The position numbers and the translations under genes are program-made. This document shows positions 1-64,000 of a DNA stretch of 64,000 nt, piece after piece. Source of the DNA: Parapedobacter koreensis (GTDB taxonomy: Bacteria > Bacteroidota > Bacteroidia > Sphingobacteriales > Sphingobacteriaceae); contig NZ_FNZR01000004.1 of the NCBI RefSeq assembly GCF_900109365.1, positions 124,001 to 188,000 of the forward strand. The letters are read 5' to 3'. The number at the start of each line of letters is the position of its first letter. The first letter of the stretch is position 1. The notes beneath the pieces were generated by a model. That model worked only from the letters and a program-made list of their open reading frames with translations, had not been told where the DNA came from and made no database searches.

Positions 1-1
1 A

Positions 2-286
2 CACCAAGCCATTTTAGAAGCTGCGGAAGCCCGTTTGCGTCCTATTTTGATGACCAGTTTAGCCATCGCATTGGGCGCACTGCCGATTGCAGTTGCATTC
101 GGAGCGGCGGCAACCAGCCGTATCGGGATGGGTGTCGTGATTGTAGGGGGAACGCTTTTCTCCTTGGTACTTACACTGTATATTATTCCCGCAGTGTATG
201 CGATGTGGTCTCGTGAACACAAAGGGAATCCCGAATTGGAAGAAGCCAAACGTATAGAAGAAGAAGTGATGGCTGGCGTGCATTAA
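2..286 (+). CDS. RND efflux transporter permease, C-terminal end (partial)
   Basis: The reading frame is open from the left edge and gives the last ~94 residues of an inner-membrane RND (AcrB/HAE1-type) drug efflux permease. The visible part holds the typical final membrane segments: a RPILMTSLAIALGALP stretch, then a GMGVVIVGGTLFSLVLTLYI helix and a short charged tail rich in Glu. In this family the permease works with a periplasmic adaptor and an outer membrane TolC channel to expel hydrophobic compounds using the proton gradient. The TolC-like gene begins 21 bp downstream on the same strand, so the two are almost certainly one operon. The substrate cannot be told from this fragment. Confidence 0.9.
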   Translation, partial: HQAILEAAEARLRPILMTSLAIALGALPIAVAFGAAATSRIGMGVVIVGGTLFSLVLTLYIIPAVYAMWSREHKGNPELEEAKRIEEEVMAGVH

Positions 287-307
287 CGTGGTCGGTGTGC
301 ATTAATT

Positions 308-1609
308 ATGAAGAAACTTATTTATATTCTATTTGCTGTCATTCCTTATTTCGGAGTCGCTCAACCAGAACTTACCTTAGAAGAGGCCATTGTGCTTGCG
401 TTGAACAACAACTATGATATTCGCTTAGTGGCGAAGGACGTAGCAATTGCAGAAAACAATGTCCATGTTGGAAATGCGGGTATGCTGCCTGTGGTCAGTG
501 GCGACGTGTCGTCGAGCGCGAGTATCCAGAATACCGAGCAGACCTTATTGAGCGGGGAAACCCGATCGTTGCGGGGAGCCAAAAACCGATCCACGGCTTA
601 TGGTGCCAGCCTTGACTGGACGATATTTGATGGATTGCAGATGTTTACCCGTTACGAACAGCTGAAGGAGCTGAAGGCATTAGGTGATGCCAACCTGAAG
701 TCCGCCATCTTGACGACGGTATTTGATGTGATGAGTGCCTATTTTGATTTGGTGCAACAACAGCAGCTCATCAATGCTACCCAAACGGCGTTGGAGCTAT
801 CGGCCTTTCGCTATCAAACAGCGGAGAACCGGTACCAGATTGGCCGTGCTTCGAAATTGGATGTGCTGGCGGCGAGTGTAGACATGAATACCGACACGAC
901 GAACCTATTGAGGCAGCGTGATCAGTACCGGAGCACACAGATCCGGCTTAATGAATTGTTGGCACGTGACGTGAATATCGATTTTGGGGTGACGGATACC
1001 ATTATCATTGCTCATGATCTGAATTATGAAACGCTCGCGAGATGGGCAAAACAATTGAATCCAACCTTACAATCGGCCATCGTGAGCCATCGAATCAGCG
1101 AATTGGAACTGAAACGTGTGAAAGGCGAGCGTTACCCCGTGGTTAGCGTGTCATCGTCCTATACCCGTTCGCAATCCAGGGCGGCGCTTGGCTTTTCAAC
1201 CCGATCGCGAAACAATGGGTTTAACTACGGCATTGCGGCTTCGATGAATATCTTTAATGGGTTTATGCAACGCCGCAACGAACAAAATGCGGAGTTTTCT
1301 ATGGAGGCTGCAGAAATAGAGGTGGATAGGATAAGTAAAAATATAGAAGCGCAATTACTTGCTGCGTATCAAACTTATTTGATGAACCTGGAACTCGTGC
1401 GGCTTGAGGAAAGGAATAAGCTTATCGCGCAGGAAAACATGGACATCACGCTTGAGAAATTCAAACTGGGTAGCATCGCTCCCTTAGAGTTTCGCGAAGC
1501 ACAGCGTAATTTTGTGGATGCAAGCACACGGTATAGCACCGCCCAATTTCAAGCAAAACTGGCAGAAATAACACTCAACCAGATTGCGGGGACACTCAAA
1601 ACGGAGTAA
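308..1609 (+). CDS. TolC family outer membrane efflux protein
   Basis: 433 residues, the usual length for TolC/OprM-type outer membrane channels. A signal peptide occupies residues 1-19 (MKKLIYILFAVIPYFGVAQ), followed by the conserved PELTLEEAIVLALNNN start of the first OEP repeat; a second repeat begins near residue 245. The long amphipathic helices rich in Gln, Glu and Leu are typical of the periplasmic tunnel. It forms the exit duct of a tripartite pump with the RND permease immediately upstream. No lipobox Cys is seen, so it is probably not lipidated. Assignment to the family is firm; the exported substrate is unknown. Confidence 0.93.
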   Translation: MKKLIYILFAVIPYFGVAQPELTLEEAIVLALNNNYDIRLVAKDVAIAENNVHVGNAGMLPVVSGDVSSSASIQNTEQTLLSGETRSLRGAKNRSTAYGASLDWTIFDGLQMFTRYEQLKELKALGDANLKSAILTTVFDVMSAYFDLVQQQQLINATQTALELSAFRYQTAENRYQIGRASKLDVLAASVDMNTDTTNLLRQRDQYRSTQIRLNELLARDVNIDFGVTDTIIIAHDLNYETLARWAKQLNPTLQSAIVSHRISELELKRVKGERYPVVSVSSSYTRSQSRAALGFSTRSRNNGFNYGIAASMNIFNGFMQRRNEQNAEFSMEAAEIEVDRISKNIEAQLLAAYQTYLMNLELVRLEERNKLIAQENMDITLEKFKLGSIAPLEFREAQRNFVDASTRYSTAQFQAKLAEITLNQIAGTLKTE

Positions 1610-1624
1610 TACCTACGAAAATAC

Positions 1625-1655
1625 TTGTAAAAAAAACCAATTTTAGCTAAGTTTG
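1625..1655 (+). promoter_or_regulatory. Bacteroidota-type promoter upstream of the N-acetylglucosamine kinase gene
   Basis: TTG at 1625-1627 and TAAGTTTG at 1648-1655, 20 bases apart, match the Bacteroidota -33/-7 pattern (TTG, TAnnTTTG). The expected transcript start near 1662 leaves a leader of about 37 bases before the ATG at 1699. Confidence 0.6.
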
Positions 1656-1698
1656 ATATCCTGAAGAAAAGGAAGCTAACATATAACGGTTATATGGA

Positions 1699-2565
1699 AT
1701 GATATTAGTAGCAGATAGTGGTTCCTCGCAATCGGATTGGATATTGGCACTGCCTGATGGTAAGCGGCTGGCGTTTACAACCAAAGGATTGAATCCTTTT
1801 TTTGTGAATGAGAAGGATATCGCTAAAATCATCCAGAACGTGCCGGAAATTTTACCCTATGCAGACCGTGTAAGCGAAGTGTATTTTTTTGGGTCGGGGT
1901 GTACGAGCCCAGATAGGCGTGAAATGGTTTCCAATGCGTTGTCGCAACTTTTTCATCACGCGTTCATTTCGGTGGAAACCGATCTGGTCGGCGCAGCATA
2001 TGCAGCATGTGGCAACCGCAAGGGGTATATCGCTACGCTGGGCACCGGATCCGACATCAGCTTCTTCGATGGGCAGGACGTGCTTCCTACACGACAAGGG
2101 ATTGGCTATGTGTTGGGTGACGAAGGTTCTGGCGTATGGTTTGGAAAACAGCTTGTGACACAATTTTTATACGGCACCATGCCTGCAGATCTGTCGGATA
2201 GGTTTCGATCAAGATATCGGATTAATAAAGAAATCGTCATTAAAAATGTCTATCAACGGGCTTCGCCAAATGCTTATTTAGCTTCCTTTGCTGTTTTCAT
2301 GGGCGAGCACATCCATCATCCATTTGTGGATGAATTGCTGAAGGACGGATTTAGGGAGTTTATTACGACAAATATCGAGTTGTTTTCCGATTACCGGGAT
2401 TATGTATGCCACTTTGTGGGATCCATTGCCTTCCATTTCAAGGATCAATTGCGGGAAGTATGCGAACAACAAGGGGTGGAGATTGGTAAAATATTGAGAC
2501 GACCGATTGAGGAATTGTTTGATTATATCATTCAACGGGAGAAAAATTATGAAATACAGCTCTAG
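1699..2565 (+). CDS. N-acetylglucosamine kinase (BadF/BadG/BcrA/BcrD ATPase family)
   Basis: 288 residues. The N-terminal phosphate-1 motif ADSGSSQSDW (residues 5-14) and a second glycine-rich ATP motif, TLGTGSD (113-119), followed by GDEGSGVWFGK (140-150), are those of the ASKHA-fold amino-sugar kinases annotated as N-acetylglucosamine kinase in Bacteroidota. The likely catalytic Asp lies in SVETDLVGAAYA (residue 95). The enzyme would phosphorylate GlcNAc (or a related muropeptide sugar) with ATP, probably in cell-wall recycling. The ATG at 1699 is chosen because an ATG at 1694 is followed at once by a stop. It has its own promoter and stands alone between the efflux operon and a peroxidase gene. 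Confidence 0.85.
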   Translation: MILVADSGSSQSDWILALPDGKRLAFTTKGLNPFFVNEKDIAKIIQNVPEILPYADRVSEVYFFGSGCTSPDRREMVSNALSQLFHHAFISVETDLVGAAYAACGNRKGYIATLGTGSDISFFDGQDVLPTRQGIGYVLGDEGSGVWFGKQLVTQFLYGTMPADLSDRFRSRYRINKEIVIKNVYQRASPNAYLASFAVFMGEHIHHPFVDELLKDGFREFITTNIELFSDYRDYVCHFVGSIAFHFKDQLREVCEQQGVEIGKILRRPIEELFDYIIQREKNYEIQL

Positions 2566-2607
2566 GCCATTACATAACAGTTGAAGTTAAACTTAAAAAA
2601 GATAAAA

Positions 2608-3123
2608 ATGAAAACGATGGTATTATTAGTAATTTCGATGATATTGACGTCATCATCCAATGATGTGTATCAGTTTACCTTTACGTCCATAGACGGTAAG
2701 CAGGTAAATCTTGCTCAGTTCAAGGGCAAAAAGTTGCTGATTGTGAATACGGCTTCGGAATGTGGGTTTACCAAACAGTATGCCGGCTTGCAAGAATTGG
2801 CAGAAAAATATGGGGATAAAGTGGTGGTGATCGGTTTCCCAGCCAATAATTTCGGTGGCCAAGAACCCGGAAGCAATGAAGAAATTAAAGGTTTTTGTGA
2901 GAAAAACTTTGGCGTGACGTTTCTGTTGGCCGAGAAAAGCAGTGTGAAAGGCGATGATATCTCACCGCTCTTTAAATACCTGACGGATACTGAAAATGCT
3001 GATTTCACTGGAGAGGTTAAATGGAATTTTGAGAAATTTCTTATTGACGAGCAGGGTAATCTGGTCCATCGTTTTCGGTCAAAAGTAGAACCAATGAGCG
3101 ACGAGCTGCTCAGCAAATTGTAA
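2608..3123 (+). CDS. Glutathione peroxidase family protein, exported or membrane-anchored
   Basis: Thiol peroxidase of the GPx family, reducing H2O2 or lipid peroxides with thioredoxin or glutathione. The peroxidatic Cys is in the NTASECGFTKQY motif (Cys where some members carry selenocysteine), the Gln in NFGGQEPGSNEEI and the Trp/Asn in KWNFEKFL, so the catalytic tetrad is complete. The ATG at 2608 is preferred over the TTG at 2581 because it puts a hydrophobic segment (MVLLVISMILTS) right at the N terminus, suggesting export; the TTG start would add nine basic residues. It converges head-to-tail with tdk, only 2 bp away. Confidence 0.9.
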   Translation: MKTMVLLVISMILTSSSNDVYQFTFTSIDGKQVNLAQFKGKKLLIVNTASECGFTKQYAGLQELAEKYGDKVVVIGFPANNFGGQEPGSNEEIKGFCEKNFGVTFLLAEKSSVKGDDISPLFKYLTDTENADFTGEVKWNFEKFLIDEQGNLVHRFRSKVEPMSDELLSKL

Positions 3124-3125
3124 TG

Positions 3126-3707
3126 CTATTCGTTATTGCGGTAAAAACACGCACGGCACCTGGGTTCATAACTTTCTTTTTCGCCCAATAATAGCTTTTG
3201 CTTGTCTTTAGCAATGCGGTACGAATAATTTGCCGGCGCTCCGCAGCGCATACATACCGCATGCACCTTGGTGACATGCTCGGCAATGGCCATTAAAGCA
3301 GGAATCGGGCCGAAAGGGCGTCCCTTAAAATCCATGTCCAAGCCAGCGATGATTACCCGGATTCCACGGTTGGCCAGTGTATTGCACGTGTTAGGTAATT
3401 CATCATCAAAAAATTGGGCTTCATCGATGCCGACAACACGGGTACTGCTGCTCAATAATAAGATTGCCGAAGAATGGTCAACAGGCGTGGATGGGATGTG
3501 GTTGCTATCATGCGATATAATATCCGTCTGATGATAACGTGTATCCATCGTTGGTTTGAAGATTTCCACATCAAGTTTGGCAAATTGAGCTCGCCGCATC
3601 CTGCGGATGAGCTCCTCCGTTTTGCCAGAAAACATCGAACCACAAATCACTTCAATGCTCCCGTATGATGCATCGCGCTGCACAAATCGATCTTCTGAAA
3701 ATAGCAT
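3126..3707 (-). CDS. tdk: Thymidine kinase
   Basis: Type II thymidine kinase, 193 residues, phosphorylating thymidine to dTMP in nucleotide salvage. The P-loop [10 protein letters not shown] lies at residues 23-32, the Walker B/DEAQFF motif around residue 96, and the structural zinc site is made of CMRCG and the C-terminal RCRACF pair. The lasso-loop region with a tyrosine-rich NYSYR precedes the second zinc pair. All landmarks are intact. Confidence 0.97.
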
Positions 3708-3877
3708 GTTCGTATCGTCTTATTCCACTTGGATCACTTGAATTATCTGCTGCCAAGAAGTGCTAATATCAGAATTTAATGTTAATTTTGACTCATCTTT
3801 CGTTTGTAATATAACTCACTTGACGATCAAATGAAGTGGTTGCAACGTAATAAGTAAGCGTTTTTTATCCCAACAGT

Positions 3878-4789
3878 ATGGCGACGAAACAGCAAGTTTT
3901 AGCACGAATAACAGCATTACTGAAAGACATCAACGACCAATATGAACAATTGAGCGGTGATGTAACGACAAATCATGCATTAAAAGGAGAACTCTTTGAA
4001 TCCACTGCGAGCTACTTTGCCGCACTCGCGGCATTATACAACAAATTGCTGAAAACGGATGAGCGCAATTTGCCGGCGGCATCAGCTGTATTGGAGGAAC
4101 AGCCTGATCAAATTGCATTTGCAGCAGCGCATGAAAAGGATGAGACCCTTGATGAGGAAGTGCTCGCTGAAACGGAATCGCAAGACGAGACTTTTTTCAC
4201 CCCTACCATTGGTGCAGAGACTGAGCAGGCCATTCATGCGGCACAATTTGAAGATGTACGGGAAAATAAGGAGGCGGACGTGGCCGATGAATCCGAACCA
4301 ACTGATGAAGGCCAAAACAGCATCACGGAAAAAAGTGATGACGATGAGGTTGCTGAAAACGTGGTCAACGAAGTCACCATCGCGGAAAAAGAGGTAAGTC
4401 TGGGCGCTTCCGATCTGCCTGCTGCGCCTGTCAGCGAGCCGGAGAAAGCTGCCCGCCCGCTGACACTGAATGAGCTAATTTCAGCGCAACGGAAGGCAGG
4501 GACTACCGGTGCCAATTCGCTCTTTGCAGCGCGCCGGGGAGGGGATAGCGAACGAATTACAGACATTAAATCGGCTATCAGCCTTAATGACAAATTGCTG
4601 TTCATTAAGGATCTTTTCAACGGCTATAGCCTGGCATATAGCGAAGCGATCGAATTGCTCAACCGGTATGATGATTTTGCTTCGGCGGATGCTTTCCTGC
4701 AAACCAATTATGCGGAGAAGAATAGGTGGTCAGAAAAACAGCCCACGGTGGATAAACTGTATGCCATCCTGAGGAAACGATTTGGCTAA
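3878..4789 (+). CDS. Conserved hypothetical protein with acidic linker
   Basis: 303 residues, no family recognised with certainty. The N-terminal ~65 residues look helical ([19 protein letters not shown]...[14 protein letters not shown]). A highly acidic, low-complexity linker (about residues 75-190, mostly Glu, Asp, Ala) follows, and then a compact C-terminal domain starting near [16 protein letters not shown] that contains [19 protein letters not shown] and ends in YAILRKRFG. This linker-plus-helical-tail plan is common in Bacteroidota conserved proteins of unknown role. It is soluble, with no signal peptide. Confidence 0.75.
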
Positions 4790-4793
4790 ACCC

Positions 4794-6011
4794 TCATTTC
4801 AAACTCACTGCCCCATAGCGTGAACTGATGCTTATTGAGCTATTGACGGCCTTATTCCAATAACCGGTGTAACTCTTTGATGTATTACCCTCGGATTTGC
4901 TTTCTATGTTTATGCGGTTGTGATCATAATCAAATCCACCATAACTGATCGCCACGTTAAAGTTGAACGCGGCATCATCTGCGGGCTTGATATGGATACT
5001 TGAATAAGAAGCTGCGACATTAGCTTTTTGTATGGCTGGGCCGATCCCCATCTCAAATCCACCACTATAACGCAGGCTGATGTCTGCCTCCCGATTGACT
5101 TTGCCAATATAGCCGCCGCTGGAGATATTCATGGCTAAGGAGATCTTTTCGGTTTCAGACAGGGTGAACCCACCATAACGGACGGACACGTCGCCTTCGT
5201 TGAGGTATTGTACATCGGCTTTAGAATAGGCCACGGCCAACGAATTATCCGGACCGTTGAGACGACCAGCCTGCAGGCTACCGTAGCTTACCGAGATGGC
5301 CACTTTGCCGTCCCTGTCATCCAATTCAATAGCTCCGTAACGATTGGCCAACGCCAATTCATTTTCCTTCGGCATATAGACCTCATAGTCTATCTGCAAT
5401 GCACGATGTGCGGTACCACTGGTCAATGAAGACCACCAGCCGGATTCGTCCGAAGAAGCAATATTGGTCTTGAAAGATATGCTATTTGCTGATTTTGATT
5501 CGTCGATATTTACCCGATCAAAGGCAGATTCAGCCCTCTTTTCTGAATTTTCAGCGGTGCGGATTTTTATCGTCACTTTTATTTCGTTGCGGTTCCAATT
5601 GTGGAGTGTGATTTTGCCATACCGGTTGTCAATGCTAACCTTCGTATGATGGTTGATTGGATAAACTTTCTCAATGACCTTCTCCTTTTGAAAGCCCAAA
5701 GGGCTAGTCATGTCGTATGGGTTCCCAAATTGCTCCCAATCAATGCCGGCGATTTCTAAGGCAGCTTGCTCGGCTTTTGCTTCCGAAAGCGCAGCAATTT
5801 CTTCTATGTCATCAGCCAGGGTCTCAAAATCGATATCTTCCAGGGCGTCCAGCATCTCCAGGCCGATTTTCGAGATCAATTCCCTGATGGTTTCTACCGT
5901 TGTATTCAGCGTCGTTTCTTTCTGGATATGCCGATCGGATTGAGCGAATGCTCCCAGGTGAAACAATGAGCATAGGATGAGTAGTAATGTAAATGTATTA
6001 AATCTGTTCAT
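4794..6011 (-). CDS. Exported beta-repeat protein (DUF4097-like), last gene of an ECF sigma operon
   Basis: 405 residues with a signal peptide (residues 1-23, ending LGAFAQ). After a helical N-terminal part, the rest is a series of short beta-strand units, each marked by an aromatic-glycine step such as NRYGKITL, NRYGAIEL, VSYGSLQA, VRYGGFTL, LRYSGGFE and ISYGGFDY, spaced 20-25 residues apart. This suggests a right-handed beta-helix like the DUF4097/GIN 'head' proteins. It overlaps the upstream membrane protein gene by 14 bp and follows an ECF sigma gene, so it is probably the output or sensor end of that envelope-response operon. No enzyme motif is seen. Confidence 0.75.
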   Translation of the reverse strand: MNRFNTFTLLLILCSLFHLGAFAQSDRHIQKETTLNTTVETIRELISKIGLEMLDALEDIDFETLADDIEEIAALSEAKAEQAALEIAGIDWEQFGNPYDMTSPLGFQKEKVIEKVYPINHHTKVSIDNRYGKITLHNWNRNEIKVTIKIRTAENSEKRAESAFDRVNIDESKSANSISFKTNIASSDESGWWSSLTSGTAHRALQIDYEVYMPKENELALANRYGAIELDDRDGKVAISVSYGSLQAGRLNGPDNSLAVAYSKADVQYLNEGDVSVRYGGFTLSETEKISLAMNISSGGYIGKVNREADISLRYSGGFEMGIGPAIQKANVAASYSSIHIKPADDAAFNFNVAISYGGFDYDHNRINIESKSEGNTSKSYTGYWNKAVNSSISISSRYGAVSLK

Positions 6012-6558
6012 TTTTGGTTTGGTTTTTCGTATTGTTGATGTAATTCAGTATTTCCATTTGCTGGCTTAGTACTTCAATTTGTGCTTGAAGATTGCGTATC
6101 ATGGCCTCCAATGTCAGTTCTTTATTGGGGCTTTTCACAAATTCCTGTTTCAGCATTTCATAATTGGCTTCCATTTGATGGAGCACTTTCGAAAACTCCC
6201 CGTACAATGCCGGATCGGATGTTGCGATATATGCAATGGAGTCTTTTTTCTGTGTGACCAACCGAGCATACACCTGTTGTTCTGCGGCGAGATGCGGATT
6301 TACCTGGCTGTAATCGTCATAGGCGTGTTTCCTTCCGTAAAAGTAGATAACGATGCCCGCTGTGCCGATCAAAAATGTGATAGCTGCCACTTTCAGTACC
6401 TGTATCACCCAGGGTTTGCCGGTCATGGGGCTATCATGACGTGATTGCTCTTGCTGGTCCAAATTGCTGGCTATGCGTTGCCACAGATCTGCGGGCGGAT
6501 TAGCATCATCAAATGCTGCCTTGTTTTCCGCTATGAATGTTTTTAGATCCTTTTTCAT
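5998..6558 (-). CDS. Membrane protein, probable anti-sigma factor
   Basis: 186 residues: a cytoplasmic N-terminal part (MKKDLKTFIAENKAAFDDANPP...LWQRIASNLD), one membrane helix around residues 53-75 (VLKVAAITFLIGTAGIVIYFYG) and a periplasmic coiled-coil tail ending in repeated Gln/Leu heptads. This is the usual shape of single-pass anti-sigma proteins lying directly after ECF sigma genes, although no zinc-binding ZAS motif is seen. It sits 22 bp after the sigma gene and overlaps the exported beta-repeat protein. The anti-sigma role is inferred from position and topology only. Confidence 0.7.
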   Translation of the reverse strand: MKKDLKTFIAENKAAFDDANPPADLWQRIASNLDQQEQSRHDSPMTGKPWVIQVLKVAAITFLIGTAGIVIYFYGRKHAYDDYSQVNPHLAAEQQVYARLVTQKKDSIAYIATSDPALYGEFSKVLHQMEANYEMLKQEFVKSPNKELTLEAMIRNLQAQIEVLSQQMEILNYINNTKNQTKNEQI

Positions 6559-6580
6559 TTCTTCTCCTTTTATAACGCCA

Positions 6581-7117
6581 TCAATTCACTAAATAATCCA
6601 ATAGTTTACGCTTTCCCCTAAGGAATTGGCTCCGTGAAGTCGCTTCACTGATGCGTAATATATGCGCAATTTCTTCATGGTCATATCCTTCAAGCAAATA
6701 TAAGGTAAGTACCAATCGATAGCCATCGGGTAATTTACGGATGGCATCTTTAATGGCACCGACTTTCAATTCGATGTCGTTTTCTTCTATCTCCTCTTCG
6801 GCGATCTCGTCTCCTTCTTCGAGTGATTGTAACTGTAATTTTCGTTTGCGCAGGGTGGATATGGATTTGTTTATCACGATTTGTTTTATCCAAAGCCCGA
6901 AGGTACTTTCCTGACGGAAACTATCCAACCGTGTAAATGCGTCAATAAATGCTTCTTGCAATACATCAGCAGCCTCAGCTTCATCCTGTACGATGCGTAA
7001 AGCCGTATTATACATGGCTTTTGCATACAGGTTGTATAATTTAAATTGGGATTGGCGGTCACCTTGTTTACAGGCCACGACCAATTCATAATGCTTATCA
7101 TTGAATGAGGCTTCCAA
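6581..7117 (-). CDS. ECF RNA polymerase sigma factor
   Basis: 178 residues. Sigma region 2 is seen in LYNLYAKAMYNTALRIV...EAADVLQEAFIDAFTRLDSFR, and region 4 in LPDGYRLVLTLYLLEGYDHEEIAHILRISEATSRSQFLRGKRKL. It would direct RNA polymerase to promoters of its own operon and perhaps envelope genes in response to a signal passed by the membrane protein encoded next. It is the first gene of a three-gene leftward operon. Confidence 0.93.
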   Translation of the reverse strand: MEASFNDKHYELVVACKQGDRQSQFKLYNLYAKAMYNTALRIVQDEAEAADVLQEAFIDAFTRLDSFRQESTFGLWIKQIVINKSISTLRKRKLQLQSLEEGDEIAEEEIEENDIELKVGAIKDAIRKLPDGYRLVLTLYLLEGYDHEEIAHILRISEATSRSQFLRGKRKLLDYLVN

Positions 7118-7283
7118 TTAGTTGCGTGCTATGATTCAAAAAATGTGTTATTACACCGCGTTCTGCTATCATTCCCAACCTGCTTTTGCTTAATAGACGC
7201 ATATAAGGATACGTGTGTTGCATCCCTTGCATAAAAAAGAACAAGCATGGGGTAAAAGGTGTTTTTCAGGTGTGGTGGATAAC

Positions 7284-7315
7284 TTGTGTATAAACGGCAA
7301 GTTAGTTAAGTTTGC
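7284..7315 (+). promoter_or_regulatory. Promoter of the RlmI-like gene, placing the transcript start at the ATG
   Basis: TTG at 7284-7286 and TAAGTTTG at 7308-7315 with 21 bases between them. A start 6-7 bases after the -7 element falls at or next to the ATG at 7321, so the mRNA may be leaderless. Confidence 0.55.
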
Positions 7316-7320
7316 GGCAG

Positions 7321-8508
7321 ATGCATATCATTAAACTCAAAAAAGGCAAAGACAAAGCCGCCCGCCAACTACATCCGTGGGTTTTTTCCGGCGCTATAGC
7401 AGATGTGGAAAAGAACCTTCATGATGGGGACACCGTGCAGGTGATCGATCAGTCGGGCGAATTTATCGCTTATGGCTTATTCAACAGCCAGTCGCGCGTA
7501 GCAATCCGGCTACTAACGTGGGATAGCAAACAGCTTCCGGATGAATCCTGGTGGAGAAACCGGATACAACAATCGATAGCGGCGCGGAAACACCTATTGA
7601 ATACACGTGATACCGATACATTACGACTTATTTTTGCCGAAGCAGACTTTTTGCCGGGATTGATAGTGGACAAGTATGGCGATTTTCTGGTGATCCAGGT
7701 ACACGCTGCTGGTATGGAGCGTATAAAACCAATTATCGTAGATGAACTGACCCGTTTGCTGGCTCCGCGCGGTATCTACGAACGCAGCGATGCCAATGCC
7801 CGTATGCATGAGGGACTGCCCTTGACCAATGGTGTGCTTGGCGGCATCCATCCACCCGAATGGGTAGAAGTCTCTGAAAACGGTATCCGTTACCGGGTGA
7901 ATATTGTAGAAGGCCAAAAATCGGGTTTTTACTGTGATCAGCGGGTCAATCGGCTACTTACATCCGAATATGCAGCAGGGAAAAGGGTGTTGGATTGTTT
8001 CTGCTATTCAGGTGGATTTTCGTTGAATGTATTGGCTCATGGGGCCAAGGAGGTCGTCAGTGTAGACAGTTCTGCTTTAGCCATCGAAACGTTGAACGCG
8101 AATATGATATTGAATGGCTTGAACGGAAGCAAGCAGCAAGCTATCCAAGCCGATGTAAATAAGCAACTTCGGGCATTTGCAGCGAGCGGCGAACGATTTG
8201 ACTTGATTATCCTCGATCCACCTAAATATGCGCCTTCACGTTCAAGCCTTGACAAAGCAGCCCGGGCATATAAAGATTTGAACCGAAGGGGACTGCTGCT
8301 GTTGGAACCTGGAGGTTTGTTAGCTACTTTTTCCTGCTCTGCAGCAATGGATATGGCTACCTTTAAGCAAGTATTAGCCTGGGCAGCTTTGGATGCGGGC
8401 AAGGAGATTCAATTTATCCGCCAGTTTACCCAACCCGAAGACCATCCCATACGAGCGTCCTTTCCCGAAGGGGAGTACCTGAAAGGATTGTTGTGCAGGG
8501 TTAACTGA
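7321..8508 (+). CDS. rlmI: Class I SAM-dependent rRNA methyltransferase, RlmI-like
   Basis: About 395 residues, the length of RlmI, which makes 5-methylcytosine in 23S rRNA (C1962 in E. coli). An N-terminal PUA-like RNA-binding domain (HIIKLKKGKDKAARQLHPWVFSGAI) precedes the Rossmann methyltransferase domain: SAM motif I is FCYSGGFSLNVLAHGA, the acidic SAM-ribose contact follows in VSVDSS, and motif IV is ILDPPKYAPS, with FSCSAA near the end supplying the catalytic Cys region. The ATG at 7321 is preferred over a TTG at 7312, which lies inside the -7 promoter element. Its 3' end overlaps the convergent aminotransferase gene by 8 bp. Confidence 0.85.
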   Translation: MHIIKLKKGKDKAARQLHPWVFSGAIADVEKNLHDGDTVQVIDQSGEFIAYGLFNSQSRVAIRLLTWDSKQLPDESWWRNRIQQSIAARKHLLNTRDTDTLRLIFAEADFLPGLIVDKYGDFLVIQVHAAGMERIKPIIVDELTRLLAPRGIYERSDANARMHEGLPLTNGVLGGIHPPEWVEVSENGIRYRVNIVEGQKSGFYCDQRVNRLLTSEYAAGKRVLDCFCYSGGFSLNVLAHGAKEVVSVDSSALAIETLNANMILNGLNGSKQQAIQADVNKQLRAFAASGERFDLIILDPPKYAPSRSSLDKAARAYKDLNRRGLLLLEPGGLLATFSCSAAMDMATFKQVLAWAALDAGKEIQFIRQFTQPEDHPIRASFPEGEYLKGLLCRVN

Positions 8509-9691
8509 TTTCGTGTTGTAGCGCATTGAGAATCACTTGGCATGACATTGCTATCTCTTCATCATTGATGGTAAGTGGAGGGGCAATACGCAAGGCTGTT
8601 TCGCAATGAAGAAACCAGTCAATAATGACACCGTGTGCTGCGCAGTAGTTGCTGATACGTGCTACCTGACTGAAGCTGTCCATTTGCAGGCACAACATTA
8701 GTCCTTTGCCCCGGATTTCACGGATGGCAGGATGTTGGAGATGCCGGCGGAATAGCTGGGCTTTGCGTTCGACGTCTTCCACCAACTGTTCATCCAAGAT
8801 GACGTTGAGTGATGCCAATGCTGCGGCGGAGCTCACCGGATGCCCACCAAACGTGGTGATGTGCCCTAAGATTGGGTTGTCTTTGATAACATCCATTATC
8901 GCTTTGTTGGCTACAAAAGCACCGATGGGCATACCACCGCCCATACCCTTGGCCAGCAAGAGAATATCTGGTTCAATGCCATAATGTTCAAAAGCAAAGA
9001 GTTTCCCTGTACGGCCAAAACCGGTTTGTATTTCATCAAAGATAAGTAAGGATCCCGTATCGTCACAGCGCTTGCGGACAGCGCGGATATAACCCACGTC
9101 GGGTACGCGGATACCAGCTTCGCCCTGTATGGCTTCTAAGATGACCGCTGCCGTACCTGTGGTGATGTGGTGGAGATCTTCCGGTACGTTATAACGAATA
9201 AACTTAATTTCCGGCAGGAGGGGTGCATAGGCCTTATGGTATTCAGGATTGCCAATGAGGCTCAGCGCACCCTGTGTGCTGCCGTGATAGGCGTTATGAG
9301 CGGCGATGATTTCACGGCGTCCGGTAAACTTCTTCGCGATTTTCATTGCACCTTCGGTAGCTTCAGCTCCGGAATTGGTAAAATATACCGTATCAAATCG
9401 TTTGGGAAGTACAGCCAGGAGTTTAGTAGCCAGTGCTACCTGGGGAGCTTGTACAAACTCGCCATATACCGTCACATGCAAGTATTTACCCAATTGATCG
9501 GTGATTGCTTTAAGTACCTTTGGGTGCCGGTGCCCGATATTGCTTACCGCAAAACCGGATACCAAATCGACGTATTTTTCACCATTGGGGCCATACAAAT
9601 AAATGCCCTCAGCGCGATCAATCTCAATAAGCCGTGGAGAATGAGAGGTTTGGGCTGTATTCAGTAAAAAAAGTTGCCGATTAGTGAGCAT
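8501..9691 (-). CDS. Class III pyridoxal-phosphate aminotransferase
   Basis: 396 residues. The PLP lysine is in LLAKGMGGGMPIG (Lys248), the cofactor-binding Asp in IFDEIQTGFGRTGK (Asp219), and TNSGAEATEGAMKIAK binds the PLP phosphate. This is the acetylornithine/ornithine/4-aminobutyrate aminotransferase group, which moves the terminal amino group of a basic or omega-amino acid to 2-oxoglutarate. The true substrate cannot be chosen from sequence alone, and no arginine-pathway genes lie nearby. Catalytic residues are intact. Confidence 0.88.
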   Translation of the reverse strand: MLTNRQLFLLNTAQTSHSPRLIEIDRAEGIYLYGPNGEKYVDLVSGFAVSNIGHRHPKVLKAITDQLGKYLHVTVYGEFVQAPQVALATKLLAVLPKRFDTVYFTNSGAEATEGAMKIAKKFTGRREIIAAHNAYHGSTQGALSLIGNPEYHKAYAPLLPEIKFIRYNVPEDLHHITTGTAAVILEAIQGEAGIRVPDVGYIRAVRKRCDDTGSLLIFDEIQTGFGRTGKLFAFEHYGIEPDILLLAKGMGGGMPIGAFVANKAIMDVIKDNPILGHITTFGGHPVSSAAALASLNVILDEQLVEDVERKAQLFRRHLQHPAIREIRGKGLMLCLQMDSFSQVARISNYCAAHGVIIDWFLHCETALRIAPPLTINDEEIAMSCQVILNALQHEIS

Positions 9692-9703
9692 GCATTCCCG
9701 TAT

Positions 9704-10180
9704 TTACTCGTGTTCTTTATCACGGCGCCGGTATTGTAGCTCACGAAGCAGGTAGTTGCGGAATTCTTCTTCAACTTCAAAAAACCGGGAGGCGCGGGCT
9801 TCCCCAACGACGTTGGCAAAACGTTTCCGGTATATTTTCTTTAATTCCAATTCCTTGGCATCAAAGGCAAGGACATCACGGTCGGTGGCTGGATTAAGGG
9901 TATTGCCGGGTAATTTTTGGCTTTGTAAATTTGATCGTCCCTGCAAGCCCCCGCCACGCCGCTCGTGCTTTAGCTTCGATATTTCCTTGTAATATTGATT
10001 ATACACCGGAAAAAATTTTTGGGCCTCTTGCGGGGTGAGGTTGAGTTCCTTGGTGATGAATGCTATTTTCTCCGCTTCGATCCGTTCAAACCGCTGTGCC
10101 CTGCTTTCCTGCGCCAATAGGCAAGTGGCGGAAAGCAGCAACATCATTGCGATAAGATTCAACTGTTTTAATACGGCCAT
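9704..10180 (-). CDS. Periplasmic protein with LTPxEA motif, Spy/sensor-like
   Basis: 158 residues with a signal peptide (ends about LLAQES). The mature part is mostly helical and charged; it starts with IAFITKELNLTPQEAQKFFPVYNQYYKEI, a pattern shared by small periplasmic Bacteroidota proteins that resemble Spy/LTXXQ sensors. It is the third gene of an operon with an ECF sigma factor and a membrane protein, starting 2 bp after the latter stops. It is likely the periplasmic sensing or output component. Function is inferred from context. Confidence 0.7.
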   Translation of the reverse strand: MAVLKQLNLIAMMLLLSATCLLAQESRAQRFERIEAEKIAFITKELNLTPQEAQKFFPVYNQYYKEISKLKHERRGGGLQGRSNLQSQKLPGNTLNPATDRDVLAFDAKELELKKIYRKRFANVVGEARASRFFEVEEEFRNYLLRELQYRRRDKEHE

Positions 10181-10182
10181 TT

Positions 10183-10887
10183 CTACAGCGTATGATTAAG
10201 GTATGCTTCTATATCCTCTTCGCTCAGTCCTTCACCGATATAACCTCCATCGAAATCATCCAAATGTTCCGAAATATAGACCACGTCGCCTGCCGTACCA
10301 TAAAGTTCGAGGTAATTGAGGATGTCCTGATCAGATACCGAAGCCAATGGGCCGGCGATCGGTTGGCTATCATCAGCCAATCTAAAGAGCCCAGCGATAC
10401 TTATCATTAAGGCGACACACGCTGCAGCGGCATAAAACATCCATCGCGGTCGGCTGATTTTCCTTATGGGGATTATTTCCTCCCGAGTGGTGGTCTGACG
10501 GGATATACTGTTTTGCAGGGTACCAAAATAAGACGAAGGAACGGTAAATCCTGTTTCTGACACGTGTTCATTGAGCTTTTGGGTAGCCAGCAACCGTTCC
10601 GTTAAATCGACAAAATAAGCTGGAGGTACTGAAAGGCCGGGATCAGCAACTACGGCCTTCAGTTTTTGCTCGATAAGTTTTGCTACCGTGCTATTTTCCA
10701 ATTGCTCAAAATAACCTTCAGGAACTACAAATGCCGCTTGGGAATCTTCGATATGGCGGCACCTTTGCAATATACGTTGTTGCAGATCTTCGAAATAACC
10801 TTCAGGCAGGATATAGGAATTCACACGCAAGACTTCGGGAAGTGTATCCGATGCGTCTACATGCTTATGAGTGTGTTTATCCTTCAT
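10183..10887 (-). CDS. Single-pass membrane protein with repeated VPxxYFxxL units, probable anti-sigma
   Basis: 234 residues. The N-terminal half carries four copies of a short unit roughly 35-50 residues apart: LPEGYFEDLQQRIL, VPEGYFEQLENSTV, VPPAYFVDLTERLL and VPSSYFGTLQNSI. One membrane helix follows near residues 147-168 (MFYAAAACVALMISIAGLF), and the short C-terminal part ends in GEGLSEEDIEAYLNHTL. It lies between an ECF sigma gene (33 bp away) and a periplasmic protein gene. The repeats probably form the cytoplasmic sigma-binding part; that role is inferred. Confidence 0.7.
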   Translation of the reverse strand: MKDKHTHKHVDASDTLPEVLRVNSYILPEGYFEDLQQRILQRCRHIEDSQAAFVVPEGYFEQLENSTVAKLIEQKLKAVVADPGLSVPPAYFVDLTERLLATQKLNEHVSETGFTVPSSYFGTLQNSISRQTTTREEIIPIRKISRPRWMFYAAAACVALMISIAGLFRLADDSQPIAGPLASVSDQDILNYLELYGTAGDVVYISEHLDDFDGGYIGEGLSEEDIEAYLNHTL

Positions 10888-10920
10888 GGTACTCCTTAGA
10901 TGTTTTTGTTACGTAAAGGT

Positions 10921-11469
10921 TTAATCGTTCGCCTCGAAAAATTGCGCTATTTTCTTTACGGCCAAGTGATAGGAGGCTTTCAATGCACCTACGCTGGTAC
11001 CCAATACGTCTGATATCTCCTCGTATTTTAAATCATCAAAGTATTTCATATTGAATACCATCCGCTGCTTGTCGGGCAGCGTCAGCAAAGCCTGTTGCAA
11101 TTTTAGCTGCGCTTGGTTGCCATTGAAATAAGCTGTTTCTGTGAGCGAATCTGCTAAGTAAGCCGAACTCTCATCATCCAATGAAACGTTTTGCCGTTGT
11201 TTTTTCTTATTCAGAAACGTGATGCATTCATTCGTAGCAATGCGATAAAGCCATGTATAAAGCTGGGCATCTTCCCGAAAATTCTCCAGGTTTTTCCAAA
11301 CTTTGATAAATATGTCCTGTACTAAATCATCTGCGTCATCGTGATCAACAACCAAGCGCCTTACATGCCAATAGATTTTTTGCTGGTATTTTTTTAGCAA
11401 TAATGCAAACGCCTCGTCCCGCGTACGTTTATCTGCAAATTTTTCCAATATCTGGGCGTCTTCCATCAT
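10921..11469 (-). CDS. ECF RNA polymerase sigma factor
   Basis: 182 residues. Region 2 reads YWHVRRLVVDHDDADDLVQDIFIKVWKNL, and region 4 reads LPDKQRMVFNMKYFDDLKYEEISDVLGTSVGALKASYHLAVKKI in order. It heads an operon with a repeat-bearing membrane protein and a periplasmic protein, the usual sigma / anti-sigma / sensor order. Its start lies 25 bp from the stop of the transketolase gene, but the transketolase genes are likely a separate unit. Confidence 0.93.
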   Translation of the reverse strand: MMEDAQILEKFADKRTRDEAFALLLKKYQQKIYWHVRRLVVDHDDADDLVQDIFIKVWKNLENFREDAQLYTWLYRIATNECITFLNKKKQRQNVSLDDESSAYLADSLTETAYFNGNQAQLKLQQALLTLPDKQRMVFNMKYFDDLKYEEISDVLGTSVGALKASYHLAVKKIAQFFEAND

Positions 11470-11494
11470 CTGCTGGCTTATGCCTCACCCTCCG

Positions 11495-12448
11495 TTATTT
11501 GCGTTTGATCACTCGTTGGGCAGCTGCTACAATATTGGCCGCGTTCAATCCATATTTTTCCATCAGCTGCGCTGGGGTACCGCTTTCGCCGAAGCTATCG
11601 TCTACTGCTACATATTCCTGTGGAGCTGGGCGGTTTTTTACCAACACTTGCGCAATGCTGTCGCCCAGGCCACCGAGCCGATTATGTTCCTCCGCCGTGA
11701 CCACACAACCTGTTTTGGCCACTGATTTTAAAACCGCTTCCTCATCCAATGGTTTTATCGTATGGATGTTGATGATTTCGGCATCGATACCCAGTTCGGC
11801 CAACTGTTCACCCGCTTGAATAGCTTCCCATACCAGGTGGCCTGTGGCAAAGATGCTGACATCGCTGCCTTCATTAACCATCCATGCTTTGCCAATTTCG
11901 AATTTTTGGTCGGCATCGGTAAAAATAGGGACTACCGGACGGCCAAAACGCAGGTATACCGGCCCCTTGTGATCGGCAATTGCAATGGTCGCCGCCTTGG
12001 TCTGGTTATAATCGCAGGGATTGATGACGGTCATTCCCGGCAACATTTTCATCAAGCCAATATCTTCCAGGATTTGATGTGTCGCACCGTCTTCTCCCAA
12101 GGTAAGGCCAGCGTGGGATGCACATATCTTTACATTTTTCCCGGAATAAGCGATTGACTGCCGGATTTGATCATAAACACGCCCAGTAGAAAAGTTGGCA
12201 AATGTGCCTGTATAAGGAATTTTTCCACCTATGGTAAGCCCTGCCGCGATGCCCATCATGTTGGCCTCGGCGATGCCCACTTGGAAAAAACGCTCAGGAA
12301 ATTCCTTAATAAAATCATTCATTTTCAGCGAACCGACCAAGTCGGCACAAAGCGCCACGATATTATCGTTTTTACGGCCCACTTCCAACAGTCCGGCTCC
12401 GAACCCCGAGCGGGTGTCTTTTTTATCTGTATAGGTGTATTTTTTCAT
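11495..12448 (-). CDS. Transketolase, C-terminal (pyrimidine-binding) subunit
   Basis: 317 residues covering the pyrimidine-binding and C-terminal domains of transketolase (RSGFGAGLLEVGRKND..., GIAEANMMGIAAGL, PVYLRFGRP). It needs the thiamine-pyrophosphate-binding half encoded just upstream to work. Together they move two-carbon units between sugar phosphates in the pentose phosphate pathway. Two-gene transketolases are frequent in Bacteroidota, Firmicutes and archaea, so the split is natural rather than a frameshift: the halves are separated by 93 bp and each has its own start. Confidence 0.92.
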   Translation of the reverse strand: MKKYTYTDKKDTRSGFGAGLLEVGRKNDNIVALCADLVGSLKMNDFIKEFPERFFQVGIAEANMMGIAAGLTIGGKIPYTGTFANFSTGRVYDQIRQSIAYSGKNVKICASHAGLTLGEDGATHQILEDIGLMKMLPGMTVINPCDYNQTKAATIAIADHKGPVYLRFGRPVVPIFTDADQKFEIGKAWMVNEGSDVSIFATGHLVWEAIQAGEQLAELGIDAEIINIHTIKPLDEEAVLKSVAKTGCVVTAEEHNRLGGLGDSIAQVLVKNRPAPQEYVAVDDSFGESGTPAQLMEKYGLNAANIVAAAQRVIKRK

Positions 12449-12541
12449 TGTTTGTTAAGCTATTAGACATCAGACACTAAACATTAGACGTCAGATTTCA
12501 GTCTCGTGTCGGTTGTCTCGTGGTCTATTGTCTATAAACGA
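12449..12541. repeat. Short imperfect repeats between the two transketolase genes
   Basis: The 93-bp gap holds degenerate copies of a 10-12 base unit (AGACATCAGAC, AAACATTAGACGTCAGA, GGTCTATTGTCTAT). Such runs are common in intergenic spaces of this group. No function is evident; it would be transcribed as part of the two-gene unit. Confidence 0.45.
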
Positions 12542-13387
12542 TTAATAATCCCCGAGTGTTTCCTCCAATTGGGAAAGTGCAGTGGCCAATTGCTCATCAT
12601 TAGGTGCTACACCATGCCACTTGTGCGATCCCATCATGAAATCCACGCCATTGCCCATCTCTGTTTTCATCAGGATCAGTACCGGCTTGCCTTTCCCTGT
12701 GCGCGATTTCGCTTCAGCCAATCCGGCTAATACCTCTTGCATCACATTGCCATTCATTTCGATCACATCCCAGCCAAACGCTTCCCACTTGGCTTTGAGG
12801 TTGCCGAGCGACAACACTTCCTCAGTAGCGCCGTCGATTTGCTGGCCATTGTAATCGATGGTGGCTATCAGGTTGTCCACTTTATTGTATGGAGCATACA
12901 TGGCAGCCTCCCAAATCTGGCCTTCTTGTTGTTCGCCATCACCCATCAGCACGTATACAAGGTGATTGTCTTGGTTAAGCTTTTTTGCGCGGGCTGCACC
13001 AATAGCTACCGATAGCCCCTGGCCCAATGATCCGGAAGCTATACGTATACCGGGTAACCCTTCATGGGTAGTTGGGTGCCCTTGGAGACGTGAGTTAATC
13101 TTGCGGAACGTGGCTAATTCGCTAACATCGAAATAGCCTGCACGAGCCAGCGTGCTGTAAAATACCGGAGAGATATGCCCATTGGAGAGAAAGAAAATAT
13201 CTTCTCCGAGGCCATCTATGTCGAATCCGGTTTTTCGCTCCATGGCGTTAAAATACAAGGCTACAAAAAAATCGGTACAACCTAATGATCCGCCGGGGTG
13301 ACCGGATTGGCACGCATGAACCATCCGCACGATGTCTCGCCTGACCTGGGATGCAATGCGCTCTAATTTGTTGATGTCTTCACTCAT
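12542..13387 (-). CDS. Transketolase, N-terminal (TPP-binding) subunit
   Basis: 281 residues from the ATG at 13387 (MSEDINKLERIASQVRRDIV); the open frame runs further upstream, but that part is not protein-like. Thiamine pyrophosphate motifs are clear: HACQSGHPGGSLGCTDFFVALYF, GSLGQGLSVAIGAA and the GDG...N motif MGDGEQQEGQIWEAAMYAP...IDYNGQQIDG. It is the first gene of the split transketolase and precedes the C-terminal subunit gene. Confidence 0.93.
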   Translation of the reverse strand: MSEDINKLERIASQVRRDIVRMVHACQSGHPGGSLGCTDFFVALYFNAMERKTGFDIDGLGEDIFFLSNGHISPVFYSTLARAGYFDVSELATFRKINSRLQGHPTTHEGLPGIRIASGSLGQGLSVAIGAARAKKLNQDNHLVYVLMGDGEQQEGQIWEAAMYAPYNKVDNLIATIDYNGQQIDGATEEVLSLGNLKAKWEAFGWDVIEMNGNVMQEVLAGLAEAKSRTGKGKPVLILMKTEMGNGVDFMMGSHKWHGVAPNDEQLATALSQLEETLGDY

Positions 13388-13472
13388 TACAATGTTGGTT
13401 ACTATTGATTTGGTGCTAAAGTTAAGGATTTTACTGATGATAATTGAACGTTGGTCTGGAAAGTTGCGCTGA

Positions 13473-14156
13473 TCAAAGCAGCGGCAGCAATACCTTCCAT
13501 ACATTTTCAGCTAGTATACGGTGGCCTTCTTCGGTGGGATGGATCCCGTCCCGTTGATTTAACTCGCTTTCACCGGCTACTCCTTCCAATAAGAAAGGGA
13601 CATAAGCCATATCATTTTCTTTGGCTAAAGCCGGGAAAATAGCCATGAATGCACTGCCGTAGTTGCCGCCCATATTTGGTGGCACCATCATTCCCGTAAG
13701 TACCAGTTTACAGTCGGGGTATTTAGCGGTGACTTTGTCGATGATACGCTGTAGATTTTTGTGAGTTTCTTCGGTAGGTATTCCCCGTAGGCCATCATTT
13801 GCACCCAATTCCAGTACAAATAGGTCTATCTTTTCATTGAGTAGCCAATCGATGCGCTCGTTGCCAGCGGCCGTTGTTTCGCCACTTAGCCCGGCGTTGA
13901 TAACACGGTAGGGAAGGGCTAACGAATCGATGCGCTGTTGGATAAGGCCCGGAAAGGCGAGCTCTTGACCTTCCAATCCATAACCTGCCGTGAGGCTATT
14001 CCCAAAGAATAGAATGGTTTTCGTCTCCGCTAAGGCAGACGCTGTATCCTGTTGTTGGTTTTCCGAATCGCCCCCTTCCGCGCCGCCCGGTGAATTGCTG
14101 CAAGCAACGGCAAAGAATAATCCGAGTATGGGGATAAAAAAACGGTTGAAAAACAT
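13473..14156 (-). CDS. tesA: SGNH-hydrolase lipoprotein, TesA/arylesterase-like
   Basis: 227 residues. Signal peptide with a lipobox (FFAVACSNS, Cys19), so probably an outer- or inner-membrane lipoprotein facing the periplasm. The four SGNH blocks are present: Ser in FFGNSLTAGYGLEG, Gly in GLSGETTA, Asn in ELGANDGLRG, and Asp-His in RDGIHPTEEGH. It would hydrolyse short-chain acyl esters or thioesters (TesA / lysophospholipase L1 type). It lies 8 bp from the NifU-like gene. Confidence 0.9.
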   Translation of the reverse strand: MFFNRFFIPILGLFFAVACSNSPGGAEGGDSENQQQDTASALAETKTILFFGNSLTAGYGLEGQELAFPGLIQQRIDSLALPYRVINAGLSGETTAAGNERIDWLLNEKIDLFVLELGANDGLRGIPTEETHKNLQRIIDKVTAKYPDCKLVLTGMMVPPNMGGNYGSAFMAIFPALAKENDMAYVPFLLEGVAGESELNQRDGIHPTEEGHRILAENVWKVLLPLL

Positions 14157-14164
14157 AGCTGAGC

Positions 14165-14719
14165 TTACATTGCTTCGGCTACCACTTCCTGTACTTCAGG
14201 TACCATCCGCTTAAGCAAGCCTTCGATGCCCGCTTTGAGTGTGATGGTAGAAGATGGGCAGCCACTGCATGATCCACGCAATTCAACGAATACCGTCCCT
14301 TCTTCAAATGATCGGTAGTTGATGGCCCCGCCGTCTTGTTCAACTGCCGGGCGAACGTAATCATGTAAGATTTGTTGTATTTTGATTTCAGTCTCCGAAC
14401 CTTCAAAGGTTACGTCTTCGTCTTTTGCAATTTCCTGTATCTTGAGTTCGGATTCTACGGCACCTTTTACAAAGTCCTTCAGAATCGCTTCAATGTCTTC
14501 CCATTCCGCATCTTCGCTTTTGGTAATGGTCACAAAATTACTGGCGAAGAACACCCCGTTTACGAAGTTGAACTTGAAGAGTTCACGGGCAAATGGCGAA
14601 GCTTGTGCCTTTTCCCTGTCGGGGAAATCCAAGCTTCCATTAACGAGCAACTTATTGACCAGAAATTTCATGGTCGCGGGGTTGGGTGTATATTCGGTAT
14701 AGACGTTTATCGTTGCCAT
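14165..14719 (-). CDS. NifU-like iron-sulfur scaffold (Nfu family)
   Basis: 184 residues: an N-terminal Nfu_N domain (residues 1-90, TEYTPNPATMKFL) and a C-terminal NifU domain (110-184) with the cluster-binding pair in GSCSGCPSSTITLK (Cys151 and Cys154). Nfu proteins carry and deliver 4Fe-4S clusters to target enzymes. Both domains are complete. Confidence 0.93.
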   Translation of the reverse strand: MATINVYTEYTPNPATMKFLVNKLLVNGSLDFPDREKAQASPFARELFKFNFVNGVFFASNFVTITKSEDAEWEDIEAILKDFVKGAVESELKIQEIAKDEDVTFEGSETEIKIQQILHDYVRPAVEQDGGAINYRSFEEGTVFVELRGSCSGCPSSTITLKAGIEGLLKRMVPEVQEVVAEAM

Positions 14720-14783
14720 TTCTTTGTCATTTTCTGCAAAGGTATTAATATTCCCCTAAAATTAGGGTCAATGTATCGTCAGA

Positions 14784-16127
14784 TTACACGCCCGTGTAAT
14801 TCCAAGGCGTGATGGCTTTCAATTCTGCTTTCACCGTAGCGCTGACATTAAGGGTATCTACAAAAGCTGCAATGGTGGCTTGCGTGATGGCTTCATTGGT
14901 ACGGGTCAATTCTTTGAGCGCTTCGTAAGGTTTTGGATAGCCTTCGCGCCGCAAGATGGTTTGGATGGCTTCTGCCACCACGGCCCAATTTTGTTCCAAA
15001 TCAGCTTTTAGGGCAGCCTCATTCAAGATGAGTTTGTTTAGTCCTTTTAGCGTAGATTTAGCAGCAATGAGCGTATGTGCCAGGGGCATTCCAATATTGC
15101 GGAGTACGGTAGAATCTGTCAGATCACGTTGGAGACGCGATATTGGCAGTTTCGCCGCCAAGTGTTCGAAGAGTGCATTGGCTATGCCCAGGTTGCCTTC
15201 GGCATTTTCAAAGTCTATGGGATTAACTTTATGGGGCATGGCAGACGACCCAATCTGGCCCTTGGTGATTTTCTGCTTAAAGTAATCCATGGAAATATAT
15301 GTCCAGACGTCCCGGCATAAGTCAATCAAAATGTTGTTGATGCGTTTCAACGCATCGCATTGTGCGGCAAACTGATCATAGTGCTCAATTTGTGTCGTGG
15401 TTTGCGAACGATGTAGCCCCAAGGTTTCATTCACGAACCTATTGCCAAAGGCGACCCAATCCATTTGGGGGTAAGCCACTTTATGCGCATTGAAATTGCC
15501 CGTGGCCCCGCCGAATTTTGCCGCGTAGGGTATGGATTCGAGGAGTTGCAACTGATTGGACAATCGTTCGACAAATACGTGAATTTCCTTGCCCAAGCGG
15601 GTAGGGGAAGCCGGCTGTCCATGTGTGCGGGCAAGCATCGGTATGGCGGCCCATTCCGTGGCCAGTTGTTGCAGCGTACTGATGAGGGTATTGAGCTGGG
15701 GAATGTAAACATTCGTCAACGCCTCCTTCCATGAATAGGGAATGGCGGTATTGTTAATGTCTTGTGAGGTGAGGCCGAAGTGGATAAATTCCAGCGAGTC
15801 TACCAATCCCAATGTCTCAAACTGATCTTTTAAGAAATATTCAACCGCCTTTACATCGTGGTTAGTTTCTTTTTCCTTGTCTTTAATCCATTGGGCATTC
15901 TCCAAGGAGAAGTGCCTATAAATATCCCTTAGCTTATCATTAAGGGTGCCATCGAAGTGTTGCAACTGCGGTATGCCAAATCCGCATAAACTAATAAAGT
16001 ATTCAACCTCCACAAATACACGGTATTTAATAAGGGCATATTCGGAGAAAAAAGCTGACAACTCATGAGTCACGTGATGATAACGGCCATCTACAGGGGA
16101 CACAGCCGTAAGTGGTGATAACGCCAT
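14784..16127 (-). CDS. purB: Adenylosuccinate lyase
   Basis: 447 residues, full length for PurB of the E. coli type. The lyase signature SSAMPHKVNPIDFENAEGN is present (mobile catalytic-serine loop), with the HTSQDIN-type contact in FGLTSQDINN and the histidine in ARTHGQPASPTRLGKE. It catalyses two steps: SAICAR to AICAR in purine synthesis and adenylosuccinate to AMP. Confidence 0.97.
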   Translation of the reverse strand: MALSPLTAVSPVDGRYHHVTHELSAFFSEYALIKYRVFVEVEYFISLCGFGIPQLQHFDGTLNDKLRDIYRHFSLENAQWIKDKEKETNHDVKAVEYFLKDQFETLGLVDSLEFIHFGLTSQDINNTAIPYSWKEALTNVYIPQLNTLISTLQQLATEWAAIPMLARTHGQPASPTRLGKEIHVFVERLSNQLQLLESIPYAAKFGGATGNFNAHKVAYPQMDWVAFGNRFVNETLGLHRSQTTTQIEHYDQFAAQCDALKRINNILIDLCRDVWTYISMDYFKQKITKGQIGSSAMPHKVNPIDFENAEGNLGIANALFEHLAAKLPISRLQRDLTDSTVLRNIGMPLAHTLIAAKSTLKGLNKLILNEAALKADLEQNWAVVAEAIQTILRREGYPKPYEALKELTRTNEAITQATIAAFVDTLNVSATVKAELKAITPWNYTGV

Positions 16128-16161
16128 ATTAAAATCTAGTTTCCCGCAAAAGTAGGGATTT

Positions 16162-16353
16162 TTAGGGAAAAGAAGGGCTTGCTAGCGAATCAGACGTGGC
16201 GGTGGTATCTCCCCAAGTTGCTGAATCGTTTGCCGCCGAATCAATGAACAGGGAGTCTGCCCCATCCGTGTCATTCTCGTTTTCTCTCGGATTTCCGCAT
16301 GAAGCTATACCTATCAGTAAGCCACATGCCAATAATAATCTAAACATTTTCAT
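16162..16353 (-). CDS. Small lipoprotein
   Basis: 63 residues. Signal peptide with lipobox GIASCGNP (Cys19), followed by a short acidic, disordered tail rich in Asp, Ser and Ala. No domain. It lies between purB and an SDR gene. Function unknown; small Asp/Ser-rich lipoproteins like this are common in the phylum. Confidence 0.65.
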   Translation of the reverse strand: MKMFRLLLACGLLIGIASCGNPRENENDTDGADSLFIDSAANDSATWGDTTATSDSLASPSFP

Positions 16354-16377
16354 GCGTATGGTTTTAACGTAAAAAAA

Positions 16378-17292
16378 TCAGATGGTAATGCGCCCGCCGG
16401 TGACCGGAAGTGTAGCACCAGAGATATAGTTGGCTTCATCGGAAGCTAAGAATACATATGCAGGAGCCACCTCTACGGGTTGGCCGGGGCGCTCAAACGG
16501 TGTGTTTTCACCAAAATGCTCATGATCCGGGATAGTAGAGGGGATAAGCGGCGTCCATATTGGCCCCGGAGCTACCGCATTTACGCGGATTCCTTTGCCC
16601 TGTTCCAGCAAGATTTGGCTCAGATTGGCCGTGAAATTCTGGATAGCCGCCTTGGTAGCCGCATAAGGAAGCAAGGTGGGATTGGGTTCATATGCATTGA
16701 CCGATGTGGTGTTGATGATACTTGAACCAGGGGGCATATGCGGTTCGGCTGCCTTGCAGAGGTAAAACATGCTGTGTATATTGACCGCAAACGTTTTTTC
16801 CCATTCCCATGCGGGAATATCCTGCAAAGTCTCCCTGGACATTTGATAGGCAGCATTGTTGACCAAGATATCGATTTTGCCAAATTCCTTTATTGCGGTT
16901 TCCACGATTTTCCAGCAGTGTTGCTCAGCGCTGATGTCCCCTTTTACTTGGACGGCTTTCCTGCCGGCTTCTTCGATATACTTGATCGTATCCTCGGCAT
17001 CCCGTTCTTCGACGTCATCCAAATAACTGATTAATACATCTGCGCCTTCCCTTGCAAAAGCAATGGCTACCGCCTTTCCTATGCCCGAGTCGCCGCCCGT
17101 GATGATCGCCGCTTTGCCTACCAACCTGCCTTTTCCACGATACGATTGTTCGCCGTGGTCGGCCTGTGGATCCATGGCACTTTCTGTACCGGGCACTTCC
17201 TGTGGCTTTTTTGGGAAGGGCGGCTTCGGATACTTGTTGGCTGGGTCTTCATGCGATTGCGATTCCTGATCAACATGTTTGCGCGATGTCAT
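16378..17292 (-). CDS. SDR family oxidoreductase, YghA-like
   Basis: 304 residues. A ~50-residue polar, proline-rich leader precedes the Rossmann fold, as in YghA/general-stress SDRs. The NAD(P) motif is ITGGDSGIGKAVAIAFAREG (about residues 64-83), NNAAYQ follows the fourth strand, and the catalytic Tyr-Lys is in LPYAATKAA. The family reduces aldehydes or ketones of uncertain identity under stress. It starts the stress-gene stretch that continues to the right. Confidence 0.88.
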   Translation of the reverse strand: MTSRKHVDQESQSHEDPANKYPKPPFPKKPQEVPGTESAMDPQADHGEQSYRGKGRLVGKAAIITGGDSGIGKAVAIAFAREGADVLISYLDDVEERDAEDTIKYIEEAGRKAVQVKGDISAEQHCWKIVETAIKEFGKIDILVNNAAYQMSRETLQDIPAWEWEKTFAVNIHSMFYLCKAAEPHMPPGSSIINTTSVNAYEPNPTLLPYAATKAAIQNFTANLSQILLEQGKGIRVNAVAPGPIWTPLIPSTIPDHEHFGENTPFERPGQPVEVAPAYVFLASDEANYISGATLPVTGGRITI

Positions 17293-17436
17293 AAGTGCTC
17301 GTATTATGTTATTGCTAATTTACTATACTCTGCCTAACAATCCGGTTCGTCGTTGGTTTGGTTTTTATAAACATTCCGGGGATGTGATTGTAAGTATATT
17401 AATAGCAATCAAGTAAGCAAACAAATCCACTACATT

Positions 17437-17658
17437 ATGGCCATAAAGAAAGAAAGTGCGCAAGTCTCGGCTGATAGTAAGCGACTGCGTGATAAAAAAG
17501 GGGACGACTTGATCCGTGCAAGGCACGATTTGAAGGAAAAAAAACAACAGAAAAACTATGAAGCCGGTATTGACCCGCAAGATGAACAGTTTAATACCAT
17601 GCCGGATGTTAATACCATGCCGGATGGTACAGGCGAAAGCCGTGGCGATAAAAAATAG
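17437..17658 (+). CDS. Small hydrophilic protein
   Basis: 73 residues, very rich in Lys, Asp, Glu and Gln, with a direct repeat NTMPD-x-NTMPDGTGESR in the last 20 residues. No membrane segment or cysteine. The sequence is low-complexity and probably disordered, which fits a stress-induced hydrophilin-type protein, but that is only a resemblance. It lies divergently from the SDR gene. Confidence 0.55.
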   Translation: MAIKKESAQVSADSKRLRDKKGDDLIRARHDLKEKKQQKNYEAGIDPQDEQFNTMPDVNTMPDGTGESRGDKK

Positions 17659-17829
17659 TGAAACATACCCCGGTAGGCAAACATTTCAGCTGTTTATTTG
17701 TACACCTTCTTATATTGACTTAACTTTAGTTATTCAACGCACGGCTTCATTAATCAAGTAGTTTAATCTGCAGCTATCAGAATCACAGGGCATTTTTAAC
17801 TACTTGTAACGTTAACAAGTATAGATTTA

Positions 17830-18204
17830 ATGAAAAAGAAAATTTTGTATATTGAGGACGATCCAGATATGGCCGATATTGTTGCAGAAATCATGCAATA
17901 TGAAGCTTATGAGGTGATCATAGATAGCGGAAAATCAATGTACAAGCTCTTAAAAGACAATGACATCGGATTGATTTTGATGGATGAAGGATTAAGATGG
18001 TGCTGGGGCAGCAACTTGTGCAAGGAATTGCGGTTGAATGAAGAGACTGCAACGATTCCAATCATCATGATTTCGGCCGTCCGCGATATCGATAATATCG
18101 CCCAGCATTGTGGGGCTAATGCCTATATCCGGAAACCATTTGAGATTTATGACGTCATCGACGTCGTAAATGAGCACTATCCGAGCAATGATACGGGTTT
18201 ATGA
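17830..18204 (+). CDS. Stand-alone response regulator receiver domain
   Basis: 124 residues, receiver only. The acidic pocket is in YIEDDPDM, the phospho-acceptor Asp in LILMDEGLRW and the conserved Lys in IRKPFE. The loop after the Asp is unusual: the normal xxxPxMDG is replaced by EGLRWCWGSNLC, losing the usual proline. Such single-domain regulators act by binding partner proteins. A short gene and a topoisomerase gene follow. Confidence 0.85.
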   Translation: MKKKILYIEDDPDMADIVAEIMQYEAYEVIIDSGKSMYKLLKDNDIGLILMDEGLRWCWGSNLCKELRLNEETATIPIIMISAVRDIDNIAQHCGANAYIRKPFEIYDVIDVVNEHYPSNDTGL

Positions 18205-18229
18205 ACGCGAACAAACCAATATAACTGCA

Positions 18230-18433
18230 ATGAAAAGGAGTAAAGTAAGTCGGGTGGCAGCGCCTACAGCCGCGCCATATCAACGTTCCCTTCCTGTCCA
18301 TGGGGTCATTGAAAATGATGAATATTCCAACGAAATGTTGGGCGTCAGAATGTTCGAAAACATGAAAATGGCGTTGTTTTTCAGTTGGATACAAGGCCAG
18401 ATGAATAAGGATAAACGGGATCAGAAGCCATAA
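18230..18433 (+). CDS. Small hypothetical protein
   Basis: 67 residues from the ATG at 18230 (MKRSKVSRVAAPTAAPYQR...). Basic N terminus, then VHGVIENDEYSNEMLGVRMFENMKMALFFSWIQGQ and a charged end. No domain recognised. It lies between the receiver gene and topoisomerase gene, close enough to be in one operon. An upstream GTG/ATG-type start at 18170 would overlap the receiver gene. Confidence 0.4.
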   Translation: MKRSKVSRVAAPTAAPYQRSLPVHGVIENDEYSNEMLGVRMFENMKMALFFSWIQGQMNKDKRDQKP

Positions 18434-18449
18434 AACGCAGGGACTTGAC

Positions 18450-19472
18450 TTGAAACGGAAAGGTTCAAAACTTCGTTACTTACCGGACGTTGAACGTGGT
18501 TACACACGCGTGAAACGAGGGCGGGGATATTATTTTATGGATCCGGAAGGCAACCGGGTGACGGATACCCGCAAGCTGGAACGTTTCCGTGCATTGGTGA
18601 TCCCGCCGGCGTGGAAAAATGTTTGGATTAGCCCCAGTAAGCGGGGCCATCTGCAAGCCACAGGGCTCGACGAAGAGGGGAGGAAGCAATACCTCTACCA
18701 TCCGGACTGGACGACGGAAAGGCAGCGGGCGAAATTGTCGCGGATGGTCGATTTTGGCCATGCATTGCCACAGATCAGAAAACATATCGCAAAGGATTTG
18801 CGCTATCAGGTACTTAGGAAAGAAAAAGTCATAGCGATAGCGTTGAAAGTTACTGAGGAAACGCTGATTCGGATAGGCAATGAACAATACCTTCGCAAGT
18901 ATGGCAGCCGTGGGTTGACCACGTTGAAGAAAAAAAATGTAGACGTATCGGACAATGAAGCGGTATTCCGGTTTCGTGGTAAAAAGGGGGTGCGGCAACA
19001 GATTACGGTACGTAATGCCCGTCTAGCTGCGCATTTATTGGAATTGGCCCGCTTGCCAGGTGCGTATCTATTCCAATACCTGAATGAAGATGGAAAACGA
19101 TATCGGCTTAGCGCGGCTGATATTAATGCCTATATCCAACGCTTCACCAATCGGGCTTTTACTTCAAAAGACTACCGTACCTGGTATGCCGGGCTTTGGG
19201 CATTTCGCTTGTTTGCGCGGTGTCTTGACTATGGCAATGAAAAAGAATGCCAAGCCAATGTGCTGTCCGTGCTGGATGCCGTATCCCGGCGCCTGGGAAA
19301 TACAAGAGCGGTCTGCAAACAGTATTACGTGCCGGACAGCTTAGTGAGCGCTTATACCGACGGATCGCTATTGCCGTATTTGAACCAGAGCTTAAGCGGT
19401 AGCGGCCAGCCTATGGCTAAGGAGACGGAGAAGCAGCTCTTGGTTTTTTTGCAACAAGCAACCCAGGGATAG
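18450..19472 (+). CDS. DNA topoisomerase IB
   Basis: 340 residues, typical for the short bacterial/poxvirus-type topoisomerase IB. The N-terminal domain has GYYFMDPEGNRVTD and LVIPPAWKNVWISP; the catalytic domain has conserved Arg and Lys residues in KTYRTWYAG-type context (SKDYRTWYAGLWAF), and the active-site Tyr is in VCKQYYVPDSLVSAY near residue 300. The enzyme relaxes supercoils through a 3'-phosphotyrosyl intermediate. The TTG at 18450 is the only possible start before the upstream stop that keeps the full N-terminal domain. Confidence 0.92.
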   Translation: MKRKGSKLRYLPDVERGYTRVKRGRGYYFMDPEGNRVTDTRKLERFRALVIPPAWKNVWISPSKRGHLQATGLDEEGRKQYLYHPDWTTERQRAKLSRMVDFGHALPQIRKHIAKDLRYQVLRKEKVIAIALKVTEETLIRIGNEQYLRKYGSRGLTTLKKKNVDVSDNEAVFRFRGKKGVRQQITVRNARLAAHLLELARLPGAYLFQYLNEDGKRYRLSAADINAYIQRFTNRAFTSKDYRTWYAGLWAFRLFARCLDYGNEKECQANVLSVLDAVSRRLGNTRAVCKQYYVPDSLVSAYTDGSLLPYLNQSLSGSGQPMAKETEKQLLVFLQQATQG

Positions 19473-19473
19473 G

Positions 19474-20568
19474 TCATTTTCGCTGCAGTCTTCTTTTAAA
19501 CGATTGCAGCATTGAAACCGTGTTTTTTTTCGTGTTTACGGGGCCAATAAGCGCTCCATAGGCCTGAAGTTCGGGAATATTATCGCAAATAATTTTGATG
19601 ATGCCTATCAAGGGTATGGCCAATGCCATGCCGGCTACCCCCCACAGCAACTCCCCAGCGACCAATCCCATGATGGTAAACAACGGATTGATATTCACCT
19701 GTTGGCCGACAACAAGGGGTTCGAGTATATACGTTTGCAAAAACTGTACGGTTAAATAAACCAGCACGATGCTGAATACCATACGCGCGTCGCCGCCCTG
19801 CGCCAATGCGCCTAAGATAGCGATCAGGTTGCCGACGAAATTGCCGAAGAACGGGACAATCTCCAATATGCCGCAGACAATGGCGAATAATATGGCGCCC
19901 TCCAGCCCCACGATACTGAAACCTATACTGTACATGATCCAAAGGACAACAACCATTTTAAAAAGACCAATCAGGTATTGGCCTGAAACAGCCACGGACT
20001 TGAGTACGATGTTATTGGCATTTTGCCTTTTGCCTTCAGGCACAATGCCAAGGATAAATTTTTTCAGATGCGACCGGTAAAAGATAAGCAGGTACGTGTA
20101 GACAATGATTAAAACGCCATCTACCGCAATACCAGCCAAGGTGTTGACGAAACTGAAAAACATCGCGCCTGCTTGGTTGGCCGTCTCTTTCTCGTTTCCA
20201 TTGAGCATTTTTGCCTGCTCTTCCATCGGGATGCCAAAGGTTTCGCTTACCCATTCCCGAAGGGTGTCCACTTTGGCGGTCACTTCTTCTTTCATCTTAT
20301 CGAAGTCGTCCGTCATGCGACTTAGCTGCCATGAAAGAACAACGGCAAGCAACGCAATTATTCCTATGACCAACAATACCGGTATAAGTGCAGCTAACGC
20401 CCGGTTGAGCCCCTTTTTTTCCAGTGATTCACTCACTCGATTGAGCACCATAGCAAGCAATGCTGCCAGAACCACAGGAATGAGAAAGGGGGCAGCAACG
20501 TATAAGCTCGCAACCGATAACGTTGAAATGATAATGATGTTGGCGATGCGTGCGGTCTTTGCGGGCAT
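19474..20568 (-). CDS. AI-2E family transporter
   Basis: 364 residues with about eight predicted membrane helices (for example IIIISTLSVASLYVAAPFLI, LIPVLLVIGIIALLAVVL, VDGVLIIVYTYLLIFY). The arrangement is that of the AI-2E/PerM permease family, whose substrates vary and are mostly unknown. A basic cytoplasmic tail follows. It converges with the topoisomerase gene. Confidence 0.88.
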   Translation of the reverse strand: MPAKTARIANIIIISTLSVASLYVAAPFLIPVVLAALLAMVLNRVSESLEKKGLNRALAALIPVLLVIGIIALLAVVLSWQLSRMTDDFDKMKEEVTAKVDTLREWVSETFGIPMEEQAKMLNGNEKETANQAGAMFFSFVNTLAGIAVDGVLIIVYTYLLIFYRSHLKKFILGIVPEGKRQNANNIVLKSVAVSGQYLIGLFKMVVVLWIMYSIGFSIVGLEGAILFAIVCGILEIVPFFGNFVGNLIAILGALAQGGDARMVFSIVLVYLTVQFLQTYILEPLVVGQQVNINPLFTIMGLVAGELLWGVAGMALAIPLIGIIKIICDNIPELQAYGALIGPVNTKKNTVSMLQSFKRRLQRK

Positions 20569-20600
20569 TGATTCAGGCGTTATTTTTCATGCCAGCAGGA

Positions 20601-21113
20601 TTAGTTTTCCGTGGAGTAGGGCTTGAGTTTTTTCTTCAATTGCTGTCTGGCCACATGAATCCGGGTTTTTACCGTTCCGATAGGAATCCGGAAGTGATCG
20701 GCTATTTCATGATATTTATAGCCTTCATAATACATCGAAAATGGATAATAATATTCGGCTGATAATTTAGACAAGGCATGTTCGATGTCTTCCATCACAA
20801 ATTTTCCTTCCGCCGTATTACGTAGGGAACTTTTGAATAAATCCGATGATGAAATGGTGTTGGATTTAAGTATGATGGCATTGGTTTTGACCTTCCGTCT
20901 ATAGTAATTGATAAATGTGTTTTTCAGTATGGTGTAAAGCCATGCCTGCAAATTGGTGCCTTCTTTAAATTTATTATAGTATGAAAAGGCTTTTAGCAGG
21001 GTATCCTGTACCAAATCATTGGCATTTTCTTCGTCGCGTGTGAAATAAAAAGCGTAATTGCTTAGGGAGTTAGCTTCTTGTACAACTTTCGTGTTAAACT
21101 CAATCTTATTCAT
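20601..21113 (-). CDS. ECF RNA polymerase sigma factor
   Basis: 170 residues. Region 2 is seen in SNYAFYFTRDEENANDLVQDTLLKAFSYYNKF, and region 4 in LSAEYYYPFSMYYEGYKYHEIADHFRIPIGTVKTRIHVARQQLKKKL. The EEDA-type helix and HTH are intact. No anti-sigma gene is adjacent, and the next gene in the same direction is a transporter 32 bp away. The class resembles general-stress ECF factors of Bacteroidota. Confidence 0.92.
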   Translation of the reverse strand: MNKIEFNTKVVQEANSLSNYAFYFTRDEENANDLVQDTLLKAFSYYNKFKEGTNLQAWLYTILKNTFINYYRRKVKTNAIILKSNTISSSDLFKSSLRNTAEGKFVMEDIEHALSKLSAEYYYPFSMYYEGYKYHEIADHFRIPIGTVKTRIHVARQQLKKKLKPYSTEN

Positions 21114-21446
21114 AACCTATTGAATTAATCGTTTAAAGTATATTGTACGTTAGTTTTGTGCCAGCCACGAAGCGTAATCGTTGGTCTTACGTGAATGCAT
21201 CATCATGACGAAACAATATGGAACCGTAAGCCAGTAGAAAATTATTCGTTTGTTTATAGATAGTTTCTGTTTACGCTATGATATACGCAACAGCATTTTT
21301 TTTGTTTGAATTATTTTTAAGTAGCTGTTATTGTATGCTCCTATAAAGCTACTATTTTTAATGCGTACTCGCATGTGATTTCATTATTGTAATTAATTTG
21401 TTACTAATAGGTGTTATTGGGGCAAACGTGTTTGATGTGCAATCTA
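21114..21446. other. 333-bp AT-rich intergenic region
   Basis: No gene was found here. A loose inverted repeat, GTAGCT (21320-21325) with AGCTAC (21346-21351), is followed by a T-rich stretch. The segment upstream of the sigma gene (right of 21113) should hold its promoter, but I could not single out a clear TAnnTTTG element. Confidence 0.5.
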
Positions 21447-22409
21447 TTATTTTCGGATAGCTGCCTTCTTGCTGGTATCAGCGGGCGGGATATGATCCAC
21501 CTCTTTTTCGGTTTCCCGTTCTTCTACATGTACTGCAAATTCGGCTGGAGCAATGCGAGACCCAACATATTCGGCATATGCCCTGGTAAATGAAGCACCG
21601 ATATAAAGGATAGCCGCTGTGTAATAAACCCATAGGAGGAGCACAATCACGGAGGCAGCGGCACCATAGGTAGATTCCGGGCCTGTAGTCTGAATGTAAA
21701 AACCAATTATAAAACGGCCTATCATGAATAATATCGCTGTAAAAAAAGCACCGGCTTTTACATCTTTCCACTGGATGCGGACATCGGGCAAAAATTTAAA
21801 AATGACGCCGAATAAGATGCTGATGACGACAAAATTAGTAATTGTTTCGATGGTGAGTGATAGATAAACCGCCAAATCAGAAAATAGCCGTCTTACATAA
21901 TCCATAAATATCACCAGCAGCCCATTGATAATTAGTGATACGATGAGCAAGAAGCCCAAGGACAGGACAAGCGATGAGGAGAGCAAGCGATCTGTAATCA
22001 GTTTTACCCATCCCCGTTTGGGTTTTGGCTTGATCTCCCAAATCTTATTGATGGAATGTTGCATATCCCCAAACACGGTGGTGGCACCCAAGAGTAGCGT
22101 GCCGATACCGATAATTAAGGCTAATGTATTGTCTTCCTTGAGTTGGACATTTTTGAGAATCTCCTGTATCTGCGCAGCGGTACTATTGCCCACTAACCCA
22201 TTAATTTCTTCGAAAACCTTTCCTTCAGCCGCTTCCTGACCAAAAAATAACGCGGCCAAGGAGATGGTTAATACCAGTAATGGGGCGAGCGAAAATATTG
22301 TATAATAGGCCAGGGAAGCACTGAACTTGAGTCCTTTCACATCCATGAATATGTTGAAGGTGTTTTTTAGGATAGTAAACCAACGTTTAATAAAGCCCTT
22401 TGATTTCAT
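21447..22409 (-). CDS. YihY/BrkB family inner-membrane protein
   Basis: 320 residues. Six membrane helices with the family signature LKFSASLAYYTIFSLAPLLVLTISL near the N terminus and the conserved GAFFTAILFMIGRFIIGFYI / STYGAAASVIVLLLWVYYTAAILYIGASF block near the C terminus. Members were once named ribonuclease BN; their transport or other role is unclear. The tail is hydrophilic (ERETEKEVDHIPP). Confidence 0.9.
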   Translation of the reverse strand: MKSKGFIKRWFTILKNTFNIFMDVKGLKFSASLAYYTIFSLAPLLVLTISLAALFFGQEAAEGKVFEEINGLVGNSTAAQIQEILKNVQLKEDNTLALIIGIGTLLLGATTVFGDMQHSINKIWEIKPKPKRGWVKLITDRLLSSSLVLSLGFLLIVSLIINGLLVIFMDYVRRLFSDLAVYLSLTIETITNFVVISILFGVIFKFLPDVRIQWKDVKAGAFFTAILFMIGRFIIGFYIQTTGPESTYGAAASVIVLLLWVYYTAAILYIGASFTRAYAEYVGSRIAPAEFAVHVEERETEKEVDHIPPADTSKKAAIRK

Positions 22410-22586
22410 AAGCCGTAATTGAATTACCAGTTAGTATGTAAATCGCTAAATTCAATAACAGGCGAAGACGTTTTTTAGTTTAGACGAAGTGGAAAATGAC
22501 AGGTTTTCTCCCGTTTTTCATTTTGTGCCAACAGTTGACTGTCCGGTTTGTTGTGCAGCATATACGCACTTATCGTTGATAAACAT

Positions 22587-24080
22587 ATGGCTCTGAAACC
22601 CCAACAAGAATTGACGGAAGGAGATTTGAAGCGCGGGCTGAAGATGGTGATTTGGGATGGCTTGGCTTCCGAAGTGGTGATTTCGCTTACCGGGGGGGCA
22701 TTTTTGGTAGCCATGGCATTGCTGCTTGGCGCTAATAATGTCCAAATCGGGTTGTTAGCTGCATTGCCGATGATCACCAACATTTTTCAATTACTTTCCG
22801 TCATGCTGGTCAGGAAGTACCAGAATAGGCGAGCCATATCGGTCATTTGTATCGCATTAGCGAGGATTCCGCTGGCCATTATCGGTATTGTGGTGCTTCT
22901 TTGGCAAGGTGGATCCATCAACATGCTCATCTTCTTCCTTTTTTTCCATTTTTTCTTTAGCTCCGTATCCGGATTAAGCTGGAATTCATGGATGAAAGAT
23001 ATGATTCCCGAAAAAATGCTGGGTGAGTATTTCTCGCGAAGAAGCCGGTATACGCAGACACTGAACGTAGCGCTGAGTATTATTCTTGCCTTACTTCTCG
23101 ATTTTGTCCGGAGCCGATATCCCGCATACGAGCTCACTACATTTGCAGTGTTTTTCGTCATAGCAGGCGCTATTGGTGTGATAGGTGCTTATTTATTATC
23201 GAGAGCACCCGAACCACAATCCTATTTGTCCAACGCTAGGTTGTTTACACTGTTGCGCATGCCGCTGAAAAACGAGAATTTCAGACGGTTGCTGGTCTTT
23301 AATTCGGCCTGGGTTTTTGCACTGAATATCGCAACGCCCTTTTTTACGGTATTTATGCTGCAAGGGATGGGCTTGCCGCTTTCTTATATTATTATATTGA
23401 CCATTATCAGTCAGCTCGCCAGCATCATGACTTTGCGGATGTGGGGGACATTTTCGGATCGGTATAGCAATAAAAGCATTATCGCCATAAGTGCACCATT
23501 GTATATCCTTTGCATTATCGCCTGGTCGTTTGTGGGCATTTATTCGCGGCTATATGTCAACCTCGGATTGCTCGTGCTCATCCATGTTTTCAGCGGCATA
23601 TCCACAGCGGGGATCAATCTTTCACTGACGAATATCGGACTGAAGCTTGCTCCGAAAGAAGATGCGATTGTCTACCTTTCGGTCAAAAACATCGTGACCG
23701 CTGTATTTTCGGCGCTTGGCCCACTGGTGGGCGGTGTCTTGGCCGACTATTTTGCGGATAAAAATCTGGAAATCACATTTGAATGGAATAGCCCGAATTT
23801 CGATAAGGCACTCAAATTGGTTTCCCTTCACCAATGGAATTTTCTGTTTTTGATTGGTGCATTTCTCGCGTTATGTGCGTTGGAATTGCTACCGCGGGTG
23901 AAAGAAACAGGCGAGGTGGAGAAGGACGTGGTCAAACGTATCATGCGTACCCGTCTCAAGAGCAACATGAAAGATGCGATTATTATTGGCAACCTTATCA
24001 CTTGGAACAATCAGTTGAGAGCCATTTTGAATCGGAGAAAAAAACGGCCAGTTACCTCTTCCTCCTCGTCCGGTAGATGA
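22587..24080 (+). CDS. MFS transporter
   Basis: About 497 residues from the ATG at 22587 (MALKPQQELTEGDLKRGL); an earlier alternative start adds 13 unlikely residues. Twelve membrane helices in two halves, with the loop 2-3 region MLVRKYQNRRAISVICIALARIPL typical of the major facilitator superfamily, and a long charged loop near residues 395-415. The C-terminal 50 residues are basic and cytoplasmic. Substrate unknown. Confidence 0.88.
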   Translation: MALKPQQELTEGDLKRGLKMVIWDGLASEVVISLTGGAFLVAMALLLGANNVQIGLLAALPMITNIFQLLSVMLVRKYQNRRAISVICIALARIPLAIIGIVVLLWQGGSINMLIFFLFFHFFFSSVSGLSWNSWMKDMIPEKMLGEYFSRRSRYTQTLNVALSIILALLLDFVRSRYPAYELTTFAVFFVIAGAIGVIGAYLLSRAPEPQSYLSNARLFTLLRMPLKNENFRRLLVFNSAWVFALNIATPFFTVFMLQGMGLPLSYIIILTIISQLASIMTLRMWGTFSDRYSNKSIIAISAPLYILCIIAWSFVGIYSRLYVNLGLLVLIHVFSGISTAGINLSLTNIGLKLAPKEDAIVYLSVKNIVTAVFSALGPLVGGVLADYFADKNLEITFEWNSPNFDKALKLVSLHQWNFLFLIGAFLALCALELLPRVKETGEVEKDVVKRIMRTRLKSNMKDAIIIGNLITWNNQLRAILNRRKKRPVTSSSSSGR

Positions 24081-24135
24081 CATACGTCAGTATGCCGATG
24101 AAGAAAATAACTCCGAATAGTAGCGAAAGAAACAT
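24052..24135 (-). CDS. Possible 27-residue single-pass membrane protein
   Basis: An open frame on the minus strand starting with ATG at 24135 encodes one clean hydrophobic helix (LLFGVIFFIGILTYVIY) followed by a basic tail (RTRRKR), ending at 24052. It overlaps the 3' end of the MFS gene by 29 bp, antisense. The helix-plus-positive-tail pattern is what real small membrane proteins look like, but at this length it could occur by chance. Confidence 0.35.
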   Translation of the reverse strand: MFLSLLFGVIFFIGILTYVIYRTRRKR

Positions 24136-24258
24136 CGTGACAACGTATTAAATCGTTCGTTATTTCCTAATTCTACAATGGAGTTGTGATTTTAGTTTTA
24201 TTTTTTTAACATTGCTACCTCGCGTGACCTTAACCATGCAACTGTAAAATCGTTTTTT

Positions 24259-25455
24259 ATGAATCACATCCTGAACCGCCTCCAAATTGTGGATATGATA
24301 CGGGGATTAGCCCTTTTAGGTATCTTGATTTTTAATATTCAAACCTACGCGTTATTTGCATTCCTGCGGCCTGAGCAGGTGTATGTGCTTGGATTGGATG
24401 CGCCCTCCACTTATCTTCCTGTACAGCTGCTCATACAGCTTTTTGTGCGGGGGCAATTTTATACACTGTATAGTTTTCTCTTTGGATTCGGATTTTACAT
24501 GATCATGAACCGTAATCTTGCACGGGGGTGGGAAGGGCAGCGTATTTTCAGGCGAAGGATGTGGATCTTGTTGTTATTTGGCGTAATCCATGCAACCGTT
24601 TTTTGGTTTGGCGATATTTTGCACAAGTATGCAATACTTGGTTTTACCCTGCCTTATTTCTATGCAAAATCGCCGAGACAGATCATCAATTGGATTGGGG
24701 GTATTGCAGGGGCAACCATACTCATCAGCATCGTCCGAACGGTGTTGTTTGGTTCGAATGAAGGGAATAGCCAAGAGATGGATGCGGTCATTGACCAAGT
24801 CGTGCAAACTTGGCAACACGGCTCTTTTTTTGACGTGCTGAATATGCAGAAGCTGGGTGTCGCCATGCTTTGGTTCATGGATGCTCAGCACGGCTTCACC
24901 GGACTTGCCCATTACGAAATCATGTTTTTGCTGGGCCTGTTAGCGGGTAAAGGGGAAGTATTTCTTCGGATTCCTGAACTGAAAGGAATATTGCGGACGT
25001 GGACATTTCGTCTTCTTCTGGTGGCCTTCCTGTTTAAATTGGTAGCCAGTGCGGAAGTACTGCGATTGCATTGGCTGCCGGACAGCTTGCATCATTATGA
25101 GACGTTAATTTATTCATTGAGCAGGTTCATTGGCACTCCGCTGCTTACCATAGGCTATTTGATGTTGTTTATCCTGCTTGCTGGAAATTCGTCGTCGGCC
25201 CTCGCACGATGGATAGCCAATGCCGGGCGTCTTGGTTTGACCAATTATTTGATGCAGACCTTACTGTGTATGCTACTCTTTTATGGTTATGGCGTTGGCT
25301 TGTCTGGATCGCTTACCCTGCTGGAAGCCGTGGGTGTTGCCTTCCTCATCTATATATTTCAACTCGTGTACAGCACCATTTGGCTGAGGTATTACGAAAT
25401 GGGGCCCATGGAAGGTCTTTGGAGGCGGCTGACTTATCCACGGAAATCTGTGTAG
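24259..25455 (+). CDS. DUF418 domain membrane protein
   Basis: 398 residues, about 10 membrane helices. The N terminus NRLQIVDMIRGLALLGILIFNI and the C-terminal DUF418 block (IANAGRLGLTNYLMQTLLC...YYEMGPMEGLWRRLTY) define the YeiB-like family. The family is widespread and its biochemical role is unknown; transport or an acyltransfer-type reaction has been suggested by fold resemblance. Confidence 0.9.
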   Translation: MNHILNRLQIVDMIRGLALLGILIFNIQTYALFAFLRPEQVYVLGLDAPSTYLPVQLLIQLFVRGQFYTLYSFLFGFGFYMIMNRNLARGWEGQRIFRRRMWILLLFGVIHATVFWFGDILHKYAILGFTLPYFYAKSPRQIINWIGGIAGATILISIVRTVLFGSNEGNSQEMDAVIDQVVQTWQHGSFFDVLNMQKLGVAMLWFMDAQHGFTGLAHYEIMFLLGLLAGKGEVFLRIPELKGILRTWTFRLLLVAFLFKLVASAEVLRLHWLPDSLHHYETLIYSLSRFIGTPLLTIGYLMLFILLAGNSSSALARWIANAGRLGLTNYLMQTLLCMLLFYGYGVGLSGSLTLLEAVGVAFLIYIFQLVYSTIWLRYYEMGPMEGLWRRLTYPRKSV

Positions 25456-25468
25456 CTATGCCTTACGC

Positions 25469-26755
25469 TTATCGGCGTATCCAACCGCGCAAAGGACTTT
25501 CGATAAGCAGGAAATCCTGGTATTCCGCAAGGACATGAGTCTGGCCGCCTGTTTCCAAGTCGGTTATCTTTGCTGCTAAGGTGTCTGGCTGGGCATATAG
25601 TGTATGTTGCCGAACGAGTTGCATCGGGCGCAGGCGGGTTAAGGGTGCCAACTGCTTTTGTGTCACAAAATGTCGGCTCAAATCCGGCAGCACCACGCGA
25701 TATCCATTGCGATAAGTCGCTTCTACGAACACGGGCGTATGGCGCGGGATGCTGGGAAGCAGTGGCACGGTGGTACGCAAGGTATCGCCCATCCGAGCCG
25801 TGTCGGCTACGATTTTTGGGGGCGTCGACTTTCCCGGGCGTACAAAGGGCAGCGGATCCACCGCTCCACCCATTCCATAGACGCCAAAGTGCAAATGTGG
25901 CGGCGTAGTCTGCGCATTTCCGGTATTTCCCATTAGACCAAGCGTGTCACCCATGTTTACGGACTGTCCGGCGGTAACCAATTGGCTGTCAAGATGGGCA
26001 TAATACAGATTCAATGGCCTGCCTTTTGGTCGGAGCCATATGACTTTACCTCCCAACCGATTGTCTCCCACGCGGCCCACAATACCATCGGCAGCTGCAA
26101 CAACGGGAGTGTAACGCGCCGCAAAAATATCTATCCCTTCATGTTTGCGGCTTCCGCCATCCCGCGTATCGCCAAACACACTTCCAATGTGCTGCTTGGC
26201 GTTTGGTGTTACGGGGTTGGCCAAGGAAGCTTCGGCGGTGAGCCGAAGCCTGAACGAAAGTTCAGCGAGCAACTCCGGCTGCACGCGCAGCATGTACTGT
26301 CCATCGCGCCTAATGTCCCAACTGAGCATAGCGGCACCGGTATCTGCCGAAATGAGGTGTTTAGGGGCGGCAGTGGTAGCTTGTACGGCTTCAAAAAGGT
26401 CGACAAACAATAGTACGCTGTCTGCGCTGTTTATCGATATATCGGCATGTAGGCGTTCTCCCTGCCGTGCCGTAAACGTGTAAGCAATAGCAGTAGGCTT
26501 GTCGCGTGCGATATAAGCGGACTCCTGGTGGGGGATGGTGATAATAGCGGGATCGGCAAGGCTTTGTACCGATGCTTGAAACCATTGTCGGTACAATGTG
26601 CTGCCTTCGAGGCCCGCATCACGCAGCTGTTTCAGATAACGCTGGTGTGGGGACTGGCTTTTGAAAAGCGTCCCTGTAAGTTGGTCGCTGCATGCGGCAA
26701 AAAGCCCTATGAGCAGGACGGAGATATATCGGATGTTACCACAATAGCTGTTCAT
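25469..26755 (-). CDS. M23 family metallopeptidase, lipoprotein, with C-terminal SH3-like domain
   Basis: 428 residues. Signal peptide with a lipobox GLFAACSDQ, then a ~170-residue beta-rich N-terminal domain, the LytM/M23 peptidase core (HEGIDIFAARYTPVVAAADG with zinc His and Asp, and HLHFGVYG with the catalytic and zinc His), and a C-terminal SH3-like region ending in SPLRGWIRR. All zinc ligands are present, so it is likely an active endopeptidase cutting peptidoglycan cross-links in the periplasm. Confidence 0.9.
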   Translation of the reverse strand: MNSYCGNIRYISVLLIGLFAACSDQLTGTLFKSQSPHQRYLKQLRDAGLEGSTLYRQWFQASVQSLADPAIITIPHQESAYIARDKPTAIAYTFTARQGERLHADISINSADSVLLFVDLFEAVQATTAAPKHLISADTGAAMLSWDIRRDGQYMLRVQPELLAELSFRLRLTAEASLANPVTPNAKQHIGSVFGDTRDGGSRKHEGIDIFAARYTPVVAAADGIVGRVGDNRLGGKVIWLRPKGRPLNLYYAHLDSQLVTAGQSVNMGDTLGLMGNTGNAQTTPPHLHFGVYGMGGAVDPLPFVRPGKSTPPKIVADTARMGDTLRTTVPLLPSIPRHTPVFVEATYRNGYRVVLPDLSRHFVTQKQLAPLTRLRPMQLVRQHTLYAQPDTLAAKITDLETGGQTHVLAEYQDFLLIESPLRGWIRR

Positions 26756-26843
26756 ATGTTATAGTTACAAGCATGTCGATTCATTTGTTTGTTTATGTAA
26801 CAATTCGAATGTTGGTTTGTATCTTATAAAAACAACATCAAAA

Positions 26844-27581
26844 ATGGGAGAACTAACAGTAGCTATCATTGGTTGTGGGGACGCCTTCGGGAGTGGTGGG
26901 CAATTGCATACCTGTTTTTATATCAAGGCACCGCATTCTAGCCTATTGCTTGACTGTGGCGCGACCGCATACTACGGGATAAAGAAACAAGGGATAAATA
27001 TGGATGACATTGATACCATCGTCATATCCCATTTCCATGGCGATCACTATGGTGGCGTGCCTTTTCTGTTACTGGAAGAGGCTGTCCGGCGCCGGGAGAA
27101 GCCCTTGACCATCATCAGTCCGCCAACGGGGAAAGATCGGATTACTAAACTCCTGGAGCAGCTTTATCCGGGCAGCGACGTGTTGGGCAGACTCAACCTG
27201 CTGTTTAAGACCTATATGCCAGACGGTGTATTACAAGCTGATCATTTGGAAATAACCGCGCTTCCCGTGGTACATGCACCGGATACATTGCCCCATGGAC
27301 TGCGCATCGGAATAGGGGGAAAGGTTATCAGTTTTTCCGGCGATACCGAGTGGACACCGATATTGATCGCATTAGCGAGAGACGCTGATTTATTCATCTG
27401 CGAATGCAATTATTACCATTCGGAGGTGAAAGGACATATGAATTATCAGACGTTGCTGGCCTATGATGACCAGCTGACATACAAGCAGGTGCTGCTTACG
27501 CACTTTGGCGATGAAATGATTCAAAATCGTGGTCGTATCCATCATCCATATGCACAGGATGAGCTTCGGGTAGCTTTATAG
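26844..27581 (+). CDS. MBL-fold metallo-hydrolase (RNase Z-like)
   Basis: About 245 residues from the ATG at 26844 (MGELTVAIIGCGDAFGSGG). The metal motif SHFHGDHYGG is complete, with later His residues in LPVVHAPD, the Asp in FSGDTEW and the His in LLTHFGDEM. The fold is that of the RNase Z / arylsulfatase-like branch of metallo-beta-lactamases. The substrate is not evident. Confidence 0.88.
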   Translation: MGELTVAIIGCGDAFGSGGQLHTCFYIKAPHSSLLLDCGATAYYGIKKQGINMDDIDTIVISHFHGDHYGGVPFLLLEEAVRRREKPLTIISPPTGKDRITKLLEQLYPGSDVLGRLNLLFKTYMPDGVLQADHLEITALPVVHAPDTLPHGLRIGIGGKVISFSGDTEWTPILIALARDADLFICECNYYHSEVKGHMNYQTLLAYDDQLTYKQVLLTHFGDEMIQNRGRIHHPYAQDELRVAL

Positions 27582-27585
27582 CTAA

Positions 27586-28266
27586 CTAACTTACCCGTTT
27601 GCTATTGATGGCTTGCACCCATTCGTGGTGATCGCAGCGGCTGCAGTGATGGCTGCCGGGTGCCAGTTGTTGTAATGTACCGCAATAGATACATGCATAT
27701 AGACCTTCTTGTTTGATGTGGTCTACATGCTCTCGGTAGGCGCGCGGTAAAATCGGTAATCCATATTTGACCTCGTCTTCCGGATAGAAAAAAACACTCA
27801 TGCTTCCATTAGTCTCCAAAATGGCAGCCCGGACTTGGCCAAGGTGCTCGACGCCTTTGTCTCGCAATTCGGCAAAGAACTCGTCTTTCGAGAGACTATC
27901 TTTAGCATCGTCCTTGATAATCAGGACACTATCCTCTACAATATATACGGGCTGACCTTCCAGCAGCCGCTCAAACCGCTCGTCTTTCGTCATTAACCAA
28001 GTAATCAGGCGGTATAGGCCAATGGCCGTGGCACAGACCAGCACGGTAGGGACGATCGCTACATCATCATAGAACATGGGATCACCGGCCGCAGAACCTA
28101 AACTCAGGATGATTGCCAGCTCAAAGACCGACAGTTGCCGCACACCCCGCTTTCCAGACAGCCGGAGAACGGCCATGACGACGATAAACATAATGGTCGT
28201 GCGTAAAACGACTTCGAGGGCAAATTGACCGTCTACATCGTACAGAAAGATACGTTCCCAATCCAT
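27586..28266 (-). CDS. DUF421 / YetF-like membrane protein
   Basis: 226 residues. Three membrane helices in the first 90 residues (including VVMAVLRLSGKRGVRQLSVFELAIILSLGSAAGDPMF, the family signature), then the soluble YetF domain (SKDEFFAELRDKGVEHLGQVRAAILETNGSMSVFFYP). A C-terminal extension carries CIYCG and CSRCDHHEW, four cysteines that look like a small zinc ribbon, which is less common in the family. Often part of stress regulons. Confidence 0.88.
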   Translation of the reverse strand: MDWERIFLYDVDGQFALEVVLRTTIMFIVVMAVLRLSGKRGVRQLSVFELAIILSLGSAAGDPMFYDDVAIVPTVLVCATAIGLYRLITWLMTKDERFERLLEGQPVYIVEDSVLIIKDDAKDSLSKDEFFAELRDKGVEHLGQVRAAILETNGSMSVFFYPEDEVKYGLPILPRAYREHVDHIKQEGLYACIYCGTLQQLAPGSHHCSRCDHHEWVQAINSKRVS

Positions 28267-28444
28267 GGTTTACACCAGTTACATCAGCTGACAAACATCA
28301 AGTTTCTTGGAATATACAATTCATTGGGATGAAATGTTTTATCGTAAAATATCCAACAATTAGCGGCGATGGCTGTTTAATATAATAAAGAAAGCAGTCA
28401 CGTTTGACTACACGATATTGGTGGAACGCTTAAAGAAAAAAATT

Positions 28445-29599
28445 ATGGCAACGTTAACCGAAAAACAACTCGATACACTGATGGGATATCATGAGGCCCC
28501 TGTTTTTTCCGTGTATATGCCTACCCATCGTACACATCCTGACAACGTGCAGGATCCACACCTATTCAAGGAATTGGTCCAGCAATTTAGGTCGGTAAAG
28601 GCCGAATATGATCGGGATAAAGACATACAGCATATTTTTTCCAAATTTGAGGCATTAGCCGATGACTACCGGTTTTGGCAACATGCCAAAGAAGGACTGG
28701 CGGTGTTTGCGACGCGGGAGTCATTCGATGTATACCGGCTGCGTAGGCCGGTGCAGCCCCTGGCCATTGTGGCAGACAGCGCCCATACCAAGCCGTTATT
28801 GAAATACCTGCAAAGCGGCGACCGCTACCACGTATTGGTGCTCAGTACGAATACCGCACAACTGTTTGAAGGCGATCGGTACCAGCTGGATGAAATCGAT
28901 TTGTCGCAGGAAAACGTGCCCGAGTCGATGATTGATGCGCTGGATCACGAGCTGCGCGATCTGCACGCTACCTTGGCAGCCTATCGTACAGCCACCGGCG
29001 AAAAATGGGATGTCGCGCAAAATCACGGGCTGAAAAAAACGGATGTCGACAATGACATGGAGCAATTTTTTAGGGCGGTTGACCGGGCGGTCATGGCCAG
29101 GTACTCCATCCCTACGCGGCTTCCACTCATCCTGGCATCGCTTCCGGAACACCAGCACCTTTTCAGGCAGGTAAGCCGCAACAGGCAGCTGATGGAAGAA
29201 GGGATAAAAATCAACGCAGGGGCATTATCCAATGAAGCCTTGCGGGAAGCTGCTTGGAACGTGTTCGAGCCCTATTATAATAAACGACTGAATGATATCA
29301 TTGGGGAGTACCGGCATGCTACCACTAAACGGCTCGGTACTGATCAGCTTGATGAGCTTGTAAAAGATGCGTTTGACGGTAAAGTGGCAACCTTACTGCT
29401 TGAGGAAGACCGCATCATCCGTGGCCGCATCGTGGATAGGAATAATGTGCTTTACCACGCGGATAATACGGATAACCTGGTTGACGATGTGCTGGACGAT
29501 CTCGCGGAACTTGTATTGCATTTTGGCGGTGAAGTATGGATTGTGCCCAAAGGCAAGATGCCTTCAACCACGGGCGCAGCTTCCGTCAACCGATTTTAA
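28445..29599 (+). CDS. baeRF-family (eRF1-like) protein
   Basis: 384 residues from the ATG at 28445 (MATLTEKQLDTLMGYHEAPVFSVYMPTHRTHPD). The layout, with a VFSVYMPTHR start, a middle YHVLVLSTNTAQLFEGD strand block and a C-terminal VLDDLAELVLHFGGEVWIVPKGKMP block, is that of bacterial archaeo-eukaryotic release-factor homologues (baeRF), which are thought to act on ribosomes. No GGQ-type catalytic motif is visible. Function unproven. It sits in the stress-gene region. Confidence 0.75.
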   Translation: MATLTEKQLDTLMGYHEAPVFSVYMPTHRTHPDNVQDPHLFKELVQQFRSVKAEYDRDKDIQHIFSKFEALADDYRFWQHAKEGLAVFATRESFDVYRLRRPVQPLAIVADSAHTKPLLKYLQSGDRYHVLVLSTNTAQLFEGDRYQLDEIDLSQENVPESMIDALDHELRDLHATLAAYRTATGEKWDVAQNHGLKKTDVDNDMEQFFRAVDRAVMARYSIPTRLPLILASLPEHQHLFRQVSRNRQLMEEGIKINAGALSNEALREAAWNVFEPYYNKRLNDIIGEYRHATTKRLGTDQLDELVKDAFDGKVATLLLEEDRIIRGRIVDRNNVLYHADNTDNLVDDVLDDLAELVLHFGGEVWIVPKGKMPSTTGAASVNRF

Positions 29600-29668
29600 C
29601 GGTTTCTTATTCGGTACATGAGTTCTTTCTTACAAACAACTATTCGCCCTATTTGTTGAGCAGGATGC

Positions 29669-30886
29669 ATGGATGCTGATAAACCAACGATGCCAACTAA
29701 TAACACACTGAATCGCCGAGACTATTTCCCAAATCATAACGTAAGGTTGCTTACCGGCGGCAAAACGTTTTTTTCCTTATTGATTCAACTCATTGAACAC
29801 GCGCAAGCGTGTATCCACTTACAGGTATACATCTACGAGGCGGACGAGACGGGCCAATTGGTTGCTGATGCATTGATAGCCGCGGCGAAGCGGGGAGTGG
29901 CTGTTTACGTGCTGGTCGATGGATATGGTTCGCAGGGGTTGAAACGGACGTTTACTTCCCAGTTTGCTGAAAACGGTGTCCACTTCCGCGTTTTCGAGCC
30001 GTTGTTCAGAAGCAAACATTTCTACATCGGTCGCAGGATGCATCAAAAAGTGTTGGTTGTAGATGCCCGTTATGCGGTGGTAACGGGGGCAAACATCGGT
30101 GACCGGTACAATGACAAGCCGGGGAAACCCGCTTGGTTGGATTTTGCCCTATGCGTATCAGGTGAAATTGCCGTAAATCTATGCGAACTATGCTGGACGA
30201 TGTGGAAGAATTTACAGCGTGTTAAACCTATGCCGGAGCGATGCAAGCCAACTGCTGCCCAGTTAGACTTTGGCCATGAGGGCACCTGTGCTGTCCGTAT
30301 GCGTCGCAACGATTGGGTGCGTCACAAATACGATATCACCCGCACGTACAGGGAAATTTTCCGCAAAGCCAATAAACGGGTCATCCTATTGTCCAGCTAT
30401 TTTTTGCCAGGTACTGTTGTCCGGCGGGATATTAGCGCAGCGGTAAAGCGTGGTGTGACCATACAACTGATCGTCTGTAGCCGCATGGATGTCCCCTTGG
30501 TAAAGGATGCCGAACGATCCATGTACGAGTGGCTTTTGCAGCATCAGGTCGAAATATACGAATATACAGGAAGCATGCTCCATGGCAAACTCGCTACCTG
30601 CGATGATGAATGGATGACCATTGGTTCGTTCAATGTGAATGATCTCAGCGCACGCGTGAGTGTGGAGCTAAATCTTGATGTGCGGGGAAAAGCTTTTGTA
30701 CAACGGACTGTTCAAGAGCTGGTCGCTATCATGGAAAATCATTGCCAGCGGGTACAGGCCGACGATTTTGCGGCGAAAAGCTCGCTGCTAAACCGGCTCA
30801 TCCGTTGGCTGGCATTTAAAGTTTTGCGTGTTGTTTTCTTTCTGGGTACATTTTACATGAAACAGGAAAAGTACCGCAGGAGCTGA
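29669..30886 (+). CDS. Cardiolipin synthase-like phospholipase D family protein
   Basis: 405 residues with two complete HKD motifs: HQKVLVVDARYAVVTGAN (about residues 130-147) and HGKLATCDDEWMTIGSFN (about 309-326). These form one active site that joins or moves phosphatidyl groups. It lacks the N-terminal membrane helices of ClsA, resembling ClsB/C-type enzymes; a hydrophobic segment near the C terminus (FKVLRVVFFLGTFYM) may anchor it. A second ATG at 29690 is also possible as the start. Confidence 0.88.
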   Translation: MDADKPTMPTNNTLNRRDYFPNHNVRLLTGGKTFFSLLIQLIEHAQACIHLQVYIYEADETGQLVADALIAAAKRGVAVYVLVDGYGSQGLKRTFTSQFAENGVHFRVFEPLFRSKHFYIGRRMHQKVLVVDARYAVVTGANIGDRYNDKPGKPAWLDFALCVSGEIAVNLCELCWTMWKNLQRVKPMPERCKPTAAQLDFGHEGTCAVRMRRNDWVRHKYDITRTYREIFRKANKRVILLSSYFLPGTVVRRDISAAVKRGVTIQLIVCSRMDVPLVKDAERSMYEWLLQHQVEIYEYTGSMLHGKLATCDDEWMTIGSFNVNDLSARVSVELNLDVRGKAFVQRTVQELVAIMENHCQRVQADDFAAKSSLLNRLIRWLAFKVLRVVFFLGTFYMKQEKYRRS

Positions 30887-31054
30887 AGCCCACAGTCATC
30901 TCCGCTGTACTAAAAAAGCGACTCGATGTACAGAAAAGGCAATTCGTTCTTCAAAATGGCCTACGGAACGGACGGCCAACAATCTAATGACATTTATTTT
31001 GGCCAACTGGAATGGTTATCGTTCCTCAATTACATCAGTTAATTTTATGAAATC

Positions 31055-31285
31055 ATGAAGCGAATTACGGTAAAAGAACCTATCACGGGAGAAATACTCT
31101 CCTTGCTGGCCCAACCTGAAGACTACAACGGCGAACAAGGATGGCGTATCATTGGATCAGCAAGGGATTCTTTTGTGATCTTAGAGAAAAACGGCTCATG
31201 GCAAGTGGTCGATGACGATATTCATCCAGCGATTGTGTCGGCCATTGGCAGGGCATTGCGTACCTACGCGCGATATAATTCGTAA
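31055..31285 (+). CDS. Small hypothetical protein
   Basis: 76 residues, soluble, beginning MKRITVKEPITGEILSLLAQ and containing GWRIIGSARDSFVILEKNGSW, which suggests a small mixed alpha/beta fold. No family recognised. It precedes the three DUF2383-type genes and may share their transcript. Confidence 0.55.
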   Translation: MKRITVKEPITGEILSLLAQPEDYNGEQGWRIIGSARDSFVILEKNGSWQVVDDDIHPAIVSAIGRALRTYARYNS

Positions 31286-31400
31286 GGCCCAAAGATTGCG
31301 AAAATTTTTTCAAACAATAGCGATTATTGATTGTCAACACCGTAGAAGAGGCCAAGTAACGGCCAAAATCAAGCTATCTACTAAAGAAAGGAGAAACAAA

Positions 31401-31865
31401 ATGGAAGATTTGAAGAAAACGGCAGAAGTACTGAACGATTTGATTAAAATAAATAATGATAGAATAGCGGGTTATCAAAAGGCAATCGCTGAATTGCCGG
31501 TTGCCGACGTCGATCTCAAAGCATTGTTCAGCAGTTTGATAGAACAAAGCGAACGACTAAAAGTGGAATTGCAGCAACACATCAGTGCCTGGGAAAATCG
31601 GGCAGATGATCAGACCACGGCCTCAGGTAAGATTTACCGGGCATGGATGGATATCCGGCAAGCCTTCGCTGTAGATGACCGGCGGGCTGTATTGGAGAGT
31701 TGCGAATATGGTGAAGATGCAGCGCAAAAAGCCTACCGGCAAGCTGGGCAAGAGGAGGATGTGTCCATTGCCGCAAAAGCACTTATTTCTAGTCAGAAAA
31801 CACAATTGTTGGCTTCACACGACCAAATCAAACAATTGAGAGACCGGGAAAAGGCCATGGGATAA
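31401..31865 (+). CDS. Four-helix-bundle protein, DUF2383/PA2169-like, copy 1
   Basis: 154 residues from the ATG at 31401, preceded by a purine-rich GAAAGGAGAAAC stretch that is unusually Shine-Dalgarno-like for this phylum. The N terminus (KKTAEVLNDLIKINNDRIAGYQKAI) and the later AWMDIRQAFAVDDRRAVLESCEYGEDAAQKAYRQA block match the PA2169/DUF2383 family of ferritin-like helical bundles. The role is unknown, though such genes are often induced by general stress. First of three tandem paralogues. Confidence 0.82.
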   Translation: MEDLKKTAEVLNDLIKINNDRIAGYQKAIAELPVADVDLKALFSSLIEQSERLKVELQQHISAWENRADDQTTASGKIYRAWMDIRQAFAVDDRRAVLESCEYGEDAAQKAYRQAGQEEDVSIAAKALISSQKTQLLASHDQIKQLRDREKAMG

Positions 31866-31892
31866 ACAAGCATAAAAATAATCAACACAATA

Positions 31893-32378
31893 ATGGAAAA
31901 CCTAAAAACAACAGTGGAATGCCTCCGGGATTTGGTGGCATTCCATAGCGAACGAATAAACGGTTATGAAACCTTACTCAACAGGCTTACCACAGAAGAG
32001 CAGCACCTGGTCACGTTATTTGAGGCTTTCATCAAGCAGAGCATGATGATGAAGCAGGAATTGCTTGATATCGGGGCGCAACTGGGATTAGCGGAGACCC
32101 GATTGATAACGGGAGGTAAGTTTGGCCTGGCTTGGTCCGTTGTAAAAGCGGTTTTTTCGAGCAGAATGCCGAGTTATTCTTTGGACAAATGTAAGTCCGG
32201 AGAAAATGCCCTGCTCATCGCATATCATAGTGTAGAAGGTACGGAAGGCCTACAGTCTTCATTGAGGTTAATCATCAACCGGCAAAAACGGGAAGTGATA
32301 GCTGCACGGGACTGGATAACACACTTCGGTGCACTTCAGGGGCAAGCCGTGCAACATCAGTTGGCAGCCGTCTCGTGA
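31893..32378 (+). CDS. Four-helix-bundle protein, DUF2383/PA2169-like, copy 2
   Basis: 161 residues. Same family as its neighbours: LKTTVECLRDLVAFHSERINGYETLL at the N terminus and SLDKCKSGENALLIAYHSVEG in the third helix. It has diverged most of the three in the middle section (AQLGLAETRLITGG). It begins 27 bp after copy 1 stops. Confidence 0.82.
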   Translation: MENLKTTVECLRDLVAFHSERINGYETLLNRLTTEEQHLVTLFEAFIKQSMMMKQELLDIGAQLGLAETRLITGGKFGLAWSVVKAVFSSRMPSYSLDKCKSGENALLIAYHSVEGTEGLQSSLRLIINRQKREVIAARDWITHFGALQGQAVQHQLAAVS

Positions 32379-32412
32379 AAAAAAGATGTTAAAAACGTAT
32401 GGCCAATGCGAC

Positions 32413-32877
32413 ATGAATCAGCTGAAAAAAACATTGGAAGTGCTCAATGACTTGATAGAAGTGAATGGGCAACGCATTTGGAGTTACCAAGCCGTGCTTG
32501 AAGGACCTGCTGATAAGGCCGATGCGGAATTGAACATGGTATTCGAGCAGATTATTGGACAGGGACAACGTCTACAAGAAGATTTGGAGCTGGAATTTGT
32601 GGCCTTGGCCCACGACCTTCCAGTGAAGGGCAATCCTTCAGGCACCATCCTTAGGACTTGGAATATCGTCAAATCCACTTTTGCCGAGAAGGACGCCTTG
32701 TCTATAAGTGAATTTTTTAACACCGGTGAGCGGGCATTACTTAAAGCTTACCAATATGCAGAAAAACAGACCGGTATAGTACCGTCTTCTAAAGACCTAA
32801 TTACCCGGCAAAAAAATGAACTGTCAATGTTCTATCGCCAATACAAGCAATTGTATAAAACGCATCAATTTGCTTAA
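32413..32877 (+). CDS. Four-helix-bundle protein, DUF2383/PA2169-like, copy 3
   Basis: 154 residues from the ATG at 32413 (MNQLKKTLEVLNDLIEVNGQRIWSYQAVL), which aligns with the starts of copies 1 and 2. An ATG at 32386 would add nine residues absent from the paralogues. The third helix reads ISEFFNTGERALLKAYQYAE. It closes the tandem triplet. Confidence 0.82.
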   Translation: MNQLKKTLEVLNDLIEVNGQRIWSYQAVLEGPADKADAELNMVFEQIIGQGQRLQEDLELEFVALAHDLPVKGNPSGTILRTWNIVKSTFAEKDALSISEFFNTGERALLKAYQYAEKQTGIVPSSKDLITRQKNELSMFYRQYKQLYKTHQFA

Positions 32878-32938
32878 CAAACATTCCCAGGAATGGTAGC
32901 TATTATCATCATTGTGATATAATTAACATACCAAAGTA

Positions 32939-32968
32939 TTGGGATATCTTAAAACAATCGTACTTTTG
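32939..32968 (+). promoter_or_regulatory. Promoter of the PAS/GAF histidine kinase gene
   Basis: TTG at 32939-32941 and TACTTTTG at 32961-32968, 19 bases apart: a full match to the Bacteroidota TAnnTTTG form. The leader to the ATG at 33037 is about 60 bases. Confidence 0.6.
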
Positions 32969-33036
32969 CTATAACATGGGAGAACGTGTCGGTTAACTAT
33001 TGAGGTTATTTTCTTCCATGAAAACTACCTTTCTGG

Positions 33037-35019
33037 ATGAAAAAAGTGCGTAAAGAAGTTGACAACCAGATCTTTAGGGAATTGTTTTTTGCCTCGCCAA
33101 TAGCAGGTTATCTCTGTGATAAAGACGGATTCTTAAAAGCATATAACCCTGCCGCAATATCGCTTTGGGAGCGGCAACCGGAAATCGGCAAAGAAAGGTG
33201 GTCCGGAGCATTTGCAATTTTTTATGTTGATGGGCGGCCGATGCCCGCTGAAAAATCTCCGATGGCTATGGTACTTGCCGGCAAAGAAGATAGAACCGGT
33301 GAAGAGCTTGTCATTCAACGTCCTGATGGCACGCAACGGATTGTACTGGTGTTTCCTAAACTTATATACGCAGCCACGGGCGATCTTATCGGTGTGTACA
33401 CTGCCTTGGTCGATATCACCGAATATAAGCAATATGAAGAAAAGCAAGCCATGCTTTCCGAAATTGTGCAATCATCCGATGATGCAATTGTAAGCAAAAA
33501 CCTGGAAGGAATCATTATGAGCTGGAATACCGGGGCAGAGCGAATTTTCGGCTATAGCGAGCAGGAAATCATTGGCAAGTCCATCAATACACTTATCCCC
33601 AACTATCTTCGTACAGAAGAAGAAACTATTATTCGCGAAATCAAGGCGGGCAGAAAAGTCGATCATTACCAAACTATCAGACGTACCAAGTCTGGCAAAG
33701 AGATACCCATCTCGCTCACGATATCTCCCATGCGCAATAAGCAAGGCCAGGTTATCGGTGCATCCAAGATTGCGAGGGATATTTCCGACAAAATTCAACG
33801 GGAGCAAACCATACAGTTTCATGCACAGAAACTGGAAACGCTCCACGCGATTGGAAAGGTGATCTCTGAAAAGCTTGACACCCCTTCCATTATCCAAACG
33901 GTCATCGACTCTACTACCCATCTTGCTTCGGCCGATGTGGGGCTTTGTTTCTATCGGGTTTCGGACGAATTGGGGTCGTCGAAGCTCTCCGTTTCAGTGG
34001 CGGCGCATGGAAATGGGGGCGACTATGATAACCTGCATTTGGATGAGGGTATTATCCACACCATATTTGCAGGGGAGAATGTTGTGAAATTTGACGACGT
34101 ATGCGAGGCCGCACATATTCTTTCACTTTTTAACACGAAAGAAGGCGCCAAAGCTCCCCGCATACGGCACTGCTTGGCCATCCCTATCCGGGCTGCTGAC
34201 AAGTTGTTAATTGGAGCCATGTTTTTTGGTTATGCGCAAGCTGAGGTTTTCAAGACCGCAGACGAAGACATGATGCGGAATATCGCTTCGCTGGTTGCTG
34301 TGACCCTGGATAACGCCCGTTTGTTTGAAGAAGTGAACGCGTTAAACCTCAAGAAAAATGAATTTATCGCATTGGCGAGCCATGAACTTAAAACACCTTT
34401 GACCACGATCAAGGGATATCTCCAAATATTGGAACGGTCTGAAATAGACCAGGTGGGGCGCCGGTTTCTTACCAAGGCCCTGAAACAATTGGAACGGATC
34501 AACGCGCTTATTGCCGAATTACTGGATATCTCTAAAATCGAGGCAGGCAAATTGAGTTTTCATTTTGAACGTTTTGACATGAGTGAGATGGTGCTCGATG
34601 TGGTGGAAACGTTCCATTTCAGCAGCCAGACACATACCATTTTTGTCAATAATATCCATGGTGACTATACGGTCATCGCCGATCGGCAACGCATGGAACA
34701 GGTCATCATTAACTTGATTACGAATGCCATCAAATACTCGCCGAATGCAAATAACGTCTATGTGACGCTTGAGTCTTCTCTCCGCGAAGTAAGTGTACAG
34801 GTCAAGGACGAAGGTATGGGAATGAGCCGTGATCAACAGGAGAAAGTATTTACCCGGTTTTACCAAGTAGAGGGAACCTCGAAAATGACGGGTTTGGGAC
34901 TTGGTTTATACTTGAGTAAAGAAATTATTGAACGCCATGGCGGCCATATAGGCGTCAATAGCCAATTGGGGCAAGGGTCTACCTTTTATTTTTCCATCCC
35001 CCGGGAACAAGAATTATGA
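33037..35019 (+). CDS. PAS-PAS-GAF sensor histidine kinase
   Basis: 660 residues, no membrane segment. In order: PAS 1 (about 15-130), PAS 2 (146-265, with NTGAERIFGYSEQEIIGKS), a GAF domain (270-430), a HisKA dimerisation helix with the phospho-His in LASHELKTPLTT (His449), and the HATPase with N-box LITNAIKYSPN (562-572) and G boxes KDEGMGMS and GLGLGLYLSK. It is a cytoplasmic sensor, perhaps of redox state, small molecules or light through PAS/GAF. A receiver gene follows 41 bp downstream and is its likely partner. Confidence 0.93.
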   Translation: MKKVRKEVDNQIFRELFFASPIAGYLCDKDGFLKAYNPAAISLWERQPEIGKERWSGAFAIFYVDGRPMPAEKSPMAMVLAGKEDRTGEELVIQRPDGTQRIVLVFPKLIYAATGDLIGVYTALVDITEYKQYEEKQAMLSEIVQSSDDAIVSKNLEGIIMSWNTGAERIFGYSEQEIIGKSINTLIPNYLRTEEETIIREIKAGRKVDHYQTIRRTKSGKEIPISLTISPMRNKQGQVIGASKIARDISDKIQREQTIQFHAQKLETLHAIGKVISEKLDTPSIIQTVIDSTTHLASADVGLCFYRVSDELGSSKLSVSVAAHGNGGDYDNLHLDEGIIHTIFAGENVVKFDDVCEAAHILSLFNTKEGAKAPRIRHCLAIPIRAADKLLIGAMFFGYAQAEVFKTADEDMMRNIASLVAVTLDNARLFEEVNALNLKKNEFIALASHELKTPLTTIKGYLQILERSEIDQVGRRFLTKALKQLERINALIAELLDISKIEAGKLSFHFERFDMSEMVLDVVETFHFSSQTHTIFVNNIHGDYTVIADRQRMEQVIINLITNAIKYSPNANNVYVTLESSLREVSVQVKDEGMGMSRDQQEKVFTRFYQVEGTSKMTGLGLGLYLSKEIIERHGGHIGVNSQLGQGSTFYFSIPREQEL

Positions 35020-35060
35020 TCAAGTTGTAATTAATAGCCAATTTTTTTAACTTGCGGGGC

Positions 35061-35417
35061 ATGAAAAAAGCAGTCCATGTCTTAGAGGACGACATCGATA
35101 TTGGCGAACTTATTGTTTTCCTCTTGACTGAACAAGGTTATGATGTAGTCGTGTTTAGCAATATCGCATCTTTTAGGCAACACGGTGGCCAACTGCCTGA
35201 TTTGTTGGTTATTGATGTGATGCTGCCGGATGGCAATGGTTTGGATATCTGCCGGGAGTGGAAAGCCGATGAAGCTACCCGCTATATTCCCGTGTTGCTG
35301 ATGTCTGCGTATGAGGATTACAAACATGATGCTAAGGCAAGCAAAGCCGATGGATTCATTAGCAAACCCTTTGATATCAAAACTTTCCTTAACGAAGTAG
35401 CGCGACAGTTAAGTTGA
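35061..35417 (+). CDS. Response regulator receiver domain
   Basis: 118 residues from the ATG at 35061 (MKKAVHVLEDDIDIGEL). Acidic pocket EDD, phospho-acceptor Asp in LLVIDVMLPDGNGLDIC, and Lys in FISKPFDIK: all canonical. Receiver only, with no output domain, so it likely acts by protein contact or in a phosphorelay with the kinase just upstream. Confidence 0.92.
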   Translation: MKKAVHVLEDDIDIGELIVFLLTEQGYDVVVFSNIASFRQHGGQLPDLLVIDVMLPDGNGLDICREWKADEATRYIPVLLMSAYEDYKHDAKASKADGFISKPFDIKTFLNEVARQLS

Positions 35418-35486
35418 GTAAAAAGCCCCGCTTTGCGTAATGAGCAAAGGGGGCGGGGAACGTGGGTTTTCTTATTTGCAAAAGCA

Positions 35487-36002
35487 TCATTGCGATACAT
35501 TTGCTTCTTCCATGGCGATTTCCGTCAGTTTTACATCCGTATCTTTCTCTTCTTCCAACGTTTGGCTCAACAAATCGGCTGCTTCTCGGTGGTCCATTAA
35601 GTTGGCATACGTGACCAAGCATCCATAGCTGGCTATTTCATAATGCTCCACTTTCTGGGCCGCCGCAATCAGCGCAGCATCCAATACGTCGGCGTCCTCA
35701 AAATTTTCCATGATTTCTTCGGCTTCTGCTAAGAGGCCTTCCATCGCTTTGCACGTTTTGGCCCTCGGTGATAGGTCTACCGATGCAAATACTTTTTTCA
35801 ACCGCTCAATATGCTGTTCGGTCTGTGCATGGTGTTCCTCAAATGCTGATCTTAACCCCTCACTATTTGCTTTTGTAGCCATTTTCTTCAAGCCTTTAAG
35901 CAAAAGCTTTTCGGCACCTAAGATATCCCTCAGTTCGTCTACAAATAATTCATGAAGATGCGCATTGGGCATGTTCGATTGATTTCTTGCTTTGTTTGCC
36001 AT
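35487..36002 (-). CDS. YciE/DUF892 ferritin-like protein
   Basis: 171 residues from the ATG at 36002 (MANKARNQSNMPNAHLHELFVDELRDILGAEKLLLKGL). An ATG at 36041 would add 13 residues. The DUF892 family folds as a ferritin-like four-helix bundle; conserved Glu/His residues are in EHHAQTEQHIERL and AQKVEHYEIASYG. Such proteins are induced by osmotic or general stress; their reaction is not known. Confidence 0.9.
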   Translation of the reverse strand: MANKARNQSNMPNAHLHELFVDELRDILGAEKLLLKGLKKMATKANSEGLRSAFEEHHAQTEQHIERLKKVFASVDLSPRAKTCKAMEGLLAEAEEIMENFEDADVLDAALIAAAQKVEHYEIASYGCLVTYANLMDHREAADLLSQTLEEEKDTDVKLTEIAMEEANVSQ

Positions 36003-36287
36003 GATGTTTAATTCATTTGGTTTCGTTGGTGTATAGTTCATTTTTTATGCCGATACCGGCAGTATTTCGGCTACTTATCACCAATAGCTGTTTTTACAGC
36101 CGTTAAGCGGATGTGTAGCTCAATGAGGTCGCAAATAGGTGTCCTATTTCATGGTATAGATGTCTGTTTCTACCGACTCTCGGTCTTCATTTTAATCCGC
36201 ATAGCTTAGCATGGGGCGTGCATTCCTTATCCCTGAAGTTTGGCAATATATTTTTTATTGACAAAAAGGTAAGTTGGACATATCCTA

Positions 36288-37016
36288 ATGGAAAAAGAGA
36301 TAAACTCATTGGTAGATTACATGCTTTTTATAAAAGCCTTGAAGCAGAAATACCAAGTAGAAAGCATGACGCGCAGCTTTTTATATCGTGGCCAGGCAAC
36401 TGATACACCGCTTATTCCCAAAATTTTAAGACTGGTGCCGCGCAATGGGGATTTATTGGCGATAGAACAAGCCTTATTGGGTGAGTTCAAGCGAGCCAAT
36501 CCGTTGCTCATCGATCCTTTTCAAGTAAAGAATGATTGGGATTATCTGACATTGGGCCAGCATTATGGGCTTCCCACGCGGTTTTTAGATTGGACAGATA
36601 ATGCATTAGCCGCCCTTTGGTTTGCGACGAGCTCGGCCCTTGCGGAGGAGCGCTCCGGATTGTATGCTGTAGTATGGGTATTTATAGCCGAAACGGGCGA
36701 CTTCTTGCCCAACACAGGTGATCAGCACCCGTTTGATGTCAGTGAGAGCAAATTATTCAGACCACGTATTATTAAGCAGCGCATCAACAATCAGTCCGGC
36801 GTATTTTCTGTATATTCGACCGAAGCGCTTAAACGTAAGCAACGGTTTGAAGAGATGGCAGACTACCGGGCCAAAATGATCAAGATAAAAGTACCTGAAG
36901 CAGCAGTGGAAACTATGGTAGATGACTTGCACAGTTTGGGCATAGATGCGTTCAGCATCTTTCCGGAGCTGGAAGGGCTTTGTGCCTATTTGCAATGGAA
37001 GTTTTTCAATAATTAG
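36288..37016 (+). CDS. FRG domain protein
   Basis: 242 residues. The FRG domain signature is seen in LYRGQATDTPLIPKILRL near the N terminus and in LGQHYGLPTRFLDWTDNALAALWFA in the centre, with conserved Arg, Gln, His and Asp. FRG-domain proteins resemble ADP-ribosyltransferase-like toxins and occur in anti-phage systems and near toxin genes, but their activity is mostly unproven. It stands alone here between a stress gene and a DUF72 gene, without an evident antitoxin partner. Confidence 0.85.
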   Translation: MEKEINSLVDYMLFIKALKQKYQVESMTRSFLYRGQATDTPLIPKILRLVPRNGDLLAIEQALLGEFKRANPLLIDPFQVKNDWDYLTLGQHYGLPTRFLDWTDNALAALWFATSSALAEERSGLYAVVWVFIAETGDFLPNTGDQHPFDVSESKLFRPRIIKQRINNQSGVFSVYSTEALKRKQRFEEMADYRAKMIKIKVPEAAVETMVDDLHSLGIDAFSIFPELEGLCAYLQWKFFNN

Positions 37017-37027
37017 GCGGTCGTCAA

Positions 37028-37756
37028 TTAGGTGGTCATCGCTTTCAATGTTTGCGCATTGGCCGGCGCATTGGCATGTTGGTCGTTGTCAAAATAGCAA
37101 AACACATCAATGCCGGCTTCCTGCCATGTGCGGCAATGCGCCGCCCATTCCGATAGGGTGCCATCGCTATATTTTCCCTGGTATTTACCCTGCGGTCCAT
37201 GCAACCGGATGTATGCAAAATCAGCCGTTATTACTATTGGTGATAAGTGGCCCGCCAATTCATAGATACAGAAGGCGCAATTATGCCGCTCCAAGATTTC
37301 ATAGACGTTCTGGTGGTACCAACTTGGATTCCTAAATTCGAAAGTGTAGCGAGGTCCTTTGGGCAACTCCGCCAAGAAGCTTGCCAACAGGTGGGCGTCT
37401 TCTTTCAGAAAAGGGGGCAATTGAAACAAAACGGGGCCCAGCTTTTTGCCCAAAATTGATGCACGCTGTACAAAACCGACCGTATATTCCTTTACCTCGT
37501 GAAGTTTTTTAACATGTGTAATGTAGCGGTTTGCTTTGACCGCAAAAAGGAACTTATCCGGAGCTGTTGCTTTCCAATTGTGAAATGTCCGCTCGATAGG
37601 TAGCCGATAAAATGAACTATTCAGCTCTACCGTATCGAATAGTTGTGCATAATAAGACAGTTGGCCGCTATCTTTCAGCCCTTCGGGATAAAAAGTAGCT
37701 TTCCAATGCTTATAACTCCAGCCTGAAGTGCCAATATGAATGGTGCCTGCTGCCAA
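37028..37756 (-). CDS. DUF72 domain protein
   Basis: 242 residues, a TIM-barrel protein of the YecE/DUF72 family with the hallmark IGTSGWSYKHWKATFYPEGL at the N terminus, FLFAVKANRYITH in the middle and FEFRNPSWY later. The family is common; its enzyme activity has not been settled. It converges with the FRG gene. Confidence 0.92.
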   Translation of the reverse strand: MAAGTIHIGTSGWSYKHWKATFYPEGLKDSGQLSYYAQLFDTVELNSSFYRLPIERTFHNWKATAPDKFLFAVKANRYITHVKKLHEVKEYTVGFVQRASILGKKLGPVLFQLPPFLKEDAHLLASFLAELPKGPRYTFEFRNPSWYHQNVYEILERHNCAFCIYELAGHLSPIVITADFAYIRLHGPQGKYQGKYSDGTLSEWAAHCRTWQEAGIDVFCYFDNDQHANAPANAQTLKAMTT

Positions 37757-37768
37757 CCCAATTTGATT

Positions 37769-38017
37769 TTATTCGCCCTGGTTATAATGGGCAATAGCCT
37801 CTCCAAGGCGTTGCACGGTATCGGGCTGCAAATCACCCCAAAGCTGTGTCCACTCCCCGGAGGTCTCCTGCCGCAACTGGCTGATGGAGGTCTCTTTCGT
37901 GTAGCAATGGTAGATAGGCACGCCATCCGTAGTCTGCTCAGGCCGTATCGTGAGCGGCCTGTCTCCAAATTGCCCATCCGCAAGCCTGACTTCAAAGAGC
38001 TCGTCCGATTTTTCCAT
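37769..38017 (-). CDS. Small hypothetical protein
   Basis: About 82 residues from the ATG at 38017 (MEKSDELFEVRLADGQFGDRP). An upstream ATG at 38038 adds seven residues. Soluble, with several Thr/Gln residues and GEWTQLWGDLQPDTVQRLGEAI at the end. No family recognised. It lies 12 bp from the DUF72 gene in the same direction. Confidence 0.55.
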   Translation of the reverse strand: MEKSDELFEVRLADGQFGDRPLTIRPEQTTDGVPIYHCYTKETSISQLRQETSGEWTQLWGDLQPDTVQRLGEAIAHYNQGE

Positions 38018-38047
38018 GATCAACTTTGTTTTCAACACCAGCTTTCG

Positions 38048-38695
38048 TTAATTCAGTACCCCCTGTTGAAGCGCGATGCGGATGACCGTGCCAATGTCTG
38101 GAGCTCCTGTTTTCTGAAGCAGGCTTTCGCGGTATTTGAGAATCGTGCGTTTGTTGGTAAAGAGTTGATAGGCAATTTCTTGATTAGAATAACCTTCTAA
38201 TATGAGCTTGAGGATTTGCTCCTCTCGTGGAGAAAATGCAACAGCTTGGCCTTTTCTCCCAAAGTCCACAGCTGCCATGGATTCCAGTACCTTCAGGTAT
38301 AATGCTGTACAGATATAGGTATTGCCTGAGAGGATGTGCTTGATGGCAAAGACCAATTCATCCTTGTTGGCTTCGTTCACGATATAGCCATCTGCGCCGG
38401 ATTTCATCAAACTCAGGATATCCTCATCGTATTCAATTCCCGATAAGACCAGAACCTTGATGTGTGGGGCGATTTTTTTCAACGTAGCCAGATACTTTTG
38501 ATCATCTTCCAAAAAAACATGGTCGATGACCAACAGGTTTGTTGCCGGCCTGGTTGACAGCGCTGGTATAATATCCTCCCGTTTGGAAACAATTTCCGCA
38601 AAAGTAAAATCGGGCTCTTGATCCAAAAGTGCGATAATGCCGTCACGGGCGAGTGTCTGAGGTGAGGCCCAAATGATTTTTGCTGAATTTTCCAT
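38048..38695 (-). CDS. LuxR/NarL-type response regulator
   Basis: 215 residues from the ATG at 38695 (MENSAKIIWASPQTLARDG); a TTG at 38710 is possible. The receiver has its acceptor Asp in LLVIDHVFLEDD, though the N-terminal acidic pair is missing (IIWASPQTLARD), so phosphorylation may be weak or absent. The DNA-binding domain has the GerE/LuxR helix-turn-helix FSPREEQILKLILEGYSNQEIAYQLF. No cognate kinase is adjacent. Confidence 0.88.
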   Translation of the reverse strand: MENSAKIIWASPQTLARDGIIALLDQEPDFTFAEIVSKREDIIPALSTRPATNLLVIDHVFLEDDQKYLATLKKIAPHIKVLVLSGIEYDEDILSLMKSGADGYIVNEANKDELVFAIKHILSGNTYICTALYLKVLESMAAVDFGRKGQAVAFSPREEQILKLILEGYSNQEIAYQLFTNKRTILKYRESLLQKTGAPDIGTVIRIALQQGVLN

Positions 38696-39144
38696 AATCT
38701 TAACCTTCAATCTTTTAAACTTGGTTTAAACCTTCTTCTTAATCGTAGAGGTATACGTTTCAACCGTTGGAAAGGTTTTAGTTTTTTTAACATACTTTCC
38801 CATAGCCGACAGGAAGTATGCTTTTTAGTACATCGGAGAATGGCGAACTAAACTATCCCAAAAACAAGCCAAGCGTTTTCAGACGTTGGTCTGATGCTTA
38901 TAATGACGATGGTTGTTTGTAGTAACGTGCAGTATTTAAGTGTGTTGCTGATTAATGAACTGATAAGTATGAAAAAACTATGGCCATAAATGGTGGCATG
39001 GTATGCCGCTTGAGTCGTGTACGCTGTTGGATTTTGATTATCCTTCATCTTATGTATGCAATATCGTACGGTGTTCGCAAAGGGGTAATACATACAAGTG
39101 TTTCCAGGTACAAGTGTTCTGAAAGGTTTAACGGAAAAAAGCAA
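38696..39144. other. 449-bp divergent intergenic region
   Basis: This space lies between the LuxR-type regulator and the glycosyltransferase cluster and must contain both their control regions. It is AT-rich; I found no clear gene and no unambiguous TAnnTTTG element. An open frame continues upstream from 39145 but does not look protein-coding. Confidence 0.5.
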
Positions 39145-40125
39145 ATGAATAAAAGCAAGAGGCGATTACGGATTTTTACATGGCATATACACGGAAGCTA
39201 CTTGTATTACTTATCGCAAGGAAATTATGACCTCTATATTCCGGTAAATGATGGACGCACAGCAGGGTATTGCGGGCGGGGTACCACGTTTCCGTTTGGT
39301 CTGAATGTGCATGAAGTGGATATTGAAGAGGTGCAGACGCTTGATCTCGATCTCATTCTGTTCCAGACGATAAACAATTATGAGCGGGACCAATACGAAG
39401 TGTTGTCAACCGACCAGCGCAAATTACCGAAAATCTTTCTTCAACATGATCCGCCCTGGGGGCATCCCACGGATAGTAAACACGTCGCTTATGGAAGTGA
39501 TGTCACCTTGGTGCATGTGACCCACTTCAATAAGCTGATGTGGGACAATGGCAAGCTGGACACACGCGTTATTGAACACGGCGTCGTTGATCAGGGGCAT
39601 ACGTACAGTGGCGGGCTGAGAAAGGGCTTGGTGGTCATCAACAACCTGCCCAAGCGCGGCCGCATGCTGGGTTTCGATCTTTTTCTCGAATTGCGCAAGT
39701 ACGTTCCGCTTGATTTGGTGGGGATGGGTACCGAGCCATATGGACTATCCGAAGTGTTGCATACCCAATTGCCGGCTTTCGCGGGCAGATACCGGTTTTT
39801 TTTCAACCCAATCCGTTACACCAGCATGGGATTGGCCGTATGTGAGGCCATGACCTACGGAATGCCCATCATCGGCCTAGCCACCACGGAAATGGGGCGG
39901 CATGTCCGGGATGGATTTAACGGTTTTTTGGATCTTGATCCCCTACAACTGGTAGACAAGATGAGATTTTTGCTGGAAAACCAAGATTTCGCGAAAACGA
40001 TGGGCACCAATGCCCGGCGCTATGCGCTGGAACGGTTCGGTATTCAGCGGTTTGTACAAGAATGGGCGACGCTGTTTCACCAAGTCGCCGAAAGGCGTGT
40101 ATTCACAAAAACATATAGCTACTAA
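39145..40125 (+). CDS. Glycosyltransferase, GT-B fold
   Basis: 326 residues from the ATG at 39145 (MNKSKRRLRIFTWHIHGSYLYYL). The C-terminal half has the GT4-like nucleotide-sugar site: SMGLAVCEAMTYGMPIIGLATTEMG and DGFNGFLDLDP. The N-terminal half holds HIHGSYLYYLSQG and a QHDPPWGHPT motif. It is the first gene of the rightward glycan cluster, with ten bases between its stop and the next start. Donor and acceptor unknown. Confidence 0.82.
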   Translation: MNKSKRRLRIFTWHIHGSYLYYLSQGNYDLYIPVNDGRTAGYCGRGTTFPFGLNVHEVDIEEVQTLDLDLILFQTINNYERDQYEVLSTDQRKLPKIFLQHDPPWGHPTDSKHVAYGSDVTLVHVTHFNKLMWDNGKLDTRVIEHGVVDQGHTYSGGLRKGLVVINNLPKRGRMLGFDLFLELRKYVPLDLVGMGTEPYGLSEVLHTQLPAFAGRYRFFFNPIRYTSMGLAVCEAMTYGMPIIGLATTEMGRHVRDGFNGFLDLDPLQLVDKMRFLLENQDFAKTMGTNARRYALERFGIQRFVQEWATLFHQVAERRVFTKTYSY

Positions 40126-40135
40126 AAAACGCATC

Positions 40136-42076
40136 ATGAACAAGACTATCGCATTAATCAGTGAACACGCCTCACCGCTGGCCATGCTCGGCGGTGTGGA
40201 TAGTGGCGGGCAGAATATTTACGTAGGCGAACTTGCACGGCAACTGGCGACTCTGGGGTATACCGTTGATGTTTTCACCAGAAGGGATGACCCAAAGCTA
40301 CCCATTGAAGTGCAATGGCTTCCAGATGTGCGGATCGTGCACATCGAAGCGGGGCCGCCCAAGCAATTGCCAAAAGAAACACTGTTTCAATATATGGATG
40401 CCTTTACGGAATCGATGGAAGCCTTCATGACGAGACAGCCAAAGCGGTACACCTTGTTGCACGCTAATTTCTGGATGTCGGGCTATGTGGCCATGAAACT
40501 CAAGGAACGCTTGGGCATTCCCTTTGTTGTTACCTTCCATGCCTTGGGCAAGGTAAGGCTGATGCACCAGCGGGAAACGGACAAATTTCCGGTGGAACGC
40601 TGCGATGTGGAATCCCAAATCATGCAAGCCGCAGATGGCATCATTGCCGAATGCCCGCAAGATGAAGCGGATTTGATCCAATTGTACCAAGCTGACGCAG
40701 ACAAAATTACCATGGTACCCTGTGGCTTTAGTCCGCATGAATTCCACCCGATAGACAAGGCATATGCCCGGATGTTGTTGGATTTGCATCCCACGCGTAA
40801 GATCATTCTGCAATTGGGCAGGATGGTGCCTCGCAAAGGCATTGATACCGTTATCCAGGCATTAGCCCAATTGCGGGGAAGCGCTATAGATGCCCAACTG
40901 GTCATTGTGGGGGGCGAATATGAGAAGCCGCATCTCCATGCAGACGTAGAGTACAGGCGGCTGATGGAGATGGCCAGCGTGTTGGACGTAGCGGACGCCA
41001 TATCATTTGAGGGCCGGAAAAACAGGGAACAACTAAAATATTTTTATTCCGCGGCCGACGTATTTGTCTCTACACCTTGGTATGAACCTTTTGGCATCAC
41101 GCCGCTGGAAGCCATGGCGTGTGGTACGCCGGTAATTGGTGCCAAGGTGGGTGGAATCCAATACAGTGTAGCCAATGGCAAGACCGGTTTTTTGGTGAGG
41201 CCTAAAGATCCGGAGGCCCTTGCCCGCAAACTCGAACTCGTGCTCAAAAACGACGACTTGCGGATATACATGCAGCACAATGCAATAAAACGTGTGAATG
41301 AATGCTTTACGTGGAAGAAGGTAGCACAGCAGATGGATGAAGTCTACCGGGGTCTCACCGCAGCGCAGTTGGACAATGCCAATGACGACAAGCAGGTCAT
41401 TGCCGGGGCCTTTCAGGAGGCAGCTGATATTTTCCGGCTGTCGGCAGATAGTCTTACGGATACTGTATTGCGTGCAGGAAAAATGTTGGCAAAAACGTTT
41501 GCAAAAGGCGGTAAAGTGCTGGTCTGCGGCAATGGCGGCAGTGCAGCTGAAAGCCTTCATTTCTCCGCGGAATTGTTGGGGCGGTTTGAGTTGCCGAATC
41601 GCGTGGGGCTGCCTGTCATTTCCTTGATGGCCGACGCTGCGATGCTTACGGCGTGGTCCAACGACGTCGGCTTTGACGATATCTTTGCCCGCGAGGTGGA
41701 GGCATACGGCCGTCCGGGTGATGTCTTGATGTGCCTGAGCACCAGCGGCAACTCACCCAATATTTTGGAGGCGATGGACAAGGCTAAGCAATTGGGAATG
41801 GTTTGCGTAGCACTCCTGGGTAACGATGGCGGCCGGGCCGCGGCCAAGGGCGACATCAACCTCGTCGTGCCTTCCAGCAGCACCCAACGGATTCAAGAAC
41901 TGCACCTTCATATCATCCACCTGCTTTGCACCATCGTGGAGCAAAAGCTGGAGGATTATTCGGCAAAGCACCAAGCTTCCGGATTGTCGTCATTGATCCA
42001 AGCCGTCGATTTGCCTTATCAGCAAAATGGAAAAGCAAAACACCATGCCAAACAAAAAAGCCATATTTTTGGATAA
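40136..42076 (+). CDS. Fusion of a GT4 glycosyltransferase and a phosphoheptose isomerase-like SIS domain
   Basis: 646 residues from the ATG at 40136 (MNKTIALISEHASPLAMLGG). Residues 1-425 form a GT-B glycosyltransferase (GGVDSGGQNIYVGELARQLATLGY; LGRMVPRKGIDTVIQAL; PWYEPFGITPLEAMACGTPVIG). Residues 440-625 form a SIS domain like GmhA: VCGNGGSAAESLHFSAELLGRFE and CLSTSGNSPNILEAM. GmhA converts sedoheptulose 7-phosphate to D-glycero-D-manno-heptose 7-phosphate. GmhB and HldE genes follow directly, so the fused isomerase is very likely the missing first step of this heptose pathway, joined to a transferase. Confidence 0.9.
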   Translation: MNKTIALISEHASPLAMLGGVDSGGQNIYVGELARQLATLGYTVDVFTRRDDPKLPIEVQWLPDVRIVHIEAGPPKQLPKETLFQYMDAFTESMEAFMTRQPKRYTLLHANFWMSGYVAMKLKERLGIPFVVTFHALGKVRLMHQRETDKFPVERCDVESQIMQAADGIIAECPQDEADLIQLYQADADKITMVPCGFSPHEFHPIDKAYARMLLDLHPTRKIILQLGRMVPRKGIDTVIQALAQLRGSAIDAQLVIVGGEYEKPHLHADVEYRRLMEMASVLDVADAISFEGRKNREQLKYFYSAADVFVSTPWYEPFGITPLEAMACGTPVIGAKVGGIQYSVANGKTGFLVRPKDPEALARKLELVLKNDDLRIYMQHNAIKRVNECFTWKKVAQQMDEVYRGLTAAQLDNANDDKQVIAGAFQEAADIFRLSADSLTDTVLRAGKMLAKTFAKGGKVLVCGNGGSAAESLHFSAELLGRFELPNRVGLPVISLMADAAMLTAWSNDVGFDDIFAREVEAYGRPGDVLMCLSTSGNSPNILEAMDKAKQLGMVCVALLGNDGGRAAAKGDINLVVPSSSTQRIQELHLHIIHLLCTIVEQKLEDYSAKHQASGLSSLIQAVDLPYQQNGKAKHHAKQKSHIFG

Positions 42077-42611
42077 GGATGGAACCTTGATACGGGACGT
42101 CCCTTATAATGCCGATCCCAGCAAAATGGAGCTGTTGGCCGGTGTGGCAGACGGTCTGCGGCAGCTTAGTACCCTGGGTTATACCTTTTTTGTCGTGACC
42201 AATCAGGCCGGGGTAGCAAAAGGTTATTTCAGGGAGGAAGCACTCGCCGGTGTGGAGGACAGATTGCAGCAACTGCTCAGCGACAGTGGCGTGACATTAG
42301 CAGGCTTCTACTATTGCCCCCATCATCCCGAGGGCGCTGTACAGGCATACACAAAGCGATGTCATTGTCGCAAGCCGATGCCTGGCCTGCTATTGGAGGC
42401 CGCAGTCATGTACGGTATCAGCCTTGGTGACTCTTGGATGGTGGGCGATATCCTCGATGATGTAGAAGCAGGCAACCGGGCAGGCTGCAAAACGGTGCTC
42501 ATTGACGAACTCCGGCATGAGCGGAAAAAGCCGTTAGACGGATACCGCCATCCTGCATATATCGCTGATAATTTCAGCGAAGCAGCAAATTTAATCCTAA
42601 AAAACACCTGA
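42027..42611 (+). CDS. gmhB: D-glycero-beta-D-manno-heptose 1,7-bisphosphate 7-phosphatase
   Basis: 194 residues (or 188 from the ATG at 42045), HAD-IIIA family. The nucleophile Asp is in IFLDKDGTLIRD, the second motif in VVTNQAGVAKGY, zinc-binding Cys/His in CPHHPEGAV...RCHCRKP, and the last Asp pair in MVGDILDDVEAG. It removes the 7-phosphate of heptose bisphosphate. It overlaps the end of the fused isomerase gene by about 50 bp and ends one base before hldE, which suggests coupled translation. Confidence 0.95.
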   Translation: MEKQNTMPNKKAIFLDKDGTLIRDVPYNADPSKMELLAGVADGLRQLSTLGYTFFVVTNQAGVAKGYFREEALAGVEDRLQQLLSDSGVTLAGFYYCPHHPEGAVQAYTKRCHCRKPMPGLLLEAAVMYGISLGDSWMVGDILDDVEAGNRAGCKTVLIDELRHERKKPLDGYRHPAYIADNFSEAANLILKNT

Positions 42612-42612
42612 C

Positions 42613-44100
42613 ATGGAAACCCATAACTGGCAGTTCGCCGCACAATTTGAGCAGAAGACAATTCTGGTGATTGGCGATTTTATCATTGATAAATACATCG
42701 CAGGAGGCAGTACACGGCTATCGCCTGAAGCGCCGGTACCGGTGGTAGATATTCAATCCGACCGATGGGTGCTGGGCGGTGCGGCTAATGTAGCTGCAAA
42801 CCTTAGTGCGCTGGGTGCGCAAGTGATTTTTTGTTCGGTGATTGGTGATGACGCAGATGCCGACCGTGCATGTGCCTTGGCATCCGAAAGCGGAGTTTCG
42901 CCCGATTGCCTTATCCGGGAAAAGGCCCGATCTACATTGGTCAAAACCCGGATATTGGCCGATGGCCATCCATTGGTCCGGCTTGATAGGGGCGATGATA
43001 CAGCGATTTCCCAATCGTCGGCGCGACAGCTTATCGATCATTTGCAACGGCATTTTGATGCGTGCGACGGCGTGGTTATCGCCGATTACCACAAGGGAGT
43101 GGTGACACCTGCTATCATCGACAGCCTTATTCAACTGAAGCAAAAGCAGCCTAAATTCATCGCGGTGGATTCCAAGCGGCTACCGCTTTTTCGGGAATTG
43201 GTGCCTACTTTGGTGAAGCCCAACTATGCGGAAGCGGTGCAGCTTCTTGGCCACGAAAGCAGTACAAAAGACCGGAGGGTTTTGCTCGAAGCATGCGGCG
43301 ATGACCTCTATCAAAAAACCGGCGCACAGTGGACGGTACTCACGTTGGATAAGGACGGCTCGCTCTGGTTTGAAAACGGAAAACTGGTTTTCCACATCGG
43401 CGCGATTCCGGTAGCTACCCCGCATGTATGCGGGGCCGGGGATACGTTTGTCAGTGCCTGTACCCTGGCGTTGCTCTCCGGCGCCGATGCCAGGAGGGCC
43501 GGGGCCTTGGCTACTGCGGCGGCCACCGTGGCGATTGAAAAGGAAGCCACATCGCTATGCACGCGCCTGGAACTTTTGGCCAAGCTGGACAACGAACAGA
43601 AGCTGGTGACTTCAATGAAGCACCTGCAGGAAATCCGCGCTTACTACAAAAGCATGGGGCGTCGTATCGTGTTTACCAACGGTTGTTTTGATATCCTGCA
43701 CAGCGGCCATGTCAATTACCTGAAACAAGCAAAAAAACTTGGCGATATACTCATCGTCGGGGTCAATGACGACGATAGCATCCGAAGACTCAAAGGCCCG
43801 GAAAGACCTATCAATGGGGTCGCCGATCGGCTGTCTGTCTTAGCGGGCCTGGGTTGTATAGACCATTTAGTCGTCTTCGGGAATCCGGAAGATGATACGC
43901 CTGCTGCGCTTATTGGGGTGTTGGCTCCTGATGTTTTCGTCAAAGGTGGCGATTATCAAGTAGCAGAGTTGCCGGAAGCAAAGTTGGTGGAGTCACTCGG
44001 TGGTGTGGTACAATTGATTCCACTGACGGCCGACCGATCGACCACGCAACTGATTCGGCGCATCTATGAACATACGCATGTAAAAAGTGCTATCATATGA
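42613..44100 (+). CDS. hldE: Bifunctional heptose 7-phosphate kinase / heptose 1-phosphate adenylyltransferase
   Basis: 495 residues. An N-terminal ribokinase-fold kinase (RfaE domain I, about 10-320: GDFIIDKYIAGGSTRLSPEAPVPV and the GAGDTF motif at CGAGDTFVSAC) is fused to a C-terminal nucleotidyltransferase (about 345-490) with HSGHVNYLKQAKKLGD (HxGH) and KGGDY motifs. The two activities add the 1-phosphate and then AMP to give ADP-D-glycero-D-manno-heptose. Both catalytic motifs are intact. It completes the heptose set with the SIS fusion and gmhB. Confidence 0.96.
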   Translation: METHNWQFAAQFEQKTILVIGDFIIDKYIAGGSTRLSPEAPVPVVDIQSDRWVLGGAANVAANLSALGAQVIFCSVIGDDADADRACALASESGVSPDCLIREKARSTLVKTRILADGHPLVRLDRGDDTAISQSSARQLIDHLQRHFDACDGVVIADYHKGVVTPAIIDSLIQLKQKQPKFIAVDSKRLPLFRELVPTLVKPNYAEAVQLLGHESSTKDRRVLLEACGDDLYQKTGAQWTVLTLDKDGSLWFENGKLVFHIGAIPVATPHVCGAGDTFVSACTLALLSGADARRAGALATAAATVAIEKEATSLCTRLELLAKLDNEQKLVTSMKHLQEIRAYYKSMGRRIVFTNGCFDILHSGHVNYLKQAKKLGDILIVGVNDDDSIRRLKGPERPINGVADRLSVLAGLGCIDHLVVFGNPEDDTPAALIGVLAPDVFVKGGDYQVAELPEAKLVESLGGVVQLIPLTADRSTTQLIRRIYEHTHVKSAII

Positions 44101-44106
44101 CGGCTC

Positions 44107-45210
44107 ATGAATAATTGGAACAACTGTAAAAACCTGCTGGTCGTGCGTCCGGACAATATCGGCGATGTGCTGATGAGCAGTCCGGCGATTCGTGCGATAA
44201 AGCGGAACTTTGGAAGCAAGATTACCTTGCTAACGTCCGAAGCAGGCGCGGCGGGCGCAACGCTATTGCCCGAAGTGGACGAGACGCTGGTGGCCAACTT
44301 TCCCTGGGTGAAGCACACTTCATCTATCTCGCCAGCCTACCTGGATAAGTTGGCCTTACAACTGAAAAAGGCCGCCTTTGACGGCTGCATCATCTTTACC
44401 GTATACAGCCAGAATCCATTGCCTACGGCCATGCTGGCCTGGGCGGCAGGCATTCCGCGCAGGCTAGCCTATTGCCGCGAAAATCCCTATCAACTGCTGA
44501 CGCAATGGGTGCCCGATGACGAGCCTTACTCCCGAGTCAGGCATCAGGTCGTACGGGATTTGGATTTAGTGGAGCGGATAGGCGCTTATTCCAATGACGA
44601 TCGGATCACCATTGCCGTGCCTACAGGGGCCGACAGCCTGGTAATGGCCAAGCTGGCCCATATTGGTGTGGATGTAAGGCGTCCATTTGTGATTTTCCAT
44701 GCTGGAGTGAGTGAGCCCAAAAGGGCCTTCCCGACCGAACGCTGGGCGGTGCTGGCACAACGTTTTCTGGCTACGCATCCTACACAGCAAATTTTATTTA
44801 CAGGCAGCGCCGGAGAGCGAACGCTGACCGATCACTTGCACCAGGCTTGCGGAGCAGGTACATTTTCCGTCGGCGGCTTGCTGGATATCGTGGAATTTGC
44901 GGCCGCCATCCGGCAGGCAGCCCTTGTCGTATCCGTCAATACGGCCACCATCCATTTGGCGGCAGCTTTGGGAAGGCCACTGGTTGTATTGTATGCGTGT
45001 ACCAATCCGCAGCATACGCCATGGCGTTGCTTGCATACGCTATTCTCCTATAGCATTACGGATGATGGCCTCCGGAGCCGGAATGAAGTGATACGTTATG
45101 TGGATCGTTCCTTATACCGTGAGCAGGTAAACCTGCCCACCATTGACGACATCTTAAACGCTATCGAGGTAATGCTCGATAGCCAAGGGGAGCGTCAGCT
45201 TGCTTACTAA
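44107..45210 (+). CDS. Glycosyltransferase family 9 (heptosyltransferase-like)
   Basis: 367 residues with the GT9 layout: NLLVVRPDNIGDVLMSSPAIRAIKR at the N terminus and FSVGGLLDIVEFAAAIRQAALVVSVNTATIHLAAALGRPLVVLY near the C terminus. The family moves heptose from ADP-heptose to lipid A-type cores. It lies six bases after hldE, so the donor is made by the genes just upstream. Its 3' end overlaps the next gene on the other strand by 57 bp. Confidence 0.92.
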   Translation: MNNWNNCKNLLVVRPDNIGDVLMSSPAIRAIKRNFGSKITLLTSEAGAAGATLLPEVDETLVANFPWVKHTSSISPAYLDKLALQLKKAAFDGCIIFTVYSQNPLPTAMLAWAAGIPRRLAYCRENPYQLLTQWVPDDEPYSRVRHQVVRDLDLVERIGAYSNDDRITIAVPTGADSLVMAKLAHIGVDVRRPFVIFHAGVSEPKRAFPTERWAVLAQRFLATHPTQQILFTGSAGERTLTDHLHQACGAGTFSVGGLLDIVEFAAAIRQAALVVSVNTATIHLAAALGRPLVVLYACTNPQHTPWRCLHTLFSYSITDDGLRSRNEVIRYVDRSLYREQVNLPTIDDILNAIEVMLDSQGERQLAY

Positions 45211-46167
45211 GGTGTCTTCCACCAGTCGCAGGTCGGGCGTCTGAATCCAGTCAATCGTCACCAAAGCAGACTTATTTATCGGCCGCCACCGGCTCGGCTC
45301 CCCATCCATGCTGATGATGACGCCTGGCGTTCCTAAGGCTGAAGCCAAGTGTGATGTCCCCGTGCAATTTGATAAGATGGCTTTGGCCTGTTTGATGAGT
45401 ACGGCCAATGCACCTAATGATGTCTTTCCTGCCGCAATAATCGGTGTATAATGCATCAGCTGTGCCACTTGTGTGACGGTGGGTATCTCGTCGGCCGTGC
45501 CAGTGATGACTACTTCATAGCCAAGTGCTGCACACTTATCGGCCATATTGGCAAAAGCCACCGGGGGCCACTGCCGCCACGCCGCCCTGCTCCCCGGATG
45601 GATACAGACATACTCGCCGGGCTGTATCGGTAGACCAAGGGTTTCAAAAGCTGCATAATCCTCCTCGGTAACGGGAAATTCCAAGTCCAGCCCTTGGTGT
45701 GGAATGCCAAGGTGCTGCATCAGCAACAAATGCCGGCACACTTCATGCACATGCGAGGGGTAAGGAATGAAGAACTCACCGGGCGGGCGGTAGCTGGCCT
45801 CGGTATAAAATCCTGCGGTATATGTGGCACCAAACAGCTCGACCAGGGGATTGACCAGTGTGCCGTCGCCTTGCATCTGCAGTGCCAAATCGAATTTCCC
45901 GGCTTGCATGCGTGCAAGGAAATGAGGCATATCCTGTACAGTATAAGGCTGTTCGGGAAGACCGGGATAGCCGGGAAAGCGCTCAAACGCATCAAAATAC
46001 ATCGGAAAGCGTTGCACCAGTTGCTCTGCCCAAGGCAGTCCCACGAGCGTAATGGATGCTTGCGGCAGGTGACGACGCAGGGCCCGTATGGCCGGTATGA
46101 AGCACAGGAGGTCACCCAATTGCAGGGCGCGGAAAATTGCTATTTTATTGATTTTTTCAAGTTGCAT
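45154..46167 (-). CDS. Glycosyltransferase family 9, second copy
   Basis: 337 residues, same family as the convergent neighbour: IFRALQLGDLLCFIPAIRALRRHLP at the start, HPGSRAAWRQWPP in the middle and AKAILSNCTGTSHLASALGTPGVIISM near the end. It is probably a second heptosyltransferase or a related ADP-sugar transferase. It leads into the leftward set that also includes the GT2 and carbamoyltransferase genes upstream. Confidence 0.9.
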   Translation of the reverse strand: MQLEKINKIAIFRALQLGDLLCFIPAIRALRRHLPQASITLVGLPWAEQLVQRFPMYFDAFERFPGYPGLPEQPYTVQDMPHFLARMQAGKFDLALQMQGDGTLVNPLVELFGATYTAGFYTEASYRPPGEFFIPYPSHVHEVCRHLLLMQHLGIPHQGLDLEFPVTEEDYAAFETLGLPIQPGEYVCIHPGSRAAWRQWPPVAFANMADKCAALGYEVVITGTADEIPTVTQVAQLMHYTPIIAAGKTSLGALAVLIKQAKAILSNCTGTSHLASALGTPGVIISMDGEPSRWRPINKSALVTIDWIQTPDLRLVEDTLVSKLTLPLAIEHYLDSV

Positions 46168-46179
46168 AGCTGTTAGGGA

Positions 46180-47154
46180 TTAAAATAACAGTACCCGGTA
46201 TTTGATCGCGCCGTACCATTGCCAATAGATAGCAATGAAGGGAATCAATAGGGATGTCACGGTCATCTCGGCAATGTGGCTTGCTGATTTGCTGGTCATG
46301 CGCAACCGCTTGCAGGTAAAAACAGCCACACAGAGCAACCAGCCGATAAGTGCCAGTTGAAACCATGGCGTCCAATCCAATACCAGTGCAGTGCACATCG
46401 CTGCAAACAGCAGTACGGTGGCATAATAATGCCAGACAGGGTGTCGCTGGATTTTTTGACGGAAAAGGCGGGGGTATTTTTTGTAAAGCAGCGCATTGTA
46501 TTGCCCCTTTTTTTGTTCGCGGAGACTTACGCCCCAAGGAGCAGCACGTACGGGATGCCGCACGCGGGCAGCCTCAACGTGTACAATCGGAATGCCCTGT
46601 ATCATCAACTTGAATTGCAATTCGCTATCTTCGCGCCATGCCATGCCGAATGCTTCGTCAAAGCCGCCGACAATGAGCAACGCATCTTTTGTGCAGCAGC
46701 AGTTGGCCGTCACAAACTCCGCCTCCTGTAGCTGGGCCGTATTCCATTCAAAATCGGTAGGCCGGGGCGATAGTGGCACCTGTACACCACCCGTCATAGC
46801 GATATGCGGCTCGCCGCGGTAATGCCGGCAGAATGCCTCCAGCCAATCGGACGCAGGGAGGCAGTCATCATCCGTAAAGGCGATGAGTGGAGCCGATGCA
46901 GCTATCGACCCCGCATTGCGGGCGGCCGCCGGCCCTTGTTTACCCGGTGTGGATAGATAACGGCAGTTTATCCCTGAATTTGCCGCATGCCATTGGGCGA
47001 CGGCCTCACCGGTTGCCGTATCCGGACCATCACTTACCACAATGATTTCAAAATTTGTATTATCGAGGGTTTGACTTGCAAGCGCCTCCAGGCAGTTAAC
47101 CAAAAGCTGTGGCCGCCTGTACGTGGGAATGACCACGGATATCCTTGTCTCCAT
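46180..47154 (-). CDS. Glycosyltransferase family 2 with C-terminal membrane helices
   Basis: 324 residues. GT-A domain with SVVIPTYRRPQLLVNCLEAL, the DxD-type metal site in IAFTDDDCLPASDWLEAF and the later GFDEAFGMAWREDSELQFKL (ED motif). Residues 237-275 form two membrane helices (VWHYYATVLLFAAMCTALVL; FQLALIGWLLCVAVFT). Likely transfers a sugar to a lipid-linked glycan at the inner membrane. It overlaps the carbamoyltransferase gene by 59 bp. Confidence 0.92.
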   Translation of the reverse strand: METRISVVIPTYRRPQLLVNCLEALASQTLDNTNFEIIVVSDGPDTATGEAVAQWHAANSGINCRYLSTPGKQGPAAARNAGSIAASAPLIAFTDDDCLPASDWLEAFCRHYRGEPHIAMTGGVQVPLSPRPTDFEWNTAQLQEAEFVTANCCCTKDALLIVGGFDEAFGMAWREDSELQFKLMIQGIPIVHVEAARVRHPVRAAPWGVSLREQKKGQYNALLYKKYPRLFRQKIQRHPVWHYYATVLLFAAMCTALVLDWTPWFQLALIGWLLCVAVFTCKRLRMTSKSASHIAEMTVTSLLIPFIAIYWQWYGAIKYRVLLF

Positions 47155-48868
47155 ATTGCTTTGCTATTAAAAAGGAACCCATAACCAATACATCAAATGG
47201 CGATGTCCAAAAACATTCCAGTGCATCCCGGGGACTACAAACGATAGGACGGCCTACCGTATTGAATGAGGTGTTGATCAATACCGGTATACCGGTAATC
47301 CGTTCGAAGGCCTTCAGCAAATCGTAATACAATGGGTTTTGTTCGCGGTTTATCGTTTGTATGCGTGCAGTGCCATCCACATGCTTCACCGCAGGTATGC
47401 GGGCCGCCTTATCCGGAACTACCTGATTTACAAAAAGCATGAAGGGCGATTGCTGCGCATCAATAAACCATAGTGCTGCGTCTTCTTCGGTTACGACCGG
47501 TGCTACCGGACGGAAATCCTCGCGGTCTTTTACTTCATTGAGCCATGCCTGCATTTCCGGCAGCATGGGCGAGGCAAGGATGGATCGGCTGCCCAGCGCA
47601 CGTGGTCCATATTCCATCGCACCTTGGAACCATCCGATGATACGGTTGTCCGCAAGTAATTGGGCTGTTTCCTCGGCAACATTTTCCATCCGTGTATAGG
47701 GCACCTTGGCTTTATCCAAAAAATCGGCTATTGCGTCATCCCCGTAGGATGGCCCCCAATAAGCATGGTCCATCACGAACGTCTTTTCATGTTCGTCCCG
47801 TAGCTTGGCATCTGCCCACAGTGCAGCTCCCAATGCGGTACCCGAATCGCCTGCTGCTGGTTGTATCCACACCTTTTCAAATGGTCCGTCATCCCGAATA
47901 CGGGCATTGAGCACGCAATTGAGCGCTACGCCCCCAGCCATGGCTAAGTGGCGTTGTTTGGTTTCGCCATACAGCCACAGTGCCAGCTCCAGTACGGTTT
48001 CTTCCAATACATACTGAAGCGACCGGGCAATATCGAAGTGATGATTAGTAAGTGGTGCATGCCGGAGCCGGGCGGGCCCGAAGCGTGCTTCGAGTTGTGT
48101 TTGCTGGATGTGGTATTGGCCCTGTTCGCCAAGCCATACCATGTCCCTGAAATCTTTTATATAGGTCGGTTTGCCGTATGATGCCAACGCCATCACCTTA
48201 TATTCGTCTGAAGAACGCAAGAAACCCAAGTAGCTGGTTACTTCTTCATACAGCAAACCCAGTGAATGAGGGAGGTCTACCTGCCCAATCCGGGTGAGGC
48301 TTTGTTGCTGGCCCACATGGTAGGAAGTGGTAGCCACCTCGCCACGCCCATCAAGTACCATCACGGCCGCATCCCTGAATGGAGCAGGTAGGTAGGCACT
48401 GGCAGCATGGGAAAGGTGGTGCTCGATGAAATGCCATTCCCAGTCGGCCTGATTAGCTTCTTTAAAACGTTTTTGAAGGTGATGGGGGTAGCCATCAACG
48501 AGCTGGGCAGGAGCGTTGATAATGGATGATAAAAACAGCCCTTCCCAAGGTTGCGGGTCGACCGGGTTCCAATCCTTAAGGTGGAAAGGGATGGAAATGT
48601 CCGGATTAGCAGCTTGTTTCTCATCGATCAATAGATAAGGGTCAAACGAATACACCACCTGGTCTACATCTTTCAGGTGGATGCCTGCCACGTGAAGGCA
48701 ATAGTCAATCGCATGGAATGGCAATTCATAGGTAGAAAACGGAATAGGCCGTTTCCCGTGTTTAATGCGCGTAAAGCGTTCGTCTTCTACAGCCGCAAGC
48801 AATTGCCCGTCTTTGACAATGCAAGCAGCCGAATCATGAAAGACCGCGTTGATTCCTAATGTATACAT
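47096..48868 (-). CDS. Carbamoyltransferase, NodU/CmcH type
   Basis: 590 residues from the ATG at 48868 (MYTLGINAVFHDSAACIVKDG); the open frame extends upstream, but that part is non-coding in appearance. The N-terminal ASKHA-fold YrdC-like domain has HDSAACIVKDG and EHHLSHAASAYLP, and the metal/ATP site lies in AVMVLDGRGE; the C-terminal domain has FQGAMEYGPRALGSRSIL and NTSFN. It moves a carbamoyl group from carbamoyl phosphate to a sugar hydroxyl. Together with the glycosyltransferases this predicts a carbamoylated glycan. Confidence 0.93.
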   Translation of the reverse strand: MYTLGINAVFHDSAACIVKDGQLLAAVEDERFTRIKHGKRPIPFSTYELPFHAIDYCLHVAGIHLKDVDQVVYSFDPYLLIDEKQAANPDISIPFHLKDWNPVDPQPWEGLFLSSIINAPAQLVDGYPHHLQKRFKEANQADWEWHFIEHHLSHAASAYLPAPFRDAAVMVLDGRGEVATTSYHVGQQQSLTRIGQVDLPHSLGLLYEEVTSYLGFLRSSDEYKVMALASYGKPTYIKDFRDMVWLGEQGQYHIQQTQLEARFGPARLRHAPLTNHHFDIARSLQYVLEETVLELALWLYGETKQRHLAMAGGVALNCVLNARIRDDGPFEKVWIQPAAGDSGTALGAALWADAKLRDEHEKTFVMDHAYWGPSYGDDAIADFLDKAKVPYTRMENVAEETAQLLADNRIIGWFQGAMEYGPRALGSRSILASPMLPEMQAWLNEVKDREDFRPVAPVVTEEDAALWFIDAQQSPFMLFVNQVVPDKAARIPAVKHVDGTARIQTINREQNPLYYDLLKAFERITGIPVLINTSFNTVGRPIVCSPRDALECFWTSPFDVLVMGSFLIAKQYGDKDIRGHSHVQAATAFG

Positions 48869-48882
48869 GATAAAAACACTGG

Positions 48883-49272
48883 TTATCGATTCTGTTTTGG
48901 CCTCTTGACTATAAAAATGGTCATCGCAGTGAGAAAAATCGCCTGAAGGGCTGCATCCAGTAAATAAATGCGACTGATATCTCCACGTGCGACATACAGG
49001 ATGTCCATGATGAGGAAACTCGATGCTGCCGCATAGCCAAGCAATACCGGCAAGCGCTGCCTGCGCAGGCTGGTTACCAAAAAAGTAAGCCCGATGGACG
49101 CGGCCAATAGCCCAACCATCTCCACCAGCCAAGTGTCCTGCTTGGGACCTGTGGCCACCATGAAGCTTTCCATATTGAGCAATGGCCATATCCCCGTAAT
49201 CAGGAAATAGGCTCCTTGGAAAAGGAATACGTTGCTCAATGCCTTGCTATGCCGATTTACCCCTTGACCCAT
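48883..49272 (-). CDS. Small membrane protein
   Basis: 129 residues with four hydrophobic segments: FLFQGAYFLITGIWPLL, WLVEMVGLLAASIGLTFLVTSL, LLGYAAASSFLIMDILYVA and LLDAALQAIFLTAMTIFIV. The charged ends and length suggest a small integral membrane protein of unknown role. It precedes the carbamoyltransferase gene in the same direction, 14 bp away, and its function may be linked to the glycan cluster. Confidence 0.7.
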   Translation of the reverse strand: MGQGVNRHSKALSNVFLFQGAYFLITGIWPLLNMESFMVATGPKQDTWLVEMVGLLAASIGLTFLVTSLRRQRLPVLLGYAAASSFLIMDILYVARGDISRIYLLDAALQAIFLTAMTIFIVKRPKQNR

Positions 49273-49273
49273 C

Positions 49274-49525
49274 TTAACTATCTTGTTGGTCGTGGCCGTG
49301 GGTCTTCACGATCTTATTATAGGTGCCTAATAATAGAAACGGCGCCGCCCATTGGCCGATGAACAAAGCCGTGTGTTTGTGCCCCGTGCATTTCAACGCG
49401 AGGGATACACCCATAGCTGCTAATGCGGCGCATAGGAATAATTTCGAGGGCAGTTTAGCGGTCTGTTCTTCTATTGCTTTGGTGGTTTCTCCTTCCCGGT
49501 GTTGGGGATTTTCTTGTAGTGCCAT
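49274..49525 (-). CDS. Small membrane protein
   Basis: 83 residues. Polar N terminus (MALQENPQHREGETTKAIEEQ), then two membrane helices (FLCAALAAMGVSLALK; TALFIGQWAAPFLLLGTYN) and a short charged tail. One base separates it from the next gene. Function unknown. Confidence 0.7.
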   Translation of the reverse strand: MALQENPQHREGETTKAIEEQTAKLPSKLFLCAALAAMGVSLALKCTGHKHTALFIGQWAAPFLLLGTYNKIVKTHGHDQQDS

Positions 49526-49835
49526 GATTGTTTCCTTTTAAATGGTTGTCAAATACTGTTTACTTGTATTGACGATTGCATAGACGGTGCCATGATTCCC
49601 CAGTTTCTAGGCATTTAGGTGTTTAACGCTCGTTTCGTACCAAACTCGGCTGCGGCTGCTTGCCACATAGTCTATGTTGGCACGACTACCACACTAACCG
49701 TTTCGGAATTACGAAACATGGGTTTTTGAAATGGCGACACTATTATGCAGTATTTAGTACAGTAGGACGATGCGTCACGCCAGCAGTGTGGAGTGGGTAA
49801 GCTTTTTGCATGATAAATAACAAATACCAATCATT
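49526..49835. other. 310-bp intergenic region with two inverted repeats
   Basis: No gene seen. It contains a near-perfect palindrome TGCCACATAG / CTATGTTGGCA (49661-49682, one-base loop and one bulge) and a second, GTTTCG / CGAAAC with six bases between (49700-49717). Either could be a protein-binding site or a hairpin in a transcript of the divergent promoters. Confidence 0.55.
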
Positions 49836-50603
49836 ATGGAAATTGAAAAGTTATATACGCGTTTTACAGACTGGTTTATTCACCAAGCACCACGCGTGCT
49901 ACTGGGTGTACTGGTGCTCGTCGTAGGCATGTGGGTGATTCGGATGCTTTCCGGATGGATAAAGAAAAAGATTACGCAGAAAGATTGGGATCCTACATTG
50001 GAGGTTTTTCTTTCGAGCCTGATTGTCATGGCACTGCGGGTGCTGTTGATTCTGCTGGTCATTCAGGTGATGGGTTTGCAGATGACCTTATTTGCAGCAT
50101 TGATAGGGGCTTTTGGTGTGGCGGCAGGATTGGCACTATCGGGTACCTTACAGAATTTTGCAAGCGGAGTGCTTATCCTTATGCTTAAACCTTTTCGCGT
50201 AGGTGATTTAATCTTCACACAGGGGCAGGAGGGTGAGGTAACCTCCATCCAATTATTCTATACCGTCATCCTTACCCGTGACTATCGCACAGTCATCGTG
50301 CCCAACAGCAAGCTTTCCAATGAAGTCATCATCAACATGAGCCAAGCCGGCAAGCGCAGACTGGATATGGAACTGAAAGTATCGTATGATATCGATTTCG
50401 AACACGCCAAGCAGGTATTGACCGATACCCTTAATCAAACAAGTGATTTGCTGGTAAACACGAATTACCTCATAGGCATCAGCGTACTGGAGCCTGATGG
50501 ATACAAAATTTCAGTTTCCGTATGGGTGGATGAGCAAGACTATCCGGATACACGGCTGGCCGTGCAGGGAAAATTGCTTCAGGCCATGAAATCACTTCGT
50601 TGA
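49836..50603 (+). CDS. Small-conductance mechanosensitive channel (MscS family)
   Basis: 255 residues, MscS length. Three N-terminal membrane helices, the last being the pore-lining one with alternating Ala/Gly (LIGAFGVAAGLALSGTLQNFASGVLIL). A beta domain follows with PFRVGDLIFTQGQEGEVTSIQLFYT and the conserved VPNSKLSNEVIINMS. It opens when membrane tension rises after osmotic downshift. Confidence 0.95.
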   Translation: MEIEKLYTRFTDWFIHQAPRVLLGVLVLVVGMWVIRMLSGWIKKKITQKDWDPTLEVFLSSLIVMALRVLLILLVIQVMGLQMTLFAALIGAFGVAAGLALSGTLQNFASGVLILMLKPFRVGDLIFTQGQEGEVTSIQLFYTVILTRDYRTVIVPNSKLSNEVIINMSQAGKRRLDMELKVSYDIDFEHAKQVLTDTLNQTSDLLVNTNYLIGISVLEPDGYKISVSVWVDEQDYPDTRLAVQGKLLQAMKSLR

Positions 50604-50766
50604 GGGGTGTGCTTTTTTGCAAACAAATAAACCACAAAAGCAAACAGGATCGTCCAAAAGGCTTCATATTCCAAAAGGAAACCCCAGCGGGAATCTTTTG
50701 GATAGCCTCAAAAGTTGGCATATCCTTATACTGGCGCAATATGTGATTGACTAAAACAAAAAGAAA

Positions 50767-51423
50767 ATGATGATACCAGATAATCAAAAGAAACCCCCTG
50801 TAATTCCGCTCGATGTAACGGATACAGATGAAACGCGTGAACCAACAGGCGAAGATTTGCGGTTCAACGAAGCGGAAGATAGCTTTGAATTAGATCCGGA
50901 GACTGAAGATGCCGAATACCAGCATCCCGATCCGTATGATACGGCTGCTCCGGACGGGGAAGATGACAATTCCACCTACGATGAGGAAAATCCTTATACA
51001 CCTGATGAATACCGGGACAAACGGAGCGATCTGAAAGGCGAACTCGAAGAACTGGATGCAGAGGTTGCGGCCGATGAAATCACCCAACTGGACGAAGCTG
51101 ACGAGCGGCTTGCCGAAACGCCAGAGGATGAGCGCGGTGACCTGGATGAAGAAGGGTATCCGCTGAAGGATGATGCCGGAGGTGATAATAACCCTATTTT
51201 GGAGAATTTTGATAACACCAACGATGGGCCGGAAGATGACGAAGACGGGGATGATGACGTGGAGGTGCCTCCTTTTGATGACCCAAGGCGCGATGATGAC
51301 GAACCGATTTGGGACGATCCGAATAACCCCTTGGAGCCGGAGGATGTACCGCCCGTAGATGAACGGGATCCCTTGGGTGATAAGCAAATCCAGTCAGATG
51401 ACCCTACAGAAACCCGGGGTTAG
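50767..51423 (+). CDS. Highly acidic, low-complexity protein
   Basis: 218 residues; about a third are Asp or Glu, with frequent Pro and Asn, and no hydrophobic core (examples: EDSFELDPETEDAEY, DNTNDGPEDDEDGDDDVEV). Almost certainly disordered. A similar acidic style is seen in proteins near stress genes in this phylum. Function unknown. It sits 163 bp after the channel gene and 24 bp before the next gene. Confidence 0.7.
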   Translation: MMIPDNQKKPPVIPLDVTDTDETREPTGEDLRFNEAEDSFELDPETEDAEYQHPDPYDTAAPDGEDDNSTYDEENPYTPDEYRDKRSDLKGELEELDAEVAADEITQLDEADERLAETPEDERGDLDEEGYPLKDDAGGDNNPILENFDNTNDGPEDDEDGDDDVEVPPFDDPRRDDDEPIWDDPNNPLEPEDVPPVDERDPLGDKQIQSDDPTETRG

Positions 51424-51447
51424 CCCTTTAAAATGAGGTGAACAATG

Positions 51448-52089
51448 ATGGTAACACACAAGACAACGGCCGGCGCATCGGTGCCTCCGCAACATACTGG
51501 AAAGCAGGTTGATTTGGATGCACATATCGATCTGCCTGATGAAGAAAGTGCGCGCAATTTTTTCCTGCTGGCAAAACGTCGCTTATTGGATGTCAATAAT
51601 TGGTACCAAATTGCCGAGATACCCATGGCTACGTTTGTACTCACAGATGAATATGGCGGCGAAGCGGTAAAATCCCGCCCTGAAGAAGGCGATAAAATTC
51701 GTGTGGATATTCCCGGCCCGGGACCGTCGGCTGGTGACGGTTATGACTGGGTCGTGATTGAAGCTATCGACGAAGTCGATGGCCAAGCGAGCGAAATGTG
51801 CTCAATAACCCTCCGCCCAACAGCCAACCCATTAAAGTTAAATGACGACACTGCCCATTTCTTTAAAGATGTGGCAAGTTCCACCATCGTGGTTGAACGG
51901 CAGGGGCACCAAGTAATAGCCCGATACCACGGAAGGAATGAAGTGACCAACACAGACACCGATTCGGTAGTGGACAACGCGAGAAATGCGATGGTGGGCA
52001 TAGGAGCCAAGCTGGGGCTTTCCTATCCCCAATGGAAGAGCTTGGTGGCCGGTCTGGTAAGTAAACCCCAAAACAATGAACAAACTTAA
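51448..52089 (+). CDS. Conserved hypothetical protein
   Basis: 213 residues, soluble. N-terminal part has LPDEESARNFFLLAKRRLLDVNNWYQIAEIPMATFVLTDEYG, central part has DKIRVDIPGPGPSAGDGYDWVVIEAID, and the C-terminal part reads VDNARNAMVGIGAKLGLSYPQWKSLVAGLV. No family is recognised with confidence. It is followed by a DUF4142 gene. Confidence 0.7.
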   Translation: MVTHKTTAGASVPPQHTGKQVDLDAHIDLPDEESARNFFLLAKRRLLDVNNWYQIAEIPMATFVLTDEYGGEAVKSRPEEGDKIRVDIPGPGPSAGDGYDWVVIEAIDEVDGQASEMCSITLRPTANPLKLNDDTAHFFKDVASSTIVVERQGHQVIARYHGRNEVTNTDTDSVVDNARNAMVGIGAKLGLSYPQWKSLVAGLVSKPQNNEQT

Positions 52090-52136
52090 TGGTTAAAAGG
52101 AAATAGATTAAGCAAACTTATCAAAATTAAAAGATT

Positions 52137-52739
52137 ATGAAGACGTTACGATTTTTAATAGTAGTACTTATATCAGGCATGGTGGCATTGGCGTGCAATA
52201 ATGCAAACCAGCGCACAGCCAGTGATAGTGTGGATCAGGCGCAGGATGTGAATGACACTAGCGCAATGACCAATAGTGACGATGCGGATTTTGCAGTAAA
52301 AGCGGCAGATGCTGGGTTAGCCGAAGTTGAATTGGGCAAGCTGGCTTTGGAAAAAGCTGCCGACCAGCGCATCAAGGATTTCGCCAAGAAAATGATAGCC
52401 GATCACCAGAAGGCTAATGATGAACTGATGACCATCGCCACCAAACACAACATCACGTTGCCACCAGTGATCAGCGAAGATCATGTAGAAAAGCAACGGA
52501 AGCTAAGGGAAAAGTCGGGCATTGAATTTGACCGGGAATACATCGATCTCATGGTGAAAGATCACGACAACGCGGTGTCCCTGTTTGAGGATGCTTCGTC
52601 TGACGCACAAAACGCCGATTTGAAGGCCTTTGCATCGAAGACCCTACCTACCTTGAAACATCATCATGAAGAAGCCCAGGCATTGCGTGATGCCGTAGAT
52701 CCAACGGATACCACTACCGTGCAACGGATAATGCCTTAG
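52137..52739 (+). CDS. DUF4142 lipoprotein
   Basis: 200 residues. Signal peptide with lipobox MVALACNNANQ (Cys20). The mature part is a four-helix bundle of the DUF4142 family: FAVKAADAGLAEVELGKLALEKAADQRIKDFAKKMIADHQKANDEL and YIDLMVKDHDNAVSLFEDA, with conserved His and Asp pairs in each half. These proteins are periplasmic and often linked to stress; their reaction is unknown. Confidence 0.92.
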   Translation: MKTLRFLIVVLISGMVALACNNANQRTASDSVDQAQDVNDTSAMTNSDDADFAVKAADAGLAEVELGKLALEKAADQRIKDFAKKMIADHQKANDELMTIATKHNITLPPVISEDHVEKQRKLREKSGIEFDREYIDLMVKDHDNAVSLFEDASSDAQNADLKAFASKTLPTLKHHHEEAQALRDAVDPTDTTTVQRIMP

Positions 52740-52806
52740 ACGGTGAATAGCATCTATCAATACTTGCCTGAAGCCCGTAGACGACGGTTTGCGGGCTTCG
52801 CTATTG

Positions 52807-53490
52807 CTATGCCAGGTTTTTGAGGTAATGGTTGATATAATCTTGCCTCCGTTTTGATTGGTATTGCTCGATAAAACGTGGGTGATCCAGGGCAATAAAC
52901 GTATCAAACAACTTTTCCGCTGCGTTGATGGTTTCGAAATATGTTGCATTCTTTTTGCCCAGCACGAAGCACACGCCAGTGTCCACGCCGAAATCTATTT
53001 GTTTTTTTAGGCTGGAGACGATAAACGGTTTTACGGCAGCAAACAAGCGCTCATCGTCATAGTAATTGCAATTGATCCAATTGCCCTTTCCATTCAGGCG
53101 GATAAATCCCAATGGGCATACCGAGTTGATGAAATAGCGACTATAAAACGCCTCTACGCCGCCATATTGGCGGATGACTTCATAGACAAACACCGAGGAG
53201 GGCTCATGGGTGCTAATGGACGAGATGGGAATGTCACAAAGCTGGGTAAGCCGCTTGGAGTCCGTGAATGGGATGCCCGTGGCACCACCACCTAACCTTC
53301 CCGGATTGATGCCAAGAATCAAAGTTCTTTTCCGGTAGTCATCGTAAAATTTTTTATAAAATGCCGTAGTCACGGACATGATTTCATCATTTGCCTTGAA
53401 CGGATTCAATAGCTGCACATCAGCTGGCAGTGAATCTGCAAAAGCTAAATCCCGATTAAACTGGATGACGTGGTCTGCAAAAGTATTCAT
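52807..53490 (-). CDS. SMUG2-like uracil-DNA glycosylase family protein
   Basis: 227 residues. The UDG-fold motif is seen in TLILGINPGRLGGGATGIPFTDSKRL, with the later SSVFVYEVIRQYGG and FVLGKKNATYF stretches and the C-terminal LDHPRFIEQY motif (HPR, a base-excision contact). It would excise uracil or hydroxymethyl-uracil from DNA. It lies alone. Confidence 0.85.
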   Translation of the reverse strand: MNTFADHVIQFNRDLAFADSLPADVQLLNPFKANDEIMSVTTAFYKKFYDDYRKRTLILGINPGRLGGGATGIPFTDSKRLTQLCDIPISSISTHEPSSVFVYEVIRQYGGVEAFYSRYFINSVCPLGFIRLNGKGNWINCNYYDDERLFAAVKPFIVSSLKKQIDFGVDTGVCFVLGKKNATYFETINAAEKLFDTFIALDHPRFIEQYQSKRRQDYINHYLKNLA

Positions 53491-53628
53491 GAGCTGCTAC
53501 CCTGCATGTTGGTTTCTTTTGGCAATAATACAAAAAATATTGATAAACGGTGGTTTGTGATTTTTTGGCATTAGAATTGCTAAAGAATGGATAGGTTTAG
53601 GTTGATAGCCCCTAACCCCATTGGGGCG

Positions 53629-53658
53629 GCCGCTCACGTCAGTGGGCGGCTTTTTTTT
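53629..53658 (+). terminator. Hairpin plus T-run, oriented against both neighbours
   Basis: A nine-base-pair stem GCCGCTCAC / GTGGGCGGC (53629-53637 and 53642-53650) with a GTCA loop is followed by eight T residues on the plus strand, the form of an intrinsic terminator. Yet both flanking genes are on the minus strand, so the direction does not fit either; it may end antisense transcription. Confidence 0.45.
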
Positions 53659-53667
53659 GTCATTTGG

Positions 53668-54897
53668 TTAATAAGCTTTCCACGAAAGTGGACGGGTCAA
53701 TGAAGACGTCACCTGCATGAGCGTAGTTTCGGAAAGCAAGTGGGACTCCGCTGTTTTGACATGCGCACTGAATAGCCTGGCGTACTGTTTGCCTATTTTC
53801 GGCCACCGCAAGGATAGCCCATATCGGAAGGCATGCTGCCTAAGCCTATTTATTTCCGCTGGATTGGCTAAGAGGTTATTGACCACGGAAGCCAATTGCT
53901 CGTGGTTATTGAAATCGAACAGTTTTCCCCGGTTGCCCCGCAGCAGTTCGTTTGCATGCCAATAGGGCGTCGAAACCACCGCCGCTCCAGCCCCTATGGC
54001 ATAGGAAAGCGTACCACTGGTGATCTGCGCTTCGTTGGGATAAGGAGTTAGGTAGACGTCACAAGCGGTTAAATAGCCATGGAGGTCTTTTTCGCTCATG
54101 AATTTTGATATAAACACCAAATGATCCGCCACGCCAAGCTGCGAAGCCAGTTGCTTTAGGTTATTGCGATAATCTTCTCCAGAATGCCTCAACACACCGG
54201 GATGCGTCTTGCCCAGGATGACATACTTGACGTCAGGGTGTTGTTCGCGGATGGCTGGCAGCGCCCGGATAACGGTTTCGAGGCCTTTGCTGGGGCCAAT
54301 CAATCCGAAGGTAAGCAGTGTTTTTCCTGCTGGATAATTTAGCTGCTGTTTCACATCTTGTATACTTGGTTTTTCAAAATCAGGCACCCCATGCGGGATG
54401 GATCTGATCTTGCCCGGCGGGATACCGTATGCATCGCACAATAATTGCACCGCCTTTTTACTCATCACAACAACTTTAGCAGCCCTGTCCGCAAGTTTTT
54501 TGGTAATCGAAAGCTGGACAGGATCAGGATGCTCAAGTACCGTGTGGAAGATGATTGTGTACGGAATCTGTAAAGCACTGGTCAGCGCCAGTAAGTAAGC
54601 CCCGCTCCGGCCACCGAATATGCCAAATTCGTGCTGGATGCAGCATATATCCGCTCCACTGCGGTTGATGAATGCCGCAGCCGACTGGTAATCGGCAAGT
54701 TGCTCTTGACTGATGATAAATTTGACCCGATCGTCATAATCATATTGGTTTTTATTGTCTGAATCGTTGATTGCGACCATAAAACTGCCCGATTCCGAAA
54801 AAGGTAAGTGTTGGTCTACCGCTTGAATTAAGTTTTCATTGAATGTGGCCAAACCGCATTCCCGGGGTCGGCAAGTAGAAACGTATGCTATTTTCAT
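53668..54897 (-). CDS. Glycosyltransferase family 4
   Basis: 409 residues. N-terminal acceptor domain starting MKIAYVSTCRPRECGLATFNEN and containing CIQHEFGIFGGRSGAYLLAL; C-terminal donor domain with LLTFGLIGPSKGLETVIRALP, then LTPYPNEAQITSGTLSYAIGAGAAVVSTPYWHANELL. It stands alone and may act on a storage or surface glycan; the substrate is unknown. Confidence 0.88.
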   Translation of the reverse strand: MKIAYVSTCRPRECGLATFNENLIQAVDQHLPFSESGSFMVAINDSDNKNQYDYDDRVKFIISQEQLADYQSAAAFINRSGADICCIQHEFGIFGGRSGAYLLALTSALQIPYTIIFHTVLEHPDPVQLSITKKLADRAAKVVVMSKKAVQLLCDAYGIPPGKIRSIPHGVPDFEKPSIQDVKQQLNYPAGKTLLTFGLIGPSKGLETVIRALPAIREQHPDVKYVILGKTHPGVLRHSGEDYRNNLKQLASQLGVADHLVFISKFMSEKDLHGYLTACDVYLTPYPNEAQITSGTLSYAIGAGAAVVSTPYWHANELLRGNRGKLFDFNNHEQLASVVNNLLANPAEINRLRQHAFRYGLSLRWPKIGKQYARLFSAHVKTAESHLLSETTLMQVTSSLTRPLSWKAY

Positions 54898-55052
54898 TCG
54901 AATAACCAGCTAAATCTATAATGTGTCGTTGTAAGTGGCGATTGTGCCTCCGCAGTATCTCGTACACTTGCCTATTGTATAGGGTTTAACAGTGCAATTG
55001 GGTTATTGTTTGGATGGCAAATGGCCGATTAAAAAAAGTAATGGATAAATGA

Positions 55053-55060
55053 TAAATTTG
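55053..55060 (+). promoter_or_regulatory. -7 element TAAATTTG upstream of the sigma/ClpP set
   Basis: Full match to TAnnTTTG, about 43 bases before the ATG at 55103. No clear TTG -33 element accompanies it, so a special sigma factor might read it. Confidence 0.4.
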
Positions 55061-55102
55061 GGTGATATTTCTGCTACGAAAGGCACATCATAATAAAAGA
55101 AC

Positions 55103-55663
55103 ATGGCAACGATGACAATGCTACAGGCACTTTACCAACGTATTTTCCCGATAGTGGCCCGTGACGTGGCCAAAAGGGGAGGCACGTTTGAAGAAGCGAA
55201 AGATGTTTTCCATGACGCATTATTGGTTTACTATGAAAAAACACATGATAAGCGGCTGACTTTACGGCATGGCGAAGCGGCTTACATTTGTGGGATAGCA
55301 CGGCACCTGTGGACTAAGCGGTATCGGGAAAACCAACGGTATGCATCACTTGATCAATTGATAGGTAGCTTTGAAGGCGATGACGATTCCGGTATGGACT
55401 GGGTGGATGAGGCAACACAGGATGTACAAGGCAGCGTACCAACAAGTGATAAACGTGTTCTCCGGCTATTGCAAGTGGCAGGCCAAAAGTGCATGGAAGT
55501 ACTCGTTGCTTTTTATTATGAAAAACTCGACATGGAAGCGGTGGCCCGCCGTTTTGGCTTCTCGGGCACACGCTCGGCAACTGTACAGAAATTCAAGTGC
55601 CTGCAAAAGATAAAACAGGTGGTCAAAGTAAAATCGCTGCGCTATGAAGACTTCGTTGGATGA
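55103..55663 (+). CDS. Divergent sigma-70-like (ECF) factor
   Basis: 186 residues. A sigma region 2 is visible in IFPIVARDVAKRGGTFEEAKDVFHDALLVYYEKT, and a region-4-like helix-turn-helix in LVAFYYEKLDMEAVARRFGFSGTRSATVQKFKCLQKI. Between them lies an acidic linker rather than the usual short loop. This is one of the more unusual ECF factors in the window and could control the two genes that follow (a small protein and a ClpP). Confidence 0.75.
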   Translation: MATMTMLQALYQRIFPIVARDVAKRGGTFEEAKDVFHDALLVYYEKTHDKRLTLRHGEAAYICGIARHLWTKRYRENQRYASLDQLIGSFEGDDDSGMDWVDEATQDVQGSVPTSDKRVLRLLQVAGQKCMEVLVAFYYEKLDMEAVARRFGFSGTRSATVQKFKCLQKIKQVVKVKSLRYEDFVG

Positions 55664-55913
55664 CCTGCAATTGATGGAAAACTGCCTGCTTGGACGTGCT
55701 TCCGGCGAGCAGCGGACGCTTTTTGAAGCCAGGCTGCTGTTGGATCCGGTACTTCGGGAAGATGCGCACTGGCAGCAGCAGACTTACCGCATCATCCGCG
55801 ACTACGGAAGAAAGCAACTGCGGAATGAGTTGGAGCAGGTACACCAAGTACTGTTTACTGCTCCGAGGCATCGTGCATTCCGTGACAAGGTGCTGAGCTT
55901 CTTTGGTAAGTAA
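55644..55913 (+). CDS. Small protein overlapping the ECF factor, possible anti-sigma
   Basis: 89 residues, overlapping the sigma-like gene by 20 bp and therefore probably translated with it. Helical, charged (LMENCLLGRASGEQRTLFEARLLLDPVLREDAHWQQQTYRIIRD...). Small proteins in this position often bind the sigma factor, but no zinc motif is present. It precedes a clpP gene by 84 bp. Confidence 0.6.
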   Translation: MKTSLDDLQLMENCLLGRASGEQRTLFEARLLLDPVLREDAHWQQQTYRIIRDYGRKQLRNELEQVHQVLFTAPRHRAFRDKVLSFFGK

Positions 55914-55997
55914 TCACGGCGTTCAACAATCAATAATTGGCATACCCGCTGGCGGGTGTGCGGGGACTCCTATGTTTAATCCTTCATAAACAATACG

Positions 55998-56693
55998 ATG
56001 AATATCAACAGCAATGAATTTCGCCAATATGCCATAAAACATCACGGCATCAACGGCATGTATGTAGACCAGTATGTTTCGCGGGCATCGGCTTACGGTG
56101 CACCTATGGCGATGACGCCATACATCACCGAAGAGCGGCAGCTCAATGTCGCCCAGATGGACGTATTCTCACGTTTGATGGTAGATCGTATCATTTTCCT
56201 CGGCGAACCTGTGGACGATCGCGTGGCCAACATCATCCAGGCACAGCTGCTCTTCTTGCAGTCGGCCGATCCGAAGAAAGATATCCAACTGTACGTCAAT
56301 TCGCCCGGTGGATCGGTTTATGCCGGGCTGGGTATCTACGATACCATGCAGTACATCGGGCCGGACGTAGCGACCATCTGCACGGGCATTGCGCTGTCCA
56401 TGGCGGCAGTGCTGCTATGTGCTGGCGCTACGGGCAAGCGTGCCGCACTGCCCCATGCACGTGTGATGATCCACCAAACCTCGGGCGGCATGCAGGGCAC
56501 GGCAGCCGATATGGACATCAGTATCCGGCAGACCTTGAAGATACAGGAGGAGCTTTACCGTATCATCGCTACCCACAGCGGGCAGGCGTATGAAATGGTG
56601 GATAAATTGTCTGAACGCGACCACTGGATGACAGCCATTGAGGCGAAGGAATTCGGTATGGTGGATGAGGTGTTGGGGCGCGACGATCGGTAG
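55998..56693 (+). CDS. ClpP family serine protease
   Basis: 231 residues. Catalytic Ser in GIALSMAAVLLCAGATGKRAALP (LSMA replaces the usual ASMG), His in HARVMIHQTSGGMQG, and Asp in SERDHWMTAIEAKEFGMVDEV, so all three triad residues appear conserved. The N terminus MNINSNEFRQYAIKHHGING is close to Bacteroidota ClpP. No Clp ATPase gene is adjacent. It could be an accessory second ClpP, given its placement after an unusual ECF factor. Confidence 0.92.
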   Translation: MNINSNEFRQYAIKHHGINGMYVDQYVSRASAYGAPMAMTPYITEERQLNVAQMDVFSRLMVDRIIFLGEPVDDRVANIIQAQLLFLQSADPKKDIQLYVNSPGGSVYAGLGIYDTMQYIGPDVATICTGIALSMAAVLLCAGATGKRAALPHARVMIHQTSGGMQGTAADMDISIRQTLKIQEELYRIIATHSGQAYEMVDKLSERDHWMTAIEAKEFGMVDEVLGRDDR

Positions 56694-57032
56694 AAACTGC
56701 TCCCTTTTCGCTCGTTTTTCTTCTCTCTTTTCCCTGCCGTTGTTCTGCCGTAATGCGGGGTGGATACGGGGTGGATGCGGGGCAGATCCGGGAATTTCAC
56801 GGATACACCTCGGATGGTCCCCGTATCCACTCCGCGAGATGGTAGGAGAAAGGCAGGAGTTAGTAGGGCAAGCATGCCTTATTCCAGCGCTTTAATTCCG
56901 TAGGGAGCAAGCCAGCGCCATTAAGTTATTTGCGCTCATCATACGGTTGTTTATTGGGTTACTTTAAATAAATTTGTATTTTGCTACAAAGATTAAGATA
57001 GGTGAGGCTATGGACGAGTCAGGGATAGTTCA
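56694..57032. other. 339-bp intergenic region with short GC-rich repeats
   Basis: No gene. Around 56750-56835 several close copies of TGGATnCGGGG occur (TGGATACGGGG, TGGATGCGGGG, GCAGATCCGGG and the reverse-type CCCCGTATCCA), forming a possible long hairpin. The right part holds a promoter for the next gene. Confidence 0.5.
56947..56976 (+). promoter_or_regulatory. Promoter of the membrane-anchored HTH-like protein gene
   Basis: TTG at 56947-56949 and TAAATTTG at 56969-56976 with 19 bases between, the canonical Bacteroidota spacing. Expected start near 56983, about 50 bases before the ATG at 57033. Confidence 0.6.
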
Positions 57033-58361
57033 ATGCTGTTCAATTCCGTTCAAGGGCCTTCACGATTAAACGACGCGGTGGAAAAACAGCATGCATATTT
57101 GACGGCGTGCCTACAGGCTATTGAGGAAAAACTAGGCTGGGGCGATAGTGCGCAATGGACGAGCGCCGACTTCCAACGACTGAGTGATCGCATTTACGAA
57201 TCCACGAAAGTGGTCTTAAGCGCCAGTACATTGAAGCGGGTTTGGGGCCGTGTAAAACACGAGGGTAAGCCTGCAACCTCTACCTTGGATACCCTGGTGG
57301 CTTTCGTGGGCTATGAAAATTGGCGTTCGTTTGTGATGGCTCAGCAGCAGATTCCCCAGTCCGCGGTAGTGGCTCCGAGTATGGACATCAAGAAGAAGCG
57401 GCTGGTGCTTTGGGCATTGGTCGTCATGGCGTTGATTGCTATCGGTTTTGTAACATTTTACCGGGCTGGCAAGGAAGACATGCCCGCCGGTACAGTGGCT
57501 GAAACAATTGCCGTTTCATCCGACGATTATGCGTTCAGCAGCGAGCCAATGACCCGTGATATCCCCAACTCAGTCGTTTTTACATACGACGCTTCCCAAG
57601 CGCCGATTGATTCGGTATTTATCCAGCAGAGCTGGGATCTGGTGCGGCAGGAGCAGGTGTCTAAGGATGGCCACAAACATACCTCAGTATACTATGAGCC
57701 TGGATTTTATTTGGCAAAGCTATTGGTAGGGCAGCAGGTAGTGAAAGAGCATCCGCTGCTTATCCCTTCCAATGGATGGCTCGGCACGATTGATCGAATG
57801 CCGAGGCCTATCTATCTGAAAGACGAGGAGTTTTTACACTCCGATCGATTGGGCGTCGCTGCGGAAGCTATCGAAGCCAGTCAAATCGACCTAAAGCCGG
57901 ACCCCCCTGTGGTGAAATATTTCAACGTTGGGAATTTCGAACCCCTGTCTGTCGCTGATTTTTCGTTTAGCGCCGAGGTGCGCAACGATTATGCAGCAGG
58001 CAATAACGCCTGCCAGTTTTCACAGGTCATGCTCATCACCGAAGGTATGCCCATCTCGCTGACACTTTCTACCAAGGGATGCGTCTCTGAATTGGGCTTG
58101 ATGGGTGGTGGCCAGTCCATATCGGGGAAAAATGCAGACCTTTCCGCTTTCGGTGTGGATTTTTCAGATTGGGTGACAGTGGGATGCCGCAGCGTTGATG
58201 GCAAGCTTGTTTATGAAGTGAATGGTGCGGAAGCCTACACACTACCGCTCGGCACAAATCCCCCACGTATCGTGGGCATGGTGTTCCTATTTGTGGGAAC
58301 CGGTTCGGTAAAGGCCGTTCGGCTGCATGTCGACGGGGAATCCGTGTTTGAGGCTTTTTAA
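57033..58361 (+). CDS. Single-pass membrane protein with N-terminal HTH-like and C-terminal beta-rich domain
   Basis: 442 residues. The cytoplasmic part (1-118) contains TKVVLSASTLKRVWGRVKHEG, a helix-turn-helix-like segment common to a Bacteroidota protein group. A membrane helix spans about 123-143, and the periplasmic part (150-442) looks like a concanavalin/LamG-type beta sandwich (NGWLGTIDRMPRPIYL, DGKLVYEVNGAEAY, GSVKAVRLHVDG). Transmembrane signalling is plausible but unproven. It converges with the XRE gene, four bases away, and may be independent of the RNA-guided system to its right. Confidence 0.7.
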   Translation: MLFNSVQGPSRLNDAVEKQHAYLTACLQAIEEKLGWGDSAQWTSADFQRLSDRIYESTKVVLSASTLKRVWGRVKHEGKPATSTLDTLVAFVGYENWRSFVMAQQQIPQSAVVAPSMDIKKKRLVLWALVVMALIAIGFVTFYRAGKEDMPAGTVAETIAVSSDDYAFSSEPMTRDIPNSVVFTYDASQAPIDSVFIQQSWDLVRQEQVSKDGHKHTSVYYEPGFYLAKLLVGQQVVKEHPLLIPSNGWLGTIDRMPRPIYLKDEEFLHSDRLGVAAEAIEASQIDLKPDPPVVKYFNVGNFEPLSVADFSFSAEVRNDYAAGNNACQFSQVMLITEGMPISLTLSTKGCVSELGLMGGGQSISGKNADLSAFGVDFSDWVTVGCRSVDGKLVYEVNGAEAYTLPLGTNPPRIVGMVFLFVGTGSVKAVRLHVDGESVFEAF

Positions 58362-58365
58362 AGCA

Positions 58366-58740
58366 TTATCGCTTAGTTTTAGAATCTGCCTCGATTTTTT
58401 CTTCTAACGTCTTAATGTATTTTTCCTGGATTTTCACCAACTTCTGGAGGGATTCCAAAGTAAGGTCTTCGCTTTGGTCTACACGCTGGTAAACTTCACT
58501 CGAATCGGTTGCCACAGCGTAAGAAGAAGGCGGTGTTATTTCAAGGTCTTTTTCGACCAAATCGCTAAGATCGATGTGAAATAAATTCACAATCCGTACC
58601 AATACATCCAGCTTTGGAATTGATCCCCGTTCGTAGGAAGCTACATTGTCACGGGACACATTAAGTAGCTTAGCTAAATCATGTTGGCCTAATTTGCGCT
58701 CCTCCCGAAGGAATTTTATATTTTTTGAAAAATACATCAT
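58366..58740 (-). CDS. XRE family transcriptional regulator with C-terminal coiled coil
   Basis: 124 residues. N-terminal HTH_3 domain (NIKFLREERKLGQHDLAKLLNVSRDNVASYERG...), residues about 5-60, followed by an acidic linker and a coiled-coil tail (LESLQKLVKIQEKYIKTLEEKI). It starts within an inverted repeat (TTGTGA/TCACAA) between it and the divergent operon, a natural site for self-control and for control of the HTH/sigma/dCas12f genes. Confidence 0.9.
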   Translation of the reverse strand: MMYFSKNIKFLREERKLGQHDLAKLLNVSRDNVASYERGSIPKLDVLVRIVNLFHIDLSDLVEKDLEITPPSSYAVATDSSEVYQRVDQSEDLTLESLQKLVKIQEKYIKTLEEKIEADSKTKR

Positions 58741-58758
58741 TGTGAAAATAAATCACAA
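58740..58758. promoter_or_regulatory. Inverted-repeat operator between the divergent XRE and sigma/dCas12f genes
   Basis: TTGTGA (58740-58745) and TCACAA (58753-58758) face each other across seven A/T bases, overlapping the XRE start codon. A further half-like site TTCACAAAA lies at 58803-58811, close to the ATG of the small HTH gene. Likely bound by the XRE protein. Confidence 0.55.
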
Positions 58759-58821
58759 AACATTTGTAAATATGAAAAATATTAACAAACTTTGCTCGTA
58801 TATTCACAAAAGTAATAAAAA

Positions 58822-59010
58822 ATGAAGAAAGCAAGGTATCCTGAAAATTTACCAATGAAGCTTGAAATCGTGAAATCCCGACGCACCATCAAGGAGATTG
58901 CCGAGAAAATCGGTGTGAGCCGGGAAGTGCTGACCAATACCGTGAACGGGCATTATAAAGGTATCGAAATCATCAAAAAACTGAAAACCGAACTGAATAT
59001 TATCGACTGA
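58822..59010 (+). CDS. Small helix-turn-helix protein, first gene of the sigma/dCas12f operon
   Basis: 62 residues. Helices in PMKLEIVKSRRTIKEIAEKIGVSREVLTNTVNGHYKGIEI form an XRE/Cro-like DNA-binding motif (RRTIKEIAEKIGVSREVLTN). No room for another domain. It is the first rightward gene of the operon, 21 bp before the sigma-like gene, so it is likely a local regulator of the operon or a DNA-binding partner of the system. Confidence 0.75.
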   Translation: MKKARYPENLPMKLEIVKSRRTIKEIAEKIGVSREVLTNTVNGHYKGIEIIKKLKTELNIID

Positions 59011-59031
59011 CAACTACCTACAACTGCGCAT

Positions 59032-59850
59032 ATGTCTACAGCTCCCTATCGAACAAAGAAAAACATCGAAAAGGCCTTTCTGCGCTTCAAAGCGGACGAA
59101 GAATCCGGACTGAATTATTTCTACCACGCTTATTATGATTATTACGCATGGCGGGCCTACCGCTTCGTGAAGGACGATGTGGTGGGTCATGCTATTGCCC
59201 AGGAGGCTTTCCTTCGGCTGTGGCTTATGCGGGGCGTCATCCGCGATGTGGCGCACCTGCACGAATTCCTTGGCTTGCAGCTCCGGGATGCAGGGATGGC
59301 TTACTTCCGAAAGACCGTCAACCATTTCCACCGGAGCATGCTACGGTTGGATGGCATCGAGGATTTCCAGGAGTTTATGCTGGGCTATGATGTGGAGGAA
59401 GAGCAGGAGGAAGACACGGTCTACCTCGAACAACTGGAAGCGGAAAAGCAACGGCAGTTGGAACAGATCAACCATTTATTGCCCAACCTGACCGACCAGC
59501 AACAGTTGTTTATCCGGCTGTGCCTTCGGTATGGGTTTAATTACGAACGCATTGCTCATCACCTCGGCGGCATATCCGACTATGAAGTGGCTCAACGTGT
59601 GGAGCAATGCATCACCAATTTGAAAGCTGCACTCTCAGATACGGCCAAGCTGGACAGTGCCACGCGTACGAAGCCGCTCATTGCCGAAGGCATGCTCACC
59701 GAGGAGCAGGCACAGGTGCTGGCGATGCGGTACGACCTGCAATATTCCTTCGAAGAAATTGCGGAAGCACTGCAACTGGACGATGCCAAGGTGAAATCAT
59801 TGTTTGTACAAGCGCATACCGTTATTAAAAAAGGGAAGCAATCGGCCTGA
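59032..59850 (+). CDS. Sigma-70-like factor with two region-4-type domains, partner of dCas12f
   Basis: 272 residues, longer than typical ECF factors (170-190). Sigma region 2 spans about 25-100 (LNYFYHAYYDYYAWRAYRF, then AIAQEAFLRLWLM). A first region 4 lies at about 148-200 (LPNLTDQQQLFIRLCLRYGF, then NYERIAHHLGG). A second region-4-like HTH follows at about 220-268 (LTEEQAQVLAMRYDLQYSFE, then EIAEALQLDDAKVKSLF). The link between regions 2 and 4 is a long acidic stretch (DVEEEQEEDTVYLEQLEAEK). It ends two bases before the Cas12f-like gene. I infer it recruits RNA polymerase where the RNA-guided partner binds; the extra C-terminal domain could contact that partner. Confidence 0.85.
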   Translation: MSTAPYRTKKNIEKAFLRFKADEESGLNYFYHAYYDYYAWRAYRFVKDDVVGHAIAQEAFLRLWLMRGVIRDVAHLHEFLGLQLRDAGMAYFRKTVNHFHRSMLRLDGIEDFQEFMLGYDVEEEQEEDTVYLEQLEAEKQRQLEQINHLLPNLTDQQQLFIRLCLRYGFNYERIAHHLGGISDYEVAQRVEQCITNLKAALSDTAKLDSATRTKPLIAEGMLTEEQAQVLAMRYDLQYSFEEIAEALQLDDAKVKSLFVQAHTVIKKGKQSA

Positions 59851-59852
59851 CC

Positions 59853-60947
59853 ATGGAAAAGAAGACCATCATCCTGACACGGAAAATACAGGTATACGTA
59901 GACTGCGAAGATAAGGAGAAGAAGGACGGGTACTACAAGCAACTGTATGAATGGCAGTTTTTAGCCTTTCAGGCGGCGAATCTGATTTTCACCCACCTGT
60001 ACGTGCAGGATCGGGTGAAAGACCTGATTTACTTCACCGATGAGGTGAAGGTAAAACTGGCCGACCGTGCCAAGGATGACGAGGGCATTTTGAACACCTC
60101 GCGGATGAACACCACTTACCGCGTACTGTCCAGCAAGCTGCTGGGCAAGATGCCCTCGGACATCTTTTCCAACCTGAACAATGCGCTGACGAGCGTCTAC
60201 AATACCGAGCGCAGCGCGTACTGGAAAGGGGAGAAGTCGCTGCGGAATTATAAGCGCAGTATCCCGTTGCCCTTTTCCGGCAAGTCGTTGAAGTTCGTGG
60301 CGGATGAAAAGCACCGGGAGTTCCGGTTTACGTTGTTCAAAATCCCGTTTAAAACCTATCTGGGCAAGGACAAGACAGACAAGCGCGTGCTGCTTCAACG
60401 CAACGTGGCCGGTACGCTGAAACTCTGTGCCAGTTCGCTGAAAATCGATAGGGGCAAGCTGTACCTGCTGGCGGCCTTTGAGATGGAGCGGGACGAGCAC
60501 CTGTTGAAAGACACCGTAATCGCCGAGGCTTCGCTCTCCATCGAACATCCCATCGTGATGAAGGTAGGGAAGGAGCAGTTCCAGATCGGTAACAAAGAGG
60601 AATTCCTGCACCGTCGACTGGCCATACAGGCCGCACGGCACCGCTTGCAGCGGGGTTCTACGTACAACCGCCCCGGCAAGGGCCGCCAGCGTAAGCTGAA
60701 AAGTTTGGGGGATTGGGACGCGAAGGAAAAGCGGTATGTGGATAATCGGCTGCATTTGTACAGCAGGCGGCTGATTGACCTGTGCGTGAAATCCGAGGCG
60801 GGCACACTGCTCTTGGTAAACCAGCAGCAGAAGGAAGAGGTGGCCAAGGAAGAGGAGTTTTTGCTCCGCAATTGGAGCTATTACGGATTGAAGGAGAAGA
60901 TTGCCTACAAGGCGAAGAAGGCAGGGATTAATGTGATTGAGGAGTAG
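59853..60947 (+). CDS. Nuclease-dead, truncated Cas12f/TnpB-like RNA-guided protein (dCas12f)
   Basis: 364 residues. The N-terminal half resembles the recognition/wedge domain of compact Cas12f proteins. The RuvC region begins near 222: the strand that normally holds the first catalytic Asp (DLGI) reads SLSIEHPIV (Ser at 227 in place of Asp). LHRRLAIQAARHRLQR follows as in Cas12/TnpB. The second catalytic Glu is lost (LLLVNQQQ, Asn323), and the protein ends at AYKAKKAGINVIEE, without the zinc-ribbon and RuvC-III Asp. The fold signature NWSYYGLKEKIAYKAKKAG is otherwise excellent. It should bind guide RNA and DNA without cutting. Two bases separate it from the sigma-like gene upstream, and the array lies downstream. 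Confidence 0.9.
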   Translation: MEKKTIILTRKIQVYVDCEDKEKKDGYYKQLYEWQFLAFQAANLIFTHLYVQDRVKDLIYFTDEVKVKLADRAKDDEGILNTSRMNTTYRVLSSKLLGKMPSDIFSNLNNALTSVYNTERSAYWKGEKSLRNYKRSIPLPFSGKSLKFVADEKHREFRFTLFKIPFKTYLGKDKTDKRVLLQRNVAGTLKLCASSLKIDRGKLYLLAAFEMERDEHLLKDTVIAEASLSIEHPIVMKVGKEQFQIGNKEEFLHRRLAIQAARHRLQRGSTYNRPGKGRQRKLKSLGDWDAKEKRYVDNRLHLYSRRLIDLCVKSEAGTLLLVNQQQKEEVAKEEEFLLRNWSYYGLKEKIAYKAKKAGINVIEE

Positions 60948-61029
60948 CTAATTATAGGTATTAGCTATTAGCTAATAGGTTGTCGCAGCGAGCTAAAACC
61001 TAACTGCTAAAAGCTAAGGACTAAGAACT

Positions 61030-61040
61030 GTTCTTTGAAA
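61030..61040 (+). promoter_or_regulatory. boxA-like antitermination motif
   Basis: GTTCTTTGAAA matches the boxA consensus GYTCTTTRANA (as I recall it) at every position. BoxA elements protect rRNA and some CRISPR array transcripts from Rho-dependent termination through NusB/NusE. Its place just before the structured RNA and array fits a long non-coding transcript. Confidence 0.55.
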
Positions 61041-61238
61041 TCTTAGTAAAGTAAGTGGCTGAGCTATAATGGTGGCTGGCAAGGCGCGCGAAATGAGCAA
61101 AAGCGCAGTTTACTAAAGGTAAATGAGCATTTTGCGAATAAGCGCAACGCAGCCAGGTGCCATTAGAGACAGACACATAGAGGCTGCTTGTACAGCCGCA
61201 GGGTGAGGTCAGGATGACACTCACTGAATACTTTTTTC
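61041..61238 (+). ncRNA. Candidate tracrRNA-like structured RNA with anti-repeat
   Basis: The segment between the dCas12f gene and array folds on paper into a long nested stem: GGCTG (61074-61078) with CAGCC (61150-61154), GCGC (61084-61087) with GCGC (61142-61145), GCAAAA (61097-61102) with TTTTGC (61130-61135), and TTTAC with GTAAA (61109-61113, 61119-61123). A second hairpin, GGCTG/CAGCC, lies at 61182-61197. Then GGTCAGGATGACAC (61207-61220) is an anti-repeat: its GGTCAG and ACAC can pair with CTGACC and GTGT of the array repeats across a small internal loop. A T-run (61232-61237) marks a possible 3' end or a second short contact with GAAAGG of the repeat. Ends are approximate. Confidence 0.65.
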
Positions 61239-61336
61239 TGTTGCGGATTCGCGAATTCGCTTATTTGCTTGTGACGGTGGAACCAATTCAAGGTATAGCA
61301 ACTAACCAAAAAGATTATGAAAGCGAACTCATCTGT

Positions 61337-61943
61337 TGTTTTACAGACTCCAATTTGAAAGTATTTACAACTAGTCCGAGCGCAACATCGTCACGAGCGG
61401 AGGGAGGCTACAGATTCCAATTTGAAAGGTATATACAACACCTTTGTAGGCAGGGCTGGCACTCGCTTAGGTGTCACTGACCCCAATCTGAGAGGGATAT
61501 ATAACTCTAAATGATGAGAACGAAGAAGCTAACAAGTTGTTTCAGCCTCCGCTTTGAAGGTGTATACAAAAAATGATCTGCAAGCTTGTTAATATGTTTA
61601 GGTGTTACAGCCCCAGATTTGAAAGGTATATACAACCGTACTCTACGTAGTAGTCGATATTTGTGTTGTTACTGACCTCAATTTGAAAAATATATACAAC
61701 GTAGGTTGGTTCATAAATAAATGGTACAGACCCCAATTTGAGAGTATATACAACCGATTTTTCATTTGGCAAACGGGGCGGTTCGGTGTTACTGACCCCA
61801 ATTTGAAAGGTATATACAACTCAATCTCGTCTTTTCCCACTCGATTGAATGGTGTTACTGACCCCAATTTGAAAGGTATATACAACTGATAATGAAGCTG
61901 CGTGTCAATCTTCGAGGGTGTTACAGACCCCAATTTGAAAGGT
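61337..61943 (+). CRISPR. CRISPR array block 1, ten repeats
   Basis: Repeats of 36 bp begin GGTGTTACTGACCCC, continue with AATTT, and end GAAAGGTATATACAAC, with spacers of about 30 bp (period 66). Starts: 61337, 61404, 61470, 61536, 61601, 61665, 61722 (shortened), 61785, 61851, 61917. The repeats at 61785 and 61851 are the reference; those nearer dCas12f drift (for example 61536), and a very degenerate unit may lie at 61271-61302. One spacer is only 21 bp (61701-61721). The last repeat is cut after GAAAGGT, exactly where the first TA module begins. The 3' end of the repeat resembles type V-F repeats, so plus-strand transcription is likely. Confidence 0.9.
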
Positions 61944-61965
61944 GTTATTTTGCCTTGACAGTAGT
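61941..61965 (+). repeat. Left boundary motif of TA cassette 1
   Basis: A segment containing GGTG, TTATTTTG and then TTGACAGTAGT. A similar one (GGT, TTATTTTG, TCGACTGTTGT) lies at 62982-63007 before the second cassette. Read together they suggest both modules share a left end. Confidence 0.4.
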
Positions 61966-62039
61966 AAATAGCTTATTGCCGAAAGCCGGCAGCTGTAATG
62001 ACCTATTTAATGAGAAACAAATATTTCCCAGTAATTTTG

Positions 62040-62047
62040 TATCTTTG
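62040..62047 (+). promoter_or_regulatory. -7 promoter element of TA module 1
   Basis: TATCTTTG, a full match to TAnnTTTG, 17 bases before the antitoxin ATG (62065). The same eight bases precede the third cassette gene at 63917. Confidence 0.6.
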
Positions 62048-62064
62048 TCTTAAAGGGTTAAGTC

Positions 62065-62265
62065 ATGCAAACAATACTTGTTGAGTTAAAAAACCAAAAG
62101 GCCTACCGGCTCCTCAAAGAATTGGAGGATTTGCAGTTAATACGCCTTGTAAAAGTACCGACTAAATTGTCGGCTTTGCGCAAGCAAGTAAAGACCCCAA
62201 TGGCCGAAACTGAAATTGACAAACAATTAACTGAATTGCGTAGTGAATGGCAGCGGGATATCTGA
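62065..62265 (+). CDS. Antitoxin of a VapBC-type module, embedded in the array
   Basis: 66 residues. Starts MQTILVELKNQKAYRLLKELEDLQLIRLVK, a form common to small Bacteroidota antitoxins, followed by a charged C-terminal toxin-binding tail (MAETEIDKQLTELRSEWQRDI). The gene overlaps the toxin gene by 19 bp, the usual sign of a toxin-antitoxin pair. It has its own promoter, so it does not depend on array transcription. The DNA-binding domain is not recognised by name. Confidence 0.82.
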   Translation: MQTILVELKNQKAYRLLKELEDLQLIRLVKVPTKLSALRKQVKTPMAETEIDKQLTELRSEWQRDI

Positions 62266-62642
62266 TTGATACCTCTGCGGTAATCAAATACCTAAACGGA
62301 ACTTTTCCAGAAACGGCGTTAAGGTTCCTAGATGGTGTTGTAGATGATGAGAGCTGTATTTCTTTTGTTTCGGAGATAGAACTTCAAGTGTGGACACCCC
62401 AAAACTCCGAAGACCTGTTAATCTACCAGCAATTTGTTGCTAATTCTGCTATTATTGGAGTAGATGAATATATTATTAACGAGACGGTTAGGATTCGGAA
62501 AATGCATAAGATCAAATTGCCTGACGCGCTTATTGCTGCTACGGCCATTGTCAATAACTTGACATTGATTGCAGACAATGACAAAGATTTCCTCAAGGTT
62601 TCGGGCCTTCGATATAGTAACCCGAAAAACCGCCAAACATAG
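62247..62642 (+). CDS. vapC: PIN domain toxin (VapC-like)
   Basis: 131 residues. PIN-domain acidic residues: Asp8 in YLIDTSAVIKYL, Glu43 in VSEIELQVW, Asp93 in KLPDALIAATA and Asp110/112 in IADNDKDF. The set is complete, so it is probably an active ribonuclease that is blocked by its antitoxin. It starts within the antitoxin gene at ATG 62247. The module lies between two blocks of CRISPR repeats. Confidence 0.92.
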   Translation: MAAGYLIDTSAVIKYLNGTFPETALRFLDGVVDDESCISFVSEIELQVWTPQNSEDLLIYQQFVANSAIIGVDEYIINETVRIRKMHKIKLPDALIAATAIVNNLTLIADNDKDFLKVSGLRYSNPKNRQT

Positions 62643-62718
62643 TTAATGCAAACATAATCCCAAGAAGTTAGTTTTACGATTGCACGGATTGCCAACTGCT
62701 CTCACCTGAGACGAAATC

Positions 62719-62951
62719 TTTTACCAAACTGAACAGTTGAAGGTATATACAACAACATGAAGTCTTCGGGAAAGCAGTCGATTCTGTTAGCGCCCCCCAA
62801 TTTGAAAGGTATATACAACTAAAGTATTCCTTATCATTGACAGCTAGGCGGTGTTACTAACCCCAATTTGAAAGGTATATACAACCGGAGACCGTGCCGC
62901 CTTCCGGTGCGTGGAGTTGTCACAGACCCCAATTTGGAAGGTATATACAAT
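62719..62951 (+). CRISPR. CRISPR array block 2, four repeats
   Basis: Repeats end at 62753, 62819, 62885 and 62951, a strict 66-bp period. The first keeps only its 3' part (TTGAAGGTATATACAAC), the mirror case of the truncated last repeat in block 1. The others are complete with small changes (for example GCGCCCCCC in place of ACTGACCCC at 62791-62797). Three spacers of 30 bp: 62754-62783, 62820-62849, 62886-62915. Confidence 0.9.
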
Positions 62952-62981
62952 TATCTTTGCATATGTAATATTCGCAAGGGA

Positions 62982-63007
62982 GGTTATTATTTTGATTCGA
63001 CTGTTGT
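62982..63007 (+). repeat. Left boundary motif of TA cassette 2
   Basis: It resembles the motif at 61941-61965 (GGT..., TTATTTTG, then GAC and GT..GT). It also lies exactly one spacer length (30 bases) after the last repeat of block 2, where a further repeat would be expected, so it may be a decayed repeat. Confidence 0.4.
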
Positions 63008-63042
63008 CTGCTTAGCAAACCTGTAATGTCAAAATTATTGAC

Positions 63043-63050
63043 TATATTTG
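63043..63050 (+). promoter_or_regulatory. -7 promoter element of TA module 2
   Basis: TATATTTG matches TAnnTTTG, 21 bases before the chosen antitoxin ATG at 63072. This makes the alternative TTG start at 63048, inside the element, unlikely. Confidence 0.55.
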
Positions 63051-63071
63051 AATAGCATTAAGGAAGTTGGT

Positions 63072-63305
63072 ATGAAAACGATAGCGATTAATGTACCGCC
63101 AAATTTGGCCGATGCATTTGAAAAAGCTGACACCGAAAGAAAGAGAACAGCGGAGCTTTACATAAATGCTTGGCTTGCCGATTTTTTCAGCAACCAATCA
63201 GCTAACGAGCGGTTGTTTGATATCATGAAGAAGGCAACAGCCGAGGCGAAGGCGAAGGGTTTCAACGAAGCTGAGCTACAGGAACTCCTGAAATCAGATG
63301 AATAA
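63072..63305 (+). CDS. Antitoxin of the second TA module
   Basis: 77 residues from the ATG at 63072 (MKTIAINVPPNLADAFEKAD), preceded by an AAGGAAG stretch. The N terminus fits a ribbon-helix-helix-like protein (KTIAINVPPNLADAFE..., then AELYINAWLADFF), and the acidic C terminus (FNEAELQELLKSDE) probably wraps the toxin. It overlaps the PIN toxin gene by 8 bp. Confidence 0.82.
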   Translation: MKTIAINVPPNLADAFEKADTERKRTAELYINAWLADFFSNQSANERLFDIMKKATAEAKAKGFNEAELQELLKSDE

Positions 63306-63705
63306 ATTTTTTGTGTTTGACACCAACACGCTTATCAGCGCGGTGTTTAACGAACACTCCCAATCTGGATTGGCTTTGAAGAAGGCAAGGACGATTGGAA
63401 CACTCTTGGTATCAGACGAAATCATTTCAGAGTATCTGATTGTTTTCGCTCGTGATAAGTTCAACAAGTGGCTGTCTTTGGAGACCCGCATTGAGTTTAT
63501 TGAAAATATTATAGCCAATGCGTTGCCTATTCAAATAGTCGAACGGATACAAGAATGCCGAGACCCGAAAGATGATAAGTACTTGTCTTTGGCGGTTTCT
63601 GCACAAGCCGATGCAATTATAACCGGCGATGATGATTTGTTGGTTATGAACCCTTTTAGACAAATTCCGATCCTAAATTCTTCCGATTTCTTGTCCCTTG
63701 GATAG
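63298..63705 (+). CDS. PIN domain toxin, COG1569-like
   Basis: 135 residues. Acidic PIN residues: Asp8 in FVFDTNTLISAVF, Glu45 in DEIISEYLIVF, Asp92/93 in CRDPKDDKYLSLAV and Asp111-113 in ITGDDDLLVM. It belongs to a different branch of the PIN family than the first module, so the two cassettes are not simple duplicates. All active-site positions are filled, so the toxin is likely functional and held by its antitoxin. Confidence 0.92.
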   Translation: MNKFFVFDTNTLISAVFNEHSQSGLALKKARTIGTLLVSDEIISEYLIVFARDKFNKWLSLETRIEFIENIIANALPIQIVERIQECRDPKDDKYLSLAVSAQADAIITGDDDLLVMNPFRQIPILNSSDFLSLG

Positions 63706-63743
63706 TATGTTGTTTCTGAATCACAGAAATAAATTTGCTAAGG

Positions 63744-63907
63744 ATTGTTATTAACCCCACTTTGAAAGGTATATACAACGACTTATTCATTTGAAATATG
63801 TCCTCATTCGGTGTTACTGACCCCAAATTGAAAGGTATATACAATCTCCTTGCGTGATTTATTAGATTCGTTCAAGGTGTTATAAGAGGTGTTTTGAAAT
63901 AACAAAC
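63744..63907 (+). CRISPR. CRISPR array block 3, two repeats and a decayed third
   Basis: Repeats at 63744-63779 and 63810-63845 (period 66), spacers 63780-63809 and 63846-63875. A third unit at 63876 begins GGTGTTA and ends AACAAAC but is decayed between, as at the other array-cassette junctions. The array may continue past the next gene, beyond the window. Confidence 0.85.
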
Positions 63908-63916
63908 TGCATTGTG

Positions 63917-63924
63917 TATCTTTG
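63917..63924 (+). promoter_or_regulatory. -7 promoter element of the third cassette gene
   Basis: TATCTTTG, identical to the element at 62040, 17 bases before the ATG at 63942, the same distance as in the first module. Confidence 0.6.
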
Positions 63925-63941
63925 TTCTAAACGTGACTCGT

Positions 63942-64000
63942 ATGACACAGGTGACCTTACATATTGACAGCAAAAAAAAGTGGGCAGCCATAAAGACTAT
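63942..64000 (+). CDS. Start of a third probable antitoxin gene (partial)
   Basis: Only 19 residues are visible (MTQVTLHIDSKKKWAAIKT); the gene runs off the right edge. The start resembles small antitoxins such as that of the first module, and the identical promoter spacing suggests the same kind of cassette. Identity needs the sequence to the right. Confidence 0.55.
   Translation, partial: MTQVTLHIDSKKKWAAIKT

What the first reader, a model, noticed from the sequence alone, without database searches (positions are those of the whole stretch)
58822..60947. Operon of HTH, double-region-4 sigma factor and nuclease-dead Cas12f-like protein
The 364-residue protein at 59853-60947 has clear Cas12/TnpB RuvC signatures (NWSYYGLKEKIAYKAKKAG, LHRRLAIQAARHRLQR), yet position DLGI reads SLSI (Asp to Ser227), the RuvC-II Glu is Asn323, and RuvC-III with its zinc ribbon is missing. 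It starts two bases after a sigma-70-like gene. A CRISPR array and candidate tracrRNA follow. Known: TldR and dCas12 proteins lost cleavage and act as RNA-guided regulators; I recall recent work on dCas12f with ECF sigma factors in Bacteroidota. Inference: the protein binds guided DNA and the sigma factor brings RNA polymerase there, so guide RNAs would define promoters.
Basis: partly seen in the sequence, partly recalled or inferred. Interest (0 to 1): 0.97.

Follow-up and report, generated by a model that had tools for sequence, protein, structure and literature searches.

The report
RNA-guided sigma factor with guide arrays
A soil bacterium carries a dead CRISPR enzyme paired with a sigma factor, so that short guide RNAs probably choose where transcription starts; some guides match DNA upstream of nutrient-uptake operons, and toxin-antitoxin genes sit between the guide arrays.

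Summary
An ECF sigma gene (59032-59850) is followed after 2 bp by a 364-aa Cas12f relative (59853-60947) with the RuvC-I Asp replaced (S227), no recognisable RuvC-II Glu, and an end before RuvC-III. Both proteins match a solved complex along their length: PDB 9n9q, 'Nuclease-deactivated Cas12f' (E 2e-156) with 'RpoE' (E 2e-52). This is a member of the known dCas12f-sigmaE RNA-guided transcription family, not a new kind. 98 of 105 distinct loci surveyed keep the pair adjacent.

Added here: (1) In Parapedobacter, 36+30-nt arrays follow a conserved scaffold RNA. (2) 25 of 89 unique spacers match fetched chromosomal regions at >=24/30 (controls 0 of 89). Of 30 target sites, 25 lie within 3 kb upstream of a TonB/TlpA (SusC-type) gene, all 25 on its strand; 26 of 30 have pyrimidines at -3/-2, a Cas12-like 5' PAM. 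(3) Type II toxin-antitoxin genes lie between or right after array blocks in 5 of 7 Parapedobacter loci. (4) Only 9 of 81 spacers searched have such a site in their own genome.

Expression, guide processing and start sites are untested. The 62-aa HTH gene is lineage-specific, not core.

The parts
58366..58740 (-). Divergent Cro/C1-type HTH regulator, probable repressor of the operon (inferred)
   Evidence: Pfam HTH_3 E 5.9e-11; close relative in the same 5 Parapedobacter loci as the small HTH gene; 3 further weak matches, two of them one locus seen twice
58822..59010 (+). 62-aa HTH protein, lineage-specific accessory
   Evidence: Weak HTH_3 match below cut-off; found in 5 of 107 loci entries
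59032..59850 (+). ECF sigma factor (sigmaE/RpoE-like) with sigma2 and two region-4 stretches
   Evidence: TIGR02937 E 5.9e-14, TIGR02985; profile hits PDB 9n9q chain C 'RpoE' E 1.6e-52 over 16-269
59853..60947 (+). Nuclease-dead Cas12f (dCas12f), 364 aa
   Evidence: PADLOC Cas12f E 9.5e-55; PDB 9n9c/9n9m/9n9o/9n9q 'Nuclease-deactivated Cas12f' E 2.2e-156 over 1-363
61180..61237 (+). Guide-RNA scaffold (tracr-like): two hairpins and a GAATACTTTTTT tail that may pair with the repeat (pairing inferred)
   Evidence: nhmmer model from 58 seeds hits 107 of 107 loci entries at E<=0.1, 98 at E<1e-4; 0 of 107 on reversed or complementary sequence; 128 unique copies give two stems with changes on both sides of some pairs
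61336..61952 (+). Array block 1: degenerate 36-nt repeats (window consensus GGTGTTACTGACCCCAATTTGAAAGGTATATACAAC) with about 30-nt spacers; the last repeat is truncated
61571..61600 (+). Spacer matching G001 (P. luteus) C14 28/30, antisense in a small HTH-like gene; no TonB gene follows there
61755..61784 (+). Spacer matching own genome C12:122496 25/30; protospacer starts 70 bp before the ATG of a TlpA-like + TonB operon, same strand, TTTCA upstream
61887..61916 (+). Spacer matching own genome C11:232745 29/30, TTTTA upstream; no TonB gene in the fetched region
62065..62642 (+). Toxin-antitoxin module 1: 66-aa putative antitoxin and PIN (VapC-like) toxin
   Evidence: PIN E 7.7e-13; the antitoxin is inferred from position
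62718..62981 (+). Array block 2 (4 repeats)
63072..63705 (+). Toxin-antitoxin module 2: putative antitoxin and PIN_3 toxin
   Evidence: PIN_3 E 4e-17; antitoxin homologue in L014
63744..63875 (+). Array block 3 (2 repeats)
63942..64000 (+). Start of toxin-antitoxin module 3 (weak DUF2683-like antitoxin, weak ParE-like toxin), running past the window; a second scaffold copy follows at about 64507 in the host contig
   Evidence: ParE E 0.0028, below the Pfam cut-off

Best explanation
This is a dCas12f-sigmaE RNA-guided transcription system. The scaffold RNA and a repeat-spacer unit form a guide. dCas12f, which cannot cut, binds DNA matching the spacer next to a pyrimidine-rich 5' PAM, roughly (T)TYYN. 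The co-encoded ECF sigma bound to it brings RNA polymerase, and transcription starts downstream of the R-loop in the spacer's direction. The guides with detectable targets mostly point into TonB/SusC-type uptake operons, some about 60 bp from the start codon, others up to 2.7 kb upstream and antisense through neighbouring genes, several of them HTH regulators. Shown here: gene identity, conserved pair, conserved RNA, target sites, PAM, orientation. Inferred: binding, activation, start sites. The toxin-antitoxin modules between array blocks probably help keep the repetitive arrays from being lost (inferred).
For: Full-length matches of both proteins to the solved complex 9n9q. Sigma gene directly upstream of dCas12f in 98 of 105 distinct loci (100 of 107 entries; two loci entered twice). 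Scaffold found in 107 of 107 entries, 0 of 107 on reversed or complementary sequence, with two stems. 25 of 89 unique spacers have a >=24/30 match in 20 fetched regions; reversed and shuffled spacers have 0 of 89. Of 30 target sites, 25 in 15 loci have a TonB/TlpA gene within 3 kb downstream on the same strand, and no site has one within 3 kb in any other geometry (Pfam checks in two of these loci). Pyrimidine at -3 in 29 of 30, T at -4 in 23 of 30, YY at -3/-2 in 26 of 30, TYY in 20, TTYY in 14; at one site per spacer, Y at -3 in 24 of 24. No significant motif downstream of the target, as expected if no promoter motif is needed.
Against: Of 30 sites, 5 have no TonB/TlpA gene within 3 kb: in 3 the nearest one on the same strand is at 4.1, 5.8 and 8.2 kb, and 2 have none in the fetched region (L116 in metE, L120). 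The later hit L359 has an HTH-like gene but no TonB gene downstream. Only 9 of 81 spacers searched genome-wide, 2 of 15 in the window, have a >=24/30 own-genome site, and one of those two has no TonB gene. Only 20 of 30 sites show TYY. Distances vary widely. In two relatives a gene is split over two frames: dCas12f in L010, sigma in L006. Predicted structures were poor (mean pLDDT 49 and 52). No expression data. Sites per locus and per spacer are not independent.
Confidence: 0.87

Rival explanations
1. Guided repressor: dCas12f with guides blocks transcription at TonB loci (like TldR), and the sigma factor acts elsewhere.
For: Several sites lie close to start codons or inside neighbouring HTH-like genes; TldR proteins are known guided regulators (recalled; one TldR paper seen only as a search listing with the start of its abstract).
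Against: Sigma partner adjacent in 98 of 105 distinct loci; solved complex with RpoE; strict co-orientation with the TonB/TlpA gene, 25 of 25 within 3 kb, is not needed for blocking.
Confidence: 0.07
2. Decaying defence system: a dead type V-F locus whose spacers are relics of immunity against mobile DNA carrying TonB loci.
For: Degenerate repeats; no cas1/cas2 recognised by eye among the ORFs next to the array (no search made); 16 of the 25 matching spacers match only other species at >=24/30 in the fetched regions; dCas12f in L010 and sigma in L006 are split over two frames; several targets sit on short contigs.
Against: By my count's rows, 103 of 118 run over nearly the whole profile without a stop (15 are partial or carry stops); the family is widespread (97 of 400 genomes); in L009 the ATACAA[CT] core persists while the rest of the repeat is lost (9 in 1.2 kb against 1 in 11.8 kb); no phage or plasmid match for block 1.
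Confidence: 0.03
3. The co-orientation reflects how spacers are captured (for example from transcripts or by a strand-biased process), not how they act.
For: Sites reach 2.7 kb upstream, further than a simple promoter would need; the PAM is the kind seen in spacer capture.
Against: Does not explain why 25 of 30 sites lie upstream of TonB/TlpA genes and none in another geometry within 3 kb; the Pedobacter loci L011-L013 use single guides without arrays.
Confidence: 0.1

Closest known systems
dCas12f-sigmaE RNA-guided transcription complex (PDB 9n9c, 9n9m, 9n9o, 9n9q)
   Same: Both proteins match along their length, including the missing RuvC-III and the long sigma
   Different: Here with multi-spacer arrays that have toxin-antitoxin modules among them and a pyrimidine-rich 5' PAM; I recall a minimal 5'-G motif for the published systems (memory, not checked). 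The primary paper was not found in the library, so whether these features are already described is unknown.
Active Cas12f (type V-F; e.g. 9nzo, 7c7l)
   Same: Shared Cas12f core; scaffold + repeat + spacer guide and 5' T-rich PAM (the comparison is recalled)
   Different: Catalytic residues replaced, RuvC-III and zinc ribbon absent; no adaptation genes recognised nearby by eye
TldR (TnpB-like nuclease-dead RNA-guided regulators)
   Same: Nuclease-dead, RNA-guided control of host genes (recalled)
   Different: TldR derives from TnpB, uses single guides and has no sigma partner (recalled)

Membership tests
dCas12f-sigmaE RNA-guided transcription systems | Cas12f homologue with lost RuvC catalytic residues | tested here: met
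   S227 in place of the Asp, no recognisable RuvC-II Glu, no RuvC-III
dCas12f-sigmaE RNA-guided transcription systems | Adjacent, co-directional ECF sigma homologous to the solved partner | tested here: met
   2-bp gap; 9n9q RpoE E 1.6e-52; 98 of 105 distinct loci
dCas12f-sigmaE RNA-guided transcription systems | Linked guide RNA with conserved structured scaffold | tested here: met
   107 of 107 entries, controls 0 of 107, two stems; expression not tested
dCas12f-sigmaE RNA-guided transcription systems | Guides match chromosomal sites upstream of genes, co-oriented | tested here: met
   25 of 30 sites within 3 kb upstream of TonB/TlpA genes, 25 of 25 co-oriented, 5 of 30 without; most spacers have no detected site
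dCas12f-sigmaE RNA-guided transcription systems | Guide-dependent RNA polymerase recruitment and start sites set by R-loop distance | not testable with these tools
   Needs bench work; no downstream motif found
Type V-F CRISPR-Cas immunity | Active RuvC nuclease | tested here: not met
Type V-F CRISPR-Cas immunity | Repeat-spacer array with tracr-like RNA and 5' PAM | tested here: met
Type V-F CRISPR-Cas immunity | Adaptation genes (cas1/cas2) | not tested
   None recognised by eye among ORFs beside the array; no family search was made and the rest of the genome was not searched

The most novel reading that the evidence does not exclude
Parapedobacter keeps an exchangeable library of promoter-defining guides for a pool of TonB uptake operons that move between species: arrays built as tandem [scaffold - array - toxin-antitoxin] cassettes, the toxin-antitoxin modules acting as locks, and guides being gained and lost so that incoming uptake operons are switched on by RNA-guided initiation, partly from sites kilobases upstream that also silence the neighbouring HTH gene by antisense transcription.
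Probability: 0.25. Interest if true: 0.88.

Novelty: new variant of a known kind. Interest (0 to 1): 0.62.

Why it matters
Natural guides, targets and a candidate PAM for an RNA-guided transcription system can be read here from genomes alone, with spacers and targets from seven species. This makes the in vivo role testable (which operons, which strand, what distance), raises the question of how guides are acquired, and shows a recurrent association of such arrays with toxin-antitoxin modules.

Tried and rejected
HTH gene as a core component: rejected, 5 of 107 entries. A phage or plasmid source of block 1 spacers: no match (blocks 2 and 3 not searched there). A conserved -10-like motif downstream of targets: the best of 180 tests at one site per spacer has p 0.002, not significant; a T/A excess in the 30-site table weakened when homologous sites were removed. 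Structure prediction with 9-row alignments gave low confidence, so no fold search was run. The Pedobacter guide GGGCTGCTGTNATTCC has few genomic matches and no clear target (three contexts printed). Own-genome SusC loci were fetched but not analysed. Two repeat chains (L197, L244) of the 30 were dropped by eye as other minisatellites. Rows that were partial or carried stops were left out of the 97 fetched loci; the Parapedobacter rows were already in hand. Two of the 107 entries repeat a locus (L173 = L012, L174 = L011). Of the 7 entries without sigma within 400 bp, L191 has one farther upstream and L194 one on the other strand. A weaker match seen (L063, 23/30, no TonB gene seen) was not fetched further and falls below the 24/30 limit. 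The primary paper on the solved complex was not found in the library (listings only); no paper was opened.

Full report
Observation. The window holds, on the + strand, a 62-aa HTH ORF, a 272-aa sigma factor (59032-59850) and a 364-aa Cas12f-like protein (59853-60947), the last two 2 bp apart. Degenerate 36-nt repeats with about 30-nt spacers follow in three blocks. The host is a Parapedobacter relative: the nine dCas12f loci found in the genome collection are six Parapedobacter (86-97% identity) and three Pedobacter (55-58%). The window is G000:C16:124001-188000.

Identity of the proteins. The Cas12f-like protein hits PADLOC Cas12f. A profile of nine sequences hits PDB 9n9c/9n9m/9n9o/9n9q, 'Nuclease-deactivated Cas12f', over 1-363 at 2.2e-156, and active Cas12f chains more weakly. 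Position 227 is Ser (Thr in one relative) where the active chain has the RuvC-I Asp; the RuvC-II region reads LLVNQQQ, with an alignment gap there; the protein ends before RuvC-III. A profile of nine sigma sequences hits one solved sequence at E <= 0.01, 9n9q chain C 'RpoE', E 1.6e-52, over 16-269 of 272. The pair is therefore homologous to a solved dCas12f-sigma complex. AlphaFold models from nine rows were of low confidence and were not used.

Spread. 97 of 400 genomes drawn from the order have dCas12f at E <= 1e-15 (7 of 22 genera). I surveyed 107 loci entries: 97 fetched (rows without stops and near full length) plus 10 earlier; two loci are entered twice, so 105 are distinct. Sigma lies directly upstream in 100 of 107 entries, 98 of 105 distinct loci. 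The 62-aa HTH gene is in 5 of 107. In L010 dCas12f and in L006 sigma are split over two frames in the deposited sequence, either decay or sequence error.

Guide RNA. A scaffold GAGGCTGCTTGTACAGCCGYAGGGTGAG...CTCACTGAATACTTTTTT follows dCas12f at 61180-61237. A model from 58 seeds (from 36 loci) finds it in 107 of 107 entries at E <= 0.1, 98 of them below 1e-4; reversed and complementary sequences give 0 of 107. It lies downstream of dCas12f in 48 entries and only upstream in 59. 128 unique copies support two hairpins with changes on both sides of several pairs (no control alignment). In Pedobacter (L011-L013) there is no array: scaffold, ATACAAC and a single guide, one or two units. In P. tibetensis (L009) the repeats have decayed to an ATACAA[CT] core, 9 in 1.2 kb against 1 in 11.8 kb elsewhere in the locus. 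Periodic repeat chains were found in 30 of 107 entries, of which I discount 2 by eye; arrays upstream of sigma occur in another genus, g2.

Targets. In the host genome, spacer 61887-61916 matches C11:232745 (29/30) and spacer 61755-61784 matches C12:122496 (25/30). Sixty-six spacers of six relatives against seven genomes gave many near-full matches outside arrays. I fetched 20 regions covering the matches with E below 0.01 that I judged to lie outside arrays, and some weaker ones. There, 25 of 89 unique spacers match at >=24/30; reversed or shuffled spacers give 0 of 89. These are 30 distinct sites. In 25 of the 30, in 15 loci, a TonB or TlpA-like gene starts within 3 kb downstream on the same strand; no site has one within 3 kb in another geometry; 5 have none within 3 kb. 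Genes were classed by BLASTP to reference proteins from targeted loci L104, L108 and L114; Pfam confirmed TonB plug, AhpC/TSA (TlpA-like) and SusD in L104 and L108. Three of the five have one at 4.1, 5.8 and 8.2 kb on the same strand; two (L116 in metE, L120) have none in the fetched region. The closest sites start about 62-70 bp before the ATG (L104, L105; L106 and L109 if an internal Met is the start). Others lie antisense in neighbouring genes, several of which read as HTH regulators by eye (Pfam HTH_3 for the one of L114, none for that of L104). Nine spacers have a site in their own genome (window 2, L007 3, L008 1, L014 3) out of 81 searched genome-wide; eight of the nine L009 units were not searched. 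A later hit, spacer 61571-61600 against P. luteus (28/30), has TCCA upstream and lies antisense in a small HTH-like gene, but no TonB gene follows.

PAM. At 30 sites: T at -5 in 19, T at -4 in 23, pyrimidine at -3 in 29 and at -2 in 26, any base at -1; TYY at -4 to -2 in 20, TTYY in 14. At one site per spacer (24), pyrimidine at -3 is 24 of 24 and T at -4 17 of 24. Base composition downstream of the site shows no significant motif at one site per spacer.

Toxin-antitoxin modules. Between blocks lie a PIN module (62065-62642), a PIN_3 module (63072-63705) and a weakly ParE-like module (63942 to about 64451 in the contig), then a second scaffold copy at about 64507. Other toxin families sit between or right after array blocks in L006 (HepT), L007 (PIN; a weak DUF2683 antitoxin with a small downstream ORF), L010 (PIN_3, and a homologue of that antitoxin by eye) and L014 (an antitoxin homologue only, no toxin gene seen), that is in 5 of 7 Parapedobacter loci, not in L008 or L009. 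In these four a new scaffold follows the module, giving [scaffold - array - TA] cassettes; in the window three modules precede the second scaffold. In genus g2, 20 loci were extended, 18 show repeats by a motif scan, and 2 have TA-like ORFs in gaps by eye.

Mechanism. The simplest reading is RNA-guided transcription initiation at TonB/SusC operons. Guided repression, a decaying immune system, or capture bias fit less well but are not excluded. The function of the toxin-antitoxin modules and the way guides are gained are open. Most spacers have no detected own-genome site, and 16 of the 25 matching spacers match only other species in the fetched regions, which suggests turnover of guides and targets; shorter functional matches would have been missed.

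Known or new. The pair belongs to a known kind. I could not check whether the published work describes multi-spacer arrays, toxin-antitoxin modules or this PAM: no paper was found and none was opened. What I recall of it (a minimal 5'-G motif, SusCD targets, start sites set by distance) is from memory.

Noticed in passing
L107 (G003:C34) 91-950: The translated ORFs repeat FNSCMVRLK-like segments, which looks like a separate CRISPR array in a P. composti contig, so other adaptation genes may exist in the genus.
   Followed up: no
window 55103-55663: A further small ORF that reads like an ECF-type sigma factor by eye, followed by a possible anti-sigma ORF.
   Followed up: no
L007 7529-7660 and 10508-10639: Two spacers are repeated between distant array blocks, so arrays can grow or shuffle by recombination.
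   Followed up: partly
G000 whole genome: At least 56 SusC/RagA-type TonB genes pass the family cut-off (56 of 165 candidates scored); which of these are guide-controlled was not analysed.
   Followed up: no
L012 and L013 about 7340, L009 about 7285 and 8560: Single guides of two Pedobacter loci and units of P. tibetensis share a GGGCTGCTGT start right after ACAAC; its target is unclear.
   Followed up: partly
L010 5977-7090 and L006 5143-5995: dCas12f of P. indicus and sigma of P. defluvii each read in two overlapping frames in the deposited sequence.
   Followed up: partly
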